This document shows, one piece after another, positions 1 through 64,000 of a DNA stretch of 64,000 bases (position 1 is the stretch's first letter; each line of letters begins with the position of its first letter). This DNA is from Rhodoferax sp. TS-BS-61-7. Lineage in GTDB: Bacteria; Pseudomonadota; Gammaproteobacteria; Burkholderiales; Burkholderiaceae_C. The position numbers and the translations under genes are program-made. The stretch is from contig NZ_PTQY01000001.1 of NCBI RefSeq assembly GCF_002943465.1, positions 1,054,001 to 1,118,000 of the forward strand. The letters are read 5' to 3'. The notes beneath the pieces were generated by a model. It made no database searches and had not been told where the DNA came from. It saw nothing but the letters and a program-made list of their open reading frames with translations.

Positions 1-273
1 CATTTTGAAACCCAAATAGGCCAGGTAGGCAGCACCGGCCCACTGCACGGCGTGGAAGGCTTCGGGGTACGCGGCCAACAAGGCAGCCACACCGGCCACC
101 GCCGACCACATGAGCACCTGGTCTCCGAGGATGACGCCCAGCGTAGCGGCCAGTCCACCCGCGATGCCGCCCTTGCTGGTAGACGTCACCAAGGCCAGAT
201 TACCCGGGCCGGGGATGGCCAGAAACACGATGATGGTGATGACAAAAGTGCCGTAATCGGTGACGCCGAGCAT
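1..273 (-). CDS. LysE family amino-acid exporter, N-terminal part (cut by window edge)
   Basis: Reading the minus strand from the ATG at 273 gives about 91 residues that run off the left edge of the window without a stop. The protein starts MLGVTDYGTF, followed by a hydrophobic helix with the family-typical PGPGNLALV stretch near residue 21 and two further membrane helices (around residues 40-65 and 75-90). LysE/RhtB proteins are about 200-residue inner-membrane exporters of amino acids or homoserine lactones; this is therefore a little under half of the gene. It lies downstream of rsmG on the same strand, separated by a structured repeat whose minus-strand copy would fall in the leader of this gene. 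Substrate cannot be told. Confidence 0.85.
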   Translation of the reverse strand, partial: MLGVTDYGTFVITIIVFLAIPGPGNLALVTSTSKGGIAGGLAATLGVILGDQVLMWSAVAGVAALLAAYPEAFHAVQWAGAAYLAYLGFKM

Positions 274-343
274 AGGTTCTTTCTTTCGGGGGAAGGGGTG
301 AGTTTACGTTGGAAAAGTAGCGGCGCTACTTTGTGCTGAACCC

Positions 344-439
344 GCTGCGCGCCAGGGATACACCCCGCCGTTCGTGTCCCCCGGGCCGTGAGGGCCCTCC
401 TCCTTTACCTCACTTTGGGGCGCACCCCTGCCACGCAGC
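344..439 (-). repeat. Structured hairpin repeat, copy A1 (minus orientation)
   Basis: Arms 344-366 and 417-439 are complementary over 23 positions: 18 Watson-Crick pairs, one mismatch and four pairs that are G-U only if the minus strand is transcribed. The 50-nt apical part (367-416) is identical base for base to that of copy A2 at 4760-4809, although the stems of the two copies are unrelated. In the minus orientation the loop contains GGTAAAGGAGGAG, a small GGGCC/GGCCC hairpin, and GGGGGACACGAA. It lies between rsmG and the lysE-like gene, in the 337-bp gap 274-610, which otherwise holds only copy B1. Confidence 0.8.
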
Positions 440-492
440 TGCGAACGAGCGAGTGGGTCCCCCACCGCTGACACGCACACACCACCTCTGCA

Positions 493-584
493 GGCTGGGT
501 TGGGTAACGCGTTTTGCGTAGGTAAAGGAGGAGCCCGCGCAGCGGGCGGGGGACACGAAGCAAAACGCGTTACCCAACCCAGCC
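493..584 (+). repeat. Structured hairpin repeat, copy B1 (plus orientation)
   Basis: Arms 493-517 and 560-584 are a perfect 25-bp inverted repeat. The 42-nt loop (518-559) reads GTAGGTAAAGGAGGAG, then a GCCCGC/GCGGGC mini-hairpin, then GGGGGACACGAA. It is the inverted partner of copy A1, 53 bp away, head to head. Its loop matches copy B2 (4904-4945) except in the mini-hairpin, where the bases differ but pairing is kept. It ends 26 bp before the 3' end of the convergent rsmG gene, so the long stem could also act as a terminator of rsmG on the other strand. Confidence 0.8.
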
Positions 585-610
585 CTCACACAAAGCGGAA
601 CGCGAGGGGC

Positions 611-1294
611 TTAGGCAGCCGCCCTCTTCCTCATCCAAACAATGCACCGCTCCGCGTCCAACCCCGGCACATCCAGTTGTTCCACGTGAAACACCTCCAC
701 CGAGCCAGGCAGCGCAGCCATCTCCTCCGCCGGATGTTTGCCCTTCATCCCCATCCAGATCCCCTGCCCCGCCAGCGCCTTCTCCGACCAGGTCGTGAAA
801 TCCACCAAGGACGCAAAAGCCCGCGAACTCACCACGTCGTACGGCTCGGTCAAACTTTCCACCCGCGCATGGATGCCCCGCAGATTGGGCAACTTCAGTG
901 TCACTGCCACTTGCTGGATAAAGGCGGCTTTCTTGGCCACCGTGTCCACACAGTGCACCGTGATGTGCGGGCAGCAAATGGCAATCACTATGCCGGGCAG
1001 CCCGGCACCCGAACCCACATCGAGCAAACGGGGTTTGTCGCCCACTACGCCCTGCCCGGCCAGCACCGCCAGTTGCTTTTGCAATGGCGTGATCACCGCC
1101 AAGCTGTCCAGCAGGTGGTGCGTCAGCATCTCATCGGGGTCACGCACGGCGGTCAGGTTGTAGACCTTGGTCCATTTCTGGATCAGGGCCAGGTAGTCCA
1201 GCAGTGCGGTGATCTGCGCGTCATCCAACGACAGACCCAAGGCTGGCAGCGATTGCGCCAGTACTTCGCGGTGGTTCAGGTTAGGGGCAGGCAA
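611..1294 (-). CDS. rsmG: 16S rRNA (guanine527-N7)-methyltransferase RsmG (GidB)
   Basis: A 227-residue protein of the usual RsmG length (about 210-230). It methylates N7 of G527 in 16S rRNA using S-adenosylmethionine, in the cytoplasm. The SAM-binding glycine loop LLDVGSGAGLPGI lies near residue 90, and the SSRAFASL segment characteristic of the family is near residue 157. The N-terminal helical part (residues 15-60) includes LALIQKWTKVYNLTAVRD, a family hallmark. The start overlaps the 3' end of the preceding DUF4124 gene by 14 bp, so it probably belongs to the mnmG transcript. A parS-like site lies inside the coding sequence at 678-693. Confidence 0.97.
   Translation of the reverse strand: MPAPNLNHREVLAQSLPALGLSLDDAQITALLDYLALIQKWTKVYNLTAVRDPDEMLTHHLLDSLAVITPLQKQLAVLAGQGVVGDKPRLLDVGSGAGLPGIVIAICCPHITVHCVDTVAKKAAFIQQVAVTLKLPNLRGIHARVESLTEPYDVVSSRAFASLVDFTTWSEKALAGQGIWMGMKGKHPAEEMAALPGSVEVFHVEQLDVPGLDAERCIVWMRKRAAA
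678..693. other. parS centromere site (consensus match) inside rsmG
   Basis: The 16-mer TGTTCCACGTGAAACA fits the conserved bacterial parS consensus TGTTNCACGTGAAACA, the binding site of ParB. It is embedded in the 3' part of rsmG, where it encodes FHVEQ. Two related sites lie in mnmG. parS sites normally cluster close to the replication origin, often in or near parAB and gidAB. Confidence 0.88.
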
Positions 1295-1865
1295 CAGACA
1301 CCTCGTTGTTCAGTTTTGCGTAATCCATTTTTTCCTTGTCAGTCATTTTGGCCAACCGGGCGCGGCTCTTGTCCACCAACTGCCGCAACTGGCGGCAACT
1401 GGCCAAGTCCAAGGGCAGGTTGGCACCCCGAGCCTGCTCCGCTTTCCATACCTTCGCAAACTCCGTCATGCAACGCTGCTGAAACTCGTTCAACAGACGC
1501 TTGGAGTCTGCCAGTTCCGCAGTCGAATCATGGCGCAGGGTCTGGCCCAGCTGCTCACCAATGCTGCGGCACTCGGGTGACATGCCGGCCGATATGCGCC
1601 GGTTCAGGGCGCTCTGCTTCGCATCGTGCGCTGCGCTGGCAAGGCTGGAGTCCGGTGCTTGATCTGGCGACACCGACGCTTTGGGCGCCGACTTGGTGAT
1701 GCCCGGCACCGACGAACTGGTCTGATCCGCCGCACAAGCATGGTCGCTGAACACCACCTTGCCATCGGCACCTTTGCACTTGTAGACCTCGGCCTGCGCG
1801 GGAACGCCAAAGACCAACAGCCCTGCAGCCACCAGGCCGATGCGAAAAAACGGCATCGCCATCAA
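1281..1865 (-). CDS. DUF4124 domain protein, predicted exported
   Basis: A 194-residue protein starting MMAMPFF, with a hydrophobic signal segment (residues 5-24) and an AQA-like cleavage site near residue 25. It is followed directly by the DUF4124 signature EVYKCKGADGKVVFSDHAC (residues 26-45), a short domain found at the N terminus of many proteobacterial envelope proteins. The rest is polar and helical, with LARMTDKEK-like sequence and a few cysteines. It overlaps the upstream gene by 4 bp (ATGA) and rsmG by 14 bp, so the three are translationally coupled. The biochemical role of DUF4124 proteins is unknown. Confidence 0.85.
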   Translation of the reverse strand: MMAMPFFRIGLVAAGLLVFGVPAQAEVYKCKGADGKVVFSDHACAADQTSSSVPGITKSAPKASVSPDQAPDSSLASAAHDAKQSALNRRISAGMSPECRSIGEQLGQTLRHDSTAELADSKRLLNEFQQRCMTEFAKVWKAEQARGANLPLDLASCRQLRQLVDKSRARLAKMTDKEKMDYAKLNNEVSVACP

Positions 1866-2518
1866 TCCCAGCAGTTGGCCGTCTGGCCCTGCGAGTGCAC
1901 CCAGTAACGGCCGTAGCCACCAATGCCGGGCCCCAGTTTGCCTTGCAGCGCCCAGACATCGCCACGGGCTTCGTGGTCGTAATGCTGGTCGTCCATGTGG
2001 TTGCCACCGTCTGCAAAGGTGGCCATGCGCCAGCCTGGGCCCAACTCGCGCTCACACATCACATTGGCTTTCATTTCGGAATCCAGCGTGGCACCCATCA
2101 CCGCCTGGGTGGCGGCCAACTCACTGCGGCTCCAACCGCTGCCGCTCAGGCCACCGGGTCGGGGCAAGTCGCCCTTTTTGATGCACAACACTGGCAGCAC
2201 GATGCGGCAGCTGGTGTCACCCACATTGGGGTTGCAGGCGCCCTTGTAGGCGCGGTCCAGCGTGGATTCGCCTGCGTCGCAGACCATATTGGCCACGTCT
2301 TTGGGATCCTTGTCTTCCAGTGGCGCCAGGCCAAAGGTCAGGCCATAACCAATCGGTTTGTTGCCGGCAGGTTCGGGTGCGCTGGCCGCAGGGGTGAGAG
2401 GCGCACCCGATGGGGCCACCGCCACCGGTGGGGTTTTGGGAGCGGTGCATTTCTTCAGCATCAGAGGGATTACCAGAATCCCCACCAGAGTCAGCACCAG
2501 AACAATCGCACGCGGCAT
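1862..2518 (-). CDS. Uncharacterised membrane-anchored protein between mnmG and rsmG
   Basis: A 218-residue protein that I do not recognise. Residues 4-22 form one hydrophobic helix followed by KKC, then a proline/alanine-rich linker to about residue 55, as in proteins anchored in the inner membrane with a periplasmic domain. The C-terminal domain (55-218) has about seven cysteines (MVCDAG, GACNP, TSCRI, VLCIKKG, MCERELG, TANCWD), which suggests disulphides, and a GPGWRMATFADG segment reminiscent of extracellular lectin-like folds, though this is only an impression. It ends by 4-bp overlap into the DUF4124 gene and starts 38 bp after mnmG. Confidence 0.7.
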   Translation of the reverse strand: MPRAIVLVLTLVGILVIPLMLKKCTAPKTPPVAVAPSGAPLTPAASAPEPAGNKPIGYGLTFGLAPLEDKDPKDVANMVCDAGESTLDRAYKGACNPNVGDTSCRIVLPVLCIKKGDLPRPGGLSGSGWSRSELAATQAVMGATLDSEMKANVMCERELGPGWRMATFADGGNHMDDQHYDHEARGDVWALQGKLGPGIGGYGRYWVHSQGQTANCWD

Positions 2519-2556
2519 GCACAGCCCTCCCCGGCCCGTTGGAAAAAGGGGCTAGT

Positions 2557-4605
2557 TTACGCTGCCACTTTTTCGGCAAAGCCGCGGAAGTTGCCCTTCT
2601 TCAGGTGGATCAGCAGCAGTGAGATGGTGGCGGGCGTGATGCCCGACAGGCGCGAAGCCTGGCCCAAGGTTTCGGGCCGGTACTTGTTCAGGCGCTGGCG
2701 GGCTTCGATGCTGAGCGCCCCCACCTGCAGGTAATCCAGCTCGGCCGGCAGACGCAGGTTCTCGTAATGGGCGGCGCGCTCCACTTCGTCCTTCTGGCGG
2801 TCGATGTAGCCGGAGTACTTGGCAGCAATCTCCACCTGCTCCACCACCGCAGCCACAAAGGCGTCTTGTGCCGCCACTTCCACGTTGAGCGCCACGTCCG
2901 TGGTTTCACGTGAAACAGCCGGCGGCAAATCCCGGTTGGCGTACTTGCCGTGGTCCAGCGACATCAATGCGGCGTAGCTGATGTTGGGGCGGCGCAGCAG
3001 GTCGCCCAGGTTGTATTCGTGGTCAATGGCCTTGCCCAACACGCGCTCGGATTCCTCGGCGGCCAGGTTGCGCGGGTTCACCCAGATGCTGCGCAGGCGT
3101 TCTGTTTCACGTGAAACAGCGTCGCGCTTGCGGCTGAACGCATCCCAGCGTGCGTCGTCCACCAGGCCCAACTGGCGGCCGACTTCGGTCAGCCGGTCGT
3201 CGGCATTGTCTTCACGCAGCTGCAGGCGGAACTCGGCCCGGCTGGTGAACATGCGGTACGGCTCGGTCACGCCCTTGGTAATCAGGTCGTCCACCAGCAC
3301 GCCCAGGTAAGCCTGGTCACGGCCCGGCAACCAGCTGTCGCCCGCAAAGGTAATGGCGCCCGCAGCACTGGCTGCCGCATTGCCACAGCCCAGGCTACGC
3401 ACCTGCAGCGCGGCGTTGATGCCGGCAAACATGCCCTGGGCCGCCGCCTCTTCGTAGCCCGTGGTGCCGTTGATCTGGCCGGCAAAGAACAGGCCGCCAA
3501 TCTGGCGCGTCTCGAAACTGCTCTTCAGGCTGCGCGGGTCAAAGTAGTCGTACTCGATGGCGTAACCCGGGCGCAGGATGTGGGCATTCTCCAGCCCGGC
3601 CATGCTGCGCACCAGGTCGTACTGCACATCGAACGGCAGGCTGGTGCTGATGCCGTTGGGGTAGTACTCGTGCGTGGTCAGACCCTCGGGTTCCAGAAAG
3701 ATCTGGTGGCTGTCTTTGTCGGCAAAGCGGTTGATCTTGTCTTCCACGCTGGGGCAGTAGCGCGGGCCCACGCCCTCGATCTTGCCGGTGAACATGGGGC
3801 TGCGGTCAAAGCCGGAGCGGATGATGTCGTGGGTGCGCTCGTTGGTGTGGGTGATCCAGCACGGCACCTGCTGCGGGTGCATGGCCACATTGCCCATGAA
3901 GCTGGCCACCGGCATCACATCGCTCATGCCACCGGGCACGCCATCGCCGGGCTGGATGATGCACTTGCTGAAGTCGATGCTGCGGCCATCCAGGCGCGGC
4001 GGTGTGCCGGTCTTCAGGCGGCCTTGCGGCAGCTTGAGTTCTTTCAGGCGGGCCGACAAAGACACGGCGGGCGGGTCCCCTGCTCTACCGGCCGCATAGT
4101 TGTTCAAGCCCACGTGGATTTTTCCGTCCAGGAAGGTACCAGCCGTCAGCACCACAGTCTTGGCGCGGAACTGGATGCCCACTTGGGTGACTGCGCCGAC
4201 CACGCGGTCACCCTCGATCATCAGGTCGTCCACCGCTTGCTGGAACAGCCACAGGTTGGGTTGGTTTTCCAGCATGCGGCGGATGGCGGCTTTGTACAAA
4301 ACCCGGTCAGCCTGGGCGCGCGTGGCACGCACGGCGGGGCCCTTGCTGCTGTTAAGAATGCGGAACTGGATGCCCGACTCGTCGGTGGCCAAGGCCATCG
4401 CACCGCCCATGGCGTCCACCTCTTTGACCAGGTGGCCTTTGCCAATGCCGCCGATGCTGGGGTTGCAGCTCATCTGGCCCAGGGTTTCGATGTTGTGGGA
4501 GAGCAGCAGCGTCTTGCTGCCCATGCGGGCGGCAGCCAACGCAGCCTCCGTGCCGGCATGGCCGCCGCCAACGACGATGACATCGAAATCTTGTGGGTAC
4601 AACAT
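2557..4605 (-). CDS. mnmG: tRNA uridine-5-carboxymethylaminomethyl(34) synthesis enzyme MnmG (GidA)
   Basis: A 682-residue FAD protein. With MnmE it makes the 5-carboxymethylaminomethyl modification of the wobble uridine in several tRNAs. The N-terminal dinucleotide-binding motif [19 protein letters not shown] is at residues 10-29, followed by the MnmG signatures [16 protein letters not shown] (about 45-60) and the second FAD/NADH region. [18 protein letters not shown] (about residue 380) and the C-terminal helical MnmE/tRNA-binding part complete it. Two short VSRET segments (around residues 495 and 565) are encoded by parS-like palindromes, so the protein sequence accommodates centromere sites. 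It is first of a four-gene minus-strand block ending with rsmG; copy A2 of the structured repeat lies in its leader. Confidence 0.98.
2902..2917. other. parS-like site in mnmG (one mismatch)
   Basis: GGTTTCACGTGAAACA matches the parS consensus TGTTNCACGTGAAACA in 15 of 16 positions; only the first base differs. It lies in the coding sequence of mnmG, 201 bp from the perfect site at 3103, and encodes the VSRET of AVSRETTD. Confidence 0.75.
3103..3118. other. parS centromere site in mnmG (perfect palindrome)
   Basis: TGTTTCACGTGAAACA is a perfect 16-bp palindrome and a full match to the ParB-binding parS consensus; the flanking bases extend it to 18 bp (3102-3119). It encodes the VSRET of AVSRETER in MnmG. 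Confidence 0.92.
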
Positions 4606-4734
4606 GGTGTTCTATTCGAGCGCGCCAAAGACAGGGGTGTGCGCCAAGTGAGGGGGAAGGGCATGATTTTACCGGGTGCCTGATTTTTTGGCACGTTACG
4701 GGAATACCGGCCCTGCCGCATCGCCTTTACCTCT

Positions 4735-4834
4735 GGATCAAGCGGGGCGGGTACTCTGCGCCGTTCGTGTCCCCCGGGCCGTGAGGGCCCTCCTCCTTTA
4801 CCTCACTTTGCAGAACACCCACCCCACTTGATCC
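4735..4834 (-). repeat. Structured hairpin repeat, copy A2 (minus orientation)
   Basis: Arms 4735-4759 and 4810-4834 pair over 25 positions: 21 Watson-Crick pairs and four that are G-U only on the minus strand, with no mismatch. The 50-nt apical part 4760-4809 is identical to that of copy A1, while the stem is unrelated in sequence. It sits 130 bp upstream of the mnmG start, on the same strand, so it may be in the mnmG leader. The 426-bp gap 4606-5031 holds only this copy, its head-to-head partner B2, and presumably the two divergent promoters. Confidence 0.8.
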
Positions 4835-4876
4835 CTCACCATATTCGCGCTCGAACATTGGCATACGACCCGTCGA

Positions 4877-4972
4877 GCGGCAGGGGTGGGGTGTGCGTTT
4901 TGCGTAGGTAAAGGAGGAGGCCCCTCACGGGCCGGGGGACACGAAGCAAAACGCACACCCCACCCCTGTCGC
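4877..4972 (+). repeat. Structured hairpin repeat, copy B2 (plus orientation)
   Basis: Arms 4877-4903 and 4946-4972 pair over 27 positions, with one G-U pair (4880/4969) that is valid only on the plus strand. The 42-nt loop 4904-4945 reads GTAGGTAAAGGAGGAG, a GGCCC/GGGCC mini-hairpin around CTCAC, and GGGGGACACGAA. Its stem shares only the innermost GCGTTTTGC with copy B1. It ends 59 bp before the FMN reductase start on the same strand. Confidence 0.8.
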
Positions 4973-5031
4973 GGGCGAACGAACGGGCAAGCAAGAACAA
5001 AAGAAGCCCAACCTTGGCGACAATCAAGACC

Positions 5032-5616
5032 ATGACCAAAGTCCTGATCTTCGCGGGCAGCACCCGCCAACACTCCTTCAACCGCCGCCTCGCCCACGTA
5101 GCCGCGACCCTGGCCCGTGACGCAGGCGCAGAGGTCACCCACCTGGAACTGGCGGACTTCGACATCCCGCTTTACAACGCCGACCTGGAAGCCACAGGCA
5201 CCCCGCCGGACGTGATTCGCCTGAAGGAAATCATGGACGCACACCCGGCCTGGATCATCGTCTCGCCCGAGTACAACGGCAGCTATACCGGCCTTCTGAA
5301 AAACACCATCGACTGGGCCAGCAGCCCGGTCAAGGGCCACCCGGTCTGGGCGGATGGCGAGAAGCCATTTGCCGGCAAGGTGGTGGGGCTGCTGAGCGCA
5401 TCACTCGGCGCCCTCGGAGGTTTGCGCTCACTCAGCCACTTGCAGCCGTTGCTGCTCGCCCTGCACTGCTGGCTCGCGCCCAAACAGTTTGCGCTGGGCT
5501 CGGCCGGCAAGGCGTTTGACGAACAGGGCCAGCTCATCGAAGAACGCCAGCGCCGCGGTGTGCAGGCCGTGGTGGACCAGGTGCTGTGGGCGGCACCCCG
5601 TTTGGGCGTGGATTAA
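5032..5616 (+). CDS. NAD(P)H-dependent FMN reductase family protein
   Basis: A 194-residue flavodoxin-fold protein (MTKVLIFAGSTRQHSFNRRLA). The GSTRxxSxN phosphate-binding loop for FMN is at residues 9-17 and the second FMN contact, SPEYNGSYTGLLKNTIDWAS, is at about residues 76-95. Members reduce FMN or quinones/azo compounds with NAD(P)H in the cytoplasm. The ATG at 5032 was chosen over an in-frame TTG 18 bp upstream because the family fold starts with this methionine. It is monocistronic, divergent from mnmG, with structured repeat B2 just upstream and a dispersed hairpin repeat just downstream. Confidence 0.9.
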   Translation: MTKVLIFAGSTRQHSFNRRLAHVAATLARDAGAEVTHLELADFDIPLYNADLEATGTPPDVIRLKEIMDAHPAWIIVSPEYNGSYTGLLKNTIDWASSPVKGHPVWADGEKPFAGKVVGLLSASLGALGGLRSLSHLQPLLLALHCWLAPKQFALGSAGKAFDEQGQLIEERQRRGVQAVVDQVLWAAPRLGVD

Positions 5617-5620
5617 GTGC

Positions 5621-5678
5621 CAAATCAGGGTCTAGCCCGCATGGATACTGCGCAAACAGCTACTAATTTAATAGCAAA
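5621..5678 (+). repeat. Dispersed GCGCAAGCAGCT repeat, copy 1
   Basis: This copy has the family layout: a TCTAGC box, a variable CCGCATGGATA stretch, TGCGCAAACAGC, then a small GCTA/TAGC hairpin with an AT loop. It lies right after the FMN reductase stop and before the convergent aldehyde dehydrogenase. Confidence 0.75.
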
Positions 5679-5700
5679 CTAGCCCGCCACCGCGCCGCAC

Positions 5701-7155
5701 TCAGAACGGGTAGTGACGCGGCGTGGTCTGCAGCGTGATCCAGCGCAGCTCGGTGAACTCGGCCACACCGGCCTTGCCACCAAAGCGGCCCATGCCGCTA
5801 CCCTTCACACCGCCAAACGGCATTTGCGCTTCGTCGTGCACCGTGGGGCCGTTCACATGGCAGATGCCGGAGTCGATACGGCGCGCCACGTTGAAGGCAC
5901 GGGCGATGTCGGCGCCAAACACGGCGGACGACAAACCGTACTCGTTGTCGTTGGCGCAGGCCACCGCCTCTTCCACACCGTTCACACGCACTACGCATTT
6001 CACGGGGCCAAAGGTTTCCTCGTGGTAGATGCGCATGGCGGGCGTCACATGGTCCAGCACGGTGGCGGCCATCAGCGTGTTTTGTGCCTTGCCGCCGCAC
6101 AGCAGCTTGGCGCCCTTGGCCAGCGCGTCGTCGATCAACGCGTTGCAATGCTCCACCGTGTTCATGCCAATCACCGAGCCCAGCACCACCGGCTCTGGCT
6201 TGCGTGGGTCACCCACGGGCAGTCCACCGGCCTTGGCGGCAAATTGTTTGGTGAAGGCGTCGGCAATCTTCTGGTCCACGATGATGCGTTCGGTGGACAT
6301 GCAAATTTGCCCGCTGTTGGCAAAGCTGCCAAAGGCCGCGCCGTTCACTGCGTCCTCAATCACCGCGTCGTCCAGAATCACCAGCGGCGCCTTGCCGCCC
6401 AGCTCCAGCACCACGGGTTTCAAATACTTGGCGCAGGTCAGCGCAATGATCTTGCCGACCTTGGTGGAACCGGTGAAGTTGACGCGGCGCACTGCCGGGT
6501 GTGCCACGATGGCTTCCACTACCGCTCCCGCATCGGCTGGCGCGTTGGTGATGTAGTTCACCACGCCGGCCGGGAAACCGGCGTCGGCAAAGGCTTCGAT
6601 GATCAGTTGGTGCGTGCGTGGGCAGTTTTCGCTGCCTTTGAAAATCACCGTGTTGCCGCAGGCCAGCGGCGTGGCAATGGCGCGCACACCCAGGATGATG
6701 GGCGCGTTCCATGGCGCAATACCCAACACCACACCAGCGGGCTGGCGCACACCCATGGCCAGGCTGCCGGGTACGTCGGACGGGATCACCTCACCGCTGA
6801 TCTGCGTGGTCAGCGACGCGGCCTCGCGGATCATGCCCGCGGCCAGGTGCACGTTGAAGCCGGCCCACATGCCGGTACCACCGGTCTCGGCGCCCACGGC
6901 TTCAATGAACTGCGGCGTCTTGGCCTCCAGCGCATCGGCGGCCTTGAGCAACAGAGCACGGCGCTCGCCGGGGCCGGTCTGACTCCAGGTTTTGAAGGCT
7001 TCTGCGGCGGCATCGGCGGCCATCACGGCATCGGCCACCGAGGCGGCGGGTGCACGCGTGGCCACACTGCCGTCCAGCGGGTTGCGCCGCTCAAAAGTGG
7101 CGCCCTTCTCGGCGGTGACTTTGAGGCCATTGATCAGCATGGACAAATCGGACAT
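5701..7155 (-). CDS. NAD(P)-dependent aldehyde dehydrogenase (aromatic aldehyde type)
   Basis: A 484-residue ALDH-superfamily enzyme, close to the usual length. It oxidises an aldehyde to the acid. APWNAPIILG (near residue 146) contains the catalytic Asn and the NAD-binding region, VNFTGSTKVGK (about 224) is the NAD glycine motif, LELGGKAPL (about 250) carries the general-base Glu, and SGQICMSTER (about 284) carries the nucleophilic Cys. The overall pattern resembles salicylaldehyde or vanillin dehydrogenases. It is the last gene of the minus-strand run containing the Liv-type transporter, 32 bp after it, and the divergent regulator looks FeaR-like, so an aromatic or amine-derived aldehyde is plausible. 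Substrate is inferred only. Confidence 0.93.
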   Translation of the reverse strand: MSDLSMLINGLKVTAEKGATFERRNPLDGSVATRAPAASVADAVMAADAAAEAFKTWSQTGPGERRALLLKAADALEAKTPQFIEAVGAETGGTGMWAGFNVHLAAGMIREAASLTTQISGEVIPSDVPGSLAMGVRQPAGVVLGIAPWNAPIILGVRAIATPLACGNTVIFKGSENCPRTHQLIIEAFADAGFPAGVVNYITNAPADAGAVVEAIVAHPAVRRVNFTGSTKVGKIIALTCAKYLKPVVLELGGKAPLVILDDAVIEDAVNGAAFGSFANSGQICMSTERIIVDQKIADAFTKQFAAKAGGLPVGDPRKPEPVVLGSVIGMNTVEHCNALIDDALAKGAKLLCGGKAQNTLMAATVLDHVTPAMRIYHEETFGPVKCVVRVNGVEEAVACANDNEYGLSSAVFGADIARAFNVARRIDSGICHVNGPTVHDEAQMPFGGVKGSGMGRFGGKAGVAEFTELRWITLQTTPRHYPF

Positions 7156-7187
7156 GGGGTTCTCCTAAAAATTCGGGAAATATCGGG

Positions 7188-7958
7188 TCAGGGTTTCGGG
7201 GCGGCTGTGGCAGCCGGGGCGCCCAGGTAGGCTTCACGGATCACACTGGAGCGCGCCAGCAAGGCGGCCGGCCCGCTGGCCACCAGCGTGCCGCGCTCCA
7301 GCACGTAGCCCCGGTCGGCCACGGCCAGCGCCTTCTTCACGTTTTGCTCCACCATCAGCACGGTGGTGCCCGCATCGGCGATGCGCCGGGCAATCGCCAG
7401 CAGTTCGTCCACCATCTTGGGCGCCAGGCCCAGCGAGGGCTCGTCCAGCATCAGGAGGAGCGGCGCACTCATCATGGCGCGCGCTACCGCCACCATTTGT
7501 TGCTCACCGCCGCTCATGGTGCCGGCCAGTTGCTGGGTGCGCTCGCGCAGTTTGGGGAAGTCGACAAAGGCCTGCTCCATGCGGCGCGCACGTTCGGCCT
7601 TGCTGCACAACCAGCCGCCCAGCTCCAGGTTTTCGGTCACCGTCATCTGCGGGAACAACTGGCGGCCCTCGGCCACCAGCGCCATGCCGCGCTGCACGAT
7701 TTCGTTGGTCTTGGTGGGCAGGTCTTCGCCGTTCAGCAGCACCTCGCCCTGGCGCGCGATCAGGCCCGACAAGGCCTTGAGCAGCGTGGTCTTGCCCGCA
7801 CCGTTGGGGCCCAGGATGACCGTGAGACCGGGCTTGATTTCGAGTGACAGATTGCGCAGCACCAGAAACGCGCCATAGCCCGCACTCAAACCGTTGACCT
7901 GCAAATGCGCGCGGGTGGTACCGCCCAGCACAAAGGGGGTGGGTTCAAACCACATCAT
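7188..7958 (-). CDS. Branched-chain-type ABC transporter ATP-binding protein (LivF-like)
   Basis: A 256-residue ABC ATPase of the LivF type. The Walker A motif GPNGAGKTT is near residue 52, the ABC signature TMSGGEQQMVAVARAM near residue 147, and Walker B LLLMLDEPSLGLAP near residue 168. It pairs with the LivG-like ATPase to power uptake through the two permeases. The ATG at 7958 overlaps the upstream stop by 4 bp. It follows the HAAT-family gene order SBP-H-M-G-F. The C terminus has an Ala/Pro-rich tail. Confidence 0.93.
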   Translation of the reverse strand: MMWFEPTPFVLGGTTRAHLQVNGLSAGYGAFLVLRNLSLEIKPGLTVILGPNGAGKTTLLKALSGLIARQGEVLLNGEDLPTKTNEIVQRGMALVAEGRQLFPQMTVTENLELGGWLCSKAERARRMEQAFVDFPKLRERTQQLAGTMSGGEQQMVAVARAMMSAPLLLMLDEPSLGLAPKMVDELLAIARRIADAGTTVLMVEQNVKKALAVADRGYVLERGTLVASGPAALLARSSVIREAYLGAPAATAAPKP

Positions 7959-8710
7959 GCGGGTGCTCCTGCAGGCTCAACCATTTCGTCACCCAGATAG
8001 GCTTCAATCACTTCCGCATTGCGCACCACCTCGGCCGGTGTGCCATCGGCAATCTTGCGGCCTTGGTGCAGCACGATCACGCGCTCTACATGGCGCAACA
8101 GCGTGGTCACCGCGTGTTCAATCCACACCACGGTCAGGTCCAGCTCGTCGCGCATGCGGCGTATCAGTTGCGCCATCGCTTCCACCTCGGATTCGGTCAG
8201 GCCCGCCGCCACTTCGTCCAGCAGCAACATGCGCGGGCGTGTGGCCAGCGCCATGCCAATCTCCAGCAGCCGCTGCTGCGACGGTGTGATGGCTGCCGCT
8301 GGCAGCTCGGCCAGATGCGCCAAACCAATCAGCTCCAGAATGCTCATCGCATCCCGCAGGTGCCAAGGGCCCTCTCGTTTGCGCCCGGCAAACTTCAAAC
8401 CAAACTCGATGTTGGCCACCACCAGCATGTCGGCAAACACGCGCGGTGTCTGAAAGGTACGCGCCACACCGGCCGCTGCGTAATGGTGCGGTGGCCGGCC
8501 ATCCAGGCGTTTGCCTCCGGCCGTGAGCTGGCCCGACGTGGGTGGGGTCACGCCCGAAATAGCGTTGAAAAACGTAGTCTTGCCCGCGCCGTTGGGGCCG
8601 ATGATGCCCACCAGTTCACCAGCGCGAAAACTTGCACTCACCCCGTCCACCGCCGTCAGGCCACCGAACCGCACCGTGATGTCCTGGGCTTGCAGAAATA
8701 CCTCAGACAT
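7955..8710 (-). CDS. Branched-chain-type ABC transporter ATP-binding protein (LivG-like)
   Basis: A 251-residue LivG-type ATPase starting MSEVFLQAQD. Walker A GPNGAGKTT is near residue 37, and Walker B RMLLLDEVAAGLTESE near residue 165. The signature region is TPSQQRLLEIGMAL (about residue 145) instead of the canonical LSGGQ; degenerate signatures occur in LivG proteins but this one lacks both glycines. The ATG at 8710 was preferred because it gives an 8-bp overlap with the LivM-like gene and the family-standard N terminus; the longer in-frame extension reads into livM. Confidence 0.9.
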   Translation of the reverse strand: MSEVFLQAQDITVRFGGLTAVDGVSASFRAGELVGIIGPNGAGKTTFFNAISGVTPPTSGQLTAGGKRLDGRPPHHYAAAGVARTFQTPRVFADMLVVANIEFGLKFAGRKREGPWHLRDAMSILELIGLAHLAELPAAAITPSQQRLLEIGMALATRPRMLLLDEVAAGLTESEVEAMAQLIRRMRDELDLTVVWIEHAVTTLLRHVERVIVLHQGRKIADGTPAEVVRNAEVIEAYLGDEMVEPAGAPA

Positions 8711-9692
8711 GGCGCTTCTCCTTGCGGCCCAGGGCACGCAGCCACTGCTGGCTGTTGCGTCCCCAGTCGGCAAAGGTGCGCCAGCGTAGCGACGCCAGGC
8801 CACCAGGCAAATACAACACACTCAGAATCAGCAGAATGCCCAGCGACATCATGTAAATCTGCGGAAACTGCAGGCGCAGCGTCTCGGCCAGCACGCTGAA
8901 CACAATGGCCGCAATCAACGGGCCCCACAGCGTGGCGGCGCCGCCAATCAGCGCAATCAGCACGGTCTGAAAACCAATGAAAGGGTTGAACACCGTGTGC
9001 GGGTCGATATACGTCCAGCGCACCGACATGGCCGCGCCCACCGCACCGGCAAATGCGGCGGTGAGCGCAAACCCGGCCACCTTCACCAAACGCGTGTTCA
9101 CGCCCAGTGTCTGCGCACGCTGTTCATCGGCACCGATGCCCAGCAGCGCCAGGCCAAAGCGGCTGCGCCGCAGCACGATGGAGCACAACACCGCCAGCAC
9201 AGCCAGCAACAGCACCGTGAGGTAAATCGTGTCGCGCTCGGGCACCACCATCAACACGCGGCCCACGGTGCCAGTGACCGATTTTTCAAAGTAGGTCACC
9301 GCGTGGCGAATCAACTCGGTCATGCCGAAGGTCAGCACCGCAAAGTAGGTGCCGCGCAGGTGCAGCACGGCCGCCCCCATCACCACCGCCACCAGCATGG
9401 CCAGGCCCGCGCCCAGTGCCACGGCCTGCCACCAGGCCAGTTGCTCCAGCACCAGCGCGCTGGTGTAAGCGCCAATGCCAAAGAAGGCAGAGGTGGCCAG
9501 CGACAGGTAACGGGTGCTGCCGCAGAACAGGCCCCAGCTCGACGAGAGGGCCACATACATCAGACAGGTCAACGCCATGGACACCACAAACTCGCTGCCG
9601 TAGTGCGGCAGGGCCAGGGCCCACCCCGCAAACGCCAGCAAGACCAGCAAATCACGCACCAACACTTGGCGGTTGTTCATCAGGCCACTCAT
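8703..9692 (-). CDS. Branched-chain-type ABC transporter permease (LivM-like)
   Basis: A 329-residue inner-membrane permease starting MSGLMNNRQVL. About nine hydrophobic helices are visible and the FGxxAYTSALV segment near residue 68 and the ALIGGAATLWGPLIAAIVF segment near residue 260 are typical of LivM. The start at 9692 overlaps the LivH stop by 4 bp (ATGA); the open frame continues upstream only as a shadow of livH. It forms the translocation pore with the LivH-like protein. Confidence 0.92.
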   Translation of the reverse strand: MSGLMNNRQVLVRDLLVLLAFAGWALALPHYGSEFVVSMALTCLMYVALSSSWGLFCGSTRYLSLATSAFFGIGAYTSALVLEQLAWWQAVALGAGLAMLVAVVMGAAVLHLRGTYFAVLTFGMTELIRHAVTYFEKSVTGTVGRVLMVVPERDTIYLTVLLLAVLAVLCSIVLRRSRFGLALLGIGADEQRAQTLGVNTRLVKVAGFALTAAFAGAVGAAMSVRWTYIDPHTVFNPFIGFQTVLIALIGGAATLWGPLIAAIVFSVLAETLRLQFPQIYMMSLGILLILSVLYLPGGLASLRWRTFADWGRNSQQWLRALGRKEKRHV

Positions 9693-10564
9693 TTCGCAAA
9701 CAGTCCGCGGGGCCGCAACAGCAGCACCGCTATAAAAATGCCGTAGGACAACAAGGCCTTGAGCGAGGGGTTGCTGAAGTGCATGCCCAGCGCCTCCACC
9801 ACGCCCAGCAGCAGGCCACCAGCCAGTGCACCGCCCATGCTGCCAAAACCGCCCAGGGTGATCACGATCAGCGCCGTCACCGTGTAGGGCTCGCCCATGC
9901 TGGGCGTGATGGTGTAGGCCATGGACAGCAGGCAACCCGCTACGCCTGACAAGCCCAGCCCCATGCCAAACATCAGCGGGTGCAGGCGTTTGGTGTCAAT
10001 GCCCACCAGCTGCGCCCCGGTGGGTGACTGCATCAGGGCACGCACGCCCTTGCCCAAGAGCGTGAAGCGCAGCACCAGCATCAGCGCCAGGCTGAACACC
10101 AGGGCCAACGCAAACACCAGCAGCTTGTTGCCGGCAAACTGGGCGTCACCCAGCTTCACCGGGTCGGCCAGGTAGTCGTAACCGCGCAGGTCGCCGCCCC
10201 ACATCCAGGACGCAAAGTTCTGCACCAGGAACATCAGGCCAAAGGCCACCATGAGCCCGCGTGCCTCAAAGATGTCGAGGTTGGGCGAGGTGGCGTTGAG
10301 CCGGCGGAAACACAACCAGTGGATCACCAGGCCCAGTGCCATCATTACGGCAAAGGAGATGGGCACCATCCACAGCGGCGACCAACCCAGGCTGGTGTGC
10401 GCCATCCAGGTCAGGTAGGCCCCCACCATCAAAAACTCGCCATGCGCAATGTTGAGAATGCGCATGAGCCCGTACTGCAGGTTCAGGCCCAAGGCCACCA
10501 GGGCGTAAATGCCCCCGGTGATCAGGCCCGACGCCAGCAACTCCAACCACGAAGCCAATCCCAT
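9689..10564 (-). CDS. Branched-chain-type ABC transporter permease (LivH-like)
   Basis: A 291-residue permease with about eight membrane helices. The N-terminal GGIYALVALGLNLQYGLMRILNIAHGEFLMVGAY region (residues 17-50) is the LivH hallmark, and VITLGGFGSMGGALAGGLLLG near residue 233 is the conserved coupling region. It starts 7 bp after the stop of the substrate-binding protein gene and is coupled by ATGA overlap to the LivM-like gene. Confidence 0.94.
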   Translation of the reverse strand: MGLASWLELLASGLITGGIYALVALGLNLQYGLMRILNIAHGEFLMVGAYLTWMAHTSLGWSPLWMVPISFAVMMALGLVIHWLCFRRLNATSPNLDIFEARGLMVAFGLMFLVQNFASWMWGGDLRGYDYLADPVKLGDAQFAGNKLLVFALALVFSLALMLVLRFTLLGKGVRALMQSPTGAQLVGIDTKRLHPLMFGMGLGLSGVAGCLLSMAYTITPSMGEPYTVTALIVITLGGFGSMGGALAGGLLLGVVEALGMHFSNPSLKALLSYGIFIAVLLLRPRGLFAK

Positions 10565-10571
10565 GGGTGTT

Positions 10572-11771
10572 TTACTTCCAGGCCGGTTTGTTGGCGTTCA
10601 AGGCTGCCGTGGCCAGCTTCTTGGGCCACACCACCTCGAACTCGCCGTTCTGCCACTGGCCCACCGTGCCCGGGGTGGCGGTGTTTTCACTGCCCGTGAA
10701 CTGGATGTCGCCCAAAATGGTCTTGTGCGTGCCGGCAGCGATGTAGTCACGCAGCGCCTTGCGGTCCAGCCCCACCTTGGCCACGGCGGCGGTCAGAATC
10801 TCCAGCCCGGCCCAGGTGGCGCCGCTGGCCCAGCGGTCGGGTTCTTTGCCGGCAAACTTCTTGGTATGGGCATCGAAGTAGGCCTTGGCACCCGGGCTGG
10901 TCTTGCCATTCCATGAGCCCATGCCCAACACACCTTCGGCACCGGCGGGTGTCATCACGTTTTTGTACAACTGAAAAGCCGTGCCCACCGAGGCGTAGAA
11001 GAACTTGGGGTTAAAGCCCACTTCTTTGGCCTGCTTGCTGGCCAGAATGGTGTCGGGCGGGTAGGTGAAGCCAATGAAGGCATCGGGGTTCTTGTCCTTC
11101 ATGGAACGCAACACCGGCGACAGGTCTTTCACACCGGCGGGGTAACTCTTGTCCTCCACCATGCTGATGCCACTGCCCTGCAGCGCCACGCGCAGTGCGG
11201 CGTAGTTTTCCAGGCCAAACAGGTCGTCCACATAGACCACGGCCACGGTCTTGGCGCCGTTGGCCTTGAGCATGTCCACCAGCGCCTCACACATGGGTTT
11301 GGGCTGTTGCAGCAGCAAGAAGAAATACGGCAGCTTCATTTCCACCAGACGCTTGGACAGAGCCGTGGGCGCGAGGAAGGGGTAACCAAAGCGGTTGGCC
11401 AGCGGTGCCACGGCAAAGTTGGCATTGCTGCCCCAGGGCGGCAGCACCAGGTCCACCTTGTCGCTGCCCATGAGTTTTTCGTAGGTGCGGACTACGGTTT
11501 CGGTGTCGCTGCGGTCGTCCGAGCTGATCAACTCGATCGGGCGGCGCACGCCCTTGACCAGCAGTCCACCCGCTGCGTTTTGCTGCTCGGCCCACAGCAG
11601 GTAGTTGGGCTCCTGGCTGACCTGGGCACCGCCAGTCCACGGGCCGGTGCGTGACATGGTGTAACCAATACGCACCGGGGGTTCGGCGGCGAACAGGTGC
11701 GGGGCAAATGCGGCAGCACCGGCTGCGGCGGCCGCGCCTTTGAGCAAGGTGCGTTTTGTGTTCTGGACCAT
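10572..11771 (-). CDS. Periplasmic substrate-binding protein of Liv-type ABC transporter
   Basis: A 399-residue type-I periplasmic binding protein. MVQNTKRTLLKGAAAAAGAAAF with FAAEP gives a signal peptide cleaved near residue 28; the mature part starts PVRIGYTMSRTGPW, like amide/aromatic acid-binding LivK relatives. The ATG at 11771 has a GGAGAC ribosome-binding site at the right spacing; the in-frame extension upstream is not supported. It is first in the five-gene transport operon ending in the aldehyde dehydrogenase, and divergent from the AraC-type regulator at 11945. The ligand cannot be told from the sequence. Confidence 0.9.
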   Translation of the reverse strand: MVQNTKRTLLKGAAAAAGAAAFAPHLFAAEPPVRIGYTMSRTGPWTGGAQVSQEPNYLLWAEQQNAAGGLLVKGVRRPIELISSDDRSDTETVVRTYEKLMGSDKVDLVLPPWGSNANFAVAPLANRFGYPFLAPTALSKRLVEMKLPYFFLLLQQPKPMCEALVDMLKANGAKTVAVVYVDDLFGLENYAALRVALQGSGISMVEDKSYPAGVKDLSPVLRSMKDKNPDAFIGFTYPPDTILASKQAKEVGFNPKFFYASVGTAFQLYKNVMTPAGAEGVLGMGSWNGKTSPGAKAYFDAHTKKFAGKEPDRWASGATWAGLEILTAAVAKVGLDRKALRDYIAAGTHKTILGDIQFTGSENTATPGTVGQWQNGEFEVVWPKKLATAALNANKPAWK

Positions 11772-11944
11772 GGTGTCTCCTGCGCAATGCGGATTTTTGA
11801 GGAATCTGCATCGTAGGAAAAGCGCCCCACATTGGCTTTGCTGGCCGTGCACAAAGCGCTGGCACAAACGCGCAAACCGGCTAGGGATAACCCTTGGCGG
11901 ATCGACGCACCAAAGCGCAGGGGGCCGCCCATAATGCATTCACC

Positions 11945-12931
11945 ATGCACGCCACCGCCCCTGTTGCGCCCCCCCGCCCCCCAGCGGCCCGGGCCATGAG
12001 CACCGACGACTTCGCACCCAAAGAGCGTGCGCCGCTGTGGTGTGAATGGGTGTGGAAACACTTTGGCGGCCTGCGCTCCGACCTGTATGGCGACACCGAC
12101 TTTGACGGCCACCTGAGCACCGGGCGCGCAGGCGACCTGATCCTGACCCGGCTGGAGGCCAACCGCCACCGCGTGGTCCGCACCATGGACATGGTGCGCG
12201 CCAGCGACGAAGGGTATTTAAAAATCGTGGCCCCGCTGCGCGGCCGCGCCGGTGTCGAACAATCGGGCCGACAAGCCTGGGTGAGCCCCGGCGCCTGGAC
12301 CATTTACGACACCACCGCAGACTACCTGATTGCCAACCCCGAGCGGGTGGAACACCTCATTGTGATGGTGCCCAAGGCCCAGTTGGCGGGCCAGGGCCTG
12401 CGCTTGGACACCCTGATGGCACGGCCCGTGGGCGGCGCCACCGGCATTGCACGCGTGGCACTCACCACCATGCGCAGCACCTTTGAAGAGCTGCCCAACA
12501 TGAGCCCCGACGCGGCCCGCGGTGCGGGGGAACTGGTCACGCAGCTAGTGCGGCTCTCGCTGATTGAACTGGCGGGCCAGCACACGCCGCTGACGCAGCG
12601 TGAGGCGCTGAAGGACCGCATCCGCCACCATGTGGCGCTGCACCTGCGGGACCCCGACCTCTCGGTGGACCAGATTGCCACGGCGCTCAACTGCAGCAAA
12701 CGCCACCTCTATAACGCCTTTGCCGACGAACCCCACACGCTGGCCAGCTACATCCAGCACCTGCGGCTGGACGCCTGCCTGCGCGAGCTGCAGCAGGTGG
12801 GTCCGGGTGCGCGGGCCATTACCGACATTGCGCTGCACTGGGGCTTTAACAACCCCTCCCATTTCAGCCGCGTGTTCCGCGAACGCACCGGGCAAAGCCC
12901 CAGCGAATTCCGCCACGCCCTGGTGAACTAA
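11945..12931 (+). CDS. AraC family transcriptional regulator (FeaR-like)
   Basis: A 328-residue regulator counted from the ATG at 11945; an ATG at 11996 (MSTDDFAP) is an equally possible start. The N-terminal part (about residues 35-200, with GYLKIVAPLRGRAGVEQ and SPGAWTIYDTTADY) resembles the AraC-binding-like domain of FeaR and NphR activators. The C-terminal hundred residues hold two helix-turn-helix motifs (LSVDQIATALNCSKRHLYNAF and ITDIALHWGFNNPSHFSRVFRE). It is divergent from the Liv-type operon, 173 bp apart, and is its likely activator. FeaR-type proteins control aromatic amine or aldehyde catabolism, in agreement with the aldehyde dehydrogenase at the end of that operon. Confidence 0.88.
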   Translation: MHATAPVAPPRPPAARAMSTDDFAPKERAPLWCEWVWKHFGGLRSDLYGDTDFDGHLSTGRAGDLILTRLEANRHRVVRTMDMVRASDEGYLKIVAPLRGRAGVEQSGRQAWVSPGAWTIYDTTADYLIANPERVEHLIVMVPKAQLAGQGLRLDTLMARPVGGATGIARVALTTMRSTFEELPNMSPDAARGAGELVTQLVRLSLIELAGQHTPLTQREALKDRIRHHVALHLRDPDLSVDQIATALNCSKRHLYNAFADEPHTLASYIQHLRLDACLRELQQVGPGARAITDIALHWGFNNPSHFSRVFRERTGQSPSEFRHALVN

Positions 12932-12941
12932 AGGGCCCCGC

Positions 12942-13637
12942 TCAGGCGAGCGCGCCCTCGCGCATCAGGGCATCGGGCGCCACGATGTCGATGCGGCCAT
13001 AACCCAGTGCCAACACACCGCTGCGCACAAAGTACTTGAGCTCCTTGGCCAGGGTCTGGCGTGTGACGCCCAGCATCATGGCCAGCTCCTCGTGCGAGAC
13101 CTGCACCTTGGCCCGCGCCTGCAAGGCCATGGTGGTGTCGCCTCGGGAGAGTGCAATCAGGCGCCGGGCCACGCGGGTGCGGGTGGAGCGCAACATGGTG
13201 TCCTCCACCAGGCCAAACAGATTGCGCACGCGCGTGCAGAGCAGGGCCGTGATGCCGTGCGCAAAGCCATTGCGCTGCATCAGGCGCTTGAAGTCGGCCG
13301 CAGGAATCACCAGCAGTTCGGCCTCCTCCAGCGCCGTCACATCGTGGGGCCGTGGCTGGCCGTCGAGCAAGGCGGTTTCACCAAACCAGTTGCCTGCCTC
13401 CATGACCGACAGAATGCCCTCACGCCCGTCTTCTCCGAGCGTGGACACCCGCAAGGTGCCGGTAAGCACACCGTAAAAACCGCCCTGCATATCGCCCTTG
13501 CGGTACACCACGTCGCCTACCTGCAGGGGCTGCAGCACCGCCACCGCCAGCATGGCCTTGCGCTCGGCCACTGGCAATGCCCCAAACCAGGGGTTCGGCG
13601 ACATTCTGCGCAGCAGTTCGGTTTTTGAGTACGCCAT
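12942..13637 (-). CDS. Crp/Fnr family transcriptional regulator
   Basis: A 231-residue protein with an N-terminal cyclic-nucleotide-binding-like beta barrel (about 20-140, GDVVYRKGDMQGGFYGVLTGTLRVS and GNWFGETALLDGQPRPHDVTA) and a C-terminal winged helix (about 160-225, VSHEELAMMLGVTRQTLAKEL as the recognition helix). There is no N-terminal cysteine cluster, so it is not an oxygen-sensing FNR. It is convergent with the AraC gene and divergent from the class II aldolase gene 103 bp away, which it may control. Effector unknown. Confidence 0.9.
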   Translation of the reverse strand: MAYSKTELLRRMSPNPWFGALPVAERKAMLAVAVLQPLQVGDVVYRKGDMQGGFYGVLTGTLRVSTLGEDGREGILSVMEAGNWFGETALLDGQPRPHDVTALEEAELLVIPAADFKRLMQRNGFAHGITALLCTRVRNLFGLVEDTMLRSTRTRVARRLIALSRGDTTMALQARAKVQVSHEELAMMLGVTRQTLAKELKYFVRSGVLALGYGRIDIVAPDALMREGALA

Positions 13638-13740
13638 CCATTTCCCCCCGGTGATTACCCTAGATTGTTCGTTTTTTGACAGTTTAGAGCCTCTGCCGCG
13701 GTTAACGTGACTGCAAACTTACAAATGCAGGAGATATCGC

Positions 13741-14496
13741 ATGGCAAGTACCTCTGTGCAATCGCAGGTCAGCGCTGAGGAATGGAAACTGCGCGTGGAC
13801 CTGGCCGCCTGCTACCGGCTTGTGGCGCACTATGGCTGGAGCGACCTGGTCTTCACCCACATCAGTGCCCGCATCCCCGGCCCCGAACACCATTTCCTCA
13901 TCAACCCCTATGGTCTGATGTTTGACGAAATCACTGCCAGCAGTCTCGTCAAAGTCGACCAGCAGTGCAATAAGCTGATTGACTCACCCTACCCCGTCAA
14001 CCCGGCCGGCTTTGTGATCCACAGTGCGGTGCACGACGCGCGTGAGAACGCGGGCTGTGTGATGCACACCCATACCCGTGCCGGTGTGGCGGTGAGCGCG
14101 CAAAAAGCCGGCATCCTCCCCTTAAGCCAACAATCGACCTTTGTGCTGGCATCGCTGGCCTACCACGACTACGAAGGCGTAGCCTTCCGCGACGAGGAGA
14201 AGCCCCGCTTGCAGGCCGACCTGGGCCAAGCCAATTTTCTGGTGCTGCGCAACCATGGCCTGCTGACCGTAGGCAAAACCATTGCCGATGCGTTTCTGAG
14301 CATGTACACGTTTGAGGCCACCTGCCAAATCCAGATCGGCGCCCAAGCCGGTGGAGAGCTCACCCACGTGAACCCGCAAATCGTCAAAGGCGTGGCCGAG
14401 GCCATGCGCGTGCAAACCGGCGGCTTGGGCGGCGCCTTTGTCTGGCCCGCCCTGATCCGCAAGCTCAACCGCCTGGACCCCAGTTACCAAGAATGA
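13741..14496 (+). CDS. Class II aldolase/adducin family protein
   Basis: A 251-residue protein of the fuculose-phosphate aldolase fold. Zinc-ligand histidines are visible in MHTHTRAGVAVS (near residue 108) and in LRNHGLLTVGKT (near residue 170); HISARIPGPEHHFLINPYGL near residue 40 is the phosphate/substrate loop. GAGATATCGC precedes the ATG, following a good ribosome-binding site (AGGAG at 13729). The stop overlaps the next start by 4 bp, so it is translationally coupled to a GMC oxidoreductase. Known relatives are aldolases, decarboxylases or epimerases of sugar or aromatic metabolites; the exact reaction is not evident. Confidence 0.88.
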   Translation: MASTSVQSQVSAEEWKLRVDLAACYRLVAHYGWSDLVFTHISARIPGPEHHFLINPYGLMFDEITASSLVKVDQQCNKLIDSPYPVNPAGFVIHSAVHDARENAGCVMHTHTRAGVAVSAQKAGILPLSQQSTFVLASLAYHDYEGVAFRDEEKPRLQADLGQANFLVLRNHGLLTVGKTIADAFLSMYTFEATCQIQIGAQAGGELTHVNPQIVKGVAEAMRVQTGGLGGAFVWPALIRKLNRLDPSYQE

Positions 14497-16127
14497 AAAC
14501 CATGCCTCTCCAAGAATTTGATTACATCGTTGTGGGTGGCGGTTCCGCCGGTTGTGTGGTGGCCAGCCGCCTGAGCGAAGACCCGGCCATGTCGGTCTGC
14601 CTGCTCGAAGCCGGCGGCCCCGACACCAGCCCTTTCATCCACGCACCGCTGGGCTTTGCGGCTACCGCGCCGCTGGGTATCTTTAACTGGAACTACGAGA
14701 GCGTGCCCCAGCCCGGCCTGGGCGGGCGCCGTGGGTTTGCCCCGCGCGGCAAGGTCATGGGCGGCAGCAGTTCGCTCAACGCCATGGTCTACACACGTGG
14801 CAACGCCTACGACTACGACCGCTGGGCCGACCTGGGCAACCCGGGCTGGAGCTACCGCGACGTGCTGCCGCTGTTCAAGCAGTCCGAGCACAACCAGTGT
14901 TTTGGCGCCAACGACTTCCGCGGCGTGGGTGGCCCGCTCAACGTGAGTTACCTGCGCAGCCCCAGCCCCCTCAACCAGGCCTTTCTGGACGCCTGTGAAA
15001 GCCAGGGCCTGCCGCGCACGCCTGACTACAACGGCGCCCAGCAATGGGGTTGTGCGCCCGCGCAGGTGACGCAGAAGGACGGTGAACGATGGAGCGCCGC
15101 CAAGGCCTACATCACGCCACACCGCCAGCGCCCCAACCTCACCGTCATTACCCACGCGCACACCTGCAAGGTGCTGCTGGAAGGCAGCAACGAAGACCAG
15201 CACGCCGTGGGTGTGCAGGTCCTGCACCAGGGCCAAACGCTGGAGGTGCGCGCGCGGCGCGAGGTGGTGCTGAGCAGCGGTGCGTTCGGTTCGCCCCAAA
15301 TCCTCATGCTCTCGGGCGTGGGCCCGGCGGACCATCTGCGGGCACACGGAATTCCGGTGCGCCATGTGTTACCCGGTGTGGGCCAGAACCTGCAGGACCA
15401 TGTGACCACGGTGTTGATCTACCGCACGCAGCAGCAGGACGCGACCCTGGGCTTCTCGGCCAAGGGGGCGCTGAATATGGTCAAGTCCGTCTTCGAGTGG
15501 CGCAAGCAGCGCACCGGCTGGATCACCACCAACGTGGCCGAATCGCAGGCCTTCATGAAAACGCGCCCGGACGTAGAAGCCCCCGACATCCAGCTCGCGT
15601 TTTGTACCGGCATCGTGGACGACCACACCCGCAAGGCCCACTTGGGCCATGGCTACACGCTGCACGTCACGCTCATGCGGCCCAAGAGCCGGGGTAGCGT
15701 GACGCTGCAAAGCGCCAAACCCACCGATGCGCCGCTGATCGACCCCGCCTACCTGCAGGACCCCGATGATTTGGACACGCTGGTGCGTGGCACCCAAATG
15801 GGCTTTGACATCATGCAGGCCCCGGCCCTGCAGGCCTGCCGCGGGCAGATGCTCTACCCCATCGAACGCAACAACACGGCGCAGATCAAACAGTTTCTGC
15901 GCGACCACTCTGACACCGAGTACCACCCCATCGGCACCTGCAAGATGGGCCCGGCCAGCGACCCCATGGCCGTGGTGGACGCCGAGCTGCGCGTGCACGG
16001 CCTGCAGCGCCTGCGTGTGGTGGACGCATCCATCATGCCGGACCTAGTGACCGGCAACACCAATGCGCCCACCATCATGATTGCCGAAAAAGCCGCCAAC
16101 ATGATCCGCATGGCCGCACGGGCCTGA
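14493..16127 (+). CDS. GMC family FAD-dependent oxidoreductase (choline dehydrogenase-like)
   Basis: A 544-residue flavoprotein. The FAD-binding motif [20 protein letters not shown] is at residues 10-29; GMC signature 1 ([19 protein letters not shown]) near residue 86; signature 2 ([18 protein letters not shown]) near residue 260; the catalytic His is in [10 protein letters not shown] near residue 478, and the closing [15 protein letters not shown] near residue 520. Such enzymes oxidise alcohols. The start ATG at 14493 overlaps the aldolase stop (ATGA); an ATG three codons later is an alternative. Substrate unknown; the aldolase partner suggests one pathway. Confidence 0.93.
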
Positions 16128-16200
16128 ACCAAGCGGTAGCATGCACGCTGGCTCCCGGCAGCCTGCCGGGATGGTTCTGCTGCACTGCACAAGGATTCAC

Positions 16201-16809
16201 ATGAAGCTTTATTACTCCCCCGGCGCCTGCTCGCTGTCGCCCCACATCGTGCTACACGAGGCGGGCCTGGCCTACGAGGGCATCCTTACCCCGACCAAGA
16301 CCCACAAGACACCCGACGGCACCGATTTTTACAGCATCAACCCGCTGGGCTACGTGCCTTTTCTGGCGCTGGACGATGGCCGCACCCTGCACGAAGGCCC
16401 GGCCATCGTGCAGTACCTGGCGGACCTGGTGCCTGAGAAAAACCTGGCCCCTGCCAACGGCACCTTCGAGCGTTACAAGCTGCAGGAGTGGCTGACCTTC
16501 ATCGGCACCGAGCTGCACAAGAACTTCTCGCCCCTGTTTAACCCCGCCACCCCCGACGAGGTAAAAACCGCGATAAAAACCCAGTTGCTGTCGCGCCTAG
16601 CCTGGGTCAACGGCGAGCTGGCGGGCAAGGACTACCTGATGGGCAACACCTTCACCGTGGCCGATGCCTACCTCTTCACTGTCAGCAACTGGGCACGCCT
16701 GGTGGGGGTGGATATCGCTGGCCTCACCACCCTGGGCAGCTACCGCGCCCGGGTAGGCGCCCGCCCCGCCGTCGTGGCCGCCATGCACGCCGAAGGCCTG
16801 CGCACCTGA
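16201..16809 (+). CDS. Glutathione S-transferase family protein
   Basis: A 202-residue cytosolic GST of the beta class. The N-terminal thioredoxin-like domain begins [16 protein letters not shown], with the Cys10 of beta-class enzymes, and has the glutathione-binding [24 protein letters not shown] segment (residues 54-77). The all-helical C-terminal domain contains [20 protein letters not shown] (about 145-165). ATG 16201 is used because it begins the canonical fold. It is followed by an intrinsic terminator. Confidence 0.95.
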
Positions 16810-16826
16810 GTCCCGCTGGCTGGCTG

Positions 16827-16849
16827 CCCAAGGCCCTTTGGGGGTTTTT
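16827..16849 (+). terminator. Intrinsic terminator after the GST gene
   Basis: CCCAAG-GCCC-TTTGGG forms a 6-bp stem (one G-U) with a four-base loop, followed by GG and a run of five T. It begins 18 bp after the GST stop. Confidence 0.6.
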
Positions 16850-16900
16850 GCTATGGTTTTGGTAGCTGCTCGCGCATATTCCACGAGGTCTAGAAGCCAA
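16846..16900 (-). repeat. Dispersed GCGCAAGCAGCT repeat, copy 2 (reverse)
   Basis: Read on the minus strand: TTGGCTTCTAGACC, a variable CTCGTGGAATA stretch, TGCGCGAGCAGCTA, and an AT-rich end with a GCTA/TAGC pairing. It lies in the 313-bp gap between the GST and lrp genes. Confidence 0.7.
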
Positions 16901-16933
16901 AAAGCCCCAGGCTTTGGTAGGCCAGGGGCTTTT
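16899..16933. terminator. Bidirectional terminator-like hairpin
   Basis: AAAAGCCCC (16900-16908) and GGGGCTTTT (16925-16933) pair perfectly, 9 bp, around a 16-nt loop; A- and T-tracts on either side allow function in both directions. The rest of the gap up to 17122 shows no gene; it presumably contains the lrp promoter. Confidence 0.55.
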
Positions 16934-17122
16934 GCTTGATGGTGCCACCCTTGTGGGGCGGTCTGTGCAGCGCAAGGCGGGTAATCCTTGGCTGATGCGG
17001 GGCTGTGGGTAACAGAGGACTCCAGTGTAGGCCGCAGTGCCCCGCAGACCATTGCGTAATTGCGCTGATCTCGCTTGTTTTTGGCATACTCTGCCTAATT
17101 CTTTAAAAATAAGGGCATGCAC

Positions 17123-17587
17123 ATGAAACTGGACCGCTACGACCAGCAAATTCTGGAAATCCTGCAAACCGACGGCCGCATCAACAACCAGGACCTGGCC
17201 GACCGCATTGGCCTCTCGCCTTCGCCCTGCCTGCGCCGTGTGCGTGCGCTGGAGGAGTCGGGCCTGATCGTGGGCTACCGTGCGTTGCTGGATGCCAAAA
17301 AGCTGGGCCTCTCGCTCATGGCCATCGTCCATATCTCCATGGACCGCCATACGCCCGAACGGTTTGCCAACTTCGAGGCCAGCGTGGCCGTGTTGCCCGA
17401 GGTGCTGGAATGCCTGCTCATCACCGGGCAGGACGCCGACTACCAGATCAAGGTCGCCGTGCGCGACATGGACCACTACCAGGCCCTGCTGCTCAACAAA
17501 CTCACGCGCATCGAGGGCGTGACCGGCGTGCACAGCAGCTTTGTGCTGCGCCGTGTGGTGGACCGGACCGCCCTGTCGGTGGTCTGA
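17123..17587 (+). CDS. Lrp/AsnC family transcriptional regulator
   Basis: A 154-residue regulator of standard length. The N-terminal helix-turn-helix (LDRYDQQILEILQTDGRINNQDLADRIGLS, ending SPCLRRVRALEESGLI) occupies residues 1-50 and the C-terminal RAM ligand-binding domain the rest (VLECLLITGQDADYQIKVAVRD). ATG 17123 has AAGGG at proper spacing, whereas the ATG at 17117 would be one base from it. Lrp proteins sense amino acids; the target genes are not evident, as the gene is alone with its own promoter. Confidence 0.94.
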   Translation: MKLDRYDQQILEILQTDGRINNQDLADRIGLSPSPCLRRVRALEESGLIVGYRALLDAKKLGLSLMAIVHISMDRHTPERFANFEASVAVLPEVLECLLITGQDADYQIKVAVRDMDHYQALLLNKLTRIEGVTGVHSSFVLRRVVDRTALSVV

Positions 17588-17605
17588 AACGCTGCGCCCC
17601 ATCCC

Positions 17606-18394
17606 ATGTGCCTGATCGCCTGGAACTGGCAGCCCGGCAGCGCCACCCCCTTGTTATTGCTGGCCAACCGCGACGAGTTTTATACCCGCCCAGCCCAGCC
17701 TCTGCACCACTGGCCCGATGCCCCCATCCTGGCCGGGCGTGATGTACAGGCCGGCGGTACCTGGCTGGGGGTGGGCCCAAACGGTCGCCTAGCCGCCCTC
17801 ACCAACTACCGCAGTGCCGTGTCGGCACGCACAGACGCACCCTCACGCGGGGAGCTGGTGGCGGGTTTTCTGCAAAGCCCGCTGAGCGCCCAGGCCTATC
17901 TGCAGGCCCTGCAGCCCGAAGCCAGCGCTTACAACCCGTTCAACCTGCTGGTATTTGATGGCCAGACCCTGCTCGGCTTGGAAAGCCGGGACGCACGCAT
18001 CGTGACCCTGCAACCCGGCATAAGCGCCGTATCCAACGCCGACTTCCACACCCCCTGGCCCAAGCTGTGTCAGCTCAGCAGTGGGCTGGCGGCGTGTGTG
18101 GCACATGGCAAAACGGAGGACGAACACCTGTGGCCCCTGCTGCAATCGCGTGTGCTGGCCGCAGATGATGTGTTGCCACATACCGGAATGCCTCTAGAAC
18201 TGGAACGAGCACTATCGGCAGTTTTTATTGCCACACCCACCTACGGAACGCGGGCTTGCAGTGTGGTGCGGGTGGGATCAAACAGCGTGCAATTTGGTGA
18301 GCAGCGGTATGGGGCGGAGGGCGCACTGGAGCGAACGTCGCTGTTTTTGACAAGAATCCCCCTTGAACCGCCGCCATCCCCCACCATCTACTGA
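17606..18394 (+). CDS. NRDE (TANGO2-like) family protein
   Basis: A 262-residue protein beginning MCLIAWNW with the diagnostic ANRDEFYTRP motif near residue 25 and GGTWLGVGPNGRLAALTNYR near residue 50. The family combines an N-terminal Cys2 with Ntn-hydrolase-like features; the human relative TANGO2 affects haem and lipid handling, but the bacterial role is unsettled. It follows lrp by 18 bp and may be cotranscribed. The length is typical. Confidence 0.92.
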   Translation: MCLIAWNWQPGSATPLLLLANRDEFYTRPAQPLHHWPDAPILAGRDVQAGGTWLGVGPNGRLAALTNYRSAVSARTDAPSRGELVAGFLQSPLSAQAYLQALQPEASAYNPFNLLVFDGQTLLGLESRDARIVTLQPGISAVSNADFHTPWPKLCQLSSGLAACVAHGKTEDEHLWPLLQSRVLAADDVLPHTGMPLELERALSAVFIATPTYGTRACSVVRVGSNSVQFGEQRYGAEGALERTSLFLTRIPLEPPPSPTIY

Positions 18395-18439
18395 TCTTTC
18401 CACTCTGCCGCCCTCCTCTCGCCCCAGGCGGTGCACCCC

Positions 18440-19594
18440 ATGGTTTTTGCCCCGGTTACCCTGATTTCCCTCTTATTCCATGGGCTGATTGCCTGGCGTT
18501 TGTTGCCTGATCTGCCTGACAGCGCAGCCTGGGTGCTGAGTGGTGTTTTAGGGGTGTCTGCTTTGCTGGTACCGCGTGGCTTGATGGGACGTGGTGCCAA
18601 ACGTGGTCCCTGGAGCACCGCCATGGTGTGGATCGGCCTGCTGTGTATGGGCCTGTTTTCCTCGCTGCTGGTGCTCACGCTGTTGCGCGATGCACTGCTG
18701 CTAGGTGCATGGACTGTGCAGTCCTTGGGGCTAGCACTGGATGTGGCGATGCTGCGCCACACCAGCGCACAGGCTGTGCCTCTGCTCGCCTTGCTCATGA
18801 CCGTGCTGGGTTTCTGGAATGCGCGCCGCACCGCCGCGGTGGTGCGTGTGGATGTACCCATCACCAACCTGCCCACGGCCCTGCAGGGTTTCACCATGGC
18901 GCAGATCAGTGACATTCATGTCGGCCCCACCATCAAAACCCACTACCTGCAACGTATCGTCGATCGGGTGAACAGCCTGGGCGCCCACATGGTAGCCATC
19001 ACCGGTGACCTGGTGGATGGCAGCGTGAAAGAACTGGGCCAGCATATTGCGCCGCTGGCCCAACTGCAATCGACCCACGGCACCTTCTTCGTCACCGGCA
19101 ACCACGAGTACTACTCGGGCGCGCACAGCTGGATTGACGCACTGCGCGCACTCGGTGTGCAAGTGCTGATGAATGAACATGTGGTGATCCACCACGGCCA
19201 CGACGTACAAGACCCGGAACGTGCCATGGTGGTGGTAGCCGGGGTGGCCGACTACAGCGCACACCACTTTGATGAAAGCCACCGCAGTGACCCGCATGCG
19301 GCGATGGCGCAAGCGCCTGAGCAAGCCCTGTTCAAGCTGCTGCTGGCGCACCAGCCACGCAGTGCACCGGCGGCGCAACAAGCAGGCTTTGATTTGCAGT
19401 TGTCGGGCCACACGCACGGTGGGCAATTCTGGCCCTGGGGCTACTTTGTGCGCTTTCAGCAGCCGTTTACGGCAGGCCTGCACAAGCTGGGCACACTGTG
19501 GGTGTACACCAGCCGGGGCACCGGTTATTGGGGTCCACCCAAGCGGTTTGGCGCCCCGTCAGAGATCACGCTGCTGCGCCTCGTACGGGCCTAG
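18440..19594 (+). CDS. Membrane-anchored metallophosphoesterase (calcineurin-like)
   Basis: A 384-residue protein. About four hydrophobic helices in residues 1-130 anchor it in the membrane. The phosphoesterase domain follows: QISDIHVGP (about 155), ITGDLVDG (about 190), GNHEYYSG (about 218) and SGHTHGGQFWPWGY (about 325) supply the Asp/His/Asn ligands of the dinuclear metal centre. This arrangement is that of the YkuE/YaeI group, which in some bacteria acts on lipid A precursors (UDP-diacylglucosamine) or cell-envelope phosphoesters; the substrate here is not known. ATG 18440 is favoured over a GTG nine bases upstream. Confidence 0.92.
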   Translation: MVFAPVTLISLLFHGLIAWRLLPDLPDSAAWVLSGVLGVSALLVPRGLMGRGAKRGPWSTAMVWIGLLCMGLFSSLLVLTLLRDALLLGAWTVQSLGLALDVAMLRHTSAQAVPLLALLMTVLGFWNARRTAAVVRVDVPITNLPTALQGFTMAQISDIHVGPTIKTHYLQRIVDRVNSLGAHMVAITGDLVDGSVKELGQHIAPLAQLQSTHGTFFVTGNHEYYSGAHSWIDALRALGVQVLMNEHVVIHHGHDVQDPERAMVVVAGVADYSAHHFDESHRSDPHAAMAQAPEQALFKLLLAHQPRSAPAAQQAGFDLQLSGHTHGGQFWPWGYFVRFQQPFTAGLHKLGTLWVYTSRGTGYWGPPKRFGAPSEITLLRLVRA

Positions 19595-19602
19595 TTACAA
19601 GC

Positions 19603-19662
19603 CAAATTGGCCTCTAGCCCCCGTGGATAGTGCGCAAGCAGCTACTAAAATAATAGCAAATT
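19603..19662 (+). repeat. Dispersed GCGCAAGCAGCT repeat, copy 3
   Basis: CAAATTGGCCTCTAGCCC, then CCGTGGATAG, TGCGCAAGCAGCTA and a GCTACT/AATAGC hairpin. It lies between the convergent phosphoesterase and minE genes and touches the minE stop. Confidence 0.8.
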
Positions 19663-19924
19663 AACGTGCGTCCGGCAGCTCAATCTTGACTTCCAGCGTC
19701 TCCAGATTGTCCTGGCGGCCCTGGATAACCTTGATGTCGGCAGGATTGATCTTGACGTATTTGCTGATCACCGCCACCAGCTCGCGCTGGAGTTCGGGCA
19801 GGTAGTCGGGTTCGGACGCATTGCGGCCCGAACGCTCGTGGGCCAGAAGAATGGACAGGCGTTCTTTGGCAACGCTGGCCGTGGTTTTCTTCTCACCCAG
19901 AAAAAAAGACAGAAGGGAAGCCAT
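19661..19924 (-). CDS. minE: Cell division topological specificity factor MinE
   Basis: An 87-residue protein of normal length. The N-terminal membrane-targeting and MinD-contact helix is in residues 1-31 ([23 protein letters not shown] with AHERS), and the C-terminal dimerisation domain contains [18 protein letters not shown] and [21 protein letters not shown]. MinE stimulates the MinD ATPase and drives pole-to-pole oscillation. It follows minD by 3 bp. Confidence 0.98.
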
Positions 19925-19927
19925 GGT

Positions 19928-20743
19928 TTATTTCCCTCCGAACAGGCGCTTGAGCAAGCCTTGCTTGGGCGCTTCGGTAAACCGCATGGGTTTGTCAGCA
20001 CCCAAGAAACGGTCGATCACGTCCTTGTAAGCCTCGGACACATCGCTGCCCTGCATGTGCACCGCAGGCACGCCCTGGTTGGACGCTTGCAACACCGATT
20101 CACTTTCGGGAATCACACCAATCAGCTTGATGCGCAGGATGTCCTGGATGTCTTCCAGCGACAGCATCTGGCCCTGGTCCACGCGAGCCGGGTTGTAACG
20201 GGTGATCAGCAGGTGTTCCTTGATCGGGTCTGCACCGGTCATGGCACGTTTGGTCTTGCTGGCCAACATGCCCAAGATGCGATCGGAATCGCGCACGCTG
20301 GAGACTTCGGGGTTGGTCACCACCAAGGCTTCATCGGCAAAGTGCATGGCCATCAGCGCACCGGTTTCAATGCCAGCGGGCGAATCACACACGATGAACT
20401 CAAAGTCCATGGCGGCCAAATCGTTCAGCACTTTCTCCACACCGTCTTGCGTCAAAGCGTCTTTGTCGCGGGTTTGGGAGGCCGCCAGCACAAACAGGTT
20501 GTCGCACTGTTTGTCCTTGATGAGTGCCTGGTTCAGGTTGGCTTCGCCCTGGATCACGTTGATCAGGTCGTACACCACGCGGCGTTCGCAACCCATGATC
20601 AGGTCCAGATTGCGCAGACCCACGTCAAAGTCGATAACCGCAGTCTTGTGGCCACGCAGGGCCAGGCCGGTTGCAAAACTGGCGCTGGTGGTGGTTTTGC
20701 CCACGCCACCTTTGCCGGAAGTAACCACAATGATTTTTGCCAT
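19928..20743 (-). CDS. minD: Septum site-determining ATPase MinD
   Basis: A 271-residue deviant-Walker ATPase: GKGGVGKTTTSA at residues 10-21, FDVGLRNLDLIMGCERR (about 38-55) and the switch CDSPAGIE (about 118). The C terminus (GLLKRLFGGK) is the amphipathic membrane-targeting helix. MinD recruits MinC to the membrane and is displaced by MinE. It sits between minC and minE in one operon; 37 bp separate it from minC. Confidence 0.98.
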   Translation of the reverse strand: MAKIIVVTSGKGGVGKTTTSASFATGLALRGHKTAVIDFDVGLRNLDLIMGCERRVVYDLINVIQGEANLNQALIKDKQCDNLFVLAASQTRDKDALTQDGVEKVLNDLAAMDFEFIVCDSPAGIETGALMAMHFADEALVVTNPEVSSVRDSDRILGMLASKTKRAMTGADPIKEHLLITRYNPARVDQGQMLSLEDIQDILRIKLIGVIPESESVLQASNQGVPAVHMQGSDVSEAYKDVIDRFLGADKPMRFTEAPKQGLLKRLFGGK

Positions 20744-20780
20744 GGGTGAAATGTCTTTCGAAATAAAAATAGAAACGGAC

Positions 20781-21548
20781 TCAGGCCTTCAGCGGCTCTA
20801 TGAGCAGTTTTTCCTGTCCATCGCTGCTCAGCCGCACCTGTGCGGCCTTGCCATGCACGTCTTTAGGAAATGCGTTTTCACTGGTGCGGTAGACACCGGC
20901 AATGGACACCAACTCGGGTTCCAGGCACAGGGAAAAAATCCGCGCCTGGGTATTGCCACGCGCACCGGCCATGGCCTTGCCACGCAGGGGCGCATACACA
21001 TGGATATTGCCATCGGCCGCAATCTCGGCACCCTGGTTGACCATGGCCAACACCACCAGATCACCCCCACGGGCATAGACCTTTTGGCCAGAACGCAAAG
21101 GTTTGTCGACCACCAGGGTGGCCGGGCCGGGTACTTCGCGCACCACCTCTTGCACGGTGACCGGGGCAGGCGCTTCGGCCTGTTTGACACGCACCACCTC
21201 AGGCGGTGCCTCTACCAGGCCCACCGCCAACGCAGCCGCGGTCCAATCGGGGCTGGCACCCCGCACGGCTACCGGAATCAGGTTGCAGGAGCGCAAAACC
21301 TTGAGCAACGGAACCATGTCCTGGACCGGGACGTCAGGCGGCAGCTGAGAAAAATCGATGACCAGCGCATCGTGGTCAAAAAAGTCGGCGCTTTCACTCC
21401 CCTGCCCGTATTGCTGCAACAGCTCGGCAGAGACCTTGTCCCAGTTGTCCGACTTCAGGAGCAAGGCCACCAAAGGCAGCTGGGCACTTTTGATTTCAAA
21501 GCTGCTGGGCTTGGAAATAGGGGCTGAACCTGCGGAAGAAGCTGGCAT
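20781..21548 (-). CDS. minC: Septum site-determining protein MinC
   Basis: A 255-residue FtsZ-assembly inhibitor. The N-terminal FtsZ-binding domain runs from about residue 10 to 105 ([23 protein letters not shown]), followed by a linker rich in Pro/Val/Glu and the C-terminal beta-helix domain from about 150 ([45 protein letters not shown]), which binds MinD. The ATG at 21548 is preferred to the in-frame TTG at 21587. It is first in the min operon, next to the DnaA-box region. Confidence 0.95.
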
Positions 21549-21689
21549 GAAGGCGTTTTTTACGGAGGGGTGAACAAAAGCTGCCAAATCTTACTTGATC
21601 AACAGGGCTGTTCTGGCTGTTTGGGAGCCCTGTTTTGCAGATGTTCACAAGTTTTTTTCTTCTAGATTTTTAGGTGCACTTCCTGCAAA

Positions 21690-21916
21690 AAGAAGTTCGC
21701 TGCTATTTAACTAAAGTACCTATTTAAAGATAGTAGTAGTAGGTAAGCAAAGCAGTTTTGTGTGGACAAGCTATTTTTTCTTATAAAAATCATGCACTTA
21801 CGTTGTGTGAACCCATGTGGGTGACCGCGCTTCTGTTTTGCTACCCAATCGGGGATAACTTGTGCCTTTGCAAAAAATCTGTGGATAACTTGTGGCTTGT
21901 TAGAAATTTATGCACA
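21690..21916. other. Candidate replication-initiator region: DnaA boxes and TAG-repeat run
   Basis: In the 418-bp AT-rich gap between minC (minus) and the hydrolase gene (plus), two exact DnaA boxes fit TTATNCACA: TGTGGATAA at 21880-21888 (minus orientation) and TTATGCACA at 21908-21916. A one-mismatch box TGTGGACAA is at 21761-21769, and a two-mismatch one at 21850-21858. Upstream lies TAGTAGTAGTAG at 21731-21742, which has the sequence and the orientation of a DnaA-trio relative to the 21761 box, bordered by the AT-rich stretch 21701-21728. Flanking genes diverge. No dnaA gene is in the window, so this could be oriC-like, a DnaA-titration site or DnaA control of minC. Confidence 0.5.
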
Positions 21917-21966
21917 GGGTTATTAGAGATCGTGGGGCTGCCAATGACAGAGTACAGTCGCTCACC

Positions 21967-22914
21967 ATGAAATACCTTTTGCGCATCGTGTTGGTGGTGG
22001 TTGTCACGTGTTGTGTTTTTTTGGTAGCTGGTCTGTTGGCCACCTGGGCCCCTGACCGCAGTGTGGAAAAACTGGCGCTACGCTGGGCCCAGCCACCCTC
22101 CACCTGGTTGGAGGTAGGCGGCATGCGTGTGCACCTGCGTGACGAAGGCCCGCGTGACGACCCCCATCCGATTGTTTTGTTGCATGGAACATCGGCCAGT
22201 TTGCACACCTGGGATGGTTGGGCCGCCAATTTGAAGGCCCGCCGCCGGGTCATTCGTTTTGACCTGCCTGCATTCGGCCTCACCGGCCCCCACCCTGCCA
22301 ATGATTACTCCATGGCCGCCTATGTGCAGTTTGTCACCCAGGTGGTCGATGCCTTGGGGGTCCAGACATTTGTGCTGGCTGGCAACTCCCTGGGTGGGCA
22401 TATTGCCTGGGCCACCGCTGTGGCACAGCCGCAGCGGGTGAGCCAACTGATTCTGGTGGACTCTGCGGGTTACCCCATTGTTTCCCAGTCGGTGCCGATT
22501 GGTTTTGAGCTTGCCCGCTTGCCTGGTCTGCGCCATCTCATGGAATACGTGCTGCCGCGTGGTGTGGTCCAGAGCAGCTTGCGCAATGTGTATGGAGATC
22601 CGTCCAAGGTCACGCCTGAACTGGTGGACCGCTACTATGAGCTGACCTTGCGCGCGGGTAACCGGGCTGCGCTGGCTTACCGTTTTCAACAAGGTCTGTC
22701 TGGCGACACAGAAGCCTTGAAAACCCTCAAAATACCCAGCTTGGTGATGTGGGGGGCGCGTGACCGGCTGATTCCGCCAGACAATGCCCAAAAGTTTGTG
22801 CGGGATTTACCCAATGCCCGCTTGTTTGTATTTGATGATTTGGGGCATGTGCCCCATGAAGAAGACCCCCAGCGCACGGTCGATGCTGTACGTGCCTTCC
22901 TGAACATTGTTTAG
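21967..22914 (+). CDS. Alpha/beta hydrolase
   Basis: A 315-residue hydrolase with an N-terminal membrane anchor or signal (residues 5-27). Oxyanion motif LLHGTSASLHTWDGW is near residue 65, the nucleophile elbow LAGNSLGGHIAWATA near residue 138, the acid Asp in WGARDRLIPP near residue 258, and the His in DDLGHVPHEEDP near residue 287. Similar anchored hydrolases are esterases or C-C hydrolases; substrate not evident. ATG 21967 was chosen because it opens the signal segment; an upstream in-frame ATG at 21910 overlaps a DnaA box and would add a non-hydrophobic stretch. Confidence 0.88.
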   Translation: MKYLLRIVLVVVVTCCVFLVAGLLATWAPDRSVEKLALRWAQPPSTWLEVGGMRVHLRDEGPRDDPHPIVLLHGTSASLHTWDGWAANLKARRRVIRFDLPAFGLTGPHPANDYSMAAYVQFVTQVVDALGVQTFVLAGNSLGGHIAWATAVAQPQRVSQLILVDSAGYPIVSQSVPIGFELARLPGLRHLMEYVLPRGVVQSSLRNVYGDPSKVTPELVDRYYELTLRAGNRAALAYRFQQGLSGDTEALKTLKIPSLVMWGARDRLIPPDNAQKFVRDLPNARLFVFDDLGHVPHEEDPQRTVDAVRAFLNIV

Positions 22915-22929
22915 ACACTGTGTACTGCC

Positions 22930-24489
22930 ATGGCCGATAAAAAACCATTTGAAATTGCCCGCGAAACACTCAAGCAGCTGACCGCGCGCAAGCTGGTTCC
23001 CACACCGGCCAACTACCTGTCTATTTACAACGAGATTGCCGGCATTCCCCATGTGCCGCACTTTCCGGCCGACATCCTGCGCGACATTTCCCAGTCCCTG
23101 CCCACCAAAACACCAGGACAACAAAAGCAGAAAGGTTTGTTGGACTATTCCATCGATCGCCTGAGCTGGGACGGGGTGAAATCCGCTTTGGTGGCGTATG
23201 GCGGATTCACCCCAGTGAATGCACCCGACGGTGCTGCGTCTGCAAATGTGGCCAGTTTGCCTGCAGACCCAGGATTGGGCAGCCCTGCACCGGCGGCCCT
23301 GACCTCTGAGTTCCTGGCCCAGATTGGTCGATTGATTGAGTACGCACAACCTGCACTGGGCAATGACGATCCCCGCTTCAACGAGCAAACGGAAACACTG
23401 GTGAGGGCCTTGCGCCAGCCCGCAACCGACGTGGTTGCCGCCAAACTCATGTTGGTCAACTACAGCCACCGCCTTTCCTTTGCTGCAGAAGACCAAGCGG
23501 AAGTTCGCAACACCTTGCTCAAGCTTTTGCATCTGGTGTTTGAAAACATTGGGGAACTCAGTCTTGATGAGCAATGGCTCAAAGGCCAGATGGATGCCTT
23601 GATGGAGGCCTCCACTCCACCGCTGACTTTGCGACGCCTGGACGATGTGGAGCGCCGGTTGAAAGACGTCATCTTCAAACAGAAAGATGCCAAGCAAAAA
23701 ACCCTGCAAGCGCAGAACGAGATGCGCAGCATGCTGGCAATGTTTGTGGAGCGGCTCTCACAAATGACACAATCCACCGGAAACTTCCAGCAAAAGCTGG
23801 AAGAGAGTGCCAAGCTGATTGAACAGGCCAAGTCGATTGCCGAGATTGCCCCGGTGCTCAAAGATGTGGTGAGCACCACCCGTTCGATGGCGCAGGAGAG
23901 CCAGGTCTCGCGCGAACAGTTGCAAAACATGCGTGTGCGTGCCACGGAAACCGATGCCCAGTTGGCCAAACTGCACCTGGAACTGGACCGGGTGAGTTCT
24001 CAGGCGCGCCACGATCCGTTAACAGGTGCCCTGAACCGTAAGGGCCTGGACGAAGCACTGAACCGCGAAGTGTCGAATGTGCGGCGCAAAGACGCGCCTC
24101 TGAGCGTAGCCTTGCTCGACATCGACAACTTCAAAAAACTCAACGACACCATGGGCCACGCCACAGGCGACATTGCGCTCACCCACCTGGCCAAGGTGGC
24201 GCGTGAATGTATGCGTCCTCAGGACACACTGGCCCGCTATGGCGGTGAAGAATTTGTCATCTTGCTGCCCGATACACCCTTGGACAAAGGGATTGATGCG
24301 ATGACCCGCTTGCAGCGCGAATTAACCAAAAAGTTTTTCTTGGCAGGGACAGAAAAAGTACTCATCACCTTCAGTGCCGGTGTGGCGCAGCTGATTGCTG
24401 ATGAAGATGCGGCGGACGCCATCAAACGTGCCGACCAGGCGATGTACCTGGCCAAACGCGCTGGTAAAAATCGGGTGCTGGGCGCCTGA
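22930..24489 (+). CDS. GGDEF diguanylate cyclase
   Basis: A 519-residue cytoplasmic protein. Residues 1-250 are a helical region without membrane segments; residues 250-345 look coiled-coil; the GGDEF domain occupies about 345-515. The active-site motif is RYGGEEF (about residue 440), with DxLT-type HDPLTGALNRKGL upstream, so it should make c-di-GMP from two GTP. The inhibitory I-site RPQD stands five residues before GGEEF. The sensory input of the N-terminal part is unknown. It follows the hydrolase by 15 bp and may be cotranscribed. Confidence 0.94.
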   Translation: MADKKPFEIARETLKQLTARKLVPTPANYLSIYNEIAGIPHVPHFPADILRDISQSLPTKTPGQQKQKGLLDYSIDRLSWDGVKSALVAYGGFTPVNAPDGAASANVASLPADPGLGSPAPAALTSEFLAQIGRLIEYAQPALGNDDPRFNEQTETLVRALRQPATDVVAAKLMLVNYSHRLSFAAEDQAEVRNTLLKLLHLVFENIGELSLDEQWLKGQMDALMEASTPPLTLRRLDDVERRLKDVIFKQKDAKQKTLQAQNEMRSMLAMFVERLSQMTQSTGNFQQKLEESAKLIEQAKSIAEIAPVLKDVVSTTRSMAQESQVSREQLQNMRVRATETDAQLAKLHLELDRVSSQARHDPLTGALNRKGLDEALNREVSNVRRKDAPLSVALLDIDNFKKLNDTMGHATGDIALTHLAKVARECMRPQDTLARYGGEEFVILLPDTPLDKGIDAMTRLQRELTKKFFLAGTEKVLITFSAGVAQLIADEDAADAIKRADQAMYLAKRAGKNRVLGA

Positions 24490-24508
24490 GGCCCTGGCTG
24501 ATGGGGGC

Positions 24509-24718
24509 TCAGGGCGTCAGCAGCCACTGAATCACAAATTTGGCGGCAAAACCCACCATGCCAAAGGCCAGGCCCAGAAACAGCACAAAGGTGCCGAACT
24601 TTCCGGCCTTGGATTCCCAGGCCAGCTGCCCGATGATGAACAGCATGTAGAGCATGAAGCCGCCCACGCCAAAGCTCAGGCCAAAGCCGGCAATCTGTTC
24701 TTCCGAAAACCCGAACAT
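24509..24718 (-). CDS. DUF2788 small membrane protein
   Basis: A 69-residue protein with two membrane helices (residues 10-30 and 42-66, GTFVLFLGLAFGMVGFAAKFVI). The composition and the SEEQIAGFGLSFGVG start match what I know as DUF2788. It is 1 bp overlapped with the stop codon region of the upstream gene, so the two are translated together. Function unknown. Confidence 0.8.
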   Translation of the reverse strand: MFGFSEEQIAGFGLSFGVGGFMLYMLFIIGQLAWESKAGKFGTFVLFLGLAFGMVGFAAKFVIQWLLTP

Positions 24719-25572
24719 CAGCGTTTGTCCCTCGGTGCATACGGTTCGGAATACGCTTCACGGGCTGGCAGGGCCGAAGCATCTACCAGGTCCCGGTAGG
24801 CGTGCCAACTCGCATGGCCCAGCATGGGAATCACGGGAATCAGCCCCAGCAGCAGCGAGCCCAAACCCAGCAGCGTAAAACCCATGATCAGCGCGGCCCA
24901 AAACGCCATGGGCACCGGGTTGGCCAGCACCGTGCGCCAGCTGGTCAATACCGCCTGCAGCAAGGAAATGCGGCGGTCCAGCAACAAGGGCATAGACACT
25001 ACGCTGGAGGCAAACAAGGGCGCCGCCAACACGCCGCCCAGGGCCAGCCACAACTCAAACAACCAGCTGTCTTGCGCCAGCACCACATGGTGCACAAAGT
25101 CCAGCGGGGTGTGGATGGGTACCGGTGCCAGCAGGGTAATCAGCGCGGCCGATGTCACCACCCAGCCTGTGGCTGCCAAGGCCAGCAAGGCGCCAAACTG
25201 CACCATGCACCAGTAGTCGTTGCCCCATTTGTTGAAATGGCTGTGTTGCCAGTTCAGCCAGGTCTTGAAGACCACGCTCCAGTCGGCTGTTTCTTTGCGC
25301 TCCAGCGCGCGGCTCAGTGCGTAGAGGCTGGTTGCCAGCACCGGGGCTACCACCAAAAACCCGGAGAGCGCCCCGGCCAATAGCCAGAAACGCTGGTGGG
25401 CCACGGCCACGATGGCGGCGCCCAACATCGCCAGCACAAGCCCATGGGCCACACTGGCCCAGCCCGCGCGCACCATGTCGCGCCACGCCAAGACCAGCCA
25501 GGCCATGGGGCGCATCATGTCAATGCTGCGGACCACAGGAGGGGTGAATGGGGGTGTGGGCATAGTGGCCAT
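24718..25572 (-). CDS. DUF2189 multi-pass membrane protein
   Basis: A 284-residue integral membrane protein with about six hydrophobic helices. Its DUF2189-like features are the N-terminal PVVRSIDMMRPMAWLVLAWRDMVRAG segment and APVLATSLYALSRALERKE near residue 88. The start is uncertain: ATG at 25563, 25572 or 25608 are all in frame; 25572 was taken. It forms a two-gene unit with the DUF2788 gene. No enzymatic motif is evident. Confidence 0.8.
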   Translation of the reverse strand: MATMPTPPFTPPVVRSIDMMRPMAWLVLAWRDMVRAGWASVAHGLVLAMLGAAIVAVAHQRFWLLAGALSGFLVVAPVLATSLYALSRALERKETADWSVVFKTWLNWQHSHFNKWGNDYWCMVQFGALLALAATGWVVTSAALITLLAPVPIHTPLDFVHHVVLAQDSWLFELWLALGGVLAAPLFASSVVSMPLLLDRRISLLQAVLTSWRTVLANPVPMAFWAALIMGFTLLGLGSLLLGLIPVIPMLGHASWHAYRDLVDASALPAREAYSEPYAPRDKR

Positions 25573-25670
25573 GCCTAGCAGTGTAGGCCCCGCATGCGGC
25601 CCGGACATTGATTTCCATCAAGCCAGCCCTGGCCTGCATAATCCGTGCGCCCTACCCTTTGGAGACTGCC

Positions 25671-26036
25671 ATGCCCCGCCCCATCCTGGAAGAAACCCAG
25701 ATTCATCCCGCTGTGCGTGCGCGCATTGCGGGCCACCAGCAGGACATCGTGCAGGAAGTGCAGGCCGCCGTTGCCCGTGATGCCGTGGTGGTGGTGGGCA
25801 TGGGGCTGAACCCCATGCCCAAAAAAGCGCGCGCCGCGTTGGACGCGGCGCGGGTGCCCTACACCTACCTGGAGTACGGCAGTTACCTGAACCAGTGGCG
25901 CCGTCGCAACGCCCTGAAAATGTGGACCGGCTGGCCCACATTCCCCATGGTGTTTGTCAAAGGCACGCTGGTCGGCGGTGCCAGTGACGTGCAGGCCCTG
26001 ATCGCCAGTGGCGAACTGGCCCAGTTGCTCGCCTGA
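25671..26036 (+). CDS. Glutaredoxin-like protein lacking the active-site cysteine
   Basis: A 121-residue protein that follows the monothiol glutaredoxin (Grx4/GrxD) plan: VVVVGMGLNPMPKKARAALDAARVPYTYLEYG at residues 38-70 and TGWPTFPMVFVKGTLVGGASDVQAL at 85-109, which are the Grx strand-helix and the cis-Pro/glycine glutathione-binding motifs. Where CGFS stands in active enzymes, this protein reads LNPMPKK, and it has no cysteine anywhere. It therefore cannot do thiol chemistry; Fe-S binding through a CGFS thiol is also excluded. A scaffolding or glutathione-sensing role is possible. GGAG precedes the ATG. Confidence 0.85.
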   Translation: MPRPILEETQIHPAVRARIAGHQQDIVQEVQAAVARDAVVVVGMGLNPMPKKARAALDAARVPYTYLEYGSYLNQWRRRNALKMWTGWPTFPMVFVKGTLVGGASDVQALIASGELAQLLA

Positions 26037-26038
26037 GC

Positions 26039-26521
26039 TTATTTGCCGCGGCCGCCACGGCTGCCGTGTTTGCCAGCGTGCTGGGCATCAAACAGCTTTT
26101 TCTGATCGGCGGACAAGGTCGCGTACAGCGCCTTGGTGGCTTGGTCGCGCTTTTCCATGGCTGTGTTCATGTCCGTCATGTGCTGGGTGCGCAGTGCACG
26201 CATCTTGTCCAGGCGTTCTGGTGTGCTCAGCTTCTCCAGCTCGGCACGGTCAGGCCGTTGCTGCGCATCACGGGCGGGTGGTTTCATGGCTGCGGTAAAG
26301 GTGGTCCAGGCGCCTTCCTGGGCCGCGGTGATCTTCAGCTTGGCTTTCAGGTCGGCGCTGCGTTTGGCGTGCATCTCTTCCATCTTGGCAGGGTCCATGC
26401 GGCGGTGTTCCGCACGCGGTTTGCCATCCATCATGGCGCTGCCATCTTTGTTGGCGAAGGCAGAGACGCCAGCGCCAGCCAGCAGGGTGGCAATGATCAG
26501 GGTTTTTAAATGGGTCTTCAT
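26039..26521 (-). CDS. Spy/CpxP-like periplasmic protein
   Basis: A 160-residue protein with a signal peptide (MKTHLKTLIIATLLAGAGVS, AFA cleavage near residue 24). The mature part is highly charged and helical, with KMEEMHAKRSADLKAKLKIT near residue 45 and two LxxxQ-type repeats (ALYATLSADQKKLF), as in the LTXXQ/Spy family of periplasmic chaperones that respond to envelope stress. The tail is HAGKHGSRGGRGK. ATG 26521 with GGAGC upstream is the start; an upstream in-frame extension is unlikely. Confidence 0.8.
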   Translation of the reverse strand: MKTHLKTLIIATLLAGAGVSAFANKDGSAMMDGKPRAEHRRMDPAKMEEMHAKRSADLKAKLKITAAQEGAWTTFTAAMKPPARDAQQRPDRAELEKLSTPERLDKMRALRTQHMTDMNTAMEKRDQATKALYATLSADQKKLFDAQHAGKHGSRGGRGK

Positions 26522-26670
26522 CGGGAGCTCCTTAGGTCTTGAACCCGTAGCGGATATCGCCATCAGGTTGAGAGTTAGTGTGCGGCGCGCATGTAACGCT
26601 GGCGATTGCGTTGGGATAAGGGTTTGTAAAGTTGCATCACAATGCCCGGTTCTGCAAGAAAAGGGTAAAC

Positions 26671-27627
26671 GTGTTCAAAAACATGATGGTGTACCGCTTG
26701 GTGTCGGCCTGGTCGACCACGCAAGCGCAATTGGAAGAGGCGCTGGACGGCGCACGGTTTGTCGAATGTGGCGCGAGCCAGGAGAAGTCGGTGGGTTGGA
26801 CCGAGCCGCGTGGTCAGGCCCATGGCCCGCTGGTGGAGATCATTGGCGGCCAGTGGCTGCTTAAACTCATGATTGAGGTGAAAACCGTGCCGGGCTCGGT
26901 GGTCAAACGCAAGGTGCAGGAACAGCTGCAGCAGATCGAGGCGACGACCGGGCGCAAACCTGGCAAAAAAGAAGCCCGCGAGATCCGCGACGATGCGCGC
27001 CTGGCCCTGTTGCCCATGGCCTTTACCAAACAGTCCAGCGTGCTGGTGTGGATCGACCCCAAGGCCGGGCGCCTGGTGCTCGATGCCGGCAGCCAGGCCA
27101 AGGCTGACGAGGTGATGACCGCGCTGATCAAGGCCGTGGACGGCCTGGCTGTGCAGCTCATCAACACCCAGGTGTCTCCCGCGGCGGCCATGGCGAGCTG
27201 GCTGGGCACGCAAGAGGCACCACCCGACTTTAGTGTCGACCGCGAATGTGAACTCAAGGCCGCCGACGAGTCCAAAGCTGTGGTGCGCTATACCCGCCAT
27301 GCGCTGGACACCGACGAAGTCGCGCAACACATCGCCCTGGGCAAAATGCCCACCCGCTTGGCCATGACCTGGAACGAACGTGTGTCTTTTGTGCTGACAG
27401 AGGCCTTGCAGATCAAGAAAATTGCCTTTCTGGACACCGTGTTCGAAGAAGCGGCCAAGGCAGCGGGCGACGGCAAGGACGACAACTTTGATGCCGATGT
27501 GGCGATTGCCACGGGTGAGCTGGTGCAGCTGATTCCGGATCTGCTGGAGGCCCTGGGTGGTGAAGTGGCCCTGGGCGAAAACCCTGCATCCAGCCCTGTT
27601 AATACAAACGGAAGCACAACGGGCTAA
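26671..27627 (+). CDS. rdgC: Recombination-associated protein RdgC
   Basis: A 318-residue RdgC protein, close to the 300-residue norm. It forms a ring that binds DNA and restrains RecA. The start is GTG at 26671, giving MFKNMMVYRL, which is the family N terminus; an ATG 39 bp upstream would add residues absent from the family. The C-terminal half contains the conserved LAMTWNERVSFVLTEALQIKKI segment near residue 230. Confidence 0.95.
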   Translation: MFKNMMVYRLVSAWSTTQAQLEEALDGARFVECGASQEKSVGWTEPRGQAHGPLVEIIGGQWLLKLMIEVKTVPGSVVKRKVQEQLQQIEATTGRKPGKKEAREIRDDARLALLPMAFTKQSSVLVWIDPKAGRLVLDAGSQAKADEVMTALIKAVDGLAVQLINTQVSPAAAMASWLGTQEAPPDFSVDRECELKAADESKAVVRYTRHALDTDEVAQHIALGKMPTRLAMTWNERVSFVLTEALQIKKIAFLDTVFEEAAKAAGDGKDDNFDADVAIATGELVQLIPDLLEALGGEVALGENPASSPVNTNGSTTG

Positions 27628-27651
27628 GCTGCCTTCTTTTTGGAGGCCTCC

Positions 27652-28542
27652 ATGCAACGCAAGACCGCACAAGACTTCGACCAAGAACTGCTGATCCTGT
27701 TTGATGCCTATGTGCACGGTCTGGTGGACCGGCGTGGTTTTCTGGAAAAGGCCCAGAAGTTTGCCGTGGGTGGCGCCACGGCTGTGGGCCTGCTGGCGGC
27801 TCTGAGCCCCAACTTTGCCATGGGCCAGGTGGTGCCCAAAGACGATGCACGCATCAGCACCCGCATGGTCGATATCCCCTCGCCCGCCGGTTACGGCAGC
27901 ATCAAAGGCTACCTGGCCCAGCCCGCCAAGGCGGATGGCAAGCTGCCCTGCATTCTGGTGGTGCACGAAAACCGGGGCCTCAACCCCCACATTGAAGACA
28001 TTGCCCGCCGGCTGGCGCTGGAAGGGTATTTGGTACTGGCGCCCGACGCCCTGACACCGCTGGGGGGTTACCCCGGCGACGAAGACAAGGCACGCACCCT
28101 GTTTGCCCAACTGGACCAGACCAAAACCCGCGAAGACTTTGTGGCCGCGGCGGGATGGCTGCAAACCCTGCCGCAGGGCAACGGCAAACTCGGTACGGTG
28201 GGGTTTTGTTACGGCGGTGGTATGGCACACACGCTCTCGGTGCGCCTGCCCAATCTGGCGGCGGCCGTGCCCTTCTATGGAAACCATCCGACGCCTGAGG
28301 AGGCCGCCAAGGTCAAGGCCCCGCTGCTGATTCACTTTGCGGCGGTGGACGAACGCATCAATGCGGCCTGGCCGGCTTACGAAGCCGCCCTCAAGGCTGC
28401 CGGGGCCCGTTACACGGCCCACCAGTACCCGGGCACCCAGCACGGCTTCAACAACGACACCACGCCACGGTTTGATGCCCCTGCCGCCAAACTGGCTTGG
28501 GACCGCACGCTGGCCTTTTTTGGCCAGACCTTGCGCAGTTAA
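27652..28542 (+). CDS. Dienelactone hydrolase family protein, exported
   Basis: A 296-residue alpha/beta hydrolase. After residues 1-25 (QDFDQELLILFDAYVHGLVDRRGFLEKAQKF) comes a hydrophobic segment AVGGATAVGLLAAL (about 38-52) and a site before QVVPKDD, suggesting export through a Tat-like signal. The hydrolase domain has the nucleophile Cys in GFCYGGGMAH (near residue 188), with DERIN and GTQHGFNNDT supplying Asp and His of the Cys-Asp-His triad typical of dienelactone hydrolases. Such proteins open lactone rings in chlorocatechol degradation, but many members have other esters as substrates. Start: ATG 27652 preceded by GGAGG. Confidence 0.9.
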   Translation: MQRKTAQDFDQELLILFDAYVHGLVDRRGFLEKAQKFAVGGATAVGLLAALSPNFAMGQVVPKDDARISTRMVDIPSPAGYGSIKGYLAQPAKADGKLPCILVVHENRGLNPHIEDIARRLALEGYLVLAPDALTPLGGYPGDEDKARTLFAQLDQTKTREDFVAAAGWLQTLPQGNGKLGTVGFCYGGGMAHTLSVRLPNLAAAVPFYGNHPTPEEAAKVKAPLLIHFAAVDERINAAWPAYEAALKAAGARYTAHQYPGTQHGFNNDTTPRFDAPAAKLAWDRTLAFFGQTLRS

Positions 28543-28553
28543 ACCGGGCTCAC

Positions 28554-29087
28554 TCAGTCGTCATGGCGGTCATGGCCACGGCCGCGACCGTGGTGGTGGC
28601 CATGGCCTTTGCCCTTGTGGGGTTTGAAACCATGGCGGTGATCATCGCCGCGGTAACCCGCGCGTTGGTAATAAGGGTTAGGTCCATAGGCCCGTGACTG
28701 CGCATGCTGCTGGCTCACACTGCGGCCTACGCCGGCACCCGCAGCACCGCCTACACCGGCGCCCACCACGGCGCCAGTGCGCCCACCCACCGACTGGCCC
28801 ACGGCCGCACCGGCGGCACCGCCCACGGCGCTGCCAATCACGGCACCGGTCTGGCCCGAGCCACGGGTACTGACGGCCGCACCTGCAGCGCCACCCAGAG
28901 CACCCCCCACCACCGCACCTTGTTTGCCACCCATGCTTTGGCCAATGGCCGCGCCGGCTGCCGCACCGGCACCCCCGCCCAACAGCGGTGTCCAGTCGTC
29001 CGCGTGGGCGGTGTGCACCAGGGCCAACAGACCCAGCGTGGCCAGTGAAGTGCGCAAGGTCTTTGCAGAAACGGTGTAGATAGTCAT
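28554..29087 (-). CDS. Glycine-zipper protein with histidine-rich tail
   Basis: A 177-residue exported protein. Signal peptide residues 1-29 ending HAD; residues 30-130 carry three copies of a Gly/Ala-rich unit (GxxGAAxGQSxGGxxGAVVG), a glycine-zipper pattern that inserts or packs in membranes, as in the 2TM outer-membrane family. The last 30 residues are extremely rich in His, Gly, Lys and Arg (GHGHHHGRGRGHDRHDD), plausibly metal- or nucleic acid-binding. The repeats are visible in the DNA too. Function unknown; it is convergent with the dienelactone hydrolase gene. Confidence 0.8.
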   Translation of the reverse strand: MTIYTVSAKTLRTSLATLGLLALVHTAHADDWTPLLGGGAGAAAGAAIGQSMGGKQGAVVGGALGGAAGAAVSTRGSGQTGAVIGSAVGGAAGAAVGQSVGGRTGAVVGAGVGGAAGAGVGRSVSQQHAQSRAYGPNPYYQRAGYRGDDHRHGFKPHKGKGHGHHHGRGRGHDRHDD

Positions 29088-29182
29088 GCGATGAAAGGGG
29101 CCGTAGCCCGTACCGCCAAACGTGGCGGTTTATGCACCCACAACGCCAGGCCCGGGCGGTGGATGACCCCTCTTACAAGGCT

Positions 29183-29932
29183 TTACACCTGCAGCAACTG
29201 CTTACGTTCGCCCAGGGCCGCCAGGGCTTCGCCCATACCTTCCCATGCGATGGCAAAGCCGTTGTGGGACACGCCCGTAGCGGGTTGTGCCAGTGCCTGG
29301 CGGGTACCGGCCTGCACACTGTCAATCACGGGCACGGCCACATGGGCCTGCACCGCTGCAGCCATGCCGGCCAGCCCGGCACCGCCCAGCACCACAGCGC
29401 CCACCTGCCAGCGCTCGGCCGCTTCGCGGCAGGCCTGGGCCAGCAGGCCAATGGCGGCCTCGGGGTTGCTGGCCAGCTCGGCCCCGCTGGGCACCACGGT
29501 GTGGATGCCGGCCAATGCCGGTGCATGGCCCAGCGTGTAGGCCAGGCGTTCCAGCATGGGTTTCCAGCGCTCGCCCCCGGTCACGATGGCAAAGGGGCCA
29601 TATTGAGAGGCTTCATGGAACGATGCCTCGGCAAGCCCTGTTACCGGCGCTTGGCTACCTTGGCGCAAGGCCAGCAGGCCGGGGTCACCAAAACAGCCAA
29701 TCAACACAGCGTCGGGGGCGGGCTGGTCGTCTTGCAGCGCACTGGCCCAGCGGTCCAGCAGCGCATGGGCCGCCACGGCATAACTGGCCTCACAGGCAAT
29801 GTAGGGCGCACCAAACCGTGCGGTAACGGTGCGCACCATTACCTGTGGGCCGGCCGTGGCCTGCGCGTGGGACTGCAGCAGCGCACTTACATGCACCGAG
29901 GTGTTGGGGTTGATAACCAACAGATGGCGCAT
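29183..29932 (-). CDS. Aspartate/glutamate (hydantoin) racemase family protein, second Cys replaced
   Basis: A 249-residue protein of the Asp/Glu/hydantoin racemase superfamily, starting MRHLLVINPNTSVHVSALLQSHA. The first catalytic Cys is present in VLIGCFGDPGLLALR (about residue 77). At the second site the family motif VLGCAGM is replaced by VLGGAGLAGM (about residue 184), so the two-base racemisation mechanism may not work; a one-Cys isomerase or decarboxylase activity is possible. It is last in a transporter operon, 8 bp after the GntR gene. ATG 29932 is preferred to a TTG 12 bp upstream. Confidence 0.85.
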   Translation of the reverse strand: MRHLLVINPNTSVHVSALLQSHAQATAGPQVMVRTVTARFGAPYIACEASYAVAAHALLDRWASALQDDQPAPDAVLIGCFGDPGLLALRQGSQAPVTGLAEASFHEASQYGPFAIVTGGERWKPMLERLAYTLGHAPALAGIHTVVPSGAELASNPEAAIGLLAQACREAAERWQVGAVVLGGAGLAGMAAAVQAHVAVPVIDSVQAGTRQALAQPATGVSHNGFAIAWEGMGEALAALGERKQLLQV

Positions 29933-29940
29933 GGGCCGTG

Positions 29941-30654
29941 TCAATGGGGTGTGCTGGGATGGCCGAACAGCGAAGCCAGATCCGGCGCCGCCTCTTCTGT
30001 GGCGGTGAAGCGGAGTTGGGCTTCCAGCTGTGCCAGATGCTCCCGCATCAGGCGCGCCGCCTCGCGCGCGTCACGCAGGCGGATCGCATCCAGCAGCGCG
30101 CGGTGTTCCTGGCAACCACACGAGGTGGCTTCCGCGCGCGCCTGCAAATGGTTATCGCTGTAGGTCATCAAAATCAGCGAGGTGCGCGACACCAGCTCGC
30201 GCAGAATGCGGCCCAGTGTCTGGTGGTCCGAGGCATTGGCAATGTGCAGGTGAAAGTCGCCCGAGAGGCGGATGGCGCGGCGCATGTCACCCGTAGCGCG
30301 GGCTGCCTCTTCGTCGTTGATGCACTGGGTGAGCACGGCAATGTCATCGGCCGTGGCGCTGGCGATGAAACATTCGATCAGCGTGGGCTCGATCATGCGG
30401 CGCACCTCAAACACTTCGCGCGCTTCTTTCTCGGTGGGCTGGGCCACCATGGCGCCGCGGTTGGGGATCAACGTCACAATTTGTTCATTGGCCAGGCGCA
30501 CCAGCACGGGCCGAATGCGGGTGCGCGACACGCCAAAGGCGCTGGCCAGTTTCTCTTCAATCAGCTTGGTGCCGGGCGGCAGGCGGTGGTCCAGGATGGT
30601 GGCCACCATACGCTCGTAAATCTCGTTTTCGGTCAGGGCAACAAATTCGCTCAT
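29941..30654 (-). CDS. GntR family transcriptional regulator (FCD domain)
   Basis: A 237-residue FadR-subfamily repressor. The winged helix is in residues 10-75 (LTENEIYERMVATILDHRLPPGTKLIEEKLASAFGVSRTRIRPVLVRLANEQIV), the all-helical FCD ligand domain in 85-230 with metal-ligand type residues D, H and H (GDFHLHIANASDHQTLGRIL). It overlaps the upstream permease stop by 4 bp and precedes the racemase gene. A perfect palindrome upstream of the operon (35047-35081) is the probable operator, giving feedback control. Confidence 0.93.
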   Translation of the reverse strand: MSEFVALTENEIYERMVATILDHRLPPGTKLIEEKLASAFGVSRTRIRPVLVRLANEQIVTLIPNRGAMVAQPTEKEAREVFEVRRMIEPTLIECFIASATADDIAVLTQCINDEEAARATGDMRRAIRLSGDFHLHIANASDHQTLGRILRELVSRTSLILMTYSDNHLQARAEATSCGCQEHRALLDAIRLRDAREAARLMREHLAQLEAQLRFTATEEAAPDLASLFGHPSTPH

Positions 30655-31535
30655 GGGGTGTGCTTTGCGCGCTGGCGCCGGGCCAGCAGGGAGGACAGGC
30701 CTACCGCCAGTCCCATCACCAGAAACGATACCACCATGGTCACGGTGCCCAGGGCGTAGATGGACGGTGTGGTCACCGTGGTGGTGAGCCCCTGCAGCTC
30801 CAGCGGCAAGGTGTTTACATCACCAATGGCCTGTGAGGTGCGGGCAATTTCGTCCCAGCTCAAGGTAAAACCAAACATGCCAATGCCCACGACGGACGGT
30901 GCTATCAGCGGCAGCACCACCTGGCTGAAGGCCTGCCAGGGTGTGGCGCCCAGGTCGCGCGCAGCCTCTTCATACGCCGGGTTAAAGCGGTTGAAGATGG
31001 CAAACATGATGAGCAAGCCAAAGGGCAGCGTCCAGGTCAGGTGCGCACCCAGGGCCGAGGTGAATAAGCCAAGCGAAGTGCCATAGCCTTCCAGCGTCGT
31101 TTGCATGCCCAGCGTCTCCAGCGCCGCCTTGATGCCGGTGTCCAGCAAACGGAACTCCAAACCAATGCCCAGCGACACGATGATGGACGGCATGATGAGG
31201 CTGGCTACCACGATAAAAAACAGGGCGTTGCCCCCCGCCAGTTTTTTGCGAAACGCCAACCCCGCCAGCACCGACAGCACCACCGTCAGGGCCATCACAG
31301 CCAGGCCCAGGCCCAGCGAACGTTTGAGCGCGGCGCCAATGTCCACCACGCCCAGGCCCTCGGCCAGCTTGTAAAACCAGTGCAGCGATACGCCCCGCAT
31401 GGGAAAAGTCAGTCCGCCTTCAGGCCCCTGAAAACTCAGCACCACGATGACCAGCATGGGCCCGTACATGAACAGCACAAACAGCGCAAAGAAGGCAGCC
31501 AGCAACCAGAAGGCGGGAGAACGTTGTTCTTGCAT
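30651..31535 (-). CDS. ABC transporter permease (PotC-like)
   Basis: A 294-residue inner-membrane permease with about six helices and the EAA-type loop ARDLGATPWQAFSQVVLPLIAPSVVGIG near residue 190. It resembles PotC of spermidine/putrescine transporters. ATG 31535 was chosen; a GTG six bases upstream (31541) overlaps the upstream stop codon and is equally possible. Second permease of the operon. Confidence 0.92.
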   Translation of the reverse strand: MQEQRSPAFWLLAAFFALFVLFMYGPMLVIVVLSFQGPEGGLTFPMRGVSLHWFYKLAEGLGVVDIGAALKRSLGLGLAVMALTVVLSVLAGLAFRKKLAGGNALFFIVVASLIMPSIIVSLGIGLEFRLLDTGIKAALETLGMQTTLEGYGTSLGLFTSALGAHLTWTLPFGLLIMFAIFNRFNPAYEEAARDLGATPWQAFSQVVLPLIAPSVVGIGMFGFTLSWDEIARTSQAIGDVNTLPLELQGLTTTVTTPSIYALGTVTMVVSFLVMGLAVGLSSLLARRQRAKHTP

Positions 31536-31537
31536 GG

Positions 31538-32449
31538 TCACAGCTCCTTGCGAATATCAACCATGCGGGTCAGGGCCCAGATGATCATCAGCACGATGGC
31601 GAGCAGGATGACTGCATTGGCCGCAGCCAGCGGGAACTGCAGGTAGTTGGTCTGCACCTGGATGATTTTGCCGATGGAGGCGATCTGTTGGCCACCCATC
31701 ACACCAATGGTCACGAAGTCGCCCATCACGATGGTGATGACAAAGATGGAGCCAATGATGATGCCGGTGCGGCACAGCGGCACGATGACGTTCCACAGCG
31801 TTTGCCAGGCGGTGGCGCCGCTGTCGCTGGCGGCCTCGATCAGGCTGCGGTCAATCCGCATCATGCTGTTGAAGATGGGCACGATCATGAACATGGTGTA
31901 GAGGTGCACAAAGGCCAGCACCACCGAAAAATCCGAGAACAGCAGCCACTCGATTGGCGTCTCAATAGTGCCCATGCCCATCAGCGTCTGGTTCACCAGG
32001 CCATTGCGGCCCAAAAGCGGCACCCAGGCAATCATGCGGATCACATTGCTGGTCCAGAACGGGATGGTGCACAACACAAACAGCAGCGTCTGCACGCTGC
32101 TGGAGCGCACATGGAAGGCCAGGAAGTACGACACCGCAAAACCCACCACCAGCGTGATCAGCCACACCAGGAAGCTGAACTTGAAGGTGGAGAAATAGGT
32201 TTTAAAAGTGACACACCAATCACTGGTGTTGCTGCAGCCTTCAAAAATGGCGATGTAGTTCTTGAAGGTAAAACCGGGCAATAACTCGTATTCGTTGAAG
32301 TCCCAGAAACTCACCATCACGATGAGGGCGAGTGGAACCAAAAAGAAGAGCGCAAACACCGTGGTGAGCGGCAAGGCCTGCCACCAGGCCGCGAGGGTGC
32401 GACCCGGGGCTGCTGCCGCCGGAAGTGAGGGTGTTGAAGGTGCGCTCAT
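31538..32449 (-). CDS. ABC transporter permease (PotB-like)
   Basis: A 303-residue permease with six helices. An amino-terminal anchor (residues 20-50) is followed by a periplasmic stretch with ENECS-like SNTSDWCVTFKTYFST, and the EAA loop AASDSGATAWQTLWNVIVPLCRTGIIIG near residue 215. It pairs with the PotC-like permease downstream. A repeat element with two hairpins separates it from the substrate-binding gene upstream in the operon. Confidence 0.92.
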   Translation of the reverse strand: MSAPSTPSLPAAAAPGRTLAAWWQALPLTTVFALFFLVPLALIVMVSFWDFNEYELLPGFTFKNYIAIFEGCSNTSDWCVTFKTYFSTFKFSFLVWLITLVVGFAVSYFLAFHVRSSSVQTLLFVLCTIPFWTSNVIRMIAWVPLLGRNGLVNQTLMGMGTIETPIEWLLFSDFSVVLAFVHLYTMFMIVPIFNSMMRIDRSLIEAASDSGATAWQTLWNVIVPLCRTGIIIGSIFVITIVMGDFVTIGVMGGQQIASIGKIIQVQTNYLQFPLAAANAVILLAIVLMIIWALTRMVDIRKEL

Positions 32450-32523
32450 AAGTGCCTATCCGTATACCAAGGTAGTTAGGGCCCGCCCAAGGCGCGCGTA
32501 GCGTCGCCCGTTCCAGAAACACC

Positions 32524-32572
32524 GCGGGACTGGCTTTGCCAGACCGCTGGTGTTGCCCCCTTTCAAGGGGGG
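32524..32572. repeat. Intercistronic double hairpin in transporter operon
   Basis: Two stem-loops lie in the 161-bp gap between the substrate-binding gene and the PotB-like gene. The first pairs GCGG/CCGC and CTGGC/GCCAG around TTT (32524-32547), the second is CCCCCTT/AAGGGGG with a two-base loop (32556-32571). They resemble a GC-rich element I know to be common between genes in Comamonadaceae. Inside an operon it could stabilise the upstream mRNA or attenuate, so that binding protein is made in excess. Confidence 0.5.
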
Positions 32573-32610
32573 GAACAGGCGACACGCAGTGCGCCTGGAC
32601 GGGGGTGCGG

Positions 32611-33891
32611 CTACGCCGCTACAAATTCATTCCATTTCTGGACCATGTAGTTGTTTTCGTCCATGACCGCGTTCCAGCAGGCAATGCCGCCCATGCGCGC
32701 TTCGTAGCTGCCGCCGTCGCGGACCTGGCCGGCCTTGGCCAGCACGTCGCCAGTGGGGCTCTTGATGTCTTGCGTAGCGGGTTTGCCTTCCATCCAGTAG
32801 GCCCATTCGTACGCGTCCATCTTGCTCTTGGCGGTGTCCAGCACGGCGCTGTAGTAGCCCTGGCGGTTCAGGTAGGCCCCGGCCCAGCCGTCCAGGAACC
32901 AGTTGATGAACTCGTAGGCACCGTCGAGTTTTTTGCCGGACAGCGTGGCGGGCAGACCAAAACCGGCAGCCCAGGCGCGATAACCCTCTTTCAGCGGCTG
33001 GAAGTTACAGGCAATGCCCTTGGTGCGCACGGCCGTCACGGCAGGCGACCACATCGACTGGATCACCACTTCGCCCGAGGCCATCAGGTTGACGGACTCG
33101 TTGAAGTCTTTCCACAGGCTGCGGAACTGGCCAGCCTTCTTGGCTTCAATCAGGGTCTTGATGGTCAGGTCAATTTCCTTCTTGGTCATGTTGCCCTTGT
33201 CGGGGTACTTGTAGATGCCCATGGCTTCCACCACCATGGCCGCGTCCATGATGCCGATGGAAGGAATGTTCAAAATCGCGGCCTTGCCCTTGAATTCGGG
33301 GTTCAGCAGCTCCGCCCACGACGAGATGGGGCGTTTGATCAGGTCGGGGCGGATGCCCAGCGTGTCGGCGTTGTACACGGTGGGGATCAGGCTCATGTAC
33401 TGGGTGGGGCTCTTGGCAAACACCTTGCTCTTTTCGCCTTCGAGGTAAATCACCTTTTTGGGCGCTGTGCCCTGGTCGCCCACGGCCTTGCCGGCCACCA
33501 TGCCGGTGGTAAACAGGCTGGTGATCTTGTCCGCGTTTTTGATGCGCTTGACGTCAATGCCCTTGAGGTTGCCGGTGGGCACGATCTTCTTGAGCGAGAA
33601 ATATTCGGTGTCGATCAGATCAAAGCTGTTGGGCGCAGTGACGGCGCGTTTGGTCACGTCGTCGGTGGTCACGGCCACGTACTGGATCTTGATGCCGGTG
33701 TCTTTCTCAAACTTCTCCGCAATCATCTTGTCCTGGTTCACCGCGGTGCCGAGGTAACGCAGCACGATGGGCTCGGCCGAGTGCACCGCAGGGAAGATGC
33801 CCGCGGCCAGAATACCGGCGGTGCCCTTGAGCAGGCTACGGCGCTGCACGGGGGCAGCGGTGGAGAGGGTGTCTTTCAGATCGTCAGCCAT
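32611..33891 (-). CDS. ABC transporter substrate-binding protein (spermidine/putrescine type)
   Basis: A 426-residue periplasmic binding protein of the PotD/extracellular solute-binding family 1 type. Residues 1-42 contain QRRSLLKGTAGILAAGIFPA, a Tat-like twin-arginine signal with cleavage after VHS. The mature part includes VLRYLGTAVNQDKMIAEKFEKDTGIKIQYVAVTTD. Start ATG 33891. It follows the ATPase gene by 85 bp. The ligand is not known; the co-encoded racemase-family gene hints at a chiral amino-acid derivative such as a hydantoin. Confidence 0.9.
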   Translation of the reverse strand: MADDLKDTLSTAAPVQRRSLLKGTAGILAAGIFPAVHSAEPIVLRYLGTAVNQDKMIAEKFEKDTGIKIQYVAVTTDDVTKRAVTAPNSFDLIDTEYFSLKKIVPTGNLKGIDVKRIKNADKITSLFTTGMVAGKAVGDQGTAPKKVIYLEGEKSKVFAKSPTQYMSLIPTVYNADTLGIRPDLIKRPISSWAELLNPEFKGKAAILNIPSIGIMDAAMVVEAMGIYKYPDKGNMTKKEIDLTIKTLIEAKKAGQFRSLWKDFNESVNLMASGEVVIQSMWSPAVTAVRTKGIACNFQPLKEGYRAWAAGFGLPATLSGKKLDGAYEFINWFLDGWAGAYLNRQGYYSAVLDTAKSKMDAYEWAYWMEGKPATQDIKSPTGDVLAKAGQVRDGGSYEARMGGIACWNAVMDENNYMVQKWNEFVAA

Positions 33892-33976
33892 GGGAAAACT
33901 CCTTGTGAAGTGCGGGAGGGGGGTTAAAAACTTCTTGCGAAGACAGGGAAACACGGGGGCTCGGGGGCGTGTGGCC

Positions 33977-35017
33977 TCAGAGCGGCAAGGGGTGGGCCGC
34001 AGCGGGCGCCCAGCTCAGCTGCACCGTTTCCCCCACGCCATACGGGCGCTGGGCAAAGGTGGCTTCGGACACCATCACCGACAGCTCGGCCGTGGTGTGG
34101 GCGGTGTAGGTGGCGCCTGCGCTTTGCAGGCCCAGCAGCACATAGGTGCCCTGGTACTCCACATCGGTAATCACGGCGCGTTTGGTGTGGGGCGCATCAG
34201 TGTTGGCGCTGGTGGCCGGGCTCACCTGCATGTGGTCGGTGCGCACCCCAATCTTGCCGCCCGCGGTGTCCAGCACGTTGTGCCCACCCATAAAACGCGC
34301 CACAAACTCGCTGCTGGGCTGGTTGTAAATCTCGTGCGGGCTGCCCACCTGCTCAATCACCCCGTGGTTCATCACCACCATGGTGTCGGCCAGGGCCATG
34401 GCCTCTTCCTGGCTGTGGGTCACGTGGATAAAGGTCAGGCCCAGCTCCTTTTGCCAACGGCGCAACTCGGCACGCATCTGGATGCGCAGAAAGGGGTCGA
34501 GTGCGGAGAGCGGTTCGTCCAGCAGCAGCACGCGCGGCTGGGTAATCAGGGCACGCGCCAGCGCCACACGCTGTTGCTGGCCACCCGACAGCTCCGCCGG
34601 CTTGCGGTCGGCCAGGTGGCCCATGGCCACGCGCTCCAGCAGGTCCTGTGCCTTGGCATGGCGCGCCAGCTTGTCCACGCCCTTCATCTTCAGGCTGAAG
34701 GCCACGTTGTCCAGCGCGCTCAGGTGGGGGAACAGCGCAAAGCTCTGGAACATCATGGCCGTGCCGCGCTCGGCGGCGGGCAGGTCGGTGATGTTGCGGT
34801 TCTCCAGCAGGATGTCGCCGCTGCTGGCCGACTCGTGCCCGGCAATCATGCGCAGCGTAGTGCTCTTGCCGCAGCCCGAAGGACCCAGCAGACAGCAGTA
34901 GCTGCCGCTGGCAATGCGCAGGTTGATGTTGTCCACGGCAGGCTTGCCCTGGGCGTAGCGTTTGCTCAGTCCAACAAGCTCAATGGCCGCGGCCTGCAGT
35001 GGGGTGGTGGCGTTCAT
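33977..35017 (-). CDS. ABC transporter ATP-binding protein (PotA-like)
   Basis: A 346-residue ATPase. Walker A GPSGCGKSTT near residue 43, signature LSGGQQQRVALARAL near residue 140, Walker B VLLLDEPLSALD near residue 160, and a C-terminal TOBE domain (about 270-345). It is first in the operon and its start lies 30 bp from the palindrome. The system should use ATP to import the substrate bound by the 32611 protein. Confidence 0.95.
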   Translation of the reverse strand: MNATTPLQAAAIELVGLSKRYAQGKPAVDNINLRIASGSYCCLLGPSGCGKSTTLRMIAGHESASSGDILLENRNITDLPAAERGTAMMFQSFALFPHLSALDNVAFSLKMKGVDKLARHAKAQDLLERVAMGHLADRKPAELSGGQQQRVALARALITQPRVLLLDEPLSALDPFLRIQMRAELRRWQKELGLTFIHVTHSQEEAMALADTMVVMNHGVIEQVGSPHEIYNQPSSEFVARFMGGHNVLDTAGGKIGVRTDHMQVSPATSANTDAPHTKRAVITDVEYQGTYVLLGLQSAGATYTAHTTAELSVMVSEATFAQRPYGVGETVQLSWAPAAAHPLPL

Positions 35018-35046
35018 GCCAAACCCTACGCAAAGCCTGTGCCAGC

Positions 35047-35081
35047 TTTGTACACAATGTTTTTACAGCATTGTGTACAAA
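35047..35081. promoter_or_regulatory. Perfect 13-bp inverted repeat, probable GntR operator
   Basis: TTTGTACACAATG (35047-35059) and CATTGTGTACAAA (35069-35081) are exact inverted copies around a 9-bp spacer, 30 bp upstream of the ATPase start. Each half holds TTGTACACAA-like near-symmetry, so two regulator dimers could bind. The operon encodes its own FCD-type GntR regulator, which is the most likely ligand of the site. Confidence 0.7.
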
Positions 35082-35175
35082 ATGCACCGGGTTTGTGCAG
35101 TGCAGCACCCCAAAGGCGCAAACCGGTGCGCGCGGCTTTGGTGCGGCAACCTTGCGGTTGCCTGGTGTTTAGGTG

Positions 35176-35230
35176 TCAAATCAGCTGCTAGCGCTTATGG
35201 ATATTGCGCGAGCAGCTATCTATTTGATAG
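35176..35230 (+). repeat. Dispersed GCGCAAGCAGCT repeat, copy 4
   Basis: TCAAATCAGCTGCTAGCG, CTTATGGATAT, TGCGCGAGCAGCTATC, ending with a CTATC-TATTT-GATAG hairpin. It lies between the divergent transporter operon promoter and the 3' end of the DUF2892 gene. Confidence 0.75.
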
Positions 35231-35233
35231 TGG

Positions 35234-35425
35234 TTAGCTTTTCATCTTGCAGGTGCTGAACCCGAAGATGGCATAAGGCGGGCACCAGCCCATCAGGCCG
35301 GTAGCCAGGGGCACGGCACCCAGCCAGCCCCACCAGCCCACGGTGCCCGTGGCCGCCAGGCCGACTAGAACGGCGCCAGCGGCTATGCGGATGATGCGGT
35401 CAACGCCGCCAACGTTTGCTTGCAT
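35234..35425 (-). CDS. DUF2892 (YgaP-like) small membrane protein
   Basis: A 63-residue protein of two helices (about 10-28 and 30-50: IIRIAAGAVLVGLAATGTVG and GAVPLATGLMGW), ending CPPYAIFGFSTCKMKS. This is the DUF2892 membrane domain, elsewhere fused to rhodanese in YgaP. It is downstream of a Crp/Fnr gene, with a CRP-like palindrome 57 bp before its start. A remnant of a second copy is at 36612-36664. Role unknown. Confidence 0.88.
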   Translation of the reverse strand: MQANVGGVDRIIRIAAGAVLVGLAATGTVGWWGWLGAVPLATGLMGWCPPYAIFGFSTCKMKS

Positions 35426-35480
35426 GGAATCACTCCTTGGTTGTGTTGGAGTGATTGGACGCCTGCCTGGCGCCTTTGTC

Positions 35481-35496
35481 TGTGACTTAAGTCACC
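35481..35496. promoter_or_regulatory. CRP/FNR-type operator palindrome
   Basis: TGTGA-CTTAAG-TCACC is nine of ten for the CRP-class half-sites TGTGA-N6-TCACA, with a perfect 14-bp core palindrome (35482-35495). It overlaps the stop of the Crp/Fnr gene and lies upstream of the DUF2892 start, so the regulator probably controls that gene. Confidence 0.65.
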
Positions 35497-36166
35497 CAGT
35501 GGTGTGGGCCGCGGTGGATGCTTGCCCACCCGCTACGGCACGCAGCGCCTGGCTGTTGAGGATGTGGATATGCTCCCGCCCCAGCGTCAGCCAGCCCGCG
35601 TGCTCAAACCGGCGCAACAGGCGTGTCACTATCTCGCGCACCGTGCCCAGCTCATCGGCCAGCGTCTGGTGCGAGAGGTGCAAGTCTTGCCCTCGCCCCA
35701 GTAGCGCCGCCGCCAGCCGCTGGTCCAGCTTCTGGAAGGCCACCGCATCCACCAGACTGGTCAGCTCCGCCATGCGCTCGGCAAACAGGCCCAGCACCAG
35801 CTTGCGAAACGCAGGAACCCCCAGCCACTCCTCAAACAGCGTGGGCGTAATCATCAGCAGCGTGCTGGCCTGGGCGCTCACCCCTTGCGCACCCAGTGGC
35901 AGTCCGCGAAACAGGCTGGCACTGCTGACCAGGCACAGCTCACCGGGCCGCACCCGGTACAGCTCCAAACTGCGCCCATCCTCCGCATGGCAGGCCACCC
36001 GCACCTCCCCCGCCAGCACCAGCGGAAACCCCTGGCACGGTGCGCCCTGTGCAAACAACTGTGTACCTGCGGGAACGGAAACCGCCGGAGCCTGCGCCTG
36101 CAGCGCCGCCAGGTCTGGGGCCAGGGGTTCCAGGTCGGGGTAGAGGCTAAGCAGGTGGGTAAGCAT
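35492..36166 (-). CDS. Crp/Fnr family transcriptional regulator
   Basis: A 224-residue regulator. Cyclic-nucleotide-like barrel residues 15-130 (LFAQGAPCQGFPLVLAGEVRVA and GELCLVSSASLFRGLPLG), C-terminal winged helix with LSHQTLADELGTVREIVTRLLRRFE near residue 175. Two cysteines (in APCQG and ELCLV) sit in the sensor domain, so redox sensing is possible. It is upstream of the DUF2892 gene, same strand. Confidence 0.9.
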   Translation of the reverse strand: MLTHLLSLYPDLEPLAPDLAALQAQAPAVSVPAGTQLFAQGAPCQGFPLVLAGEVRVACHAEDGRSLELYRVRPGELCLVSSASLFRGLPLGAQGVSAQASTLLMITPTLFEEWLGVPAFRKLVLGLFAERMAELTSLVDAVAFQKLDQRLAAALLGRGQDLHLSHQTLADELGTVREIVTRLLRRFEHAGWLTLGREHIHILNSQALRAVAGGQASTAAHTTG

Positions 36167-36177
36167 AGTTAGGCATC

Positions 36178-36231
36178 ATATCGGCCCCCAGCGCCCGTGG
36201 AATATGCGCAAGCAGCTACTGTTTTAATAGC
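36178..36231 (+). repeat. Dispersed GCGCAAGCAGCT repeat, copy 5
   Basis: Contains the CCAGCGCCCGTGGAATA stretch, TGCGCAAGCAGCTA and a GCTACT/AATAGC hairpin, and lies before the phosphatase-like gene. The 15 bases before it (GCATAGTTAGGCAT) resemble those before copy 6. Confidence 0.7.
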
Positions 36232-36294
36232 GCGTTGCGCACGCCCGAAAAGGGTTTGGGGCCTAAAATGTTTGCACTCTCTGTGCAACGTCCC

Positions 36295-36615
36295 ATGAAC
36301 CTTCTTTTTGTCTGCAGCCGCAACCAGTGGCGCAGCCCCACCGCCGAACAGGTCTGGCGCAAGCACCCGGGCCTGTCGGTGCGCTCCGGTGGCACCAGCC
36401 GCATCGCCCGCCACCCGGTGTCTGAGGCCGACATCCTGTGGGCGGATGTGGTGTGTGTGATGGAGGACAAACACGCCTCCCAGCTCAAGGCCAACTTTCG
36501 CGATCTACTGCAGGGCAAGGCCCTGCACGTGCTGGATATTCCGGACGACTACCGTTACATGGACCCGGTATTGGTGGAGCTGGTGCGCGAGGGCGTGGCC
36601 CCCCTGCTTCTCTAG
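36295..36615 (+). CDS. Small protein-tyrosine-phosphatase-like protein
   Basis: A 106-residue protein beginning MNLLFVCSRNQWRSPTAEQVW. The phosphate loop C-x5-R-S (CSRNQWRS, residues 7-14) is intact; the general-acid aspartate could be in DIPDDYRYMDPVLV near residue 83. The short form of about 105-115 residues is known as a predicted tyrosine phosphatase group, different from the 150-residue LMW-PTP. ATG 36295 is used because the fold starts there. It lies next to a DUF2892 remnant. Confidence 0.85.
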   Translation: MNLLFVCSRNQWRSPTAEQVWRKHPGLSVRSGGTSRIARHPVSEADILWADVVCVMEDKHASQLKANFRDLLQGKALHVLDIPDDYRYMDPVLVELVREGVAPLLL

Positions 36616-36664
36616 TTCCGCATCTTTGAGGTGCTGAACCCGAAGATCGCATAGGGCGGGCACC
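36612..36664 (-). pseudogene. 3' remnant of a second DUF2892 gene
   Basis: On the minus strand these bases encode CPPYAIFGFSTSKMRN and a stop, nearly identical to the C terminus of the intact DUF2892 protein at 35234 (CPPYAIFGFSTCKMKS). Nothing of the rest of the gene is present. The stop codon overlaps the stop of the phosphatase gene on the other strand. Confidence 0.7.
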
Positions 36665-36671
36665 ACGCGGA

Positions 36672-37061
36672 TCACTGGCCCCAGAAAGCATCCTCTTGCG
36701 CTTGGTCGCTGGAGAACAGCTTGACTTCAACGATCTTGCCGCCCTCGATGCGGATCAAATCCACACCCGCTTGCTCCATCGTGAGGCCATTGGCCTCACC
36801 CGCAAATTCGATGGTGATGGCGACCCAGTCGCCATTGGCCATGTAGTGGTCGGCCCGGGTGATGGCGAACGTGCCTTTGGATACTTCCACCATCGCGCCC
36901 AGCATCGGGCCTACAGCCGCCATGCCGCGGTGTGTGCCGGAAAACCGGTTCTTGCCTGGCTGGTGCCAGATGACGTCGGGCGAAATGAGGCTGCCCAGGG
37001 TGGCTTGGTCGTTGGTTTGCACGGCCTTGATGTAAGCCTTGGCGATGTCGATGGTGTTCAT
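36672..37061 (-). CDS. NTF2-like (SnoaL) domain protein
   Basis: A 129-residue protein starting MNTIDIAKAYIKAVQTNDQATLGSLISPDVIWHQPG. This is the cone-shaped NTF2 fold of small ligand-binding or ketosteroid-isomerase-like proteins. Start ATG 37061; the longer open frame upstream is not supported. It is divergent from an AraC regulator which may control it. Catalytic residues were not assigned. Confidence 0.85.
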   Translation of the reverse strand: MNTIDIAKAYIKAVQTNDQATLGSLISPDVIWHQPGKNRFSGTHRGMAAVGPMLGAMVEVSKGTFAITRADHYMANGDWVAITIEFAGEANGLTMEQAGVDLIRIEGGKIVEVKLFSSDQAQEDAFWGQ

Positions 37062-37211
37062 GGTGTGTTCCTGTGTTGATTCGGGTATGGTGATTGTTGG
37101 ACAATCAAGACCCATAAGCACGGTACATACGGTTCTATTGCTGATACATATTGGACTTTCGACCAAGCCTCGTGCAAGACCAGCAAAGTGACACAGCCTG
37201 CGTCAGGAGGG

Positions 37212-38093
37212 ATGAACGTGACGATGGAGATTCAGCGCCTGGGTTACCAACCGCAAGCGCCCTACCGGCTCGACCTGGAGGTTTTTTCGGTGGCCGACCT
37301 GAGGCTTCGGGCCAAGGAAGAATTGCGCCAAACCCATCGGTACGAGTTCCACACGGTGGTGTGCGTCACGCAGGGCACCTGCACGCAAATAGTGGACTTC
37401 CAATCGATCGTCTGTGCGCCGGGGTCGCTGCTGGTGGTGCGGGCAGGCCAGGCCCACAACTACGGCGCAGATGCAGATTGGGACGGCTGGAACCTGCTGT
37501 TCCGCCCGGAATTTGTCTTGCCGGTGTCAACAACTTCGCACGATCTCAAGCTCGCGCTGGATTTGGAACGACTGCCTGAACACATGGTCCTTAGTGACCC
37601 AGAGCTGCGCAAGGCAACGGACTTGTTTCAGCAGATGCACGAAGACACGATGATGGATGCGCCGCAGGAAGACGTGCACAGATTGCTGCGCCACCAGCTC
37701 CACACGCTGTTGACGCGCTTGAGCATTTTGCAAGGCAGACACCAAACGCAGGAGCCGCTGGTGTCGCCCGCATCGCAACGTTTCCAGCGTTTTCAGCAAC
37801 TGGTGGACAAGCGCTTCGCGCAATGGCACCAGGTGGCCGACTACGCCAGCCAACTCGGCTACACCGAAAAGAGCCTGGCGCGTGCAGTGGCCGCGGCAGC
37901 GGGCACAACAGTCAAAGCCTTCATCGCAGCGCGTATCAATCTGGAGGCGAAGCGCCTGCTCGTGCATTTGGACATGCCCGTCGCCACGATCGCCGAGAAA
38001 CTAGGTTTCGACGAGCCCACCAACTTCAGCAAGTTCTTCAAGCGTGAAGTCGGCTGTACCCCGGCAGAATTTCGAAAGCGACAAAGGGGTTAA
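37212..38093 (+). CDS. AraC family transcriptional regulator
   Basis: A 293-residue regulator from ATG 37212, preceded by GGAGG. The N-terminal cupin-like effector domain (about 10-110, with TQIVDFQSIVCAPGSLLVVRAGQAHNYG) is followed by a C-terminal HTH pair (about 190-290, VADYASQLGYTEKSLARAVAAAAG and VATIAEKLGFDEPTNFSKFFKREVG). It is divergent from the NTF2-like gene; the 150-bp gap should hold both promoters. Confidence 0.9.
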   Translation: MNVTMEIQRLGYQPQAPYRLDLEVFSVADLRLRAKEELRQTHRYEFHTVVCVTQGTCTQIVDFQSIVCAPGSLLVVRAGQAHNYGADADWDGWNLLFRPEFVLPVSTTSHDLKLALDLERLPEHMVLSDPELRKATDLFQQMHEDTMMDAPQEDVHRLLRHQLHTLLTRLSILQGRHQTQEPLVSPASQRFQRFQQLVDKRFAQWHQVADYASQLGYTEKSLARAVAAAAGTTVKAFIAARINLEAKRLLVHLDMPVATIAEKLGFDEPTNFSKFFKREVGCTPAEFRKRQRG

Positions 38094-38156
38094 AGCCAGC
38101 ACAGGGGTACCGGGGTGGGTAGTGACTGAACGATGGAATGTGCATAGTTATGCATG

Positions 38157-38210
38157 ATATTGGCCTCTAGGCCTCATGAAATATGCGCAAGTAGCTATTG
38201 TTTTGATAGT
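38157..38210 (+). repeat. Dispersed GCGCAAGCAGCT repeat, copy 6, overlapping transglycosylase 3' end
   Basis: TTGGCCTCTAGGCC, CATGAAATA, TGCGCAAGTAGCTA, then CTATTG-TTTTGATAG. On the opposite strand its last part provides the final codons LSKQ and the stop of the transglycosylase gene. The 17 bases before it resemble those of copy 5. Confidence 0.75.
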
Positions 38211-39490
38211 CCAGCGAGGCGGCTGGTGGTGCGCTCGGGTGGCCCCATAACTGCCAGATCGGCCAGCAGCTGGTTGCGTTCTGTCCGGCGCAGCGGCCGC
38301 AAGCCAGCCGCCACCCACTGCGCGCGTTCGAGGTTGATGCTGCCGCGCGCCTTCCAGCGCTGGGCTTCCAGAGCGGGGTTATGCAGCATCGCGGCCAGCC
38401 AAACGGCTTGGGCAGCGGTGAGCTGGTCGGCACGTTTGCCAAAGTAGGTGTGGGCTGCGGCCTGGGCGCCGCACACGGTGGCCCCCCAGGGTGCGTGGCT
38501 GAGGTAGAGCTGCAGAATGCGGGCCTTGCCCAATGTCTGCTCCATCTCCACCGCATAAAGCAGTTCGCGCAGCTTGCGCACCGGCGAGCGTTCGCCGCCC
38601 GTGACCAGCAGCTTGGCCACCTGCTGCGATAGCGTACTGGCGCCGCGCAAGGTGGCGTCCTCTGCCTGGTTGCTGCGCAGGGCCTTGTTCATCTCCATCA
38701 GGTCGTAGCCCGGGTGTTCATAAAAGCGTTGGTCCTCGGCGGCCAGCACAGCGCGGGCCAGCACGCTGTCGGCGCGCAGCGTCGTCTTCGCCATGGCCAC
38801 GGGCAGGCCCTGGCTGCATTGGCTTTGCGCCTGCGCCCAGGCTTCGGTGCCCAGGCCCTGCACGGCCATGCCTTCCAGGCGCGGCTGCACCGTCAGTGCT
38901 TTGCCGGGCAACTCCAGCTTGGCCTTCAGCGAAAACGTGCCGTCGATCTGCGCGGTGGCGACTTCGGGGATGGCGTTGGCAAACAGCGCGTAGCCAGCGG
39001 CCACCGGGGTGCTGGGTACATCGATGTGCAAGGTGATGCCAGCGGGGCGCAGCGCGCCATGCCAGGTGGCGGTGACGGCACCGCTCTGCAGCGTGCCGCG
39101 CAGCTCGGTGGCGTTGCGGCGCACGGTCATGCGCACGTCTTGCAGGCGCAGTGGCTCACCGCCCCAGCTGCTGCTGCGCAGCGTGCAGGGTTGGCAGTGC
39201 AGGCTGAGTTGCTGGGTGATGTCATCCCACGCCAGGTGCACATCGCCCAGGCGCGTAGGCAGGGTGCGGCCGTGCAGCTGCTTGGCAATCCAGGGCGTGC
39301 TGCCCCACTGCACGAGCGCGGCCACGCCCACGTCCATCTTCAGCGGGCCCACGCGCAGCGTGGTGGCCCAGTCCCCCGGCGCCGGGCGCACGATGGCCTG
39401 CGCCGCAAACAACAAGGCACTCAGGCCCAGCATGGCCAGCACCGCAGCAATAACCAAAACCCGGGCCGTAGCCCACAGCAGTTTGCGCAC
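38195..39490 (-). CDS. Transglycosylase (GT51) protein of exosortase island
   Basis: A 431-residue protein, membrane-anchored by an N-terminal helix (about residues 5-30). Residues 30-220 are a domain I do not recognise. The C-terminal 210 residues carry GT51 motifs: AAEDQRFYEHPGYD (near residue 250), GASTLSQQVAKLLV (near 283), and a third region with LQLYLSHAPWGATVCGAQAAAHTYFGKRADQLTAAQAVWLAAMLHNP (near 340). GT51 enzymes polymerise lipid II into glycan. It is longer than MtgA (about 240). The GTG at 39490 has AAGGA eight bases before it; a TTG at 39514 is the next possible start. It is last in the exosortase group. Confidence 0.85.
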   Translation of the reverse strand: MRKLLWATARVLVIAAVLAMLGLSALLFAAQAIVRPAPGDWATTLRVGPLKMDVGVAALVQWGSTPWIAKQLHGRTLPTRLGDVHLAWDDITQQLSLHCQPCTLRSSSWGGEPLRLQDVRMTVRRNATELRGTLQSGAVTATWHGALRPAGITLHIDVPSTPVAAGYALFANAIPEVATAQIDGTFSLKAKLELPGKALTVQPRLEGMAVQGLGTEAWAQAQSQCSQGLPVAMAKTTLRADSVLARAVLAAEDQRFYEHPGYDLMEMNKALRSNQAEDATLRGASTLSQQVAKLLVTGGERSPVRKLRELLYAVEMEQTLGKARILQLYLSHAPWGATVCGAQAAAHTYFGKRADQLTAAQAVWLAAMLHNPALEAQRWKARGSINLERAQWVAAGLRPLRRTERNQLLADLAVMGPPERTTSRLAGLSKQ

Positions 39491-39529
39491 AACATCATCC
39501 TTGCAAGAACACAACAGGCTTCAACAGGC

Positions 39530-40081
39530 TTAGAGCGGGGTGGCCACGGTGATGGCCTTCCACGGCCCCGTGGACTGGCCTGCGGCAGACGCCCAATACC
39601 AGGCGGACGTATCGGTAAAGCCCTGCCCTTGCGCGTCTTCAATGCGTTCGCACACGCGCACGGCGCGGCCACCGCGTTCGGCGATAAAGCAGCGCCAGCG
39701 GGTCTTGTCTGCTTGCTCTTCCAGCTGCTCGTTGCGAATGCGGTAACCCAGGCCGCGGTAGCAGTCGGTGGCTGGGTGCAGCATGCGCGTGGGGCGGTCC
39801 ACCGTGCGCAGCACCAGTACCTGGCGGCCATCGGTCAGGCGCGCCAGCGTGCCCGGAAAGTGTTTGGCAAAGCGCAGTTCCACTTCGCTGAGCGCCAACG
39901 GGCGCAGCGGCGCGCCTTGCCATTCGGTGAGTAACTCCACATGTGGTGTGTCCGGGTCGCGCATGACAACCTGCCCTGTGAGTGCCTGGGCAATGCCCCA
40001 CAGCGCGCACAGCGGCAGCACAAGTGTCCACAGCGTCTTGTGCAACACGCGGTTCAGAAACCGGTTTTCCAGAAAGCTCAT
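39530..40081 (-). CDS. EpsI-like exosortase-associated protein
   Basis: A 183-residue membrane-anchored protein (helix at about 15-38). The rest is a periplasmic domain with HPATDCYRGLGYRI near residue 110, which resembles the HPPE-C(Y)xxxGY motif of EpsI proteins encoded with exosortases. It starts by ATGA overlap with the exosortase stop, so translation is coupled. Function in other systems is auxiliary and poorly known. Confidence 0.7.
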   Translation of the reverse strand: MSFLENRFLNRVLHKTLWTLVLPLCALWGIAQALTGQVVMRDPDTPHVELLTEWQGAPLRPLALSEVELRFAKHFPGTLARLTDGRQVLVLRTVDRPTRMLHPATDCYRGLGYRIRNEQLEEQADKTRWRCFIAERGGRAVRVCERIEDAQGQGFTDTSAWYWASAAGQSTGPWKAITVATPL

Positions 40082-40929
40082 GATGTCGCACGCTCCAATG
40101 TGCCTGTGCGGCCCATGGCCCAGGCAATGCCACCGCACACTGCGGCCAGCACCAGCAGGCCCACGGCGTCATGGCCCCAAGCGGGCAGCGGTGTGCCCGA
40201 TGCCTGGGCGCCCACCAGCACGGTGTTACGCAGCACATTGCCCAGCAGCACCAGCACACCCACCAGAGGCAGGCGCAGCAGGAAGCGCCGGTTGGTCTGG
40301 CCCGTAGCCAGCGCAATCACACAAGCGGTGAAGTACCCGAGCCACGCCATCTGCACACCCGAGCAGGGTGCGTCCACGATGATGAGTTGGCCGTTCACCA
40401 CCAGGCTGCTGCCCGTGCGCTCCACGGTGTGGGCCATGGACAGCAACCAGCGGCTGATTTCCGCCGTGACCACACGCAGTGGAAAGCCCGCATAAAACTG
40501 CAGAGAGGCCAGTAGCGGCAATGAGAGCACGGACAGACCCAGCACCGGTGCAGTGGCTACGCGGGCAGGCAAAAAGGCAATGAGCCCTGCAGCCACCGAC
40601 AGCAGGCCGACGAGCGCCACCACCAAGTCCGGCAACTGCTGGTGCAAGGCCGTGGTGAGTACGGCACCGGTGAGCGCTATCGCCTGAAAACCGAGGCGCG
40701 GTGCGGCGCGCAGGTGTTTGCGGTGCTGCCACAGCAGCCCACCCAGGGCGGCCAGGGCCAGCAGCCCCAGCGGGTCGTCCGAGCCGTCCACCATGCGCTG
40801 GCCCATCCACCACCAGGTGGGCCACAGCGCCAAGGCCAGCAGGGTTAGCCAGCGCCACTCGGGTGCGGTGTCCAACGCGATGCCAAAGCGCACAAAGCGG
40901 GGCATGTGCAAAAGGCGGGGCAGTGCCAT
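40078..40929 (-). CDS. Exosortase (PEP-CTERM-type sorting transpeptidase)
   Basis: A 283-residue integral membrane protein with about eight helices. The catalytic Cys is in DAPCSGVQMAW near residue 182, the Arg in NVLRNTVLV near residue 232, and a following His in WGHDAVG near residue 250, the triad of the exosortase/archaeosortase family. It cleaves C-terminal PEP-type signals and attaches the product to the envelope. The only candidate substrate in the window is the VIT-vWA gene 15 bp upstream. It begins MALPRLLHMPRFVRFG. The pairing is unusual because classical exosortases serve many targets. Confidence 0.82.
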   Translation of the reverse strand: MALPRLLHMPRFVRFGIALDTAPEWRWLTLLALALWPTWWWMGQRMVDGSDDPLGLLALAALGGLLWQHRKHLRAAPRLGFQAIALTGAVLTTALHQQLPDLVVALVGLLSVAAGLIAFLPARVATAPVLGLSVLSLPLLASLQFYAGFPLRVVTAEISRWLLSMAHTVERTGSSLVVNGQLIIVDAPCSGVQMAWLGYFTACVIALATGQTNRRFLLRLPLVGVLVLLGNVLRNTVLVGAQASGTPLPAWGHDAVGLLVLAAVCGGIAWAMGRTGTLERATS

Positions 40930-40944
40930 GGCCGAATCTCCTGC

Positions 40945-43062
40945 TTAGCTGGTGTAGTGGTGTGCGCGGGTTTGTGCGCGGCGGCGGCGGTGCGCCAGCA
41001 TGGCCAGCACCGACAGCGTCACCAAGATCGCACCCCAAGTGGCAGGCTCCGGCGTGCTGGGCACCTCTGCACCCAGGGCCGAGTTCTCCACACCCTGTGG
41101 CAGCGGCGAAGGCTGGTTCACGCTGGTGCTATCCGCAGGTGCCTTGTTGCGTACCACCTGGTCCACGGCCAGGAAGCTGGTGTATTGCGTGAGCAGGCTG
41201 TATTTCAGGCCCAGGTCGGTGATGGCATCTTTGGCGGCGCTGCCGCCTTCCAGGGCTTCCTGGTCGCTGAGTGCGGCAATGCGGTGGCGGGCCCACAGAT
41301 GGCGCAGTGCGGCGGTATCCGTCGCGTTGCCGGCGTTGATAGGCATGCTGAAGTGCAGAGGGCCGCCGGCCGAGTTGCCGTCCACGATCAGCGTGCCCTT
41401 GGCCTCACCCTTCCATTTGCCAAACACGATGAGCGGGCGCTGTGCCAGCAGGTCGGGCAGCTGGCGGGGTTCCACGTCGTATACGTCCAGGCCTTCAAAG
41501 CGCACCTTCACATTGGTGAGCACGGGGGAGTCGATCATTTTGCGGAAGCGGGCGGCTTGTTCGGCGGCCTCGGCGGGTTTGGTGATGATGAAGGGTTCGC
41601 CCATGCCCGCACGGGCCAGGCCTTCCATGAGGTGGCGGTTCACGCTGGAGCCGATGCCGAACGAAAACACGTTGGCGCTGGAGAGGTTGTTGCGCACCAG
41701 CTCAAAGGCTTCGCGCTCCACGGTCACATAGCCGTCGGTCACCACCACCACGGTGCGTGAGGTGTCGGCGTTCTTGGGCTGGGCATAGACGCGCTTGAGC
41801 GCGGGGATCAGCTCGGTGCTGCCTCCGCCACCTTGTTGGTCGATGGTGCGGATGGCCTGGTCAATGTTGGCCTTGGTGGCGGGCACTGACGTAGGGTTCA
41901 AGAAGCTGTTGCTGCCCGAAAACAGCAGAACATTGAAGGTATCGCTGGGGCGCAGGGCGCCAATGAGTTCGCGCAACACGCCCTTGGCCGTGTCCAGCGG
42001 AAAGCCGTGCATGGAGCCCGAGATGTCCACGACAAAGATGTATTCGCGCGGCGTGATGGCCGTGGCGGCCGGGGCCTTGGGCGGCTCCACCATGGCCAGG
42101 AAGAAGTTCTCGTCCTGGCCCTTGTAGAGCATCACGCCCGTCTCGATCTTGTCGCCCGCCAGGCGGTAGTTCAGGATGAAGTCGCGGTTGTTGGTCGGCT
42201 CGGCCGTGGGGTTCAGGCCCACCACGGTGGCGCCGCCCTGCTCGGTGTAGCTGCTGATGGTGTGCGAGCTGGAGCGCACCTCTTTCACGCCAATGGGCGT
42301 GTTCAGCGTCACGTGGATATCAAACGCAGGCGCGGCCACGCTGGTGGGTGTGTTCTGGCCCTGGGGCAGCATGGGCTGGGCCACCCAGGTGGCGTTGGCC
42401 TGGCTGCTCTGCGGGCTGTTGTAGCGCGGTCCCACCACGGTGGGGAAGACGAACTGGTAATTGCCATCCGTGGGCAGCAGCAGTTCGGTGTAGCGGAGCT
42501 CCACTTTCACGTCGTCGCCGGGCATGATGTTGGCCACATTCATTTGGAACACATTGGGCAGGTGCTGCTCCAGCAGCGCGGCGGTCTTGCCTTCTTGCTT
42601 GGCCGCGTCGTATTCGATCTTGGCCTGCTGCTTCTCGCGGATCTTGGCGGTGATCAGGCGGTCCGCCAAGCGCACGTTCATGCCGTGCACTGCGGCGCGC
42701 GTGGAGCCGGGGAACACGTACTTGGCTTCGATGGCGCGCTGGCCTTCGTTCTTGTAGGTCTGCACCACGGTCACGTCGGCAATCACGCCGCTGACCTTCA
42801 CATTCACCTGGGTGGACTTGAGCGGCAACTGGTCCACACCAGGGTTGTCGCTCTTCACGAAGAAGTAGGGGCTCTCGGTTTTGAGACGAGGCGCCGCGTC
42901 GCGGTCTTGCGCGTGGGCCGGGGGGCTGATGGCCAGCGCTACAAAGCAGGCAGCAGACAGTGTGGTGGTGGCCAGCCAGAGCCAACGCGAAAGCGGGCCA
43001 GTGGTGCGCGCGGGCGGCTCAGTGGCGGCATCGGGGGCCGGGTGGGTAGCAACAAGTGCCAT
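40945..43062 (-). CDS. VIT-vWA domain protein with PEP-type C-terminal sorting signal
   Basis: A 705-residue exported protein. Residues 25-50 form the signal/anchor ending AHAQ. The VIT domain is around 65-190 (VDQLPLKSTQVNVKVSGVIADVTVVQTYKN, AIEAKYVFPGST). The vWA domain follows from about 335, with the MIDAS motif DISGSMHG. The last 35 residues are PSTPEPATWG, one hydrophobic helix and RRRRAQ, that is, a PEP-CTERM-like signal for exosortase cleavage. Related sortase-target VIT-vWA proteins exist in other proteobacteria. The exosortase gene lies 15 bp downstream. It is likely an envelope adhesion or sensing protein. Confidence 0.88.
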   Translation of the reverse strand: MALVATHPAPDAATEPPARTTGPLSRWLWLATTTLSAACFVALAISPPAHAQDRDAAPRLKTESPYFFVKSDNPGVDQLPLKSTQVNVKVSGVIADVTVVQTYKNEGQRAIEAKYVFPGSTRAAVHGMNVRLADRLITAKIREKQQAKIEYDAAKQEGKTAALLEQHLPNVFQMNVANIMPGDDVKVELRYTELLLPTDGNYQFVFPTVVGPRYNSPQSSQANATWVAQPMLPQGQNTPTSVAAPAFDIHVTLNTPIGVKEVRSSSHTISSYTEQGGATVVGLNPTAEPTNNRDFILNYRLAGDKIETGVMLYKGQDENFFLAMVEPPKAPAATAITPREYIFVVDISGSMHGFPLDTAKGVLRELIGALRPSDTFNVLLFSGSNSFLNPTSVPATKANIDQAIRTIDQQGGGGSTELIPALKRVYAQPKNADTSRTVVVVTDGYVTVEREAFELVRNNLSSANVFSFGIGSSVNRHLMEGLARAGMGEPFIITKPAEAAEQAARFRKMIDSPVLTNVKVRFEGLDVYDVEPRQLPDLLAQRPLIVFGKWKGEAKGTLIVDGNSAGGPLHFSMPINAGNATDTAALRHLWARHRIAALSDQEALEGGSAAKDAITDLGLKYSLLTQYTSFLAVDQVVRNKAPADSTSVNQPSPLPQGVENSALGAEVPSTPEPATWGAILVTLSVLAMLAHRRRRAQTRAHHYTS

Positions 43063-43333
43063 GGGACTTCTCCATTCGGCGTGCGGTATTGCACGGTGGA
43101 GAGAGCATCCCGCCGGGGGGAGAAGTCAGTTTGAAGCGGCTAGGGGCTTGTGTGAAGTCTGTGTGAAAACGGGGTGAAGGCTGCAATCGCGACTCAAGAG
43201 GTCATTAGTGGTGGTGTATAGCCGGGGGTCTATGTTGAGCTCATTGCTGACCCATCTGGAAAACTAAATCTGTCGAAAGCACGAGCTGAATTGTTTCGGT
43301 CATCCTGAATGCGCCAGCCTTTGGATGCCTCGT

Positions 43334-44005
43334 CTAGTGCTTTTGATAGCCATTTTCGGGTTGCCCGTACATATCGCGAAGAGTCCATTCAAGTTCTTCT
43401 CCAAGGCCTTTGTCAAACTCCAGTCCGAAGTTTGCTATCGACTGGATTGGACGTAAACAGCACGCAAAAAGTTGTAGACGAAAGAAGTTTGCATGCTTGG
43501 ATAGATCTTCCTCTTTCTTGGGTTTATCTGTGCCTTCAAGCTGAACTAACTTTGATATCAGATCAATTTTTTGCTCTTGCGTCCGACTAAGAAAGTAGTC
43601 ACGTAGCGACCCAGTTAAATTTTCAACTCTGTGTGCAAACGAGTTTCTAACCTGTGCGATGGCGCTGAGGGTATGTCTATCAGCATCCGAGAGAATCCCT
43701 AGCTGTTTTGCTAGTTCTAAGCGGCGAGACTGTGTAAGGTCACTGAAGTGGTCGTAGAGCCGGTTATTACCGACTGCGAGTACGAGCATATGCGTTAACG
43801 CTGCTTCGCAAATTACGGACAACTTCACGATATACGCCCAATCGTCTCTTTCCATCCGAAGAGACCAGAAAAATCCCTCCGGAATACCCATTCTTCGCTC
43901 AAGCGTTGCAAATAGCTTTAGTCGTCGTTGGTGGCGTTCTTCGCGTTCCGCAAGTAGCTGAATTTCTTCTTCTGTTAGTTTTTCTTCATCGCTGTTGTGA
44001 GTCAT
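43334..44005 (-). CDS. HEPN-like protein of low-GC character, inserted between creC and the exosortase group
   Basis: A 223-residue helical protein beginning MTHNSDEEKLTEEEIQLL. It carries RNSFAH near residue 126, a match to the R-x4-6-H motif of HEPN nucleases. Its GC content looks clearly lower than its neighbours and the region is flanked by the VIT-vWA gene and creC, which normally would be linked. It may be a transferred defence or toxin gene, but no partner antitoxin is visible. I do not recognise a named family. The start 44005 was preferred because a longer frame overlaps the creC end. The 271-bp gap 43063-43333 shows no gene. Confidence 0.6.
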   Translation of the reverse strand: MTHNSDEEKLTEEEIQLLAEREERHQRRLKLFATLERRMGIPEGFFWSLRMERDDWAYIVKLSVICEAALTHMLVLAVGNNRLYDHFSDLTQSRRLELAKQLGILSDADRHTLSAIAQVRNSFAHRVENLTGSLRDYFLSRTQEQKIDLISKLVQLEGTDKPKKEEDLSKHANFFRLQLFACCLRPIQSIANFGLEFDKGLGEELEWTLRDMYGQPENGYQKH

Positions 44006-44094
44006 TTCTGCCTCTATTCTTTTTGACGCTGTCAAAGCGTAGATCACAAACGTGGTTGATTTTTTGGAGATTTTTTCCAGAGATGGTTGCCACT

Positions 44095-45561
44095 TCAATC
44101 TACCCGTCGCGGCAACCACAAGACCGCGCAAGCCCCCGTACCTTCCGCTTCAGGTCGATTACCCAACTCGATACGTCCTCGGTGCAGCGAAGCAATCTCT
44201 TTCACAAAGCTCAACCCCAACCCCGTGCTTTTCTTCTTGGAGTGCGGCCGCGCCAGTGAATAGAACTTCTCAAACACCTTGTCCTGCGCGTAGCCGGGGA
44301 TGCCGGGGCCCTGGTCGCGCACGGTGATCTGGGCCCAGCGGCCTTGGACCTGCAGGCCCAGTTCGATCTGGCCGCCTTCGGGGGAAAAGTCCAGCGCGTT
44401 GTCCAGCAGGTTGCTGACGGCGCGGCGCAGTAGGAAGGGGTCAGCCTCCACGGTCACGTCGTCGCTGGCGGCTACGGTGATGCGACAGCCGCGCTGGGTG
44501 GCCACGCCGTGGGAGGCGTGGGCCAGTTCGTCCAGCAGCGGTAGCAGGGCCACGGGTTGGGCGTTGTCGAGCACGCGGCGGGTCTCCAGCGCGGTCAGCT
44601 CCATCATGCGGTCCACCATCTCCTGGATGCGCTGGGTCTCGCGCTGGATGTTGGTGAGGAAGCGCTGGCGCTGTGCTTCTTCCATGGGCTCTTGCAGCAG
44701 CTCGGCCGCGCCGCGGATGGCGGACAGCGGGCTCTTCACTTCGTGCGTGAGCGTTTGCACGTAGTCGGCCACGTAGTTACGTCCGGCCAGCGCGTCGCGC
44801 ATTTCGTCGTAGGCGGCGCGCATCAGGTCCCAGGCCCGGCGCAGCAGGCGACCGGGGTGAAAGCCCTGCTGCGCCTTGATGTAGCGTGCGTAATCGGCAA
44901 TCAGGCCAAAGGGCCGCACCAGCCACATGGACACCATGACCGCCAGCACCAGCACGGCCAACACCGAGATCAGCCCGGCGTAGAGCGTGCGGCTGCGCGC
45001 GGCGGCCACAAACTGGCCAAAGGTTTGCACCGGCTTGCCCACGGTGACGGCGCCAATGATTTCGCCGCTGCCCGCGCCCTGCGTGTTGCTGGTCCAGCGC
45101 ACGGGGGCGGCCATGTACATGACGGCGGAGTTGGGGTCGCCGGGGATGTCCAGCGAGGTGCGGGCGCCGTATTCGCCCTTGAGCGTGAGCTGCACGTCGC
45201 GCCACTGCGAGAAGTCTTTGCCCTGCGATTGGCCCGTGGAGTCAAACACCACGGTGCCGTTGCGGTCGGTGACGTAGGCGCGCAGCTCCACCTTGGTTTT
45301 GTTGACAGTGAAGATCTGGGCGCTGAACTCGCGGGCATAGGCGGCCTTGAACAGGTTGTCCATCCTCGCCGTGTCGATGACACCGTCGCGCACGTCCTGC
45401 TCGATGAGGGTGGCGAGCAACTGCGAGGTTTCCACCAAGGACTCTTCGGCGGATTCGCGGTAGCGCGGGTCCAGGTCGCTGACCACGCGGTAGAGCACGG
45501 CGGCCATGCCGATCGCGTAGATCAGCAGCAGCCCAAAGAAGATGCGACTGCGCTTGCTCAA
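44095..45561 (-). CDS. creC: Two-component sensor histidine kinase CreC
   Basis: A 488-residue inner-membrane kinase. TM1 is at about residues 8-28, a periplasmic sensor runs to about 190, TM2 is near 195-215, then a HAMP-like stretch. The phospho-acceptor His is in TLTHEVKSPLSAIRGAAELL near residue 265 and the ATPase contains DNALDFSPEGG and DQGPGIPGYAQDKVFEKFYSL. The N-terminal RYRESAEESLVETSQLLATLIE segment matches CreC. It overlaps creB by 4 bp. CreBC in enterics responds to growth in minimal media and beta-lactam stress. Confidence 0.93.
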   Translation of the reverse strand: MSKRSRIFFGLLLIYAIGMAAVLYRVVSDLDPRYRESAEESLVETSQLLATLIEQDVRDGVIDTARMDNLFKAAYAREFSAQIFTVNKTKVELRAYVTDRNGTVVFDSTGQSQGKDFSQWRDVQLTLKGEYGARTSLDIPGDPNSAVMYMAAPVRWTSNTQGAGSGEIIGAVTVGKPVQTFGQFVAAARSRTLYAGLISVLAVLVLAVMVSMWLVRPFGLIADYARYIKAQQGFHPGRLLRRAWDLMRAAYDEMRDALAGRNYVADYVQTLTHEVKSPLSAIRGAAELLQEPMEEAQRQRFLTNIQRETQRIQEMVDRMMELTALETRRVLDNAQPVALLPLLDELAHASHGVATQRGCRITVAASDDVTVEADPFLLRRAVSNLLDNALDFSPEGGQIELGLQVQGRWAQITVRDQGPGIPGYAQDKVFEKFYSLARPHSKKKSTGLGLSFVKEIASLHRGRIELGNRPEAEGTGACAVLWLPRRVD

Positions 45562-46289
45562 GGCGTTGCCGGCAGTTCTTCGCTCAGCGCGTAGCCGCTG
45601 CCGCGCAGAGTGCGGATGGGGTCGTGGCCGGGGGCGACGAGCTTGAGTTTGGCGCGCAGGGTTTTGATGTGGGCGTCCACCGTGCGGTCAAAGCTGTCGT
45701 TGTCGCCACCCCAGACTTGCAGCAGCAGCTCGTCGCGCGTGAACACGCGGCCGGGCTTTTGCACCAGCAGGCGCAGCACGCCGTATTCGTAACGCGACAG
45801 CTCCAGCGCCTTGCCGTAGAAGCGGATCTGGTGGCGCTCTTCGTCCAGGGCCCAGATAGCGGGGGTGTTGGCTGACGCAGCCGGCGCGGGTGCCGCAGTA
45901 GTAACCGGCCGCGCACTGCGGCGCAGGATGGTGCGCACGCGCGCCACCAGCTCACGTGGCGAAAAGGGCTTGGCGATGTAGTCGTCGGCGCCCAGCTCCA
46001 GCCCGACCACGCGGTCGATCTCGTCGCTGCGTGCGGTGAGGAACAGCATGGGCACCTGGTTGCCGCCGGGCAAGGCCTGCAGGCGGCGGAAGAGCTCGAA
46101 ACCGTTCAGGTCCGGCAGGCCCACGTCCAGCACGGCTAGCGCGGGCAGCTCTGCGGCAAACAGGCGAATAGCGTCTTCTGCCGTGCTGGCCCACACGGGA
46201 GCAAAGCCGTCGGTGGACAACACGTACTGCAGGGTGTCGGCAATGCCGGACTCGTCTTCAACAATGAGGATGCGCGGTTTCAGGGCCAT
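45558..46289 (-). CDS. creB: Response regulator CreB (OmpR/PhoB family)
   Basis: A 243-residue regulator. Receiver domain residues 5-120 with the phospho-acceptor Asp in AVLDVGLPDLNG (near 53) and the Lys in ADDYIAKPFSPREL; a C-terminal winged helix of the OmpR type from about 150 (ELSRYEYGVLRLLVQKPGRVFTRDELLLQVWG). It partners with CreC. ATG 46289 is used; ATG 46298 is three codons further out. Whether it controls the exosortase group downstream is not shown. Confidence 0.92.
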   Translation of the reverse strand: MALKPRILIVEDESGIADTLQYVLSTDGFAPVWASTAEDAIRLFAAELPALAVLDVGLPDLNGFELFRRLQALPGGNQVPMLFLTARSDEIDRVVGLELGADDYIAKPFSPRELVARVRTILRRSARPVTTAAPAPAASANTPAIWALDEERHQIRFYGKALELSRYEYGVLRLLVQKPGRVFTRDELLLQVWGGDNDSFDRTVDAHIKTLRAKLKLVAPGHDPIRTLRGSGYALSEELPATP

Positions 46290-46307
46290 GGGGCGCATTG
46301 TGGCGCA

Positions 46308-46361
46308 AAAATGGCCTCTAGCCCCCGTGGATTATGCGCAAGCAGCTATCAATTACGTAGC
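46308..46361 (+). repeat. Dispersed GCGCAAGCAGCT repeat, copy 7
   Basis: AAAATGGCCTCTAGCCCC, CGTGGATTA, TGCGCAAGCAGCTATC, ending in a GCTAT/GTAGC hairpin. The last part includes the stop codon of the cueR gene on the opposite strand. Confidence 0.75.
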
Positions 46362-46799
46362 GGTTTGTGCCGTGCCAGCCAAGTCGTCCAGGATGGGGCA
46401 GTCGGGCCGCTCGTCGCCATGGCAGCAGTCCACCAGGCCGCTCAGCGTGCGCTGCATGCTCTGCATGGCTTCGATGCGCTGGGTCAGCTCCGCCATGTGC
46501 TTTTGCGCAATGATTTTCACGCTGCTGCTGGCGCGGCGGCGGTTTTGCCACAGGCCCACCAGTTCGGCAATCTCGGCCATCGAGAAGCCCAGGTCGCGGC
46601 AACGCTTGATGAAGCGCAGCGTGTGCACATCGGCCGGGCTGTAGAGGCGGTAGCCGCTGTCCGTGCGGTTGACTTTGCCCAGCAAGCCCAGCGATTCGTA
46701 GTGCCGCAGCATCTTGGCCGACACCCCACTCTGGCGCGCCGCCTCGCCAATGTTGACGGGCTCGCCGGACACTGCCGTGGGCTTAGGCTGCAACGGCAT
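46353..46799 (-). CDS. cueR: Copper-responsive MerR family regulator CueR
   Basis: A 148-residue MerR regulator. Helix-turn-helix residues 19-85 (VNIGEAARQSGVSAKMLRHYESLGLLGKVNRTDSGYRLYS) and a dimerisation helix, then the metal loop with VDCCHGDERPDCPI, the two Cys of CueR-type Cu(I) sensors. It activates copper genes by untwisting a 19-bp promoter spacer. Start ATG 46799; longer in-frame extension is overlap with copZ. It follows copZ by 17-bp overlap. Confidence 0.9.
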   Translation of the reverse strand: MPLQPKPTAVSGEPVNIGEAARQSGVSAKMLRHYESLGLLGKVNRTDSGYRLYSPADVHTLRFIKRCRDLGFSMAEIAELVGLWQNRRRASSSVKIIAQKHMAELTQRIEAMQSMQRTLSGLVDCCHGDERPDCPILDDLAGTAQTAT

Positions 46800-46980
46800 A
46801 ACCTTCTTCGGCAATGGCTTTGGCCAGGGCTTCGCGCGGCTGGGTGGACTCCACGTCCACTTTGTTCTGGCTGCGGTCAATCTTCACCTGGGCTTGTGGG
46901 TCGGCTTCCTGAATCGCGCGGGTGACGGCTTTTTCGCAGTGGCCGCAGGTCATGCCGGTGACGGTGAAGGTTTGGGTCAT
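46783..46980 (-). CDS. copZ: Copper chaperone CopZ-like HMA protein
   Basis: A 65-residue heavy-metal-associated domain with the motif GMTCGHC (residues 9-15), the Cys pair that binds Cu(I). It delivers copper to CopA-type ATPases and sensors. Its promoter is a MerR-type site (47010-47040). It overlaps cueR by 17 bp. Confidence 0.9.
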   Translation of the reverse strand: MTQTFTVTGMTCGHCEKAVTRAIQEADPQAQVKIDRSQNKVDVESTQPREALAKAIAEEGYAVAA

Positions 46981-47009
46981 GGATGGCTCCTTGGTTGGTA
47001 GATGGGGGA

Positions 47010-47040
47010 ATTGTGAACCTTGCCACCGTGGGAGGGTCAA
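47010..47040 (-). promoter_or_regulatory. CueR-type promoter of copZ-cueR
   Basis: Minus strand: TTGACC, then a 19-bp spacer (CTCCCACGGTGGCAAGGTT), then CACAAT as -10. Nineteen bp, instead of 17, marks MerR-family control. The spacer shares CCC, TGGCAAGG with the copA promoter at 49491. It overlaps the LysR gene 3' end. Confidence 0.8.
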
Positions 47041-47933
47041 GCACTTTCCCCACAGACTTCTCGCACGCAGCCGCGCAGCCAGTGGTGCGCCGGGTCGGCA
47101 TGCTGGCGCGGGTGCCAAAGCAATGACACGGTGAACTCGGGCGCGGCAAAGGGCAGGGCGAAGCTGTGCATGCCGGCGCGTAACACGCCGGTGTGGCGCT
47201 CGGGCACGCTGGCGATGAGGTCGGACGCACGGGCCAGCGCCACGGCGGTGGAGAAGCCATCCACGATGGTGCGCACCTGCCGCTCCAGCCCCAGCATCTG
47301 CAGGGCTTCGTCCAGCTGGCCCTTGTCCAGCCCGCGGCGGGAGACGTTCACATGCTGCCCCGCCGCGTAACGCGCGGGCGTGATCTCGCCTTCGCAGAGC
47401 GGGTGCCCGGCGCGTACGACGCCGATGTGGCGGTCACGGAACAAAGCCTGGGCGCGCAGCTCCGGCCCCATGTTGCTTTCCACCACGCCGGTTTCCAGGT
47501 CCACCGCGCCGTCGCGCAGGGGGCCGCTGTCCTTGTCGGGCTTTTGCACAAAACGCAGGCGCACGCCGGGCGCCTCGGCCGCCACGCGGGCAATGAGGGC
47601 GGGGCCAAAGTTCTCCACAAAGCCTTCGCTGGTGCGCAGCACAAAGGTGCGCACGAGTTGCTGCAGGTCGATGTGCTCGGTGGGGCGTAGCGCGGCCTCG
47701 GCGTCTTGCACCAGTTGGCTCACGCGCTCGCGCAGCTCCAGCGCGCGCGGTGTGGGCACCAGCCCGCGCCCGGCGCGCACCAGCAGTGGGTCGCCTGTGG
47801 TCTCGCGCAGGCGGGCCAGCGCCCGGCTCATGGCCGAGGGGCTGAGGCGCAGCCGCCGCGCGGCACCGGCTACGCTGCCTTCCTGCAGCAGCACATCCAG
47901 CGTGACCAGCAGGTTGAAGTCGGGGGTGGACAT
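47037..47933 (-). CDS. LysR family transcriptional regulator
   Basis: A 298-residue LysR protein starting MSTPDFNLLVTLDVLLQEGSVAGAARRLRLSPSAMSRALARLRE, the HTH in residues 5-50, then the substrate-binding domain from 90 to 290. It is divergent from the MFS gene with a palindrome between them (47999-48017), and probably controls that gene. Start 47933 gives the canonical N terminus. Confidence 0.93.
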   Translation of the reverse strand: MSTPDFNLLVTLDVLLQEGSVAGAARRLRLSPSAMSRALARLRETTGDPLLVRAGRGLVPTPRALELRERVSQLVQDAEAALRPTEHIDLQQLVRTFVLRTSEGFVENFGPALIARVAAEAPGVRLRFVQKPDKDSGPLRDGAVDLETGVVESNMGPELRAQALFRDRHIGVVRAGHPLCEGEITPARYAAGQHVNVSRRGLDKGQLDEALQMLGLERQVRTIVDGFSTAVALARASDLIASVPERHTGVLRAGMHSFALPFAAPEFTVSLLWHPRQHADPAHHWLRGCVREVCGESA

Positions 47934-47998
47934 GGTCCCACGATAGCGCAAATGGCTGTGACATGGCGCCAAACGCATGAATACAGTGCAACTGCTGC

Positions 47999-48017
47999 GT
48001 CTTCCGCCATGGAAGAC
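47999..48017. promoter_or_regulatory. Operator-like palindrome between LysR and MFS genes
   Basis: GTCTTCC-GCCAT-GGAAGAC is a perfect 7-bp inverted repeat. It sits 66 bp from the LysR start and 57 bp from the MFS start. LysR sites have T-N11-A symmetry; this site fits (T48000, A48016 distance is larger, so match is partial). Confidence 0.45.
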
Positions 48018-48073
48018 AAAAACCTAGGCTTTGGGTAACCCCATTCGGGAGCTGTCTGACCCAGGAGATCCGC

Positions 48074-49489
48074 ATGCAAACACCCCCTGTCCCCCTTCCT
48101 TCCGCCACCCGCTGGGTCTTGGCCAGCTTGTCGCTGTCGCTGCTGCTGTCATCGCTGGGCACCAGCATTGCCAATGTGGGGTTGCCCACGCTGGCGCAGG
48201 CGTTTGGCGCATCCTTCCAGCAGGTGCAGTGGGTGGTGCTGGCCTACCTCTTGGCCATCACCACGCTCATCGTCAGTGTGGGCCGGCTGGGCGACTTGGT
48301 GGGGCGCAGGCGTCTGCTGCTGGGTGGCATTGCGTTGTTCACGGTCGCATCTGGCTTGTGCGGCATAGCGCCCACGTTGCCGCTGTTGATTGCCGCCCGC
48401 GCACTGCAGGGGCTGGGCGCGGCGGTGATGATGGCTATCACCATGGCGTTTGTGGGTGAGATTGTTCCCAAGGCGCGCACCGGCAGTGCCATGGGTCTGC
48501 TGGGCACCATGTCGGCCGTGGGCACGGCGCTGGGGCCCTCGCTGGGTGGAGTGCTGCTTGCCACGCTGGGCTGGCGCGCACTGTTTCTGGTGAATCTGCC
48601 GCTGGGGGCGCTGGCGGTGTTGCTGGCCTGGCGTTGTCTGCCCGTAGACCGCAAGGCGGCATCACAAGCCGCTGTGCGCTTTGACTACACCGGCACGCTG
48701 CTGCTGGCTTTGACACTAGGGGCCTATGCGCTGGCCATGACGCTGGGCCGTGGCCACTTTGGCTGGCTCAATACAACGTTGCTGGCCGCTGCTGCACTGG
48801 GCGTGGCTCTGTTTGTGCGCACTGAGGCTCGCGCCGTATCGCCCCTGGTGCACTTGGGCATGTTCCGCGACCCGGGCCTTAGCGCAGGCCTGGCCATGAA
48901 TGCGCTGGTGTCCACCGTGATGATGGCGACGCTGGTGGTCGGACCGTTTTACCTGGCGCGTGGGCTGGGGCTGGATGCCGCCTGGGTGGGTGGTGTGATG
49001 GCAGTGGGCCCGGTGGTCTCTGCATTCAGTGGTGTCTTCGCGGGTCGTATGGTGGACCGTTGGGGTGCGCCGCGCATGGTGGTGGCGGGGTTGGCTGCCA
49101 TGGGCGTGGGGGCCATGGGGCTGTCCGTGCTGCCAGTTGTGTTTGGCATGGCGGGCTACATCGCAGCCATTGCGGTGCTGACCCCGGGCTACCAGTTGTT
49201 TCAGGCGGCCAACAACACGGCGGCGATGCAGGACATTCGCCCGGACCAGCGCGGGGTCACCTCCGGCATGTTGAACCTGTCGCGCAACTTGGGGCTGGTG
49301 ACGGGTGCATCGGTGATGGGCGCGGTGTTTGCCTGGGCCGTGTCCGCTGCCGATGTGGGCACGGCGCCGCCCGCAGACGTGGCCACCGGCTTGCAGATCA
49401 CCTTTGCGGTAGCGGCTGCTTTGGTGGTGGCCGCGCTGGCCTTGGCGCTGGGGACCCGCGCACAGGCAAAGCCCCCTTTGGCAACATAA
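48074..49489 (+). CDS. MFS drug/solute exporter (DHA2 type)
   Basis: A 471-residue transporter with about 14 helices. Motif A-like GRLGDLVGRRRLLLGG near residue 72 and motif C-like ALGPSLGGVLLATLGWRALFLVNLPLG near residue 155 place it in the DHA2 (EmrB/QacA) drug-proton antiporter group. Substrate is unknown. Control is by the divergent LysR gene. It is followed by the copA promoter. Confidence 0.88.
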   Translation: MQTPPVPLPSATRWVLASLSLSLLLSSLGTSIANVGLPTLAQAFGASFQQVQWVVLAYLLAITTLIVSVGRLGDLVGRRRLLLGGIALFTVASGLCGIAPTLPLLIAARALQGLGAAVMMAITMAFVGEIVPKARTGSAMGLLGTMSAVGTALGPSLGGVLLATLGWRALFLVNLPLGALAVLLAWRCLPVDRKAASQAAVRFDYTGTLLLALTLGAYALAMTLGRGHFGWLNTTLLAAAALGVALFVRTEARAVSPLVHLGMFRDPGLSAGLAMNALVSTVMMATLVVGPFYLARGLGLDAAWVGGVMAVGPVVSAFSGVFAGRMVDRWGAPRMVVAGLAAMGVGAMGLSVLPVVFGMAGYIAAIAVLTPGYQLFQAANNTAAMQDIRPDQRGVTSGMLNLSRNLGLVTGASVMGAVFAWAVSAADVGTAPPADVATGLQITFAVAAALVVAALALALGTRAQAKPPLAT

Positions 49490-49490
49490 C

Positions 49491-49521
49491 TTGACCTTCC
49501 CCCCGTGGCAAGGCCTAAGCT
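49491..49521 (+). promoter_or_regulatory. CueR-type promoter of copA
   Basis: TTGACC (49491-49496), 19-bp spacer TTCCCCCCGTGGCAAGGCC and TAAGCT (49516-49521) as the -10. It matches the CueR operator (CCTTCC...TGGCAAGG) and the site before copZ. Expected start of transcription is 49527-49529, directly on the copA start codon at 49528. Confidence 0.85.
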
Positions 49522-49527
49522 CCTGCC

Positions 49528-51756
49528 ATGACTACTGAAACTGCATCCCCCGCGACCATCGATATCGGCATTGGCGGCATGACCTGCGCATCGTGTGTGA
49601 TGCGCGTGGAAAAGGCGCTGAAGAAAGTGCCGGGCGTGGAAAGCGCCACGGTGAACCTGGCGACCGAGTCGGCGCGTGTGCAGGTGAGCGACCCGGCGAT
49701 GGAGGCCCGCCTGCGACGCGCGGTGCGCGATGCGGGTTACGAGCCGCTGGCACCCAGCGCAGCCATTGATGCGGTGGATGTTTCGCCGTGGGCGGGTTTT
49801 GGGCCCGTGGGCATAGGCCTGGCGCTGTGTGCGCCGCTGGTGGTGCCCATGGTGGGGGATGTGTTTGGCCAAGACTGGATGCTGCCCGCGCTGTGGCAAT
49901 TCTTGCTGGCCACACCGGTGCAGTTCATTCTGGGTGCGCGTTTCTACAAGGCGGGTTGGCATGCACTCCTGGCGCGTACTGGCAATATGGATTTGCTGGT
50001 GGCGCTGGGCACTTCGGCGGGCTGGGCGTTGTCCATGTGGCTCTGGCTCACCGCACCGGACCATTCGGCGCACGGCGGGCCCGCGATGGCGCCGCACCTC
50101 TATTTCGAGAGCAGCGCCGTGGTGGTAACGCTGGTGCTGCTGGGCAAGTGGCTGGAGGCGCGCACCAAGCGCCAGACCACCGCCGCCATCCGCGCGCTGC
50201 ACAGTCTGCGGCCTGACACGGCGCATCTGCTGGGCCGCGATGGCGAGGTCGATGTCCCAGTCAATGAGGTGCTGGTGGGCGACAGGATTGTGGTGAAACC
50301 CGGCGAGCGCTTCCCTGTGGACGGCACGCTGCTCGAAGGCCGCACGCAGGTGGACGAATCCATGCTGACCGGTGAACCCCTGCCCGTGACCAAAGAGGTG
50401 GGCGTGAAGCTCACGGGCGGCAGCATCAATGGCGAGGGCCGTGTGGTGCTGCAGGTGCGCGCGGTGGGGGTGGACACGGTGCTGTCCCACATCATCCGCC
50501 TGGTGGAAGACGCGCAGGCGGCCAAGGCGCCTATCCAGCGGCTGGTGGACCAAGTGAGCGCGGTGTTTGTGCCCGTGGTGCTGGTGATTGCGCTGGGCAC
50601 GCTGCTAGCCTGGTCGTTCACGGGGCACAGCTTTGAAGTGGCGCTGATCCACGCCGTGGCGGTGCTGGTCATTGCCTGCCCCTGCGCGCTGGGCTTGGCT
50701 ACTCCGGCCGCCATCATGGCCGGCACGGGTGTGGCCGCCAAGTTTGGCATTTTGATCAAGGACGCGCAGGCGCTGGAAGTGGCGCACACCGTGAACGTGG
50801 TGGCCTTTGACAAAACCGGCACGCTGACCGTGGGCCAGCCGCGCCTGACCGCGCTGGTGCCCGTGGGACTGACAGAAGACGAGGCCTTGCGATTGGCCGC
50901 TAGTCTGCAAAGCGGCAGCGAACACCCCTTGGCCCATGCGGTAGTGACGGCGGCCAAGACCAAGACGGTGGAAGTGCAAGCCCCCACCGATGTGCAAGCC
51001 GTGCCCGGTCGTGGCACGGAGGGTGTGGTGGCCGGGCGCACGCTGCTGCTGGGCAGCCTGCGCTGGATGACCGAGCTGGGCGTGGCGCTGGAGGCGGTGA
51101 CCGTACAGGCCGAGCAACTGCAGGCCGAAGGCGCCACCGTGTCCGCGATGGCCGAGCGCACCCAGAGCGGTGTGACGCTGCTCGCGCTGTTGGCCTTTGC
51201 CGACGAACCCAAACCCGGCGCCAAAGAGGCGCTGGCGACTTTGAAGGCCCGCGGCATCCAGACCGTGATGATTTCCGGTGATAACCGTGGCGCCGCCGAA
51301 GCCATGGCCCAACGCCTGGGACTGGACGCCAAGGATGTGTTGGCCGAGGTGCTGCCTGGTGACAAGGCCGCCAAGGTGGCGGAGCTGAAGGCCGGTGGCA
51401 AAGTCGTGGCCATGGTGGGCGATGGCGTGAACGACGCGCCCGCGCTGGCCGCTGCCGACGTGGGCATGGCCATGGCCAACCCCAACGGCGGTGGCACCGA
51501 TGTGGCCATGCACGCGGCCGGCATTACCCTCATGCGCGGCGACCCGCTTCTGGTGGCTGGTGCGCTAGATATCAGCCGCCGCACCGTAGCCAAGATCCGG
51601 CAAAACCTGTTTTGGGCCTTTGCCTACAATGCGGCCGGCATACCGCTGGCGGCGCTAGGTTACCTCAGCCCTGTGGTGGCCGGTGCGGCCATGGCGCTGA
51701 GCTCGGTGAGCGTGATGACCAACGCGCTGCTGCTCAAACGCTGGAATCCGGATTAA
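49528..51756 (+). CDS. copA: Copper-exporting P1B-type ATPase CopA
   Basis: A 742-residue ATPase. One N-terminal heavy-metal domain has GGMTCASC (residues 16-23). The membrane CPC copper site is in [21 protein letters not shown] near residue 390, the phosphorylation motif DKTGTLT near 428, and the hinge [21 protein letters not shown] near 630. It exports Cu(I) from the cytoplasm. CueR-type promoter lies immediately upstream. The transcript is probably leaderless (see finding). Confidence 0.96.
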
Positions 51757-51759
51757 TGG

Positions 51760-51818
51760 TCAAATTGGCCTCTAGCCCTTGTAGAGTATGCGCAAGTAGC
51801 TCCTAAAATAGGAGCAAA
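51760..51818 (+). repeat. Dispersed GCGCAAGCAGCT repeat, copy 8
   Basis: TCAAATTGGCCTCTAGCCC, TTGTAGAGTA, TGCGCAAGTAGCTCC, ending with a GCTCC-TAAAAT-AGGAGC hairpin. The stem sequence differs from the other copies but pairing is kept. Confidence 0.78.
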
Positions 51819-51831
51819 TGAAAGACCGCCC

Positions 51832-52170
51832 ATGAACCAACTTCTGCTCACTACCGGCTTGTACGTGCTCACCGCGGTGGCCGAGATCGTGGGCTGTTAC
51901 CTGCCCTGGCTGTGGCTGAACCAGCGCGCGCCGGTATGGGTGCTGCTGCCTGCGGTCTTGTCACTGGCCTTGTTTGTCTGGTTGCTGACCTTGCACCCGG
52001 CGGCCAGTGGACGGGTGTATGCGGCGTATGGCGGTGTTTATGTGGTGACCGCGCTAGCCTGGCTTTGGCTGGTGGACGGCGTGCGCCCGCAGCTGTGGGA
52101 CTGGGTGGGCGCCAGCCTGGCCCTGGCCGGCATGGCGGTCATGGTGCTGGCGCCGCGTACCCCAGCCTAG
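51832..52170 (+). CDS. YnfA (UPF0060) family membrane protein
   Basis: A 112-residue protein with four membrane helices. The start [29 protein letters not shown] and later [24 protein letters not shown] are typical of YnfA proteins, which are thought to be small multidrug-transport-related. It is downstream of copA, after the dispersed repeat copy 8, so may be a separate unit. Confidence 0.9.
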
Positions 52171-52186
52171 CGCGCTCAGGGTCTGC

Positions 52187-52726
52187 CTACTTGGTGCAGG
52201 CCAGGATGTGGTTCTTGCCGTTGGACATGCACTGGTAAAACGCGCGCTCCTTGCCGGTCGAGAACTGGCAGTGCGCCAAGGTGGTCTCGGCCTTGGCTTT
52301 GCGTACCTTGGCCGCTTGCGCGTCGTAGTCGGCCTGGCTGAGGTAGCCGTCTTTCACGTTCTTGGCGCCCACCTCCAGCATGGTGTCGGACTGGTCATTG
52401 GCGTTCTTGATGGCGCTCATGCAGTCCAGTGGCACTTCCTTGCTGTCCTGCTTTTTCAGCGCCTTTTCCATGCCTTTGGCAAAGTCCTGCACCTCCTTGG
52501 ACACCTTCTTGGTGCCGTCGGCGTTGTACTCGACGGCTTTGCCGTTGTTGTTGCCGCCAAAGCCGCTGTTGCTGTGCAGTTTCAGGGCTTCACCGCCTTT
52601 GTCGGTGGCGGGCGGCTGCGAGCCATAGTGTGTCTTGCCATCGGCATCCACCCATTTATAGACGCCCTGGGCCATGGCGGTCACGGTGCTGAGGCACAGA
52701 AGCAGTGTGAAGGAGAGGTGGCGCAT
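52187..52726 (-). CDS. DUF4124 domain protein, exported
   Basis: A 179-residue protein with an N-terminal signal peptide (MRHLSFTLLLCLSTVTAMAQ) followed by the DUF4124 segment GVYKWVDADGKTHYGSQPPA (residues 21-40). The remainder is helical and polar with five Cys. A second DUF4124 protein is at 1281. Role unknown. Confidence 0.85.
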   Translation of the reverse strand: MRHLSFTLLLCLSTVTAMAQGVYKWVDADGKTHYGSQPPATDKGGEALKLHSNSGFGGNNNGKAVEYNADGTKKVSKEVQDFAKGMEKALKKQDSKEVPLDCMSAIKNANDQSDTMLEVGAKNVKDGYLSQADYDAQAAKVRKAKAETTLAHCQFSTGKERAFYQCMSNGKNHILACTK

Positions 52727-52893
52727 AGAAACAAATGAGAGGTCAAGTCGAAGTACGGAAATCTTAGCGGTTCATTTGGGGCCTTGCCTGCGCATGACTG
52801 GCTGTAAGCTTGCGGCGTCTTGTCCTCCCCGGTGGACTCTGAAAGAATGCCTGTAGCCGCGCGGTGCGGGCCTTATAAAAGGAAGAACGAACC

Positions 52894-54471
52894 ATGAACA
52901 CCATGTCCTTGATGCGGCTTTTTACGATCCGCTTGCGCATGCTGGGAGCCATCGCCATGGTCCTGGCGCTGTTGGGCATTGTGGGCGCGGGTGGTTTGTG
53001 GGGCATGGCCCGCATCCAGTCCCAGAGCGACGCCTTCCTGGAAAACTCCTTTGCCGAGGTGCAGCACCTCACCCAGCTGCGCGCCGCGCTGGGTGCGGTA
53101 CGCCTGGCAGAGAAGGACATGATCATCGAGTACGAGCGTACCAATGAGGTGGAAAAAGCCTATGCCCGCTGGAAGGCTGCGCTGGAGCAGACCGACAAGG
53201 TTGCGGCCGAGTTTTTGGTGGGCGAGGACGATACCGACAACGTCGTCATTCGTGCCATGCAGGGCAACCTCAAAACCTATGCCCAGCTGTTTGAACCCGT
53301 TGCCACGCAGCTCAAAAGCAGCGGCTACGAATCGGCCACGACGGCCAACCGCATGAGCCAGAAGGCGCTGGCCGAGGTGGACAAGGCGGAGCAGCAGCTC
53401 AAAGAGCTCGACACCGTGCTCAAGACCGAGGCCGATGGCGCGATTGCAGAGCAGAAGGAAGTTGGCCGTCTCATCCAATGGGTGTTTATTGCTGCGCTGG
53501 TGGTGGCCACGCTGGTGGTGGTGCCGCTGACCATTCTGAACATGAATTCGATTTGCAAGCCGCTGGAGCAGGCCCGCCAGCTGGCCCAGGCGATTGCCGG
53601 AGGCGACCTGTCCCAGCGCATGGTGGTGAACGGCAAAGACGAGGTGGCTGATTTGCAGCGTGCGCAACAGGCCATGCAAGAGGGCCTGAATGCCCTGGTT
53701 TCGCAGGTGCGCAATGCCAGCGAAAGCGTGGCCCTGGCCAGCCAGGAAATTGCTTCGGGCAACCAGGACCTGTCCATGCGCACCGAAAAATCGGCCAGCA
53801 GCGTGCAGGAAACCGTGACCTCCCTGGCCGACCTTACCAACAACGTGCAGCAGACCGCGCACTCGGCGCAAACTGCGCGGGGCCTGTCTGATTCAGCCTC
53901 CGCTTTGGCGGTGCGCGGCGGCCAGGTGGTCACCCAGGCGGTGGGCAGCATGCACGAGATCGCGGCCTCCAGCAGCAAGATCAGCGACATCATTGGCCTG
54001 ATCGACTCCATCGCTTTCCAGACTAACATCCTCGCGCTCAACGCGGCGGTGGAAGCCGCCCGTGCCGGTGAGCAGGGCCGTGGTTTTGCCGTGGTGGCCT
54101 CTGAGGTGCGCAGCCTGGCCAAACGCTCGGCCGATGCGGCGCAGGAGATCAAGGTGCTGGTGGGCAGCAGCGTGACCGCCGTGAATGGCGGTGTGAAGCT
54201 GGTCGAAGAGGCTGGTTCGGCCATGCAGGAGATGGTGGTGGGCGTGCAGCGGGTGGGCAACATCATTGGTGAAATCACCACGGCCTCGGCCGAACAGTCC
54301 ACCGGCATTGCCCAGGTCAATGCGTCGGTGGGCGAGATTGACCAGGCCACGCAGCAGAACGCGGCGCTGGTCGAGCAATCGGCTGCGGCGGCTGAATCGC
54401 TGCGCGAGCAGGCCGAGCGCCTGGCCCAGGTGGTACGCCAGTTCCGCCTGCGCGACACTGCGTTGGCATAA
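52894..54471 (+). CDS. Methyl-accepting chemotaxis protein
   Basis: A 525-residue chemoreceptor. TM1 at about 14-36, a periplasmic four-helix-bundle domain (40-190), TM2 near 195-215, HAMP (218-265) and a signalling domain with the conserved hairpin tip [50 protein letters not shown] near residues 370-420. It relays ligand binding to CheA/CheW. There is no C-terminal CheR-binding pentapeptide. Ligand unknown. It is preceded by AAGGAAGA ribosome-binding site. Confidence 0.95.
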
Positions 54472-54504
54472 GCCCGCCCGGTGACTGCCGAGGCCGGCAC
54501 CCGC

Positions 54505-55680
54505 ATGCGGCAGACCTGGGCCTTGGCCCTGGCGTTGTCTTTGGGCGCCGCCATCTCGCTGGGCATTACCCGCTTTGCCTACGGCCTGCTGCTACCGGCC
54601 ATGCGCAGCGACCTGGGCTGGAGCTATACCCTGGCGGGCGCCATGAACACCGCCAACGCGTTGGGGTACTTTCTGGGGGCCTTGGCCACGCCGTGGCTCA
54701 TGCGCCGTCTCGGGCCTTCGGCCCTGCTGTGGGGGGGCGCTGTGCTGGCCAGTGTCTTCATGGGCCTGAGCGGATTTTTTACGGACGCGCAGCCCTTGCT
54801 GCTGCAGCGCCTGCTGGCGGGTGTGGCCAGTGCGCTGGTGTTCATTGCGGGGGGCTTGTTGGCCGCCCGCCTGGGGGCCCGGCATCCGCAGCACAGCGGC
54901 CTGCTCTTGGGCATGTATTACGGCGGCACCGGCCTGGGTATTGTGCTGTCGGCCCTGTTGGTGCCCTGGCTGCTGGACGCCACACTGGCCCAGCCCCACG
55001 GCTGGCGATGGGCCTGGTGGATGTTAGCGCTCGCTTGTGGCTTGGCCAGCGCGGTGCTGGTGTGGCCCGCCCGCGTGATGGCGCGCTGGGATGCCCCGAT
55101 GGCCACCCCGGGCGCAGCTGTATTGCGCTTTCGCTGGCACCAGTTTGCCTTTGGCCTGGCGGGCTACACCCTGTTTGGCGTCGGCTATATCGGCTACATG
55201 ACCTTTGTGGTGGCGTTGTTGCGGGTGCAGGGCAGCAGCGCATTGGCGGTCACCGTGTTTTATGCGCTGCTGGGGCTGGCCGTGCTCGCATCCAGCCGCA
55301 TCTGGGCGGGACTGCTGGACCGGCATCGCAACGGGCGGACCCTGGCAACCCTCAACGCCTTGCTGGGTGTGGCCACGGTGCTGCCCGCGCTGACGCAATG
55401 GTGGCCCCTGGTGCTGGCCTCGGGCCTGCTGTTTGGTGCGGTTTTCCTGTCGGTGGTGGCGTCCACCACGGCATTGGTGCGCCACAACCTGCCGCCCGCC
55501 GCCTGGGCTGCGGGCATCAGCGCCTTCACCACGGTGTTTGCGGCGGGGCAGATTGTGGGCCCCACCGTGGTTGGCTGGATTGCCGATGGCCCCGGCGGGC
55601 TGGCGCGTGGCCTGGTGTTTTCTGCGGCCGCGCTGTGGCTGGGGGCCGTGCTGGCCACCCGGCAAAAGGCGCTGGCTTAA
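54505..55680 (+). CDS. MFS transporter (YbfB/YjiJ family)
   Basis: A 391-residue 12-helix transporter beginning MRQTWALALALSLGAAISLGITRFAYGLLLPAMRSDLGWSY, a hallmark of the YbfB/YjiJ group. The GTG 24 bp upstream is an alternative start. It is transported after the chemoreceptor gene (34 bp), on the same strand, possibly cotranscribed. Substrate unknown. Confidence 0.88.
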   Translation: MRQTWALALALSLGAAISLGITRFAYGLLLPAMRSDLGWSYTLAGAMNTANALGYFLGALATPWLMRRLGPSALLWGGAVLASVFMGLSGFFTDAQPLLLQRLLAGVASALVFIAGGLLAARLGARHPQHSGLLLGMYYGGTGLGIVLSALLVPWLLDATLAQPHGWRWAWWMLALACGLASAVLVWPARVMARWDAPMATPGAAVLRFRWHQFAFGLAGYTLFGVGYIGYMTFVVALLRVQGSSALAVTVFYALLGLAVLASSRIWAGLLDRHRNGRTLATLNALLGVATVLPALTQWWPLVLASGLLFGAVFLSVVASTTALVRHNLPPAAWAAGISAFTTVFAAGQIVGPTVVGWIADGPGGLARGLVFSAAALWLGAVLATRQKALA

Positions 55681-56399
55681 GCGGTGGCCCCGGCGCGGCC
55701 TTCCACAAACGCCACCATCACGCGCGCAAAGTCCGTGCCTTCGTGGCCCTGGGCCAGGCTTTCAATGCTCGCTGTGTAGTGCTCGTCACCCAGCAGCGTG
55801 CGGCGTTTGTTGAGCAGGTGGGCGCTGTAGTCCTCCACAAACTCCGGGTGCGGCTGGATACACAACACCTCCTGGCCGCGGGCGTAGGCGGCAATCGGGC
55901 AGCGCTCGCTGCTGGCCAGCAGCGTGGTGCCGGCCGGCAGCTCCAGCACCTGGTCCTGGTGGCTGGCCAGCAGGGCAAAGCTGTCGCGCTCGCCCTCGGG
56001 CAGCAGGTCTTTGGCATGCCAAGCGTAGGTATTGCGCCCGGTCACCCAGCCTTGCGGTGCACGGCCGACCTTGGCGCCCAAGCACAGGGCGATGAGCTGG
56101 TGGCCAAAACACACGCCCAGTAACTTGGTGTCGGTGTCCAGCAGTTCGGTCACACGGCGGCGCAACTCCACCACCCAGGGCTCGTCGGAGAAGGAGTCGG
56201 CCTTGCTGCCGGTCAGCAACACGGCGTCGTAGTCGGCAAAGGAGTCGGGGTATTCGCCCAGCGGTGTGCTGAAGCGTTCCATGGTCCAGGTCGTGGCGCC
56301 GGCGTCGCGCAGCACGCGTTCCATCATGGTGGCGTAGTTGCCGTAGGTGGGTACCAGGGCCGGGTCAATGCTGTCGTTGTCCAGAATGCAGAGTTTCAT
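55677..56399 (-). CDS. Class I glutamine amidotransferase-like protein
   Basis: A 240-residue cytoplasmic protein. The catalytic Cys is in LGVCFGHQLIAL near residue 97, and the His/Glu pair in QPHPEFVEDY near residue 182, as in GMP synthase-type GATases. Similar standalone proteins act in spermidine, carnitine or glutamyl-putrescine catabolism. ATG 56399 opens the family fold (MKLCILDNDSID); a longer frame is unsupported. Confidence 0.92.
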   Translation of the reverse strand: MKLCILDNDSIDPALVPTYGNYATMMERVLRDAGATTWTMERFSTPLGEYPDSFADYDAVLLTGSKADSFSDEPWVVELRRRVTELLDTDTKLLGVCFGHQLIALCLGAKVGRAPQGWVTGRNTYAWHAKDLLPEGERDSFALLASHQDQVLELPAGTTLLASSERCPIAAYARGQEVLCIQPHPEFVEDYSAHLLNKRRTLLGDEHYTASIESLAQGHEGTDFARVMVAFVEGRAGATA

Positions 56400-56674
56400 G
56401 GCCGCAATTTTCGCAGTTTTGCCCTGAAAACCACAGCCAGCAGGGTCTTTGGCACCCAAACAGGGTCTGTTTTGGCGTGCCGTGCTACATTAAGCGATCG
56501 CTTGAAGGCGATTGGCCGTGTTCTGGTATGCATGCCGCAACACACCCGCCCCCGGCAGTGGGGTCGCCAATCCGGACCTGATGTCAGCGACCTGCAACCG
56601 CCCTCTCACGGCACCGCAGCTTTTCTCTTTTGAGCACTTGACCTCTGCCGTGGTTGGTGCGCTTGTACTTTTTA

Positions 56675-56926
56675 ATGATTCAGAACCACAATAAGATCGC
56701 TTCTTTGCATCCCGTTACCATCGGCAAATACCGCATTGCCGCTTGCTCCAAGCCGCTCCTTAGCGGCCGTTTTGGCGCACAAGTATCCATTGCCAGCGGA
56801 CGCGGCAGCGCGTCAACCGACCGTGTCATGAGTTTTCATGACGATTTTTCCACGCCAGACGCAGCGGCCCGTTACGCCATTGCGCAAGGCATCCACTGGG
56901 TGCAAAGTGCCACCCGCACCCAGTAA
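56675..56926 (+). CDS. Small uncharacterised protein upstream of infA
   Basis: An 83-residue protein ([29 protein letters not shown]...), highly polar, soluble, ending [10 protein letters not shown]. It is 23 bp before infA on the same strand, presumably cotranscribed. I have no family name; the arrangement with a second infA copy in Burkholderiales seems familiar. The 275-bp region 56400-56674 has a 12-bp palindrome AAGCGATCGCTT (56492-56503), and otherwise no gene. Confidence 0.6.
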
Positions 56927-56949
56927 GCTATCGCATAAAGGAAATCACC

Positions 56950-57198
56950 ATGGCCAAAGAAGACCTGATTGAAATGATGGGCATCGTCAACGAAGTGTTG
57001 CCGGATACCCGTTTTCGCGTGACCCTGGACAACGGTCACCAGTTGATCGCCTACTCCGCCGGCAAGATGCGCAAGAACCACATCCGCATTTTGGCGGGTG
57101 ACCGCGTGTCGCTGGAGCTGTCGCCCTACGACCTGAGCAAGGGCCGCATCAACTTCCGTCACATCGAGGGCCGCGGCCCCATGACGCCACGCCGTTAA
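56950..57198 (+). CDS. infA: Translation initiation factor IF-1
   Basis: An 82-residue OB-fold protein: [29 protein letters not shown] and [38 protein letters not shown]. It binds the ribosomal A-site. The gene stands alone with the 83-residue ORF, far from ribosomal protein genes, and the tail (GRGPMTPRR) is longer than in the E. coli form (72 residues), so it is likely the second infA copy of Burkholderiales. Confidence 0.95.
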
Positions 57199-57236
57199 GA
57201 CGGCGCCGCTGGGGCTTTGCGCCCCAGCCTTGGTAT

Positions 57237-57704
57237 TTATTGGCTGGCTGCCAACCGGTCCAGCCGGGGTTTGATGACGAAGCCCATAAACAGGCTCACG
57301 CACAAGCCCACCGGCAGGGACTTGAGGAAGGCGGCCCCCCACGCGCTGGCAAAACCCGGCGCCAGGCCCCGGTTACTGAGCGTGACCGCACTGGCCAGCA
57401 GCAACTCCATCATGCAGGCGGTGCAGGCCGCCAAGATCAGTTTGCGCACCAGGGCGCTTTGCCCGGCAAACACCTGCTGCACCTTGCGGTCCAGCACGGC
57501 CATAGAGGCAAAGGCCACCAGCATCACTGGCAGCGCCGACACAAATCCCCGTATCCAGCGCGCCGTGAAATCGTCGGCAAACCCGATGTTGATCCAGGTA
57601 ATCACGCCGCTGAGCAGCAGCCCGATGGTGGGCAAAATAAGCAGCGGCGGGACGATGGCGCGCAGGCGCAATGGGCGGGGGGAAGACGTTGTCTGGGTAG
57701 GCAT
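57237..57704 (-). CDS. DUF2798 membrane protein
   Basis: A 155-residue protein with four hydrophobic helices (20-40, 48-70, 95-115, 130-148). FVSALPVMLVAFASMAVLDRKVQQ and FLKSLPVGLCVSLFMGFVIKP match the DUF2798 duplicated unit. It is divergent from a MarR gene with two shared palindromes, so MarR probably represses it. Function unknown. Confidence 0.85.
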   Translation of the reverse strand: MPTQTTSSPRPLRLRAIVPPLLILPTIGLLLSGVITWINIGFADDFTARWIRGFVSALPVMLVAFASMAVLDRKVQQVFAGQSALVRKLILAACTACMMELLLASAVTLSNRGLAPGFASAWGAAFLKSLPVGLCVSLFMGFVIKPRLDRLAASQ

Positions 57705-57725
57705 AGGGGTGTAATTTGTTATTTA

Positions 57726-57771
57726 GTTGATAATGTCAACCAATGTACTTGAAATAGTTGACTTGGTCAAC
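57726..57771. promoter_or_regulatory. Twin GTTGA-N5-TCAAC operators
   Basis: GTTGA-TAATG-TCAAC (57726-57740) and GTTGA-CTTGG-TCAAC (57757-57771) are two perfect 15-bp palindromes, centred 31 bp apart, on the same helix face. They lie between the DUF2798 and MarR genes and are probably the MarR binding sites, giving control of both. Confidence 0.8.
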
Positions 57772-57779
57772 CAAATGCC

Positions 57780-58223
57780 ATGCCCAATCCCCCTAGCCCT
57801 GAAGAAGATGCCATCCAGGCCATGCTACGCATGTTTGAGGCGCTCAAGGCGCAGATGGGGCAGTCCCTGGCGCAGGCCGGCATCACGCTGTCGCCCTTGC
57901 ACCTGCACATCCTGAGCCACTGCAAGGCCAACCCGGGTGGCAACCAGCAGACGCTGGTGCAGGCCAGCACCCGTGACAAGGGCCAGATTGCGCGCATCAC
58001 CAAGGAGCTGGAGGCGCAGGGCCTGCTGCGCAGAAGCCCGGACCCCCAAGACGGGCGCAGCCAGATTCTGGATGTGACGCCCTTGGGGCTGGACGCCTGC
58101 GCGGTGTTTGAGGCCCAACACGCCGCGCTGGTGCAGCGCATGTTTGCCGGTGTGGCGCCGGAACGGCTGGCCGTGTTTACCGAGGTGGCGCGTAGCGCAG
58201 CAGCCCAAGCACTATCAAAATAG
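57780..58223 (+). CDS. MarR family transcriptional regulator
   Basis: A 147-residue winged-helix regulator. TLVQASTRDKGQIARITKELEAQGLLRRSPDPQDGRSQILDVTPLG (about 60-105) is the MarR recognition helix and wing. It is divergent from the DUF2798 gene over twin palindromes, so probably autoregulated. Its C terminus (ALSK) and stop lie inside dispersed repeat copy 9, so this end could have been changed by the insertion. Confidence 0.92.
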   Translation: MPNPPSPEEDAIQAMLRMFEALKAQMGQSLAQAGITLSPLHLHILSHCKANPGGNQQTLVQASTRDKGQIARITKELEAQGLLRRSPDPQDGRSQILDVTPLGLDACAVFEAQHAALVQRMFAGVAPERLAVFTEVARSAAAQALSK

Positions 58224-58264
58224 GAGCTGCTTGCGCAATATCCACGGGCGCTAGAGGCCAATTC
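58211..58264 (-). repeat. Dispersed GCGCAAGCAGCT repeat, copy 9 (reverse)
   Basis: On the minus strand: AATTGGCCTCTAGCGCC, CGTGGATAT, TGCGCAAGCAGCTCC, then TATTTTGATAGT. It covers the stop codon of the MarR gene and lies before the convergent chemoreceptor gene. Confidence 0.75.
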
Positions 58265-58272
58265 GACATAAA

Positions 58273-59916
58273 TTAGCGCTGCTGCACCCCGAGTTGCAGC
58301 GTCTTCTGGTGGGGCGGCAGCGATGCCGGGGCCGCGGTCCAGTCGGGCACTTGCGCCGTGGCGCTGTGTGTCGCGTCCAACTTGAACACGGCCACCACCT
58401 GCACCAGGTCCTGCGCCTGGCTCTTCAGGCTGCTGGCCGCTGCTGCCATCTCCTCCACCAGCGCCGCGTTCTGCTGCGTGGCCTGGTCCATCTGCGTCAC
58501 GGCTTCACCCACTTGGGCAACCCCGCTGCTTTGTTCAGAGCTGGCCGCTGAGATTTCTCCCATGATGTCGGTCACCCGGCGGATGCTGCTGACGACTTCG
58601 GTCATGGTGGTGCCGGCTTTGTCCACCAGGGCCGTGCCTTGCTCCACCCGCTCCACGCTGGTGCCAATGAGTGTTTTGATTTCTTTGGCGGCTTCGGCGG
58701 AGCGTCCGGCCAGGGATCGGACTTCGGAGGCGACGACGGCAAAGCCGCGTCCTTGCTCTCCCGCCCGGGCGGCTTCGACGGCGGCGTTCAGGGCCAGGAT
58801 GTTGGTCTGGAAGGCAATGCCGTCGATGACGCTGATGATGTCGGCGATCTTGCGGCTGGACTCATTGATACCTTTCATGGTTTCCACCACTTGGCTGACC
58901 ACTTCTCCGCCCTGGATTGCGACTTTGGAGGCGTTCATGGCGAGTTGGTTGGCCTGGGACGCGTTGTCGGCGTTTTGACGCACGGTGGAGCCCAGTTCTT
59001 CCATGCTGGCTGCGGTTTCTTCCAGCGCACTGGCTTGTTGTTCGGTGCGGGCGCTGAGGTCGTGGTTGCCTTGGGCGATCTCGGCACTGGCCGTGGCTAC
59101 CGATTCACTGCCGCTGCGCACTTGGGAGACCACCTGTGACAGATTGGCCTGCATGCGTTGCAAAGCGGCCATCAGTTGCCCAGTCTCGTTGGTCGAATCC
59201 ACCGTGATGGATTGCGACAAATTGCCTTCGGCAATCTGGTCGGCCAGCGCCACGACGGTGCGGATGGGGGTGGTGATGGAGCGGATCAGCCACATCGCGG
59301 CTGCGGCGGCTACCACCAACGCCACCGCCATGGCGGCGAGCATGACCGCGCGGGCCTGGTTGGCATGGGCTTCAGTGCTGGCGCCGGCGGCAGCTGCGCC
59401 CTGCTGGTTCAGCGCGGTGATCTTGGTTACCGTGGCTCCCAGGCTGTTGAAGGTCTCTCGGGCTTCGCCTTCGAGCAGCTTACGCGCAGGGAATTTTTCG
59501 CGCCGTGTGGACATGTCCACCAGCTCCTGGTGCTGGGTTTGGTACTTCTTCCAGTCAGTTTCTAGCGCAGCATCCAGGGCTTGCTCCTCGGGACTATTGA
59601 CGAGCTTGGCGTAGTCTTTGCGGAGCCCTTCGATGCTGGCCACCTTGGCCACCATGGCGGTGGCAAAACGCTCCATGGCCGTCTCATCGGTGTTGAGTAC
59701 GTGCTGACTCTCCAGCGTGCGCAGGTCGGCAATGGCGGCCTTCAGGTTGCCCACCAGGGTCACGCTGGGCAGCCAGTTGTCGATGATTTCCTGGGTGCTG
59801 CTGCGCATAGCCTGCATTTGCAGCAGCGCCACCAGCACGTTGCCTACCAGCAGCGCTGACAGCAAGGCCATCACCGCCACCAGGCGGGTGGAGATTTTGA
59901 GATTACGGAATTGCAT
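58273..59916 (-). CDS. Methyl-accepting chemotaxis protein (4HB-MCP type)
   Basis: A 547-residue chemoreceptor. TM1 at 10-32, four-helix-bundle sensor (35-190), TM2 195-215, HAMP (215-265, [23 protein letters not shown]) and the signalling domain with [50 protein letters not shown] near residues 370-420. It has no CheR-binding tail. It resembles the 52894 protein in the signalling domain, with different sensors. Confidence 0.95.
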
Positions 59917-59966
59917 GGCCTGTCTCCTCGTCGTTATGTATGGGGCCTTTTTTACTGTCCAACTGT

Positions 59967-60896
59967 CTATCCAACAAACATGTGTGCGGGCAGGCCGGGG
60001 CTGCTCACTTCCACGGCAAACAGTGCACCGGCCAGCGGCTCATTGAACAGCGACGCATCGGCCGCCGGTTGGCAAGCGCTGGTGATGAAGAGGGTGCGCA
60101 GATCGCGCCCGCCAAACGTACAGCCCGTGACCTGGCTGGCGGGAACACGGATGCGCAGGAGTTCTTCGCCCGTGTCGGGCGCGTGGCAGCTCACGCACCC
60201 GGCGCCTGCACGGGCGAGCCAAATACGGCCCGCTGCATCGGTGCACAGGCCTTGTGGCGACCCCTCGTGGCGCGCCAGTTGTAGCCATGTTCGGGCGGGG
60301 CTTAAGGTGCCACGGTCTGCATCCATGTCGTAGGCCAGCACCCGGCGCTGGGCCGCGTCTGCCAGAAACAGGGTGCGCTGGTCGTGTGACCAAGCGGGGC
60401 CATGGCTGGACGCCAGGCCGCTGTGTATGCGTGTGCATTGCGAGCCACCGGTGTAGCGGTACAACGCGCCGGTGGGGGTGGGGTTGCCGGCGTTGTGGGT
60501 GCTGAACCAGAAGTGACCTTGCGCGTCGCAATGGCCATCACCCAGGCGGTTGCCTGGGTGGGCCGACTCGGCCAGGTGCAGGCGCTGCAGGCGGCCGGTT
60601 TCGGGATCAAAAATGGCTAAGTCCCGCCGCAGGGCAAGCAGCAGTCCGGCTTGTCGGCTGCACTCTGCCACGGCGCCAATGTCTTCGCCAAACGACCAAC
60701 TGTCGCGCAACTTGTGCACCGGGTCAAAGCGGTGCAGCTGCCGACCAGCCGTGTCGACCCAGTAAAGCGCGCCTTCGCGCGCGGACCAGACCGCGCCTGC
60801 GCCCCGCAGCGCCTGGGCGGACCATACGCTGCGCACCTCGGTGAGTGCCGTGGGTGCGTGGTAGCGCTGTGGTGTTGCCTGCAACACCGCGGCCAT
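59967..60896 (-). CDS. SMP-30/gluconolactonase/LRE family protein
   Basis: A 309-residue six-bladed beta-propeller protein. It hydrolyses sugar lactones with a divalent metal; the metal ligands are seen in the [17 protein letters not shown] start, [18 protein letters not shown] near residue 125 and [15 protein letters not shown] near residue 180. It follows the IlvD/Edd-family gene directly (1 bp after the stop), suggesting a lactone/sugar-acid route together. ATG 60896 is used. Confidence 0.92.
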
Positions 60897-60897
60897 G

Positions 60898-62622
60898 TCA
60901 GTGTGAGTCGCGCGGGACTCCGGCGCCACTGCCGCCCACCAGGAAGTCCAGGTCAGCGCCCAGATGGGCCTGTTGCACAGTCTCTACATACAGCTTGTAC
61001 CAGCCGCGCTTGGGCTTCTCGGGCGCTTGCCAGGCGGCCAGGCGGCGTGCCAGCTCTTCGTCCGAGATCTCCAGGTGCAGCTTGCGCTCGGGCACATTGA
61101 GTTCAATGATGTCCCCGTTTTGCACCACGGCCAGGGGGCCACCAGCCGCCGCTTCGGGGCTGGTGTGCAACACGGTAGTGCCGTAAGCGGTGCCGCTCAT
61201 GCGGGCATCGGAGATGCGCACCATATCGGTAATACCCTTTTGCAGCACCTTGGGAGGCAGCGGCATATTGCCCACTTCGGCCATGCCGGGGTAGCCGCGC
61301 GGGCCGCAGTTCTTCAACACCATCACGCTGTTTTCGTCGATGTCCAGGTCCGGGTCGTCAATGCGGGCGTGGAAATCTTCAATCGACTCGAACACCACGG
61401 CCGGACCGCGGTGGTGCAGCAGGTGCTTGGAGGCGGCAGACGGCTTGATGACGGCGCCGTTGGGGGCCAGGTTGCCACGCACCACGGCAATGCCGGCCGC
61501 GGGCATGAAAGGCTCAGCCACGGTTTTGATCACGTCGCGGTTGTAACAAGGGGCGTTCTCTACGTTCTCCTGGATGGTCTTGCCGTTGACCGTCATGCAG
61601 TCGCTGTGCAGCAGAGGCAAGATTTCACGCATCACGGCGGGCAGACCACCGGCGTAGCAGAAGTCTTCCATCAGGTACTTGCCCGAGGGTTGCAGGTTCA
61701 GGATGTTGTTCACTTCCGAACCCAGCTTGTCGAAGTCTTCCAGCTTCAGCTCGACGCCCAGGCGACCGGCAATGGCCAAGAGGTGGATCACCGCGTTGGT
61801 CGAGCCGCCAATCGCCGCATTGGTGCGGATGGCGTTCTCAAACGCCTTGCGCGTCACGATCTGCGACATCTTGATGTCTTGTTTGACCATCTCCACAATG
61901 CGGCGGCCGGTCAGCTGGGCCAGGCGTTTGCGGCGCGTGTCGGCCGCGGGAATGGCGGCGTTCTCCGGGAATGCCATGCCCAAGGCTTCAACCATGCTGG
62001 CCATGGTGGAGGCGGTGCCCATGGTCATGCAGGTGCCGGTGGAGCGGTGCATATCGCTCTCGCAGGACGAGAACTCTTGCATGGTCATTTCACCCGCGCG
62101 CACCATTTCAGACATTTGCCACACACCGGTGCCGGAGCCCACGTCTTTGCCGCGGAACTTGCCGTTGAGCATGGGGCCACCGGACAGGCCGATGGTGGGC
62201 AGGTCGCAGCTGGCCGCACCCATCATCAGGGAAGGGGTGGTTTTGTCGCAGCCCATGAGCAGCACCACGCCGTCGATCGGGTTGCCGCGGATGCTTTCTT
62301 CCACGTCCATGGACGCCAGGTTGCGGAACAGCATGGCCGTGGGGCGCAGCTGGGTTTCGCCCAGCGACATGACGGGGAATTCAAGTGGGAAGCCACCGGC
62401 TTCGTACACACCACGTTTGACGAACTCGGCCAATTCACGGAAGTGGCCGTTGCAGGGCGTTAGTTCGCTCCAGGTGTTGCAGATACCAATGATGGGGCGA
62501 CCGTCCAGCAGGTCGTGCGGGTAGCCCTGGTTTTTGAGCCAGCTGCGGTGCACAAACCCGTCGCGGTCTTGGCGGCCGAACCAGGCTTGGCTGCGGCGAA
62601 ATGGGGGCTTGGGGGAGTCCAT
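60898..62622 (-). CDS. IlvD/Edd family sugar-acid dehydratase (L-arabinonate dehydratase-like)
   Basis: A 574-residue iron-sulfur dehydratase. The Fe-S cysteines are in CNTWSELTPCNGH (near residue 49), LMGCDKTTPSLMMGAAS (near 124) and CESDMHRSTGTCMTMGTASTMASMVEALGM (near 190). The pattern fits the L-arabinonate/D-xylonate dehydratase branch more than IlvD. With the SMP-30 protein and the divergent SDR it would give the non-phosphorylative oxidation of an aldose. Confidence 0.92.
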   Translation of the reverse strand: MDSPKPPFRRSQAWFGRQDRDGFVHRSWLKNQGYPHDLLDGRPIIGICNTWSELTPCNGHFRELAEFVKRGVYEAGGFPLEFPVMSLGETQLRPTAMLFRNLASMDVEESIRGNPIDGVVLLMGCDKTTPSLMMGAASCDLPTIGLSGGPMLNGKFRGKDVGSGTGVWQMSEMVRAGEMTMQEFSSCESDMHRSTGTCMTMGTASTMASMVEALGMAFPENAAIPAADTRRKRLAQLTGRRIVEMVKQDIKMSQIVTRKAFENAIRTNAAIGGSTNAVIHLLAIAGRLGVELKLEDFDKLGSEVNNILNLQPSGKYLMEDFCYAGGLPAVMREILPLLHSDCMTVNGKTIQENVENAPCYNRDVIKTVAEPFMPAAGIAVVRGNLAPNGAVIKPSAASKHLLHHRGPAVVFESIEDFHARIDDPDLDIDENSVMVLKNCGPRGYPGMAEVGNMPLPPKVLQKGITDMVRISDARMSGTAYGTTVLHTSPEAAAGGPLAVVQNGDIIELNVPERKLHLEISDEELARRLAAWQAPEKPKRGWYKLYVETVQQAHLGADLDFLVGGSGAGVPRDSH

Positions 62623-62706
62623 GAATGTATGCCTCGTTTTCTAGGGAGGGTATTCCTCCAGTTCTTGACAGGGGGCATCGTAACAATGCACAGTGATAAT
62701 AGAAAA

Positions 62707-62725
62707 TGAATTAACTAGCAATTCA
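62707..62725. promoter_or_regulatory. LysR-type operator between sugar-acid genes
   Basis: TGAATT-AACTAGC-AATTCA is a perfect 6-bp inverted repeat with a 7-bp spacer in the AT-rich 138-bp gap between the dehydratase and SDR genes. T-N-A spacing in the core fits a LysR-family box, and a LysR gene lies just after the SDR. Confidence 0.5.
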
Positions 62726-62760
62726 TATATCTATATTGCAATCAATTAAAAAGGAAAATT

Positions 62761-63534
62761 ATGTCGGCAGTTTCTGGCTTGGCGCAGTACCTCAGCTTGC
62801 GCGGTAAAAGCGTCTTCATCACCGGTGGAGGAACTGGAATTGGGGCCGCCATGGTGAGCGCTTTCGCCGAGCAAGGTGCGCAGGTGGCCTTTGTGGATGT
62901 GGCCGCCGCCGAGAGTGAAGCCCTGGCCGCACAACTGCGGGCCCAGGGCGCAACGGTGTGGTGGCAAAGCTGCGACGTGCGCGATGTGGCGGCCCTGCAG
63001 CAGGCCATTGCCAGCGCCCAGGCCGTGCTCGGCGATTTCTCGGTGCTGGTGAACAACGTGGCCCGGGACGACCGCCACACGCTGGAGTCCGTCACGCCGG
63101 AATACTGGGATGAGCGCATGGCCGTGAACCAACGCCCGGCCTTTTTTGCCATCCAGGCCATTGCGCCCGGCATGCGCCGTCTAGGTGGCGGTGCGGTCAT
63201 TAACCTGGGCTCCACCGGCTGGCAGACCAAGGGCAGTGGGTATCCCTGTTACGCAGTGGCCAAATCGTCCGTCAACGGGTTGACCCGCGGCCTGGCGGAT
63301 TCATTGGGCGCGGACCGCATCCGCATCAACACCGTGTCGCCCGGTTGGGTGATGACCGAGCGGCAGATTGCCATGTGGCTGGACGCCGCGGGCGAAGCCG
63401 ACATCCAGCGCAACCAGTGCCTGCCGGACAAGCTGCGCCCCTCGGACGTGGCGCGTATGGTGCTGTTTTTGGCCTCCGACGACGGTGCCATGTGCACCGC
63501 CCAGGAGTTCAAGGTGGACGCAGGCTGGGCCTGA
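62761..63534 (+). CDS. Short-chain dehydrogenase/reductase (sugar 1-dehydrogenase-like)
   Basis: A 257-residue SDR. The cofactor motif TGGGTGIG is at residues 20-27, NNVA near 98, Ser near 150 (INLGSTGW), and the catalytic YAVAK near 166. LVNNVARDDRHTLESVT resembles L-arabinose/galactose 1-dehydrogenases. It would oxidise the aldose to the lactone, upstream of SMP-30 and the dehydratase. RBS AAGGA precedes ATG 62761. Confidence 0.9.
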   Translation: MSAVSGLAQYLSLRGKSVFITGGGTGIGAAMVSAFAEQGAQVAFVDVAAAESEALAAQLRAQGATVWWQSCDVRDVAALQQAIASAQAVLGDFSVLVNNVARDDRHTLESVTPEYWDERMAVNQRPAFFAIQAIAPGMRRLGGGAVINLGSTGWQTKGSGYPCYAVAKSSVNGLTRGLADSLGADRIRINTVSPGWVMTERQIAMWLDAAGEADIQRNQCLPDKLRPSDVARMVLFLASDDGAMCTAQEFKVDAGWA

Positions 63535-63545
63535 GGGCCTGGCGT

Positions 63546-64000
63546 TCAGACCGGGGGGGGGGCAAAGGTGAACTCTTTGCCGTACACCGTCATGGCGGAG
63601 GCCTTGAGGGCGCGCAACACCACCTCGCCCGCAGGGGACAGCAGGCGGTCGCGCCGGGTGATGAAGCCAAAAGGCTCCATGTCCAGCGGTAGCGCCACCG
63701 GCAGGATGGACATCAGGCCGTGGTTGGCGTAGTAGCGCGCCACGTCCACCGCCATCACACTCACCATATCGCTCTGCTGCATCATTTTGCTGATGAACAG
63801 CAGGGCGCTGGTTTCCACGCTGTTGGTGGGCTGCTGCAGCCCCAGTTCCTGGATCATCAGGTCGAAACGGTGGCGCAGCATGCTGCCGGAGGGGGGCACG
63901 ATCCAGCCGTACTGGAACACGTCTTCCAGGCTGGGCTTGATGGCGGTCAGCAGCGGGTGGCCGGGGCGCGCCACGGCGCAGATGGGCTCGTCCGTGACCA
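63546..64000 (-). CDS. LysR family regulator, C-terminal part (cut by window edge)
   Basis: About 151 residues of a LysR substrate-binding domain. The open frame continues to the window edge with no start codon needed: VTDEPICAVARPGHPLLTA and SGSMLRHRFDLMIQELGL are typical. The N-terminal HTH is outside. It is convergent with the SDR and likely regulates the sugar-acid genes, as GbpR does for galactose genes. The stop is at 63546. Confidence 0.85.
   Translation of the reverse strand, partial: VTDEPICAVARPGHPLLTAIKPSLEDVFQYGWIVPPSGSMLRHRFDLMIQELGLQQPTNSVETSALLFISKMMQQSDMVSVMAVDVARYYANHGLMSILPVALPLDMEPFGFITRRDRLLSPAGEVVLRALKASAMTVYGKEFTFAPPPV

What the first reader, a model, noticed from the sequence alone, without database searches (positions are those of the whole stretch)
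344..4972. A hairpin family with constant loops and unrelated but self-complementary stems
Four elements (344-439, 493-584, 4735-4834, 4877-4972) share the loop segments GGTAAAGGAGGAG and GGGGGACACGAA around a mini-hairpin, each closed by a 23-27 bp stem. Copies A1 and A2 have identical 50-nt loops, yet their stems share no alignment; in each the arms still pair. The mini-hairpin also covaries (GGGCC/GGCCC, GGCCC/GGGCC, GCCCGC/GCGGGC). All nine wobble-type positions in the outer stems are G-U on one strand only, always the strand on which the loop reads GGTAAAGGAGG. That is the signature of selection on a transcribed structure. The loop holds an exposed or sequestered Shine-Dalgarno-like AAAGGAGG. 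I know no named RNA family that fits.
Basis: partly seen in the sequence, partly recalled or inferred. Interest (0 to 1): 0.85.

Follow-up and report, generated by a model that had tools for sequence, protein, structure and literature searches.

The report
Widespread self-complementary hairpin repeat in Burkholderiales
The four hairpins are copies of a dispersed DNA repeat of betaproteobacteria, probably one reported in outline in 2011, whose folded shape seems to be kept by natural selection even inside genes and in either direction, which suggests that an unknown cell factor recognises it.

Summary
The window holds 4 of 32 copies in this genome. In 30 of them, 26 of 27 outer-stem pairs show two-sided changes; over 245 elements mismatches are 499 G-U against 55 A-C. 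The 'loop' is structured: one pair in it is Watson-Crick in 245 of 245. Of these, 115 have an opposite-strand partner nearby (usually head to head, about 46 nt apart) and 32 lie inside genes such as mpl, mutL and cobB.

'Transcribed RNA' is not supported: orientation is random against genes (77 sense, 74 antisense), and antisense copies keep the G-U excess. Loops lie inverted at shared sites. At one mpl site, 18 of 30 loci read carry it; stems diverge like third codon positions yet stay paired, while the core hardly changes. In four related genomes 92 of 96 copies read carry GGTC where this genome has GGTA, with diverse mini-hairpins. I infer a trans-acting recogniser, not found.

It is probably BRE of Hot et al. 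2011, whose sequence I could not read. It resembles REP/BIME, but the REP transposase is missing from the two richest genomes of one family. No Rfam family reached its threshold.

The parts
344..439 (-). Hairpin element, subtype A (core flanked by AAAGTGA / GAACGG), left member of pair 1
440..492 (.). Spacer (53 nt) of head-to-head pair 1
493..584 (+). Hairpin element, subtype B (GCGTTTTGCGTA / GAAGCAAAACGC), right member of pair 1, 25 of 25 bp Watson-Crick
4735..4834 (-). Hairpin element, subtype A, left member of pair 2, upstream of mnmG
4835..4876 (.). Spacer (42 nt) of head-to-head pair 2
4877..4972 (+). Hairpin element, subtype B, right member of pair 2
397..409 (-). Conserved core strand GGTAAAGGAGGAG of element 1
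521..533 (+). Conserved core strand of element 2
4790..4802 (-). Conserved core strand of element 3
4907..4919 (+). Conserved core strand of element 4
371..382 (-). Second core strand GGGGGACACGAA of element 1
548..559 (+). Second core strand of element 2
4764..4775 (-). Second core strand of element 3
4934..4945 (+). Second core strand of element 4

Best explanation
The elements are copies of a dispersed, chromosomal hairpin repeat of Burkholderiales and relatives, most likely the sparsely described Beta-proteobacterial repeat element (BRE). Shown: each unit is about 100 nt, with an outer stem of largely free sequence (23-27 bp in the window), a fixed internal purine core (GGTAAAGGAGGAG / GGGGGACACG) with its own pairs, and a small covarying inner hairpin. 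Many units lie as head-to-head pairs with a spacer near 46 nt. What is conserved is the folded form of the core strand, whichever way it lies against genes, and in two genomes against replication. At shared sites the loop can lie either way round, which I attribute to strand switching between the arms. Inferred: a sequence-specific factor acting in trans reads the folded single strand (extruded or single-stranded DNA, or a short element-derived RNA). That would explain why the core stays fixed while arms drift with compensation, and why the core differs in almost all copies of one group of species. New copies arise by insertion of non-autonomous units; the enzyme is unknown and is not REP transposase in at least some genomes.
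For: Covariation: 92.9% of cells paired (shuffles 62.4%), 26 of 27 outer pairs with two-sided change in 30 genomic copies. 245 elements: 5732 Watson-Crick, 499 G-U, 55 A-C, 254 other; column pair 33-69 is G-C 203, A-T 40, C-G 2. One orthologous site in mpl, reached through the Mpl protein: 18 of 30 loci read carry it, 18 of 29 helix-1 pairs have two-sided changes; among 15 sense copies the outer stem arms differ by 0.35 and 0.37, the core by 0.064 and 0.027, flanking third codon positions by 0.375 and 0.277. Orientation random against genes; no replication bias in two genomes. Core switch: column 36 is C in 92 of 96 copies read from G007, G001, G883 and G808 and A in 28 of 30 read from G000, with diverse mini-hairpins; at the mutL site the mini-hairpin is the same in G000 and G001 (and otherwise absent from the 24 G001 copies read) while column 36 differs. 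Pairs: 68 different head-to-head pairs, 2 tail-to-tail and 1 tandem among 305 element records; 48 of 68 spacers are 40-54 nt; 115 of 245 elements have an opposite-strand partner within 300 nt. Patchy: 180 of 398 genomes of the family, 69 of 115 genera, up to 91 pattern hits.
Against: No recognising protein or RNA was found. One shared site (L006/L112) does not follow the core switch and G009 is mixed, 15 A to 5 C. At mpl the unchanged mini-hairpin is also the commonest one in G001, so there conversion is not excluded. The 30 G000 copies were chosen by a pattern with A at column 36 and at most one mismatch, so a doubly changed copy would be missed; 2 of 32 copies were not read. The other copies were chosen by the covariance model, which itself rewards the core. 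Intact old copies could be survivors: 6 of 30 mpl loci hold inserts without a recognisable core, some perhaps decayed. Ranking of the mpl loci used a query that contained the insert, so element-bearing species are favoured among the 30 read; 27 of the 30 unread genomes show the match split at the site. The G-U:A-C ratio is somewhat higher in sense than in antisense copies between genes (149:8 and 123:13). Hot et al. report a discrete transcript over one BRE, which favours RNA if BRE is this element. Loci of the collection scan were selected by an exact core, so core conservation in that part is biased.
Confidence: 0.55

Rival explanations
1. A transcribed RNA element: the repeat acts in cis in mRNAs, or is processed into a small hairpin RNA.
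For: G-U excess on one strand; strong RNA folding on that strand. Hot et al. 2011 saw transcripts of 70-80 and about 200 nt over one BRE, relevant if BRE is this element.
Against: Orientation is random against genes, between co-directional genes and inside genes, and antisense copies keep the G-U excess, so host mRNA cannot be the only selected molecule. The consensus of the 5' flanks is nearly empty; no promoter scan was run.
Confidence: 0.2
2. A purely selfish miniature mobile hairpin. Intact copies are survivors; arms are kept complementary by template switching in palindromes and the core is kept alike by gene conversion.
For: Copy number from 0 to at least 99 (the scoring cap) within one genus; empty sites of 36 nt in mpl; closely similar copies at different places in G214; pairs of two subtypes.
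Against: Arm correction predicts no strand bias, but 499 G-U face 55 A-C. Gene conversion should carry the mini-hairpin along with column 36, and at mutL it did not. G005 had a single hit under strict filters and that copy is intact (L035). No transposase was recognised between widely spaced facing hairpins (open frames of 6 of the 14 cases listed were judged by eye).
Confidence: 0.22
3. REP/BIME spread and read by a RAYT (Y1_Tnp) transposase.
For: Palindromes of two subtypes in inverted pairs, mostly intergenic, as in BIMEs (definition read in PMC8266576 passages).
Against: G214 (39 matches) and G364 (37) have no Y1_Tnp match; in that family 4 of 10 element genomes and 44 of 91 others have one, taking it that searches drew the same 101 genomes. 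G002, G004 and G017 have Y1_Tnp and no element match. No element in the 15 Y1_Tnp loci fetched.
Confidence: 0.05

Closest known systems
BRE, Beta-proteobacterial repeat element (Hot et al. 2011, PMC3110155; abstract, passages and sections 11-14 read)
   Same: About 90 bp, GC 69.0% in Bordetella (here median 100 nt, mean GC 69.3%), betaproteobacteria including Rhodoferax ferrireducens, Polaromonas, Delftia and Acidovorax, mostly intergenic with some inside coding sequences, not aligned with replication, 1 to 29 copies.
   Different: No sequence was readable (figure only), so identity is untested. The sections read give no fold, covariation or head-to-head pairs for BRE (its locus was picked with RNAz), and report tandem arrays in Bordetella, which were rare here (1).
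REP and BIME with RAYT/TnpAREP (PMC8266576, passages)
   Same: Palindromes in inverted pairs with a linker, two subtypes; single-strand recognition is known there and only inferred here.
   Different: Unit is about 100 nt with largely free stem sequence and fixed internal core; no RAYT needed; also in frame inside genes.
ERIC / RU-1 and Rickettsia palindromic elements (search listings, passages of PMC2267715, and recall)
   Same: Structured dispersed repeats, some inside coding sequences.
   Different: Sequence and architecture differ as far as I recall; not compared by a tool.
Bor-1 stem-loop family of Bordetella (Cozzuto et al. 2008, PMC2267715, passages)
   Same: Structured intergenic repeat, model of 117 bp with 196 detected in B. 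bronchiseptica and 93 bp with 128 in B. pertussis.
   Different: No sequence read; relation untested.
Integron attC sites (recall)
   Same: Folded single strand with variable stem sequence and conserved unpaired features.
   Different: Integrase, cassettes and attC boxes were not searched for.

Membership tests
BRE (Hot et al. 2011) | Sequence match to the published BRE alignment | not testable with these tools
BRE (Hot et al. 2011) | About 75-91 bp, GC near 69%, betaproteobacterial, intergenic and intragenic | tested here: met
   Median 100 nt, GC 69.3% over 329 elements, slightly longer than reported; distribution; context.
BRE (Hot et al. 2011) | Tandem arrays (VNTR) | tested here: not met
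   68 head-to-head pairs and 1 tandem in 305 element records. The feature was reported for Bordetella, which was not examined.
REP/RAYT | RAYT (Y1_Tnp) in the same genome | tested here: not met
   No match in G214 and G364 with 39 and 37 element matches; present in others.
REP/RAYT | 20-50 nt palindrome preceded most often by GTAG | tested here: not met
   Unit about 100 nt; GTAG before the core in part of the copies only.
Rfam RNA families | Match at gathering score | tested here: not met
   0 matches in 64 kb; six below gathering in 300-5000 at E up to 10.
MITE of a known insertion sequence | Larger element with the same ends and a transposase | tested here: inconclusive
   Of 14 facing cases with spacing 140-3000 nt (two listed twice through overlapping loci), 6 were looked at by open frames only.
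Phage or plasmid element | Carried by phages or plasmids | tested here: inconclusive
   One query gave no blastn match at E 0.01 in either collection. 3 of 72 viral pattern hits have the stem. Three Variovorax replicons of 1.2-1.3 Mb filed as plasmids carry it.

The most novel reading that the evidence does not exclude
A chromosome-wide recognition system: an unidentified factor reads one strand of a folded hairpin at tens of sites per genome, between and inside genes and in either direction, and the recognised core co-evolves with it, as in the A-to-C difference shared by 92 of 96 copies read from four species.
Probability: 0.35. Interest if true: 0.8.

Novelty: new variant of a known kind. 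Interest (0 to 1): 0.6.

Why it matters
Dispersed hairpin repeats are common in bacteria, but for most it is unknown whether they do anything. Here selection is visible at a single site, on one strand of the element and not tied to host transcription, and nearly all copies read in one group of species carry the same changed core base. That turns 'what reads these repeats' into a direct biochemical test with a matched pair of baits (GGTA and GGTC).

Tried and rejected
Rfam at gathering and at E 10: nothing relevant. RAYT as partner: rejected as a requirement. Autonomous parent element: none recognised in 6 cases looked at by eye. Phages and plasmids: no blastn match at E 0.01 with one query; with two other queries against plasmids at E 10, 22 records were listed, 4 were opened, the three Variovorax ones hold elements, H11 (Cupriavidus) none by my scan, the other 18 were not opened. 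Viral contigs: 3 of 72 pattern hits have a stem. Replication bias: G007 10 leading and 12 lagging singles, G001 10 and 9, counted by eye with a few near the skew switch assigned by judgement; G883 skew was too noisy and G808 skew was not sampled. Stems copied from the target: the empty mpl site shares only the outermost GGG with the 5' arm (by eye); intergenic empty sites did not align well enough. Link of columns 31 and 36: no clear rule. The tree tool's counts of changes printed nothing, so inversions were read from the tree by eye. Literature: nine searches gave only BRE and Bor-1 as candidates; most subscription journals are outside the library. First element scan misplaced the second core and was replaced.
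Full report
Observation. The four elements are at the stated coordinates, with identical core segments and stems of 23-27 bp. They form two head-to-head pairs, 344-439 with 493-584, and 4735-4834 with 4877-4972, with spacers of 53 and 42 nt. Pair 1 lies just past the end of rsmG (611-1294, minus strand); the gene on its other side is cut by the window edge and was not annotated by a call. Pair 2 lies between the divergent genes mnmG and an FMN reductase.

Genome. The core pattern hits 31 places in the genome with at most one mismatch. A covariance model built on 30 copies finds 32 copies plus 3 weak opposite-strand echoes of the same places. The 30 copies align with gaps only in the mini-hairpin. 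The structure pairs 92.9% of cells against 62.4% in shuffles and 38-42% when slid; 26 of 27 outer pairs have two-sided changes.

Strand. Over 30 copies outer-stem mismatches are 59 G-U, 8 A-C, 24 other; over 245 unique elements from 177 loci 499, 55 and 254. The inner 'loop' is paired too: column 33-69 is Watson-Crick in 245 of 245. Rare swaps inside the purine loop, GGAG/GGGGG to GGGG/GGAGG (4) and to GAAG/GGGTG (6), suggest further purine pairs, but half-changed forms also occur (3, 1 and 1), so this is weak.

Orientation. With a simple gene finder of my own, 119 elements lie between co-directional genes (60 sense, 59 antisense), 32 inside genes (17 sense, 15 antisense), 47 between convergent and 19 between divergent genes, 28 at locus ends. 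G-U:A-C is 149:8 in sense and 123:13 in antisense copies between genes, 21:6 and 30:6 inside genes. So the selected strand belongs to the element and not to host mRNA alone. Singles showed no leading or lagging preference in two genomes of one and two contigs.

Inversion. At shared sites the loop lies in opposite directions in different species: the dnaE-type gene (L033, L035), L008/L053, L007/L049, L022/L161 and mpl. On a quick mpl tree the three antisense copies fall in two places, so at least two inversions, read by eye.

One site followed without the core as bait. An Mpl search matched 60 of 60 genus genomes, three of them only weakly; the 30 best loci were read. 18 carry the element (15 sense, 3 antisense), 6 another insert, 6 are empty with 36 nt. 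The query held the insert, so element-bearing species are favoured among those 30; of the 30 unread, 27 show the match split at the site, as an empty or near-empty site would, and 3 are the weak matches. Among 15 sense copies the outer stem differs about as much as flanking third codon positions, yet stays paired, while the core hardly changes; third positions inside the core are invariant at 7 of 9. The window's own mnmG-upstream site carries elements in 9 of 30 species loci read, as a pair in 7.

Core switch. Copies were read from six genomes: column 36 is A in 28 of 30 (G000), C in 24 of 24 (G007), 23 of 24 (G001), 23 of 25 (G883), 22 of 23 (G808), and 15 A to 5 C in G009. The G000 copies had been chosen by a pattern with A there (one mismatch allowed), the rest by the covariance model. 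Of four sites shared by G000 and G001, three differ as A and C and one does not. At mutL the mini-hairpin is unchanged and is otherwise absent from the G001 copies read, which speaks against conversion from another copy; at mpl the unchanged mini-hairpin is the commonest one in G001 and says less. Short-tract conversion is not excluded; a changed recogniser explains the pattern better. This step is inference.

Pairs. Among 305 element records (overlapping loci make some count twice) there are 68 different head-to-head pairs, 48 of them with spacers of 40-54 nt, against 2 tail-to-tail and 1 tandem. Of 245 unique elements 115 have an opposite-strand partner within 300 nt, and the 32 in-gene copies are all single. 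In one other family (f21) pairs often join two subtypes, spacers often look like a small hairpin, and outer ends often read GCGCGCACC, all judged by eye.

Distribution. Genus and relatives: 23 of 41 genomes (22 of 25 in the genus, own included; 1 of 16 others), 0 to 99 matches, 99 being the number scored. Order: 13 of 399 genomes with a strict pattern, 10 of 165 genera, control columns 0. Own family with a looser pattern: 180 of 398 genomes, 69 of 115 genera; 7 rows show one control hit by my count.

Known families. BRE (PMC3110155) fits by size, GC, taxa and place, but its sequence could not be read, so membership is probable and not shown. REP/BIME is the closest in architecture; its RAYT is not required. 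The recogniser, the mobilising enzyme and the form that is read (DNA or RNA) remain unknown.

Noticed in passing
window 678-693, 2903-2918, 3102-3117: Three near-identical 16-bp palindromes (TGTTTCACGTGAAACA type) inside rsmG and mnmG; they look like parS sites, a label I recall and did not test.
   Followed up: no
L400, and other inserts in L382, L393, L394, L395, L397: At the mpl insertion site six species carry a different insert; in L400 it holds a repeated GGTTCGCTGCCCCCCGAGGGGGC palindrome, so the same codon position may accept other repeats.
   Followed up: partly
window about 5658-5676: A short A+T-rich palindrome (GCTACTAATTTAATAGC) after the FMN reductase gene; a similar one is in L070 between 2481 and 2790.
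   Followed up: no
L406, L407, L408: Variovorax replicons of 1.2-1.3 Mb filed as plasmids carry the element, as head-to-head pairs in L406 and L407, which differ in a mini-hairpin at what looks like the same site.
   Followed up: partly
G592 C11:377102 and 377438, C53:228484 and 228819: Core pattern repeated on one strand about 336 nt apart at two places, a spacing unlike the usual pairs.
   Followed up: no
L136, L144: Elements in MAGs labelled Pseudoxanthomonas and Gammaproteobacteria; could be transfer, mislabelling or contamination.
   Followed up: no
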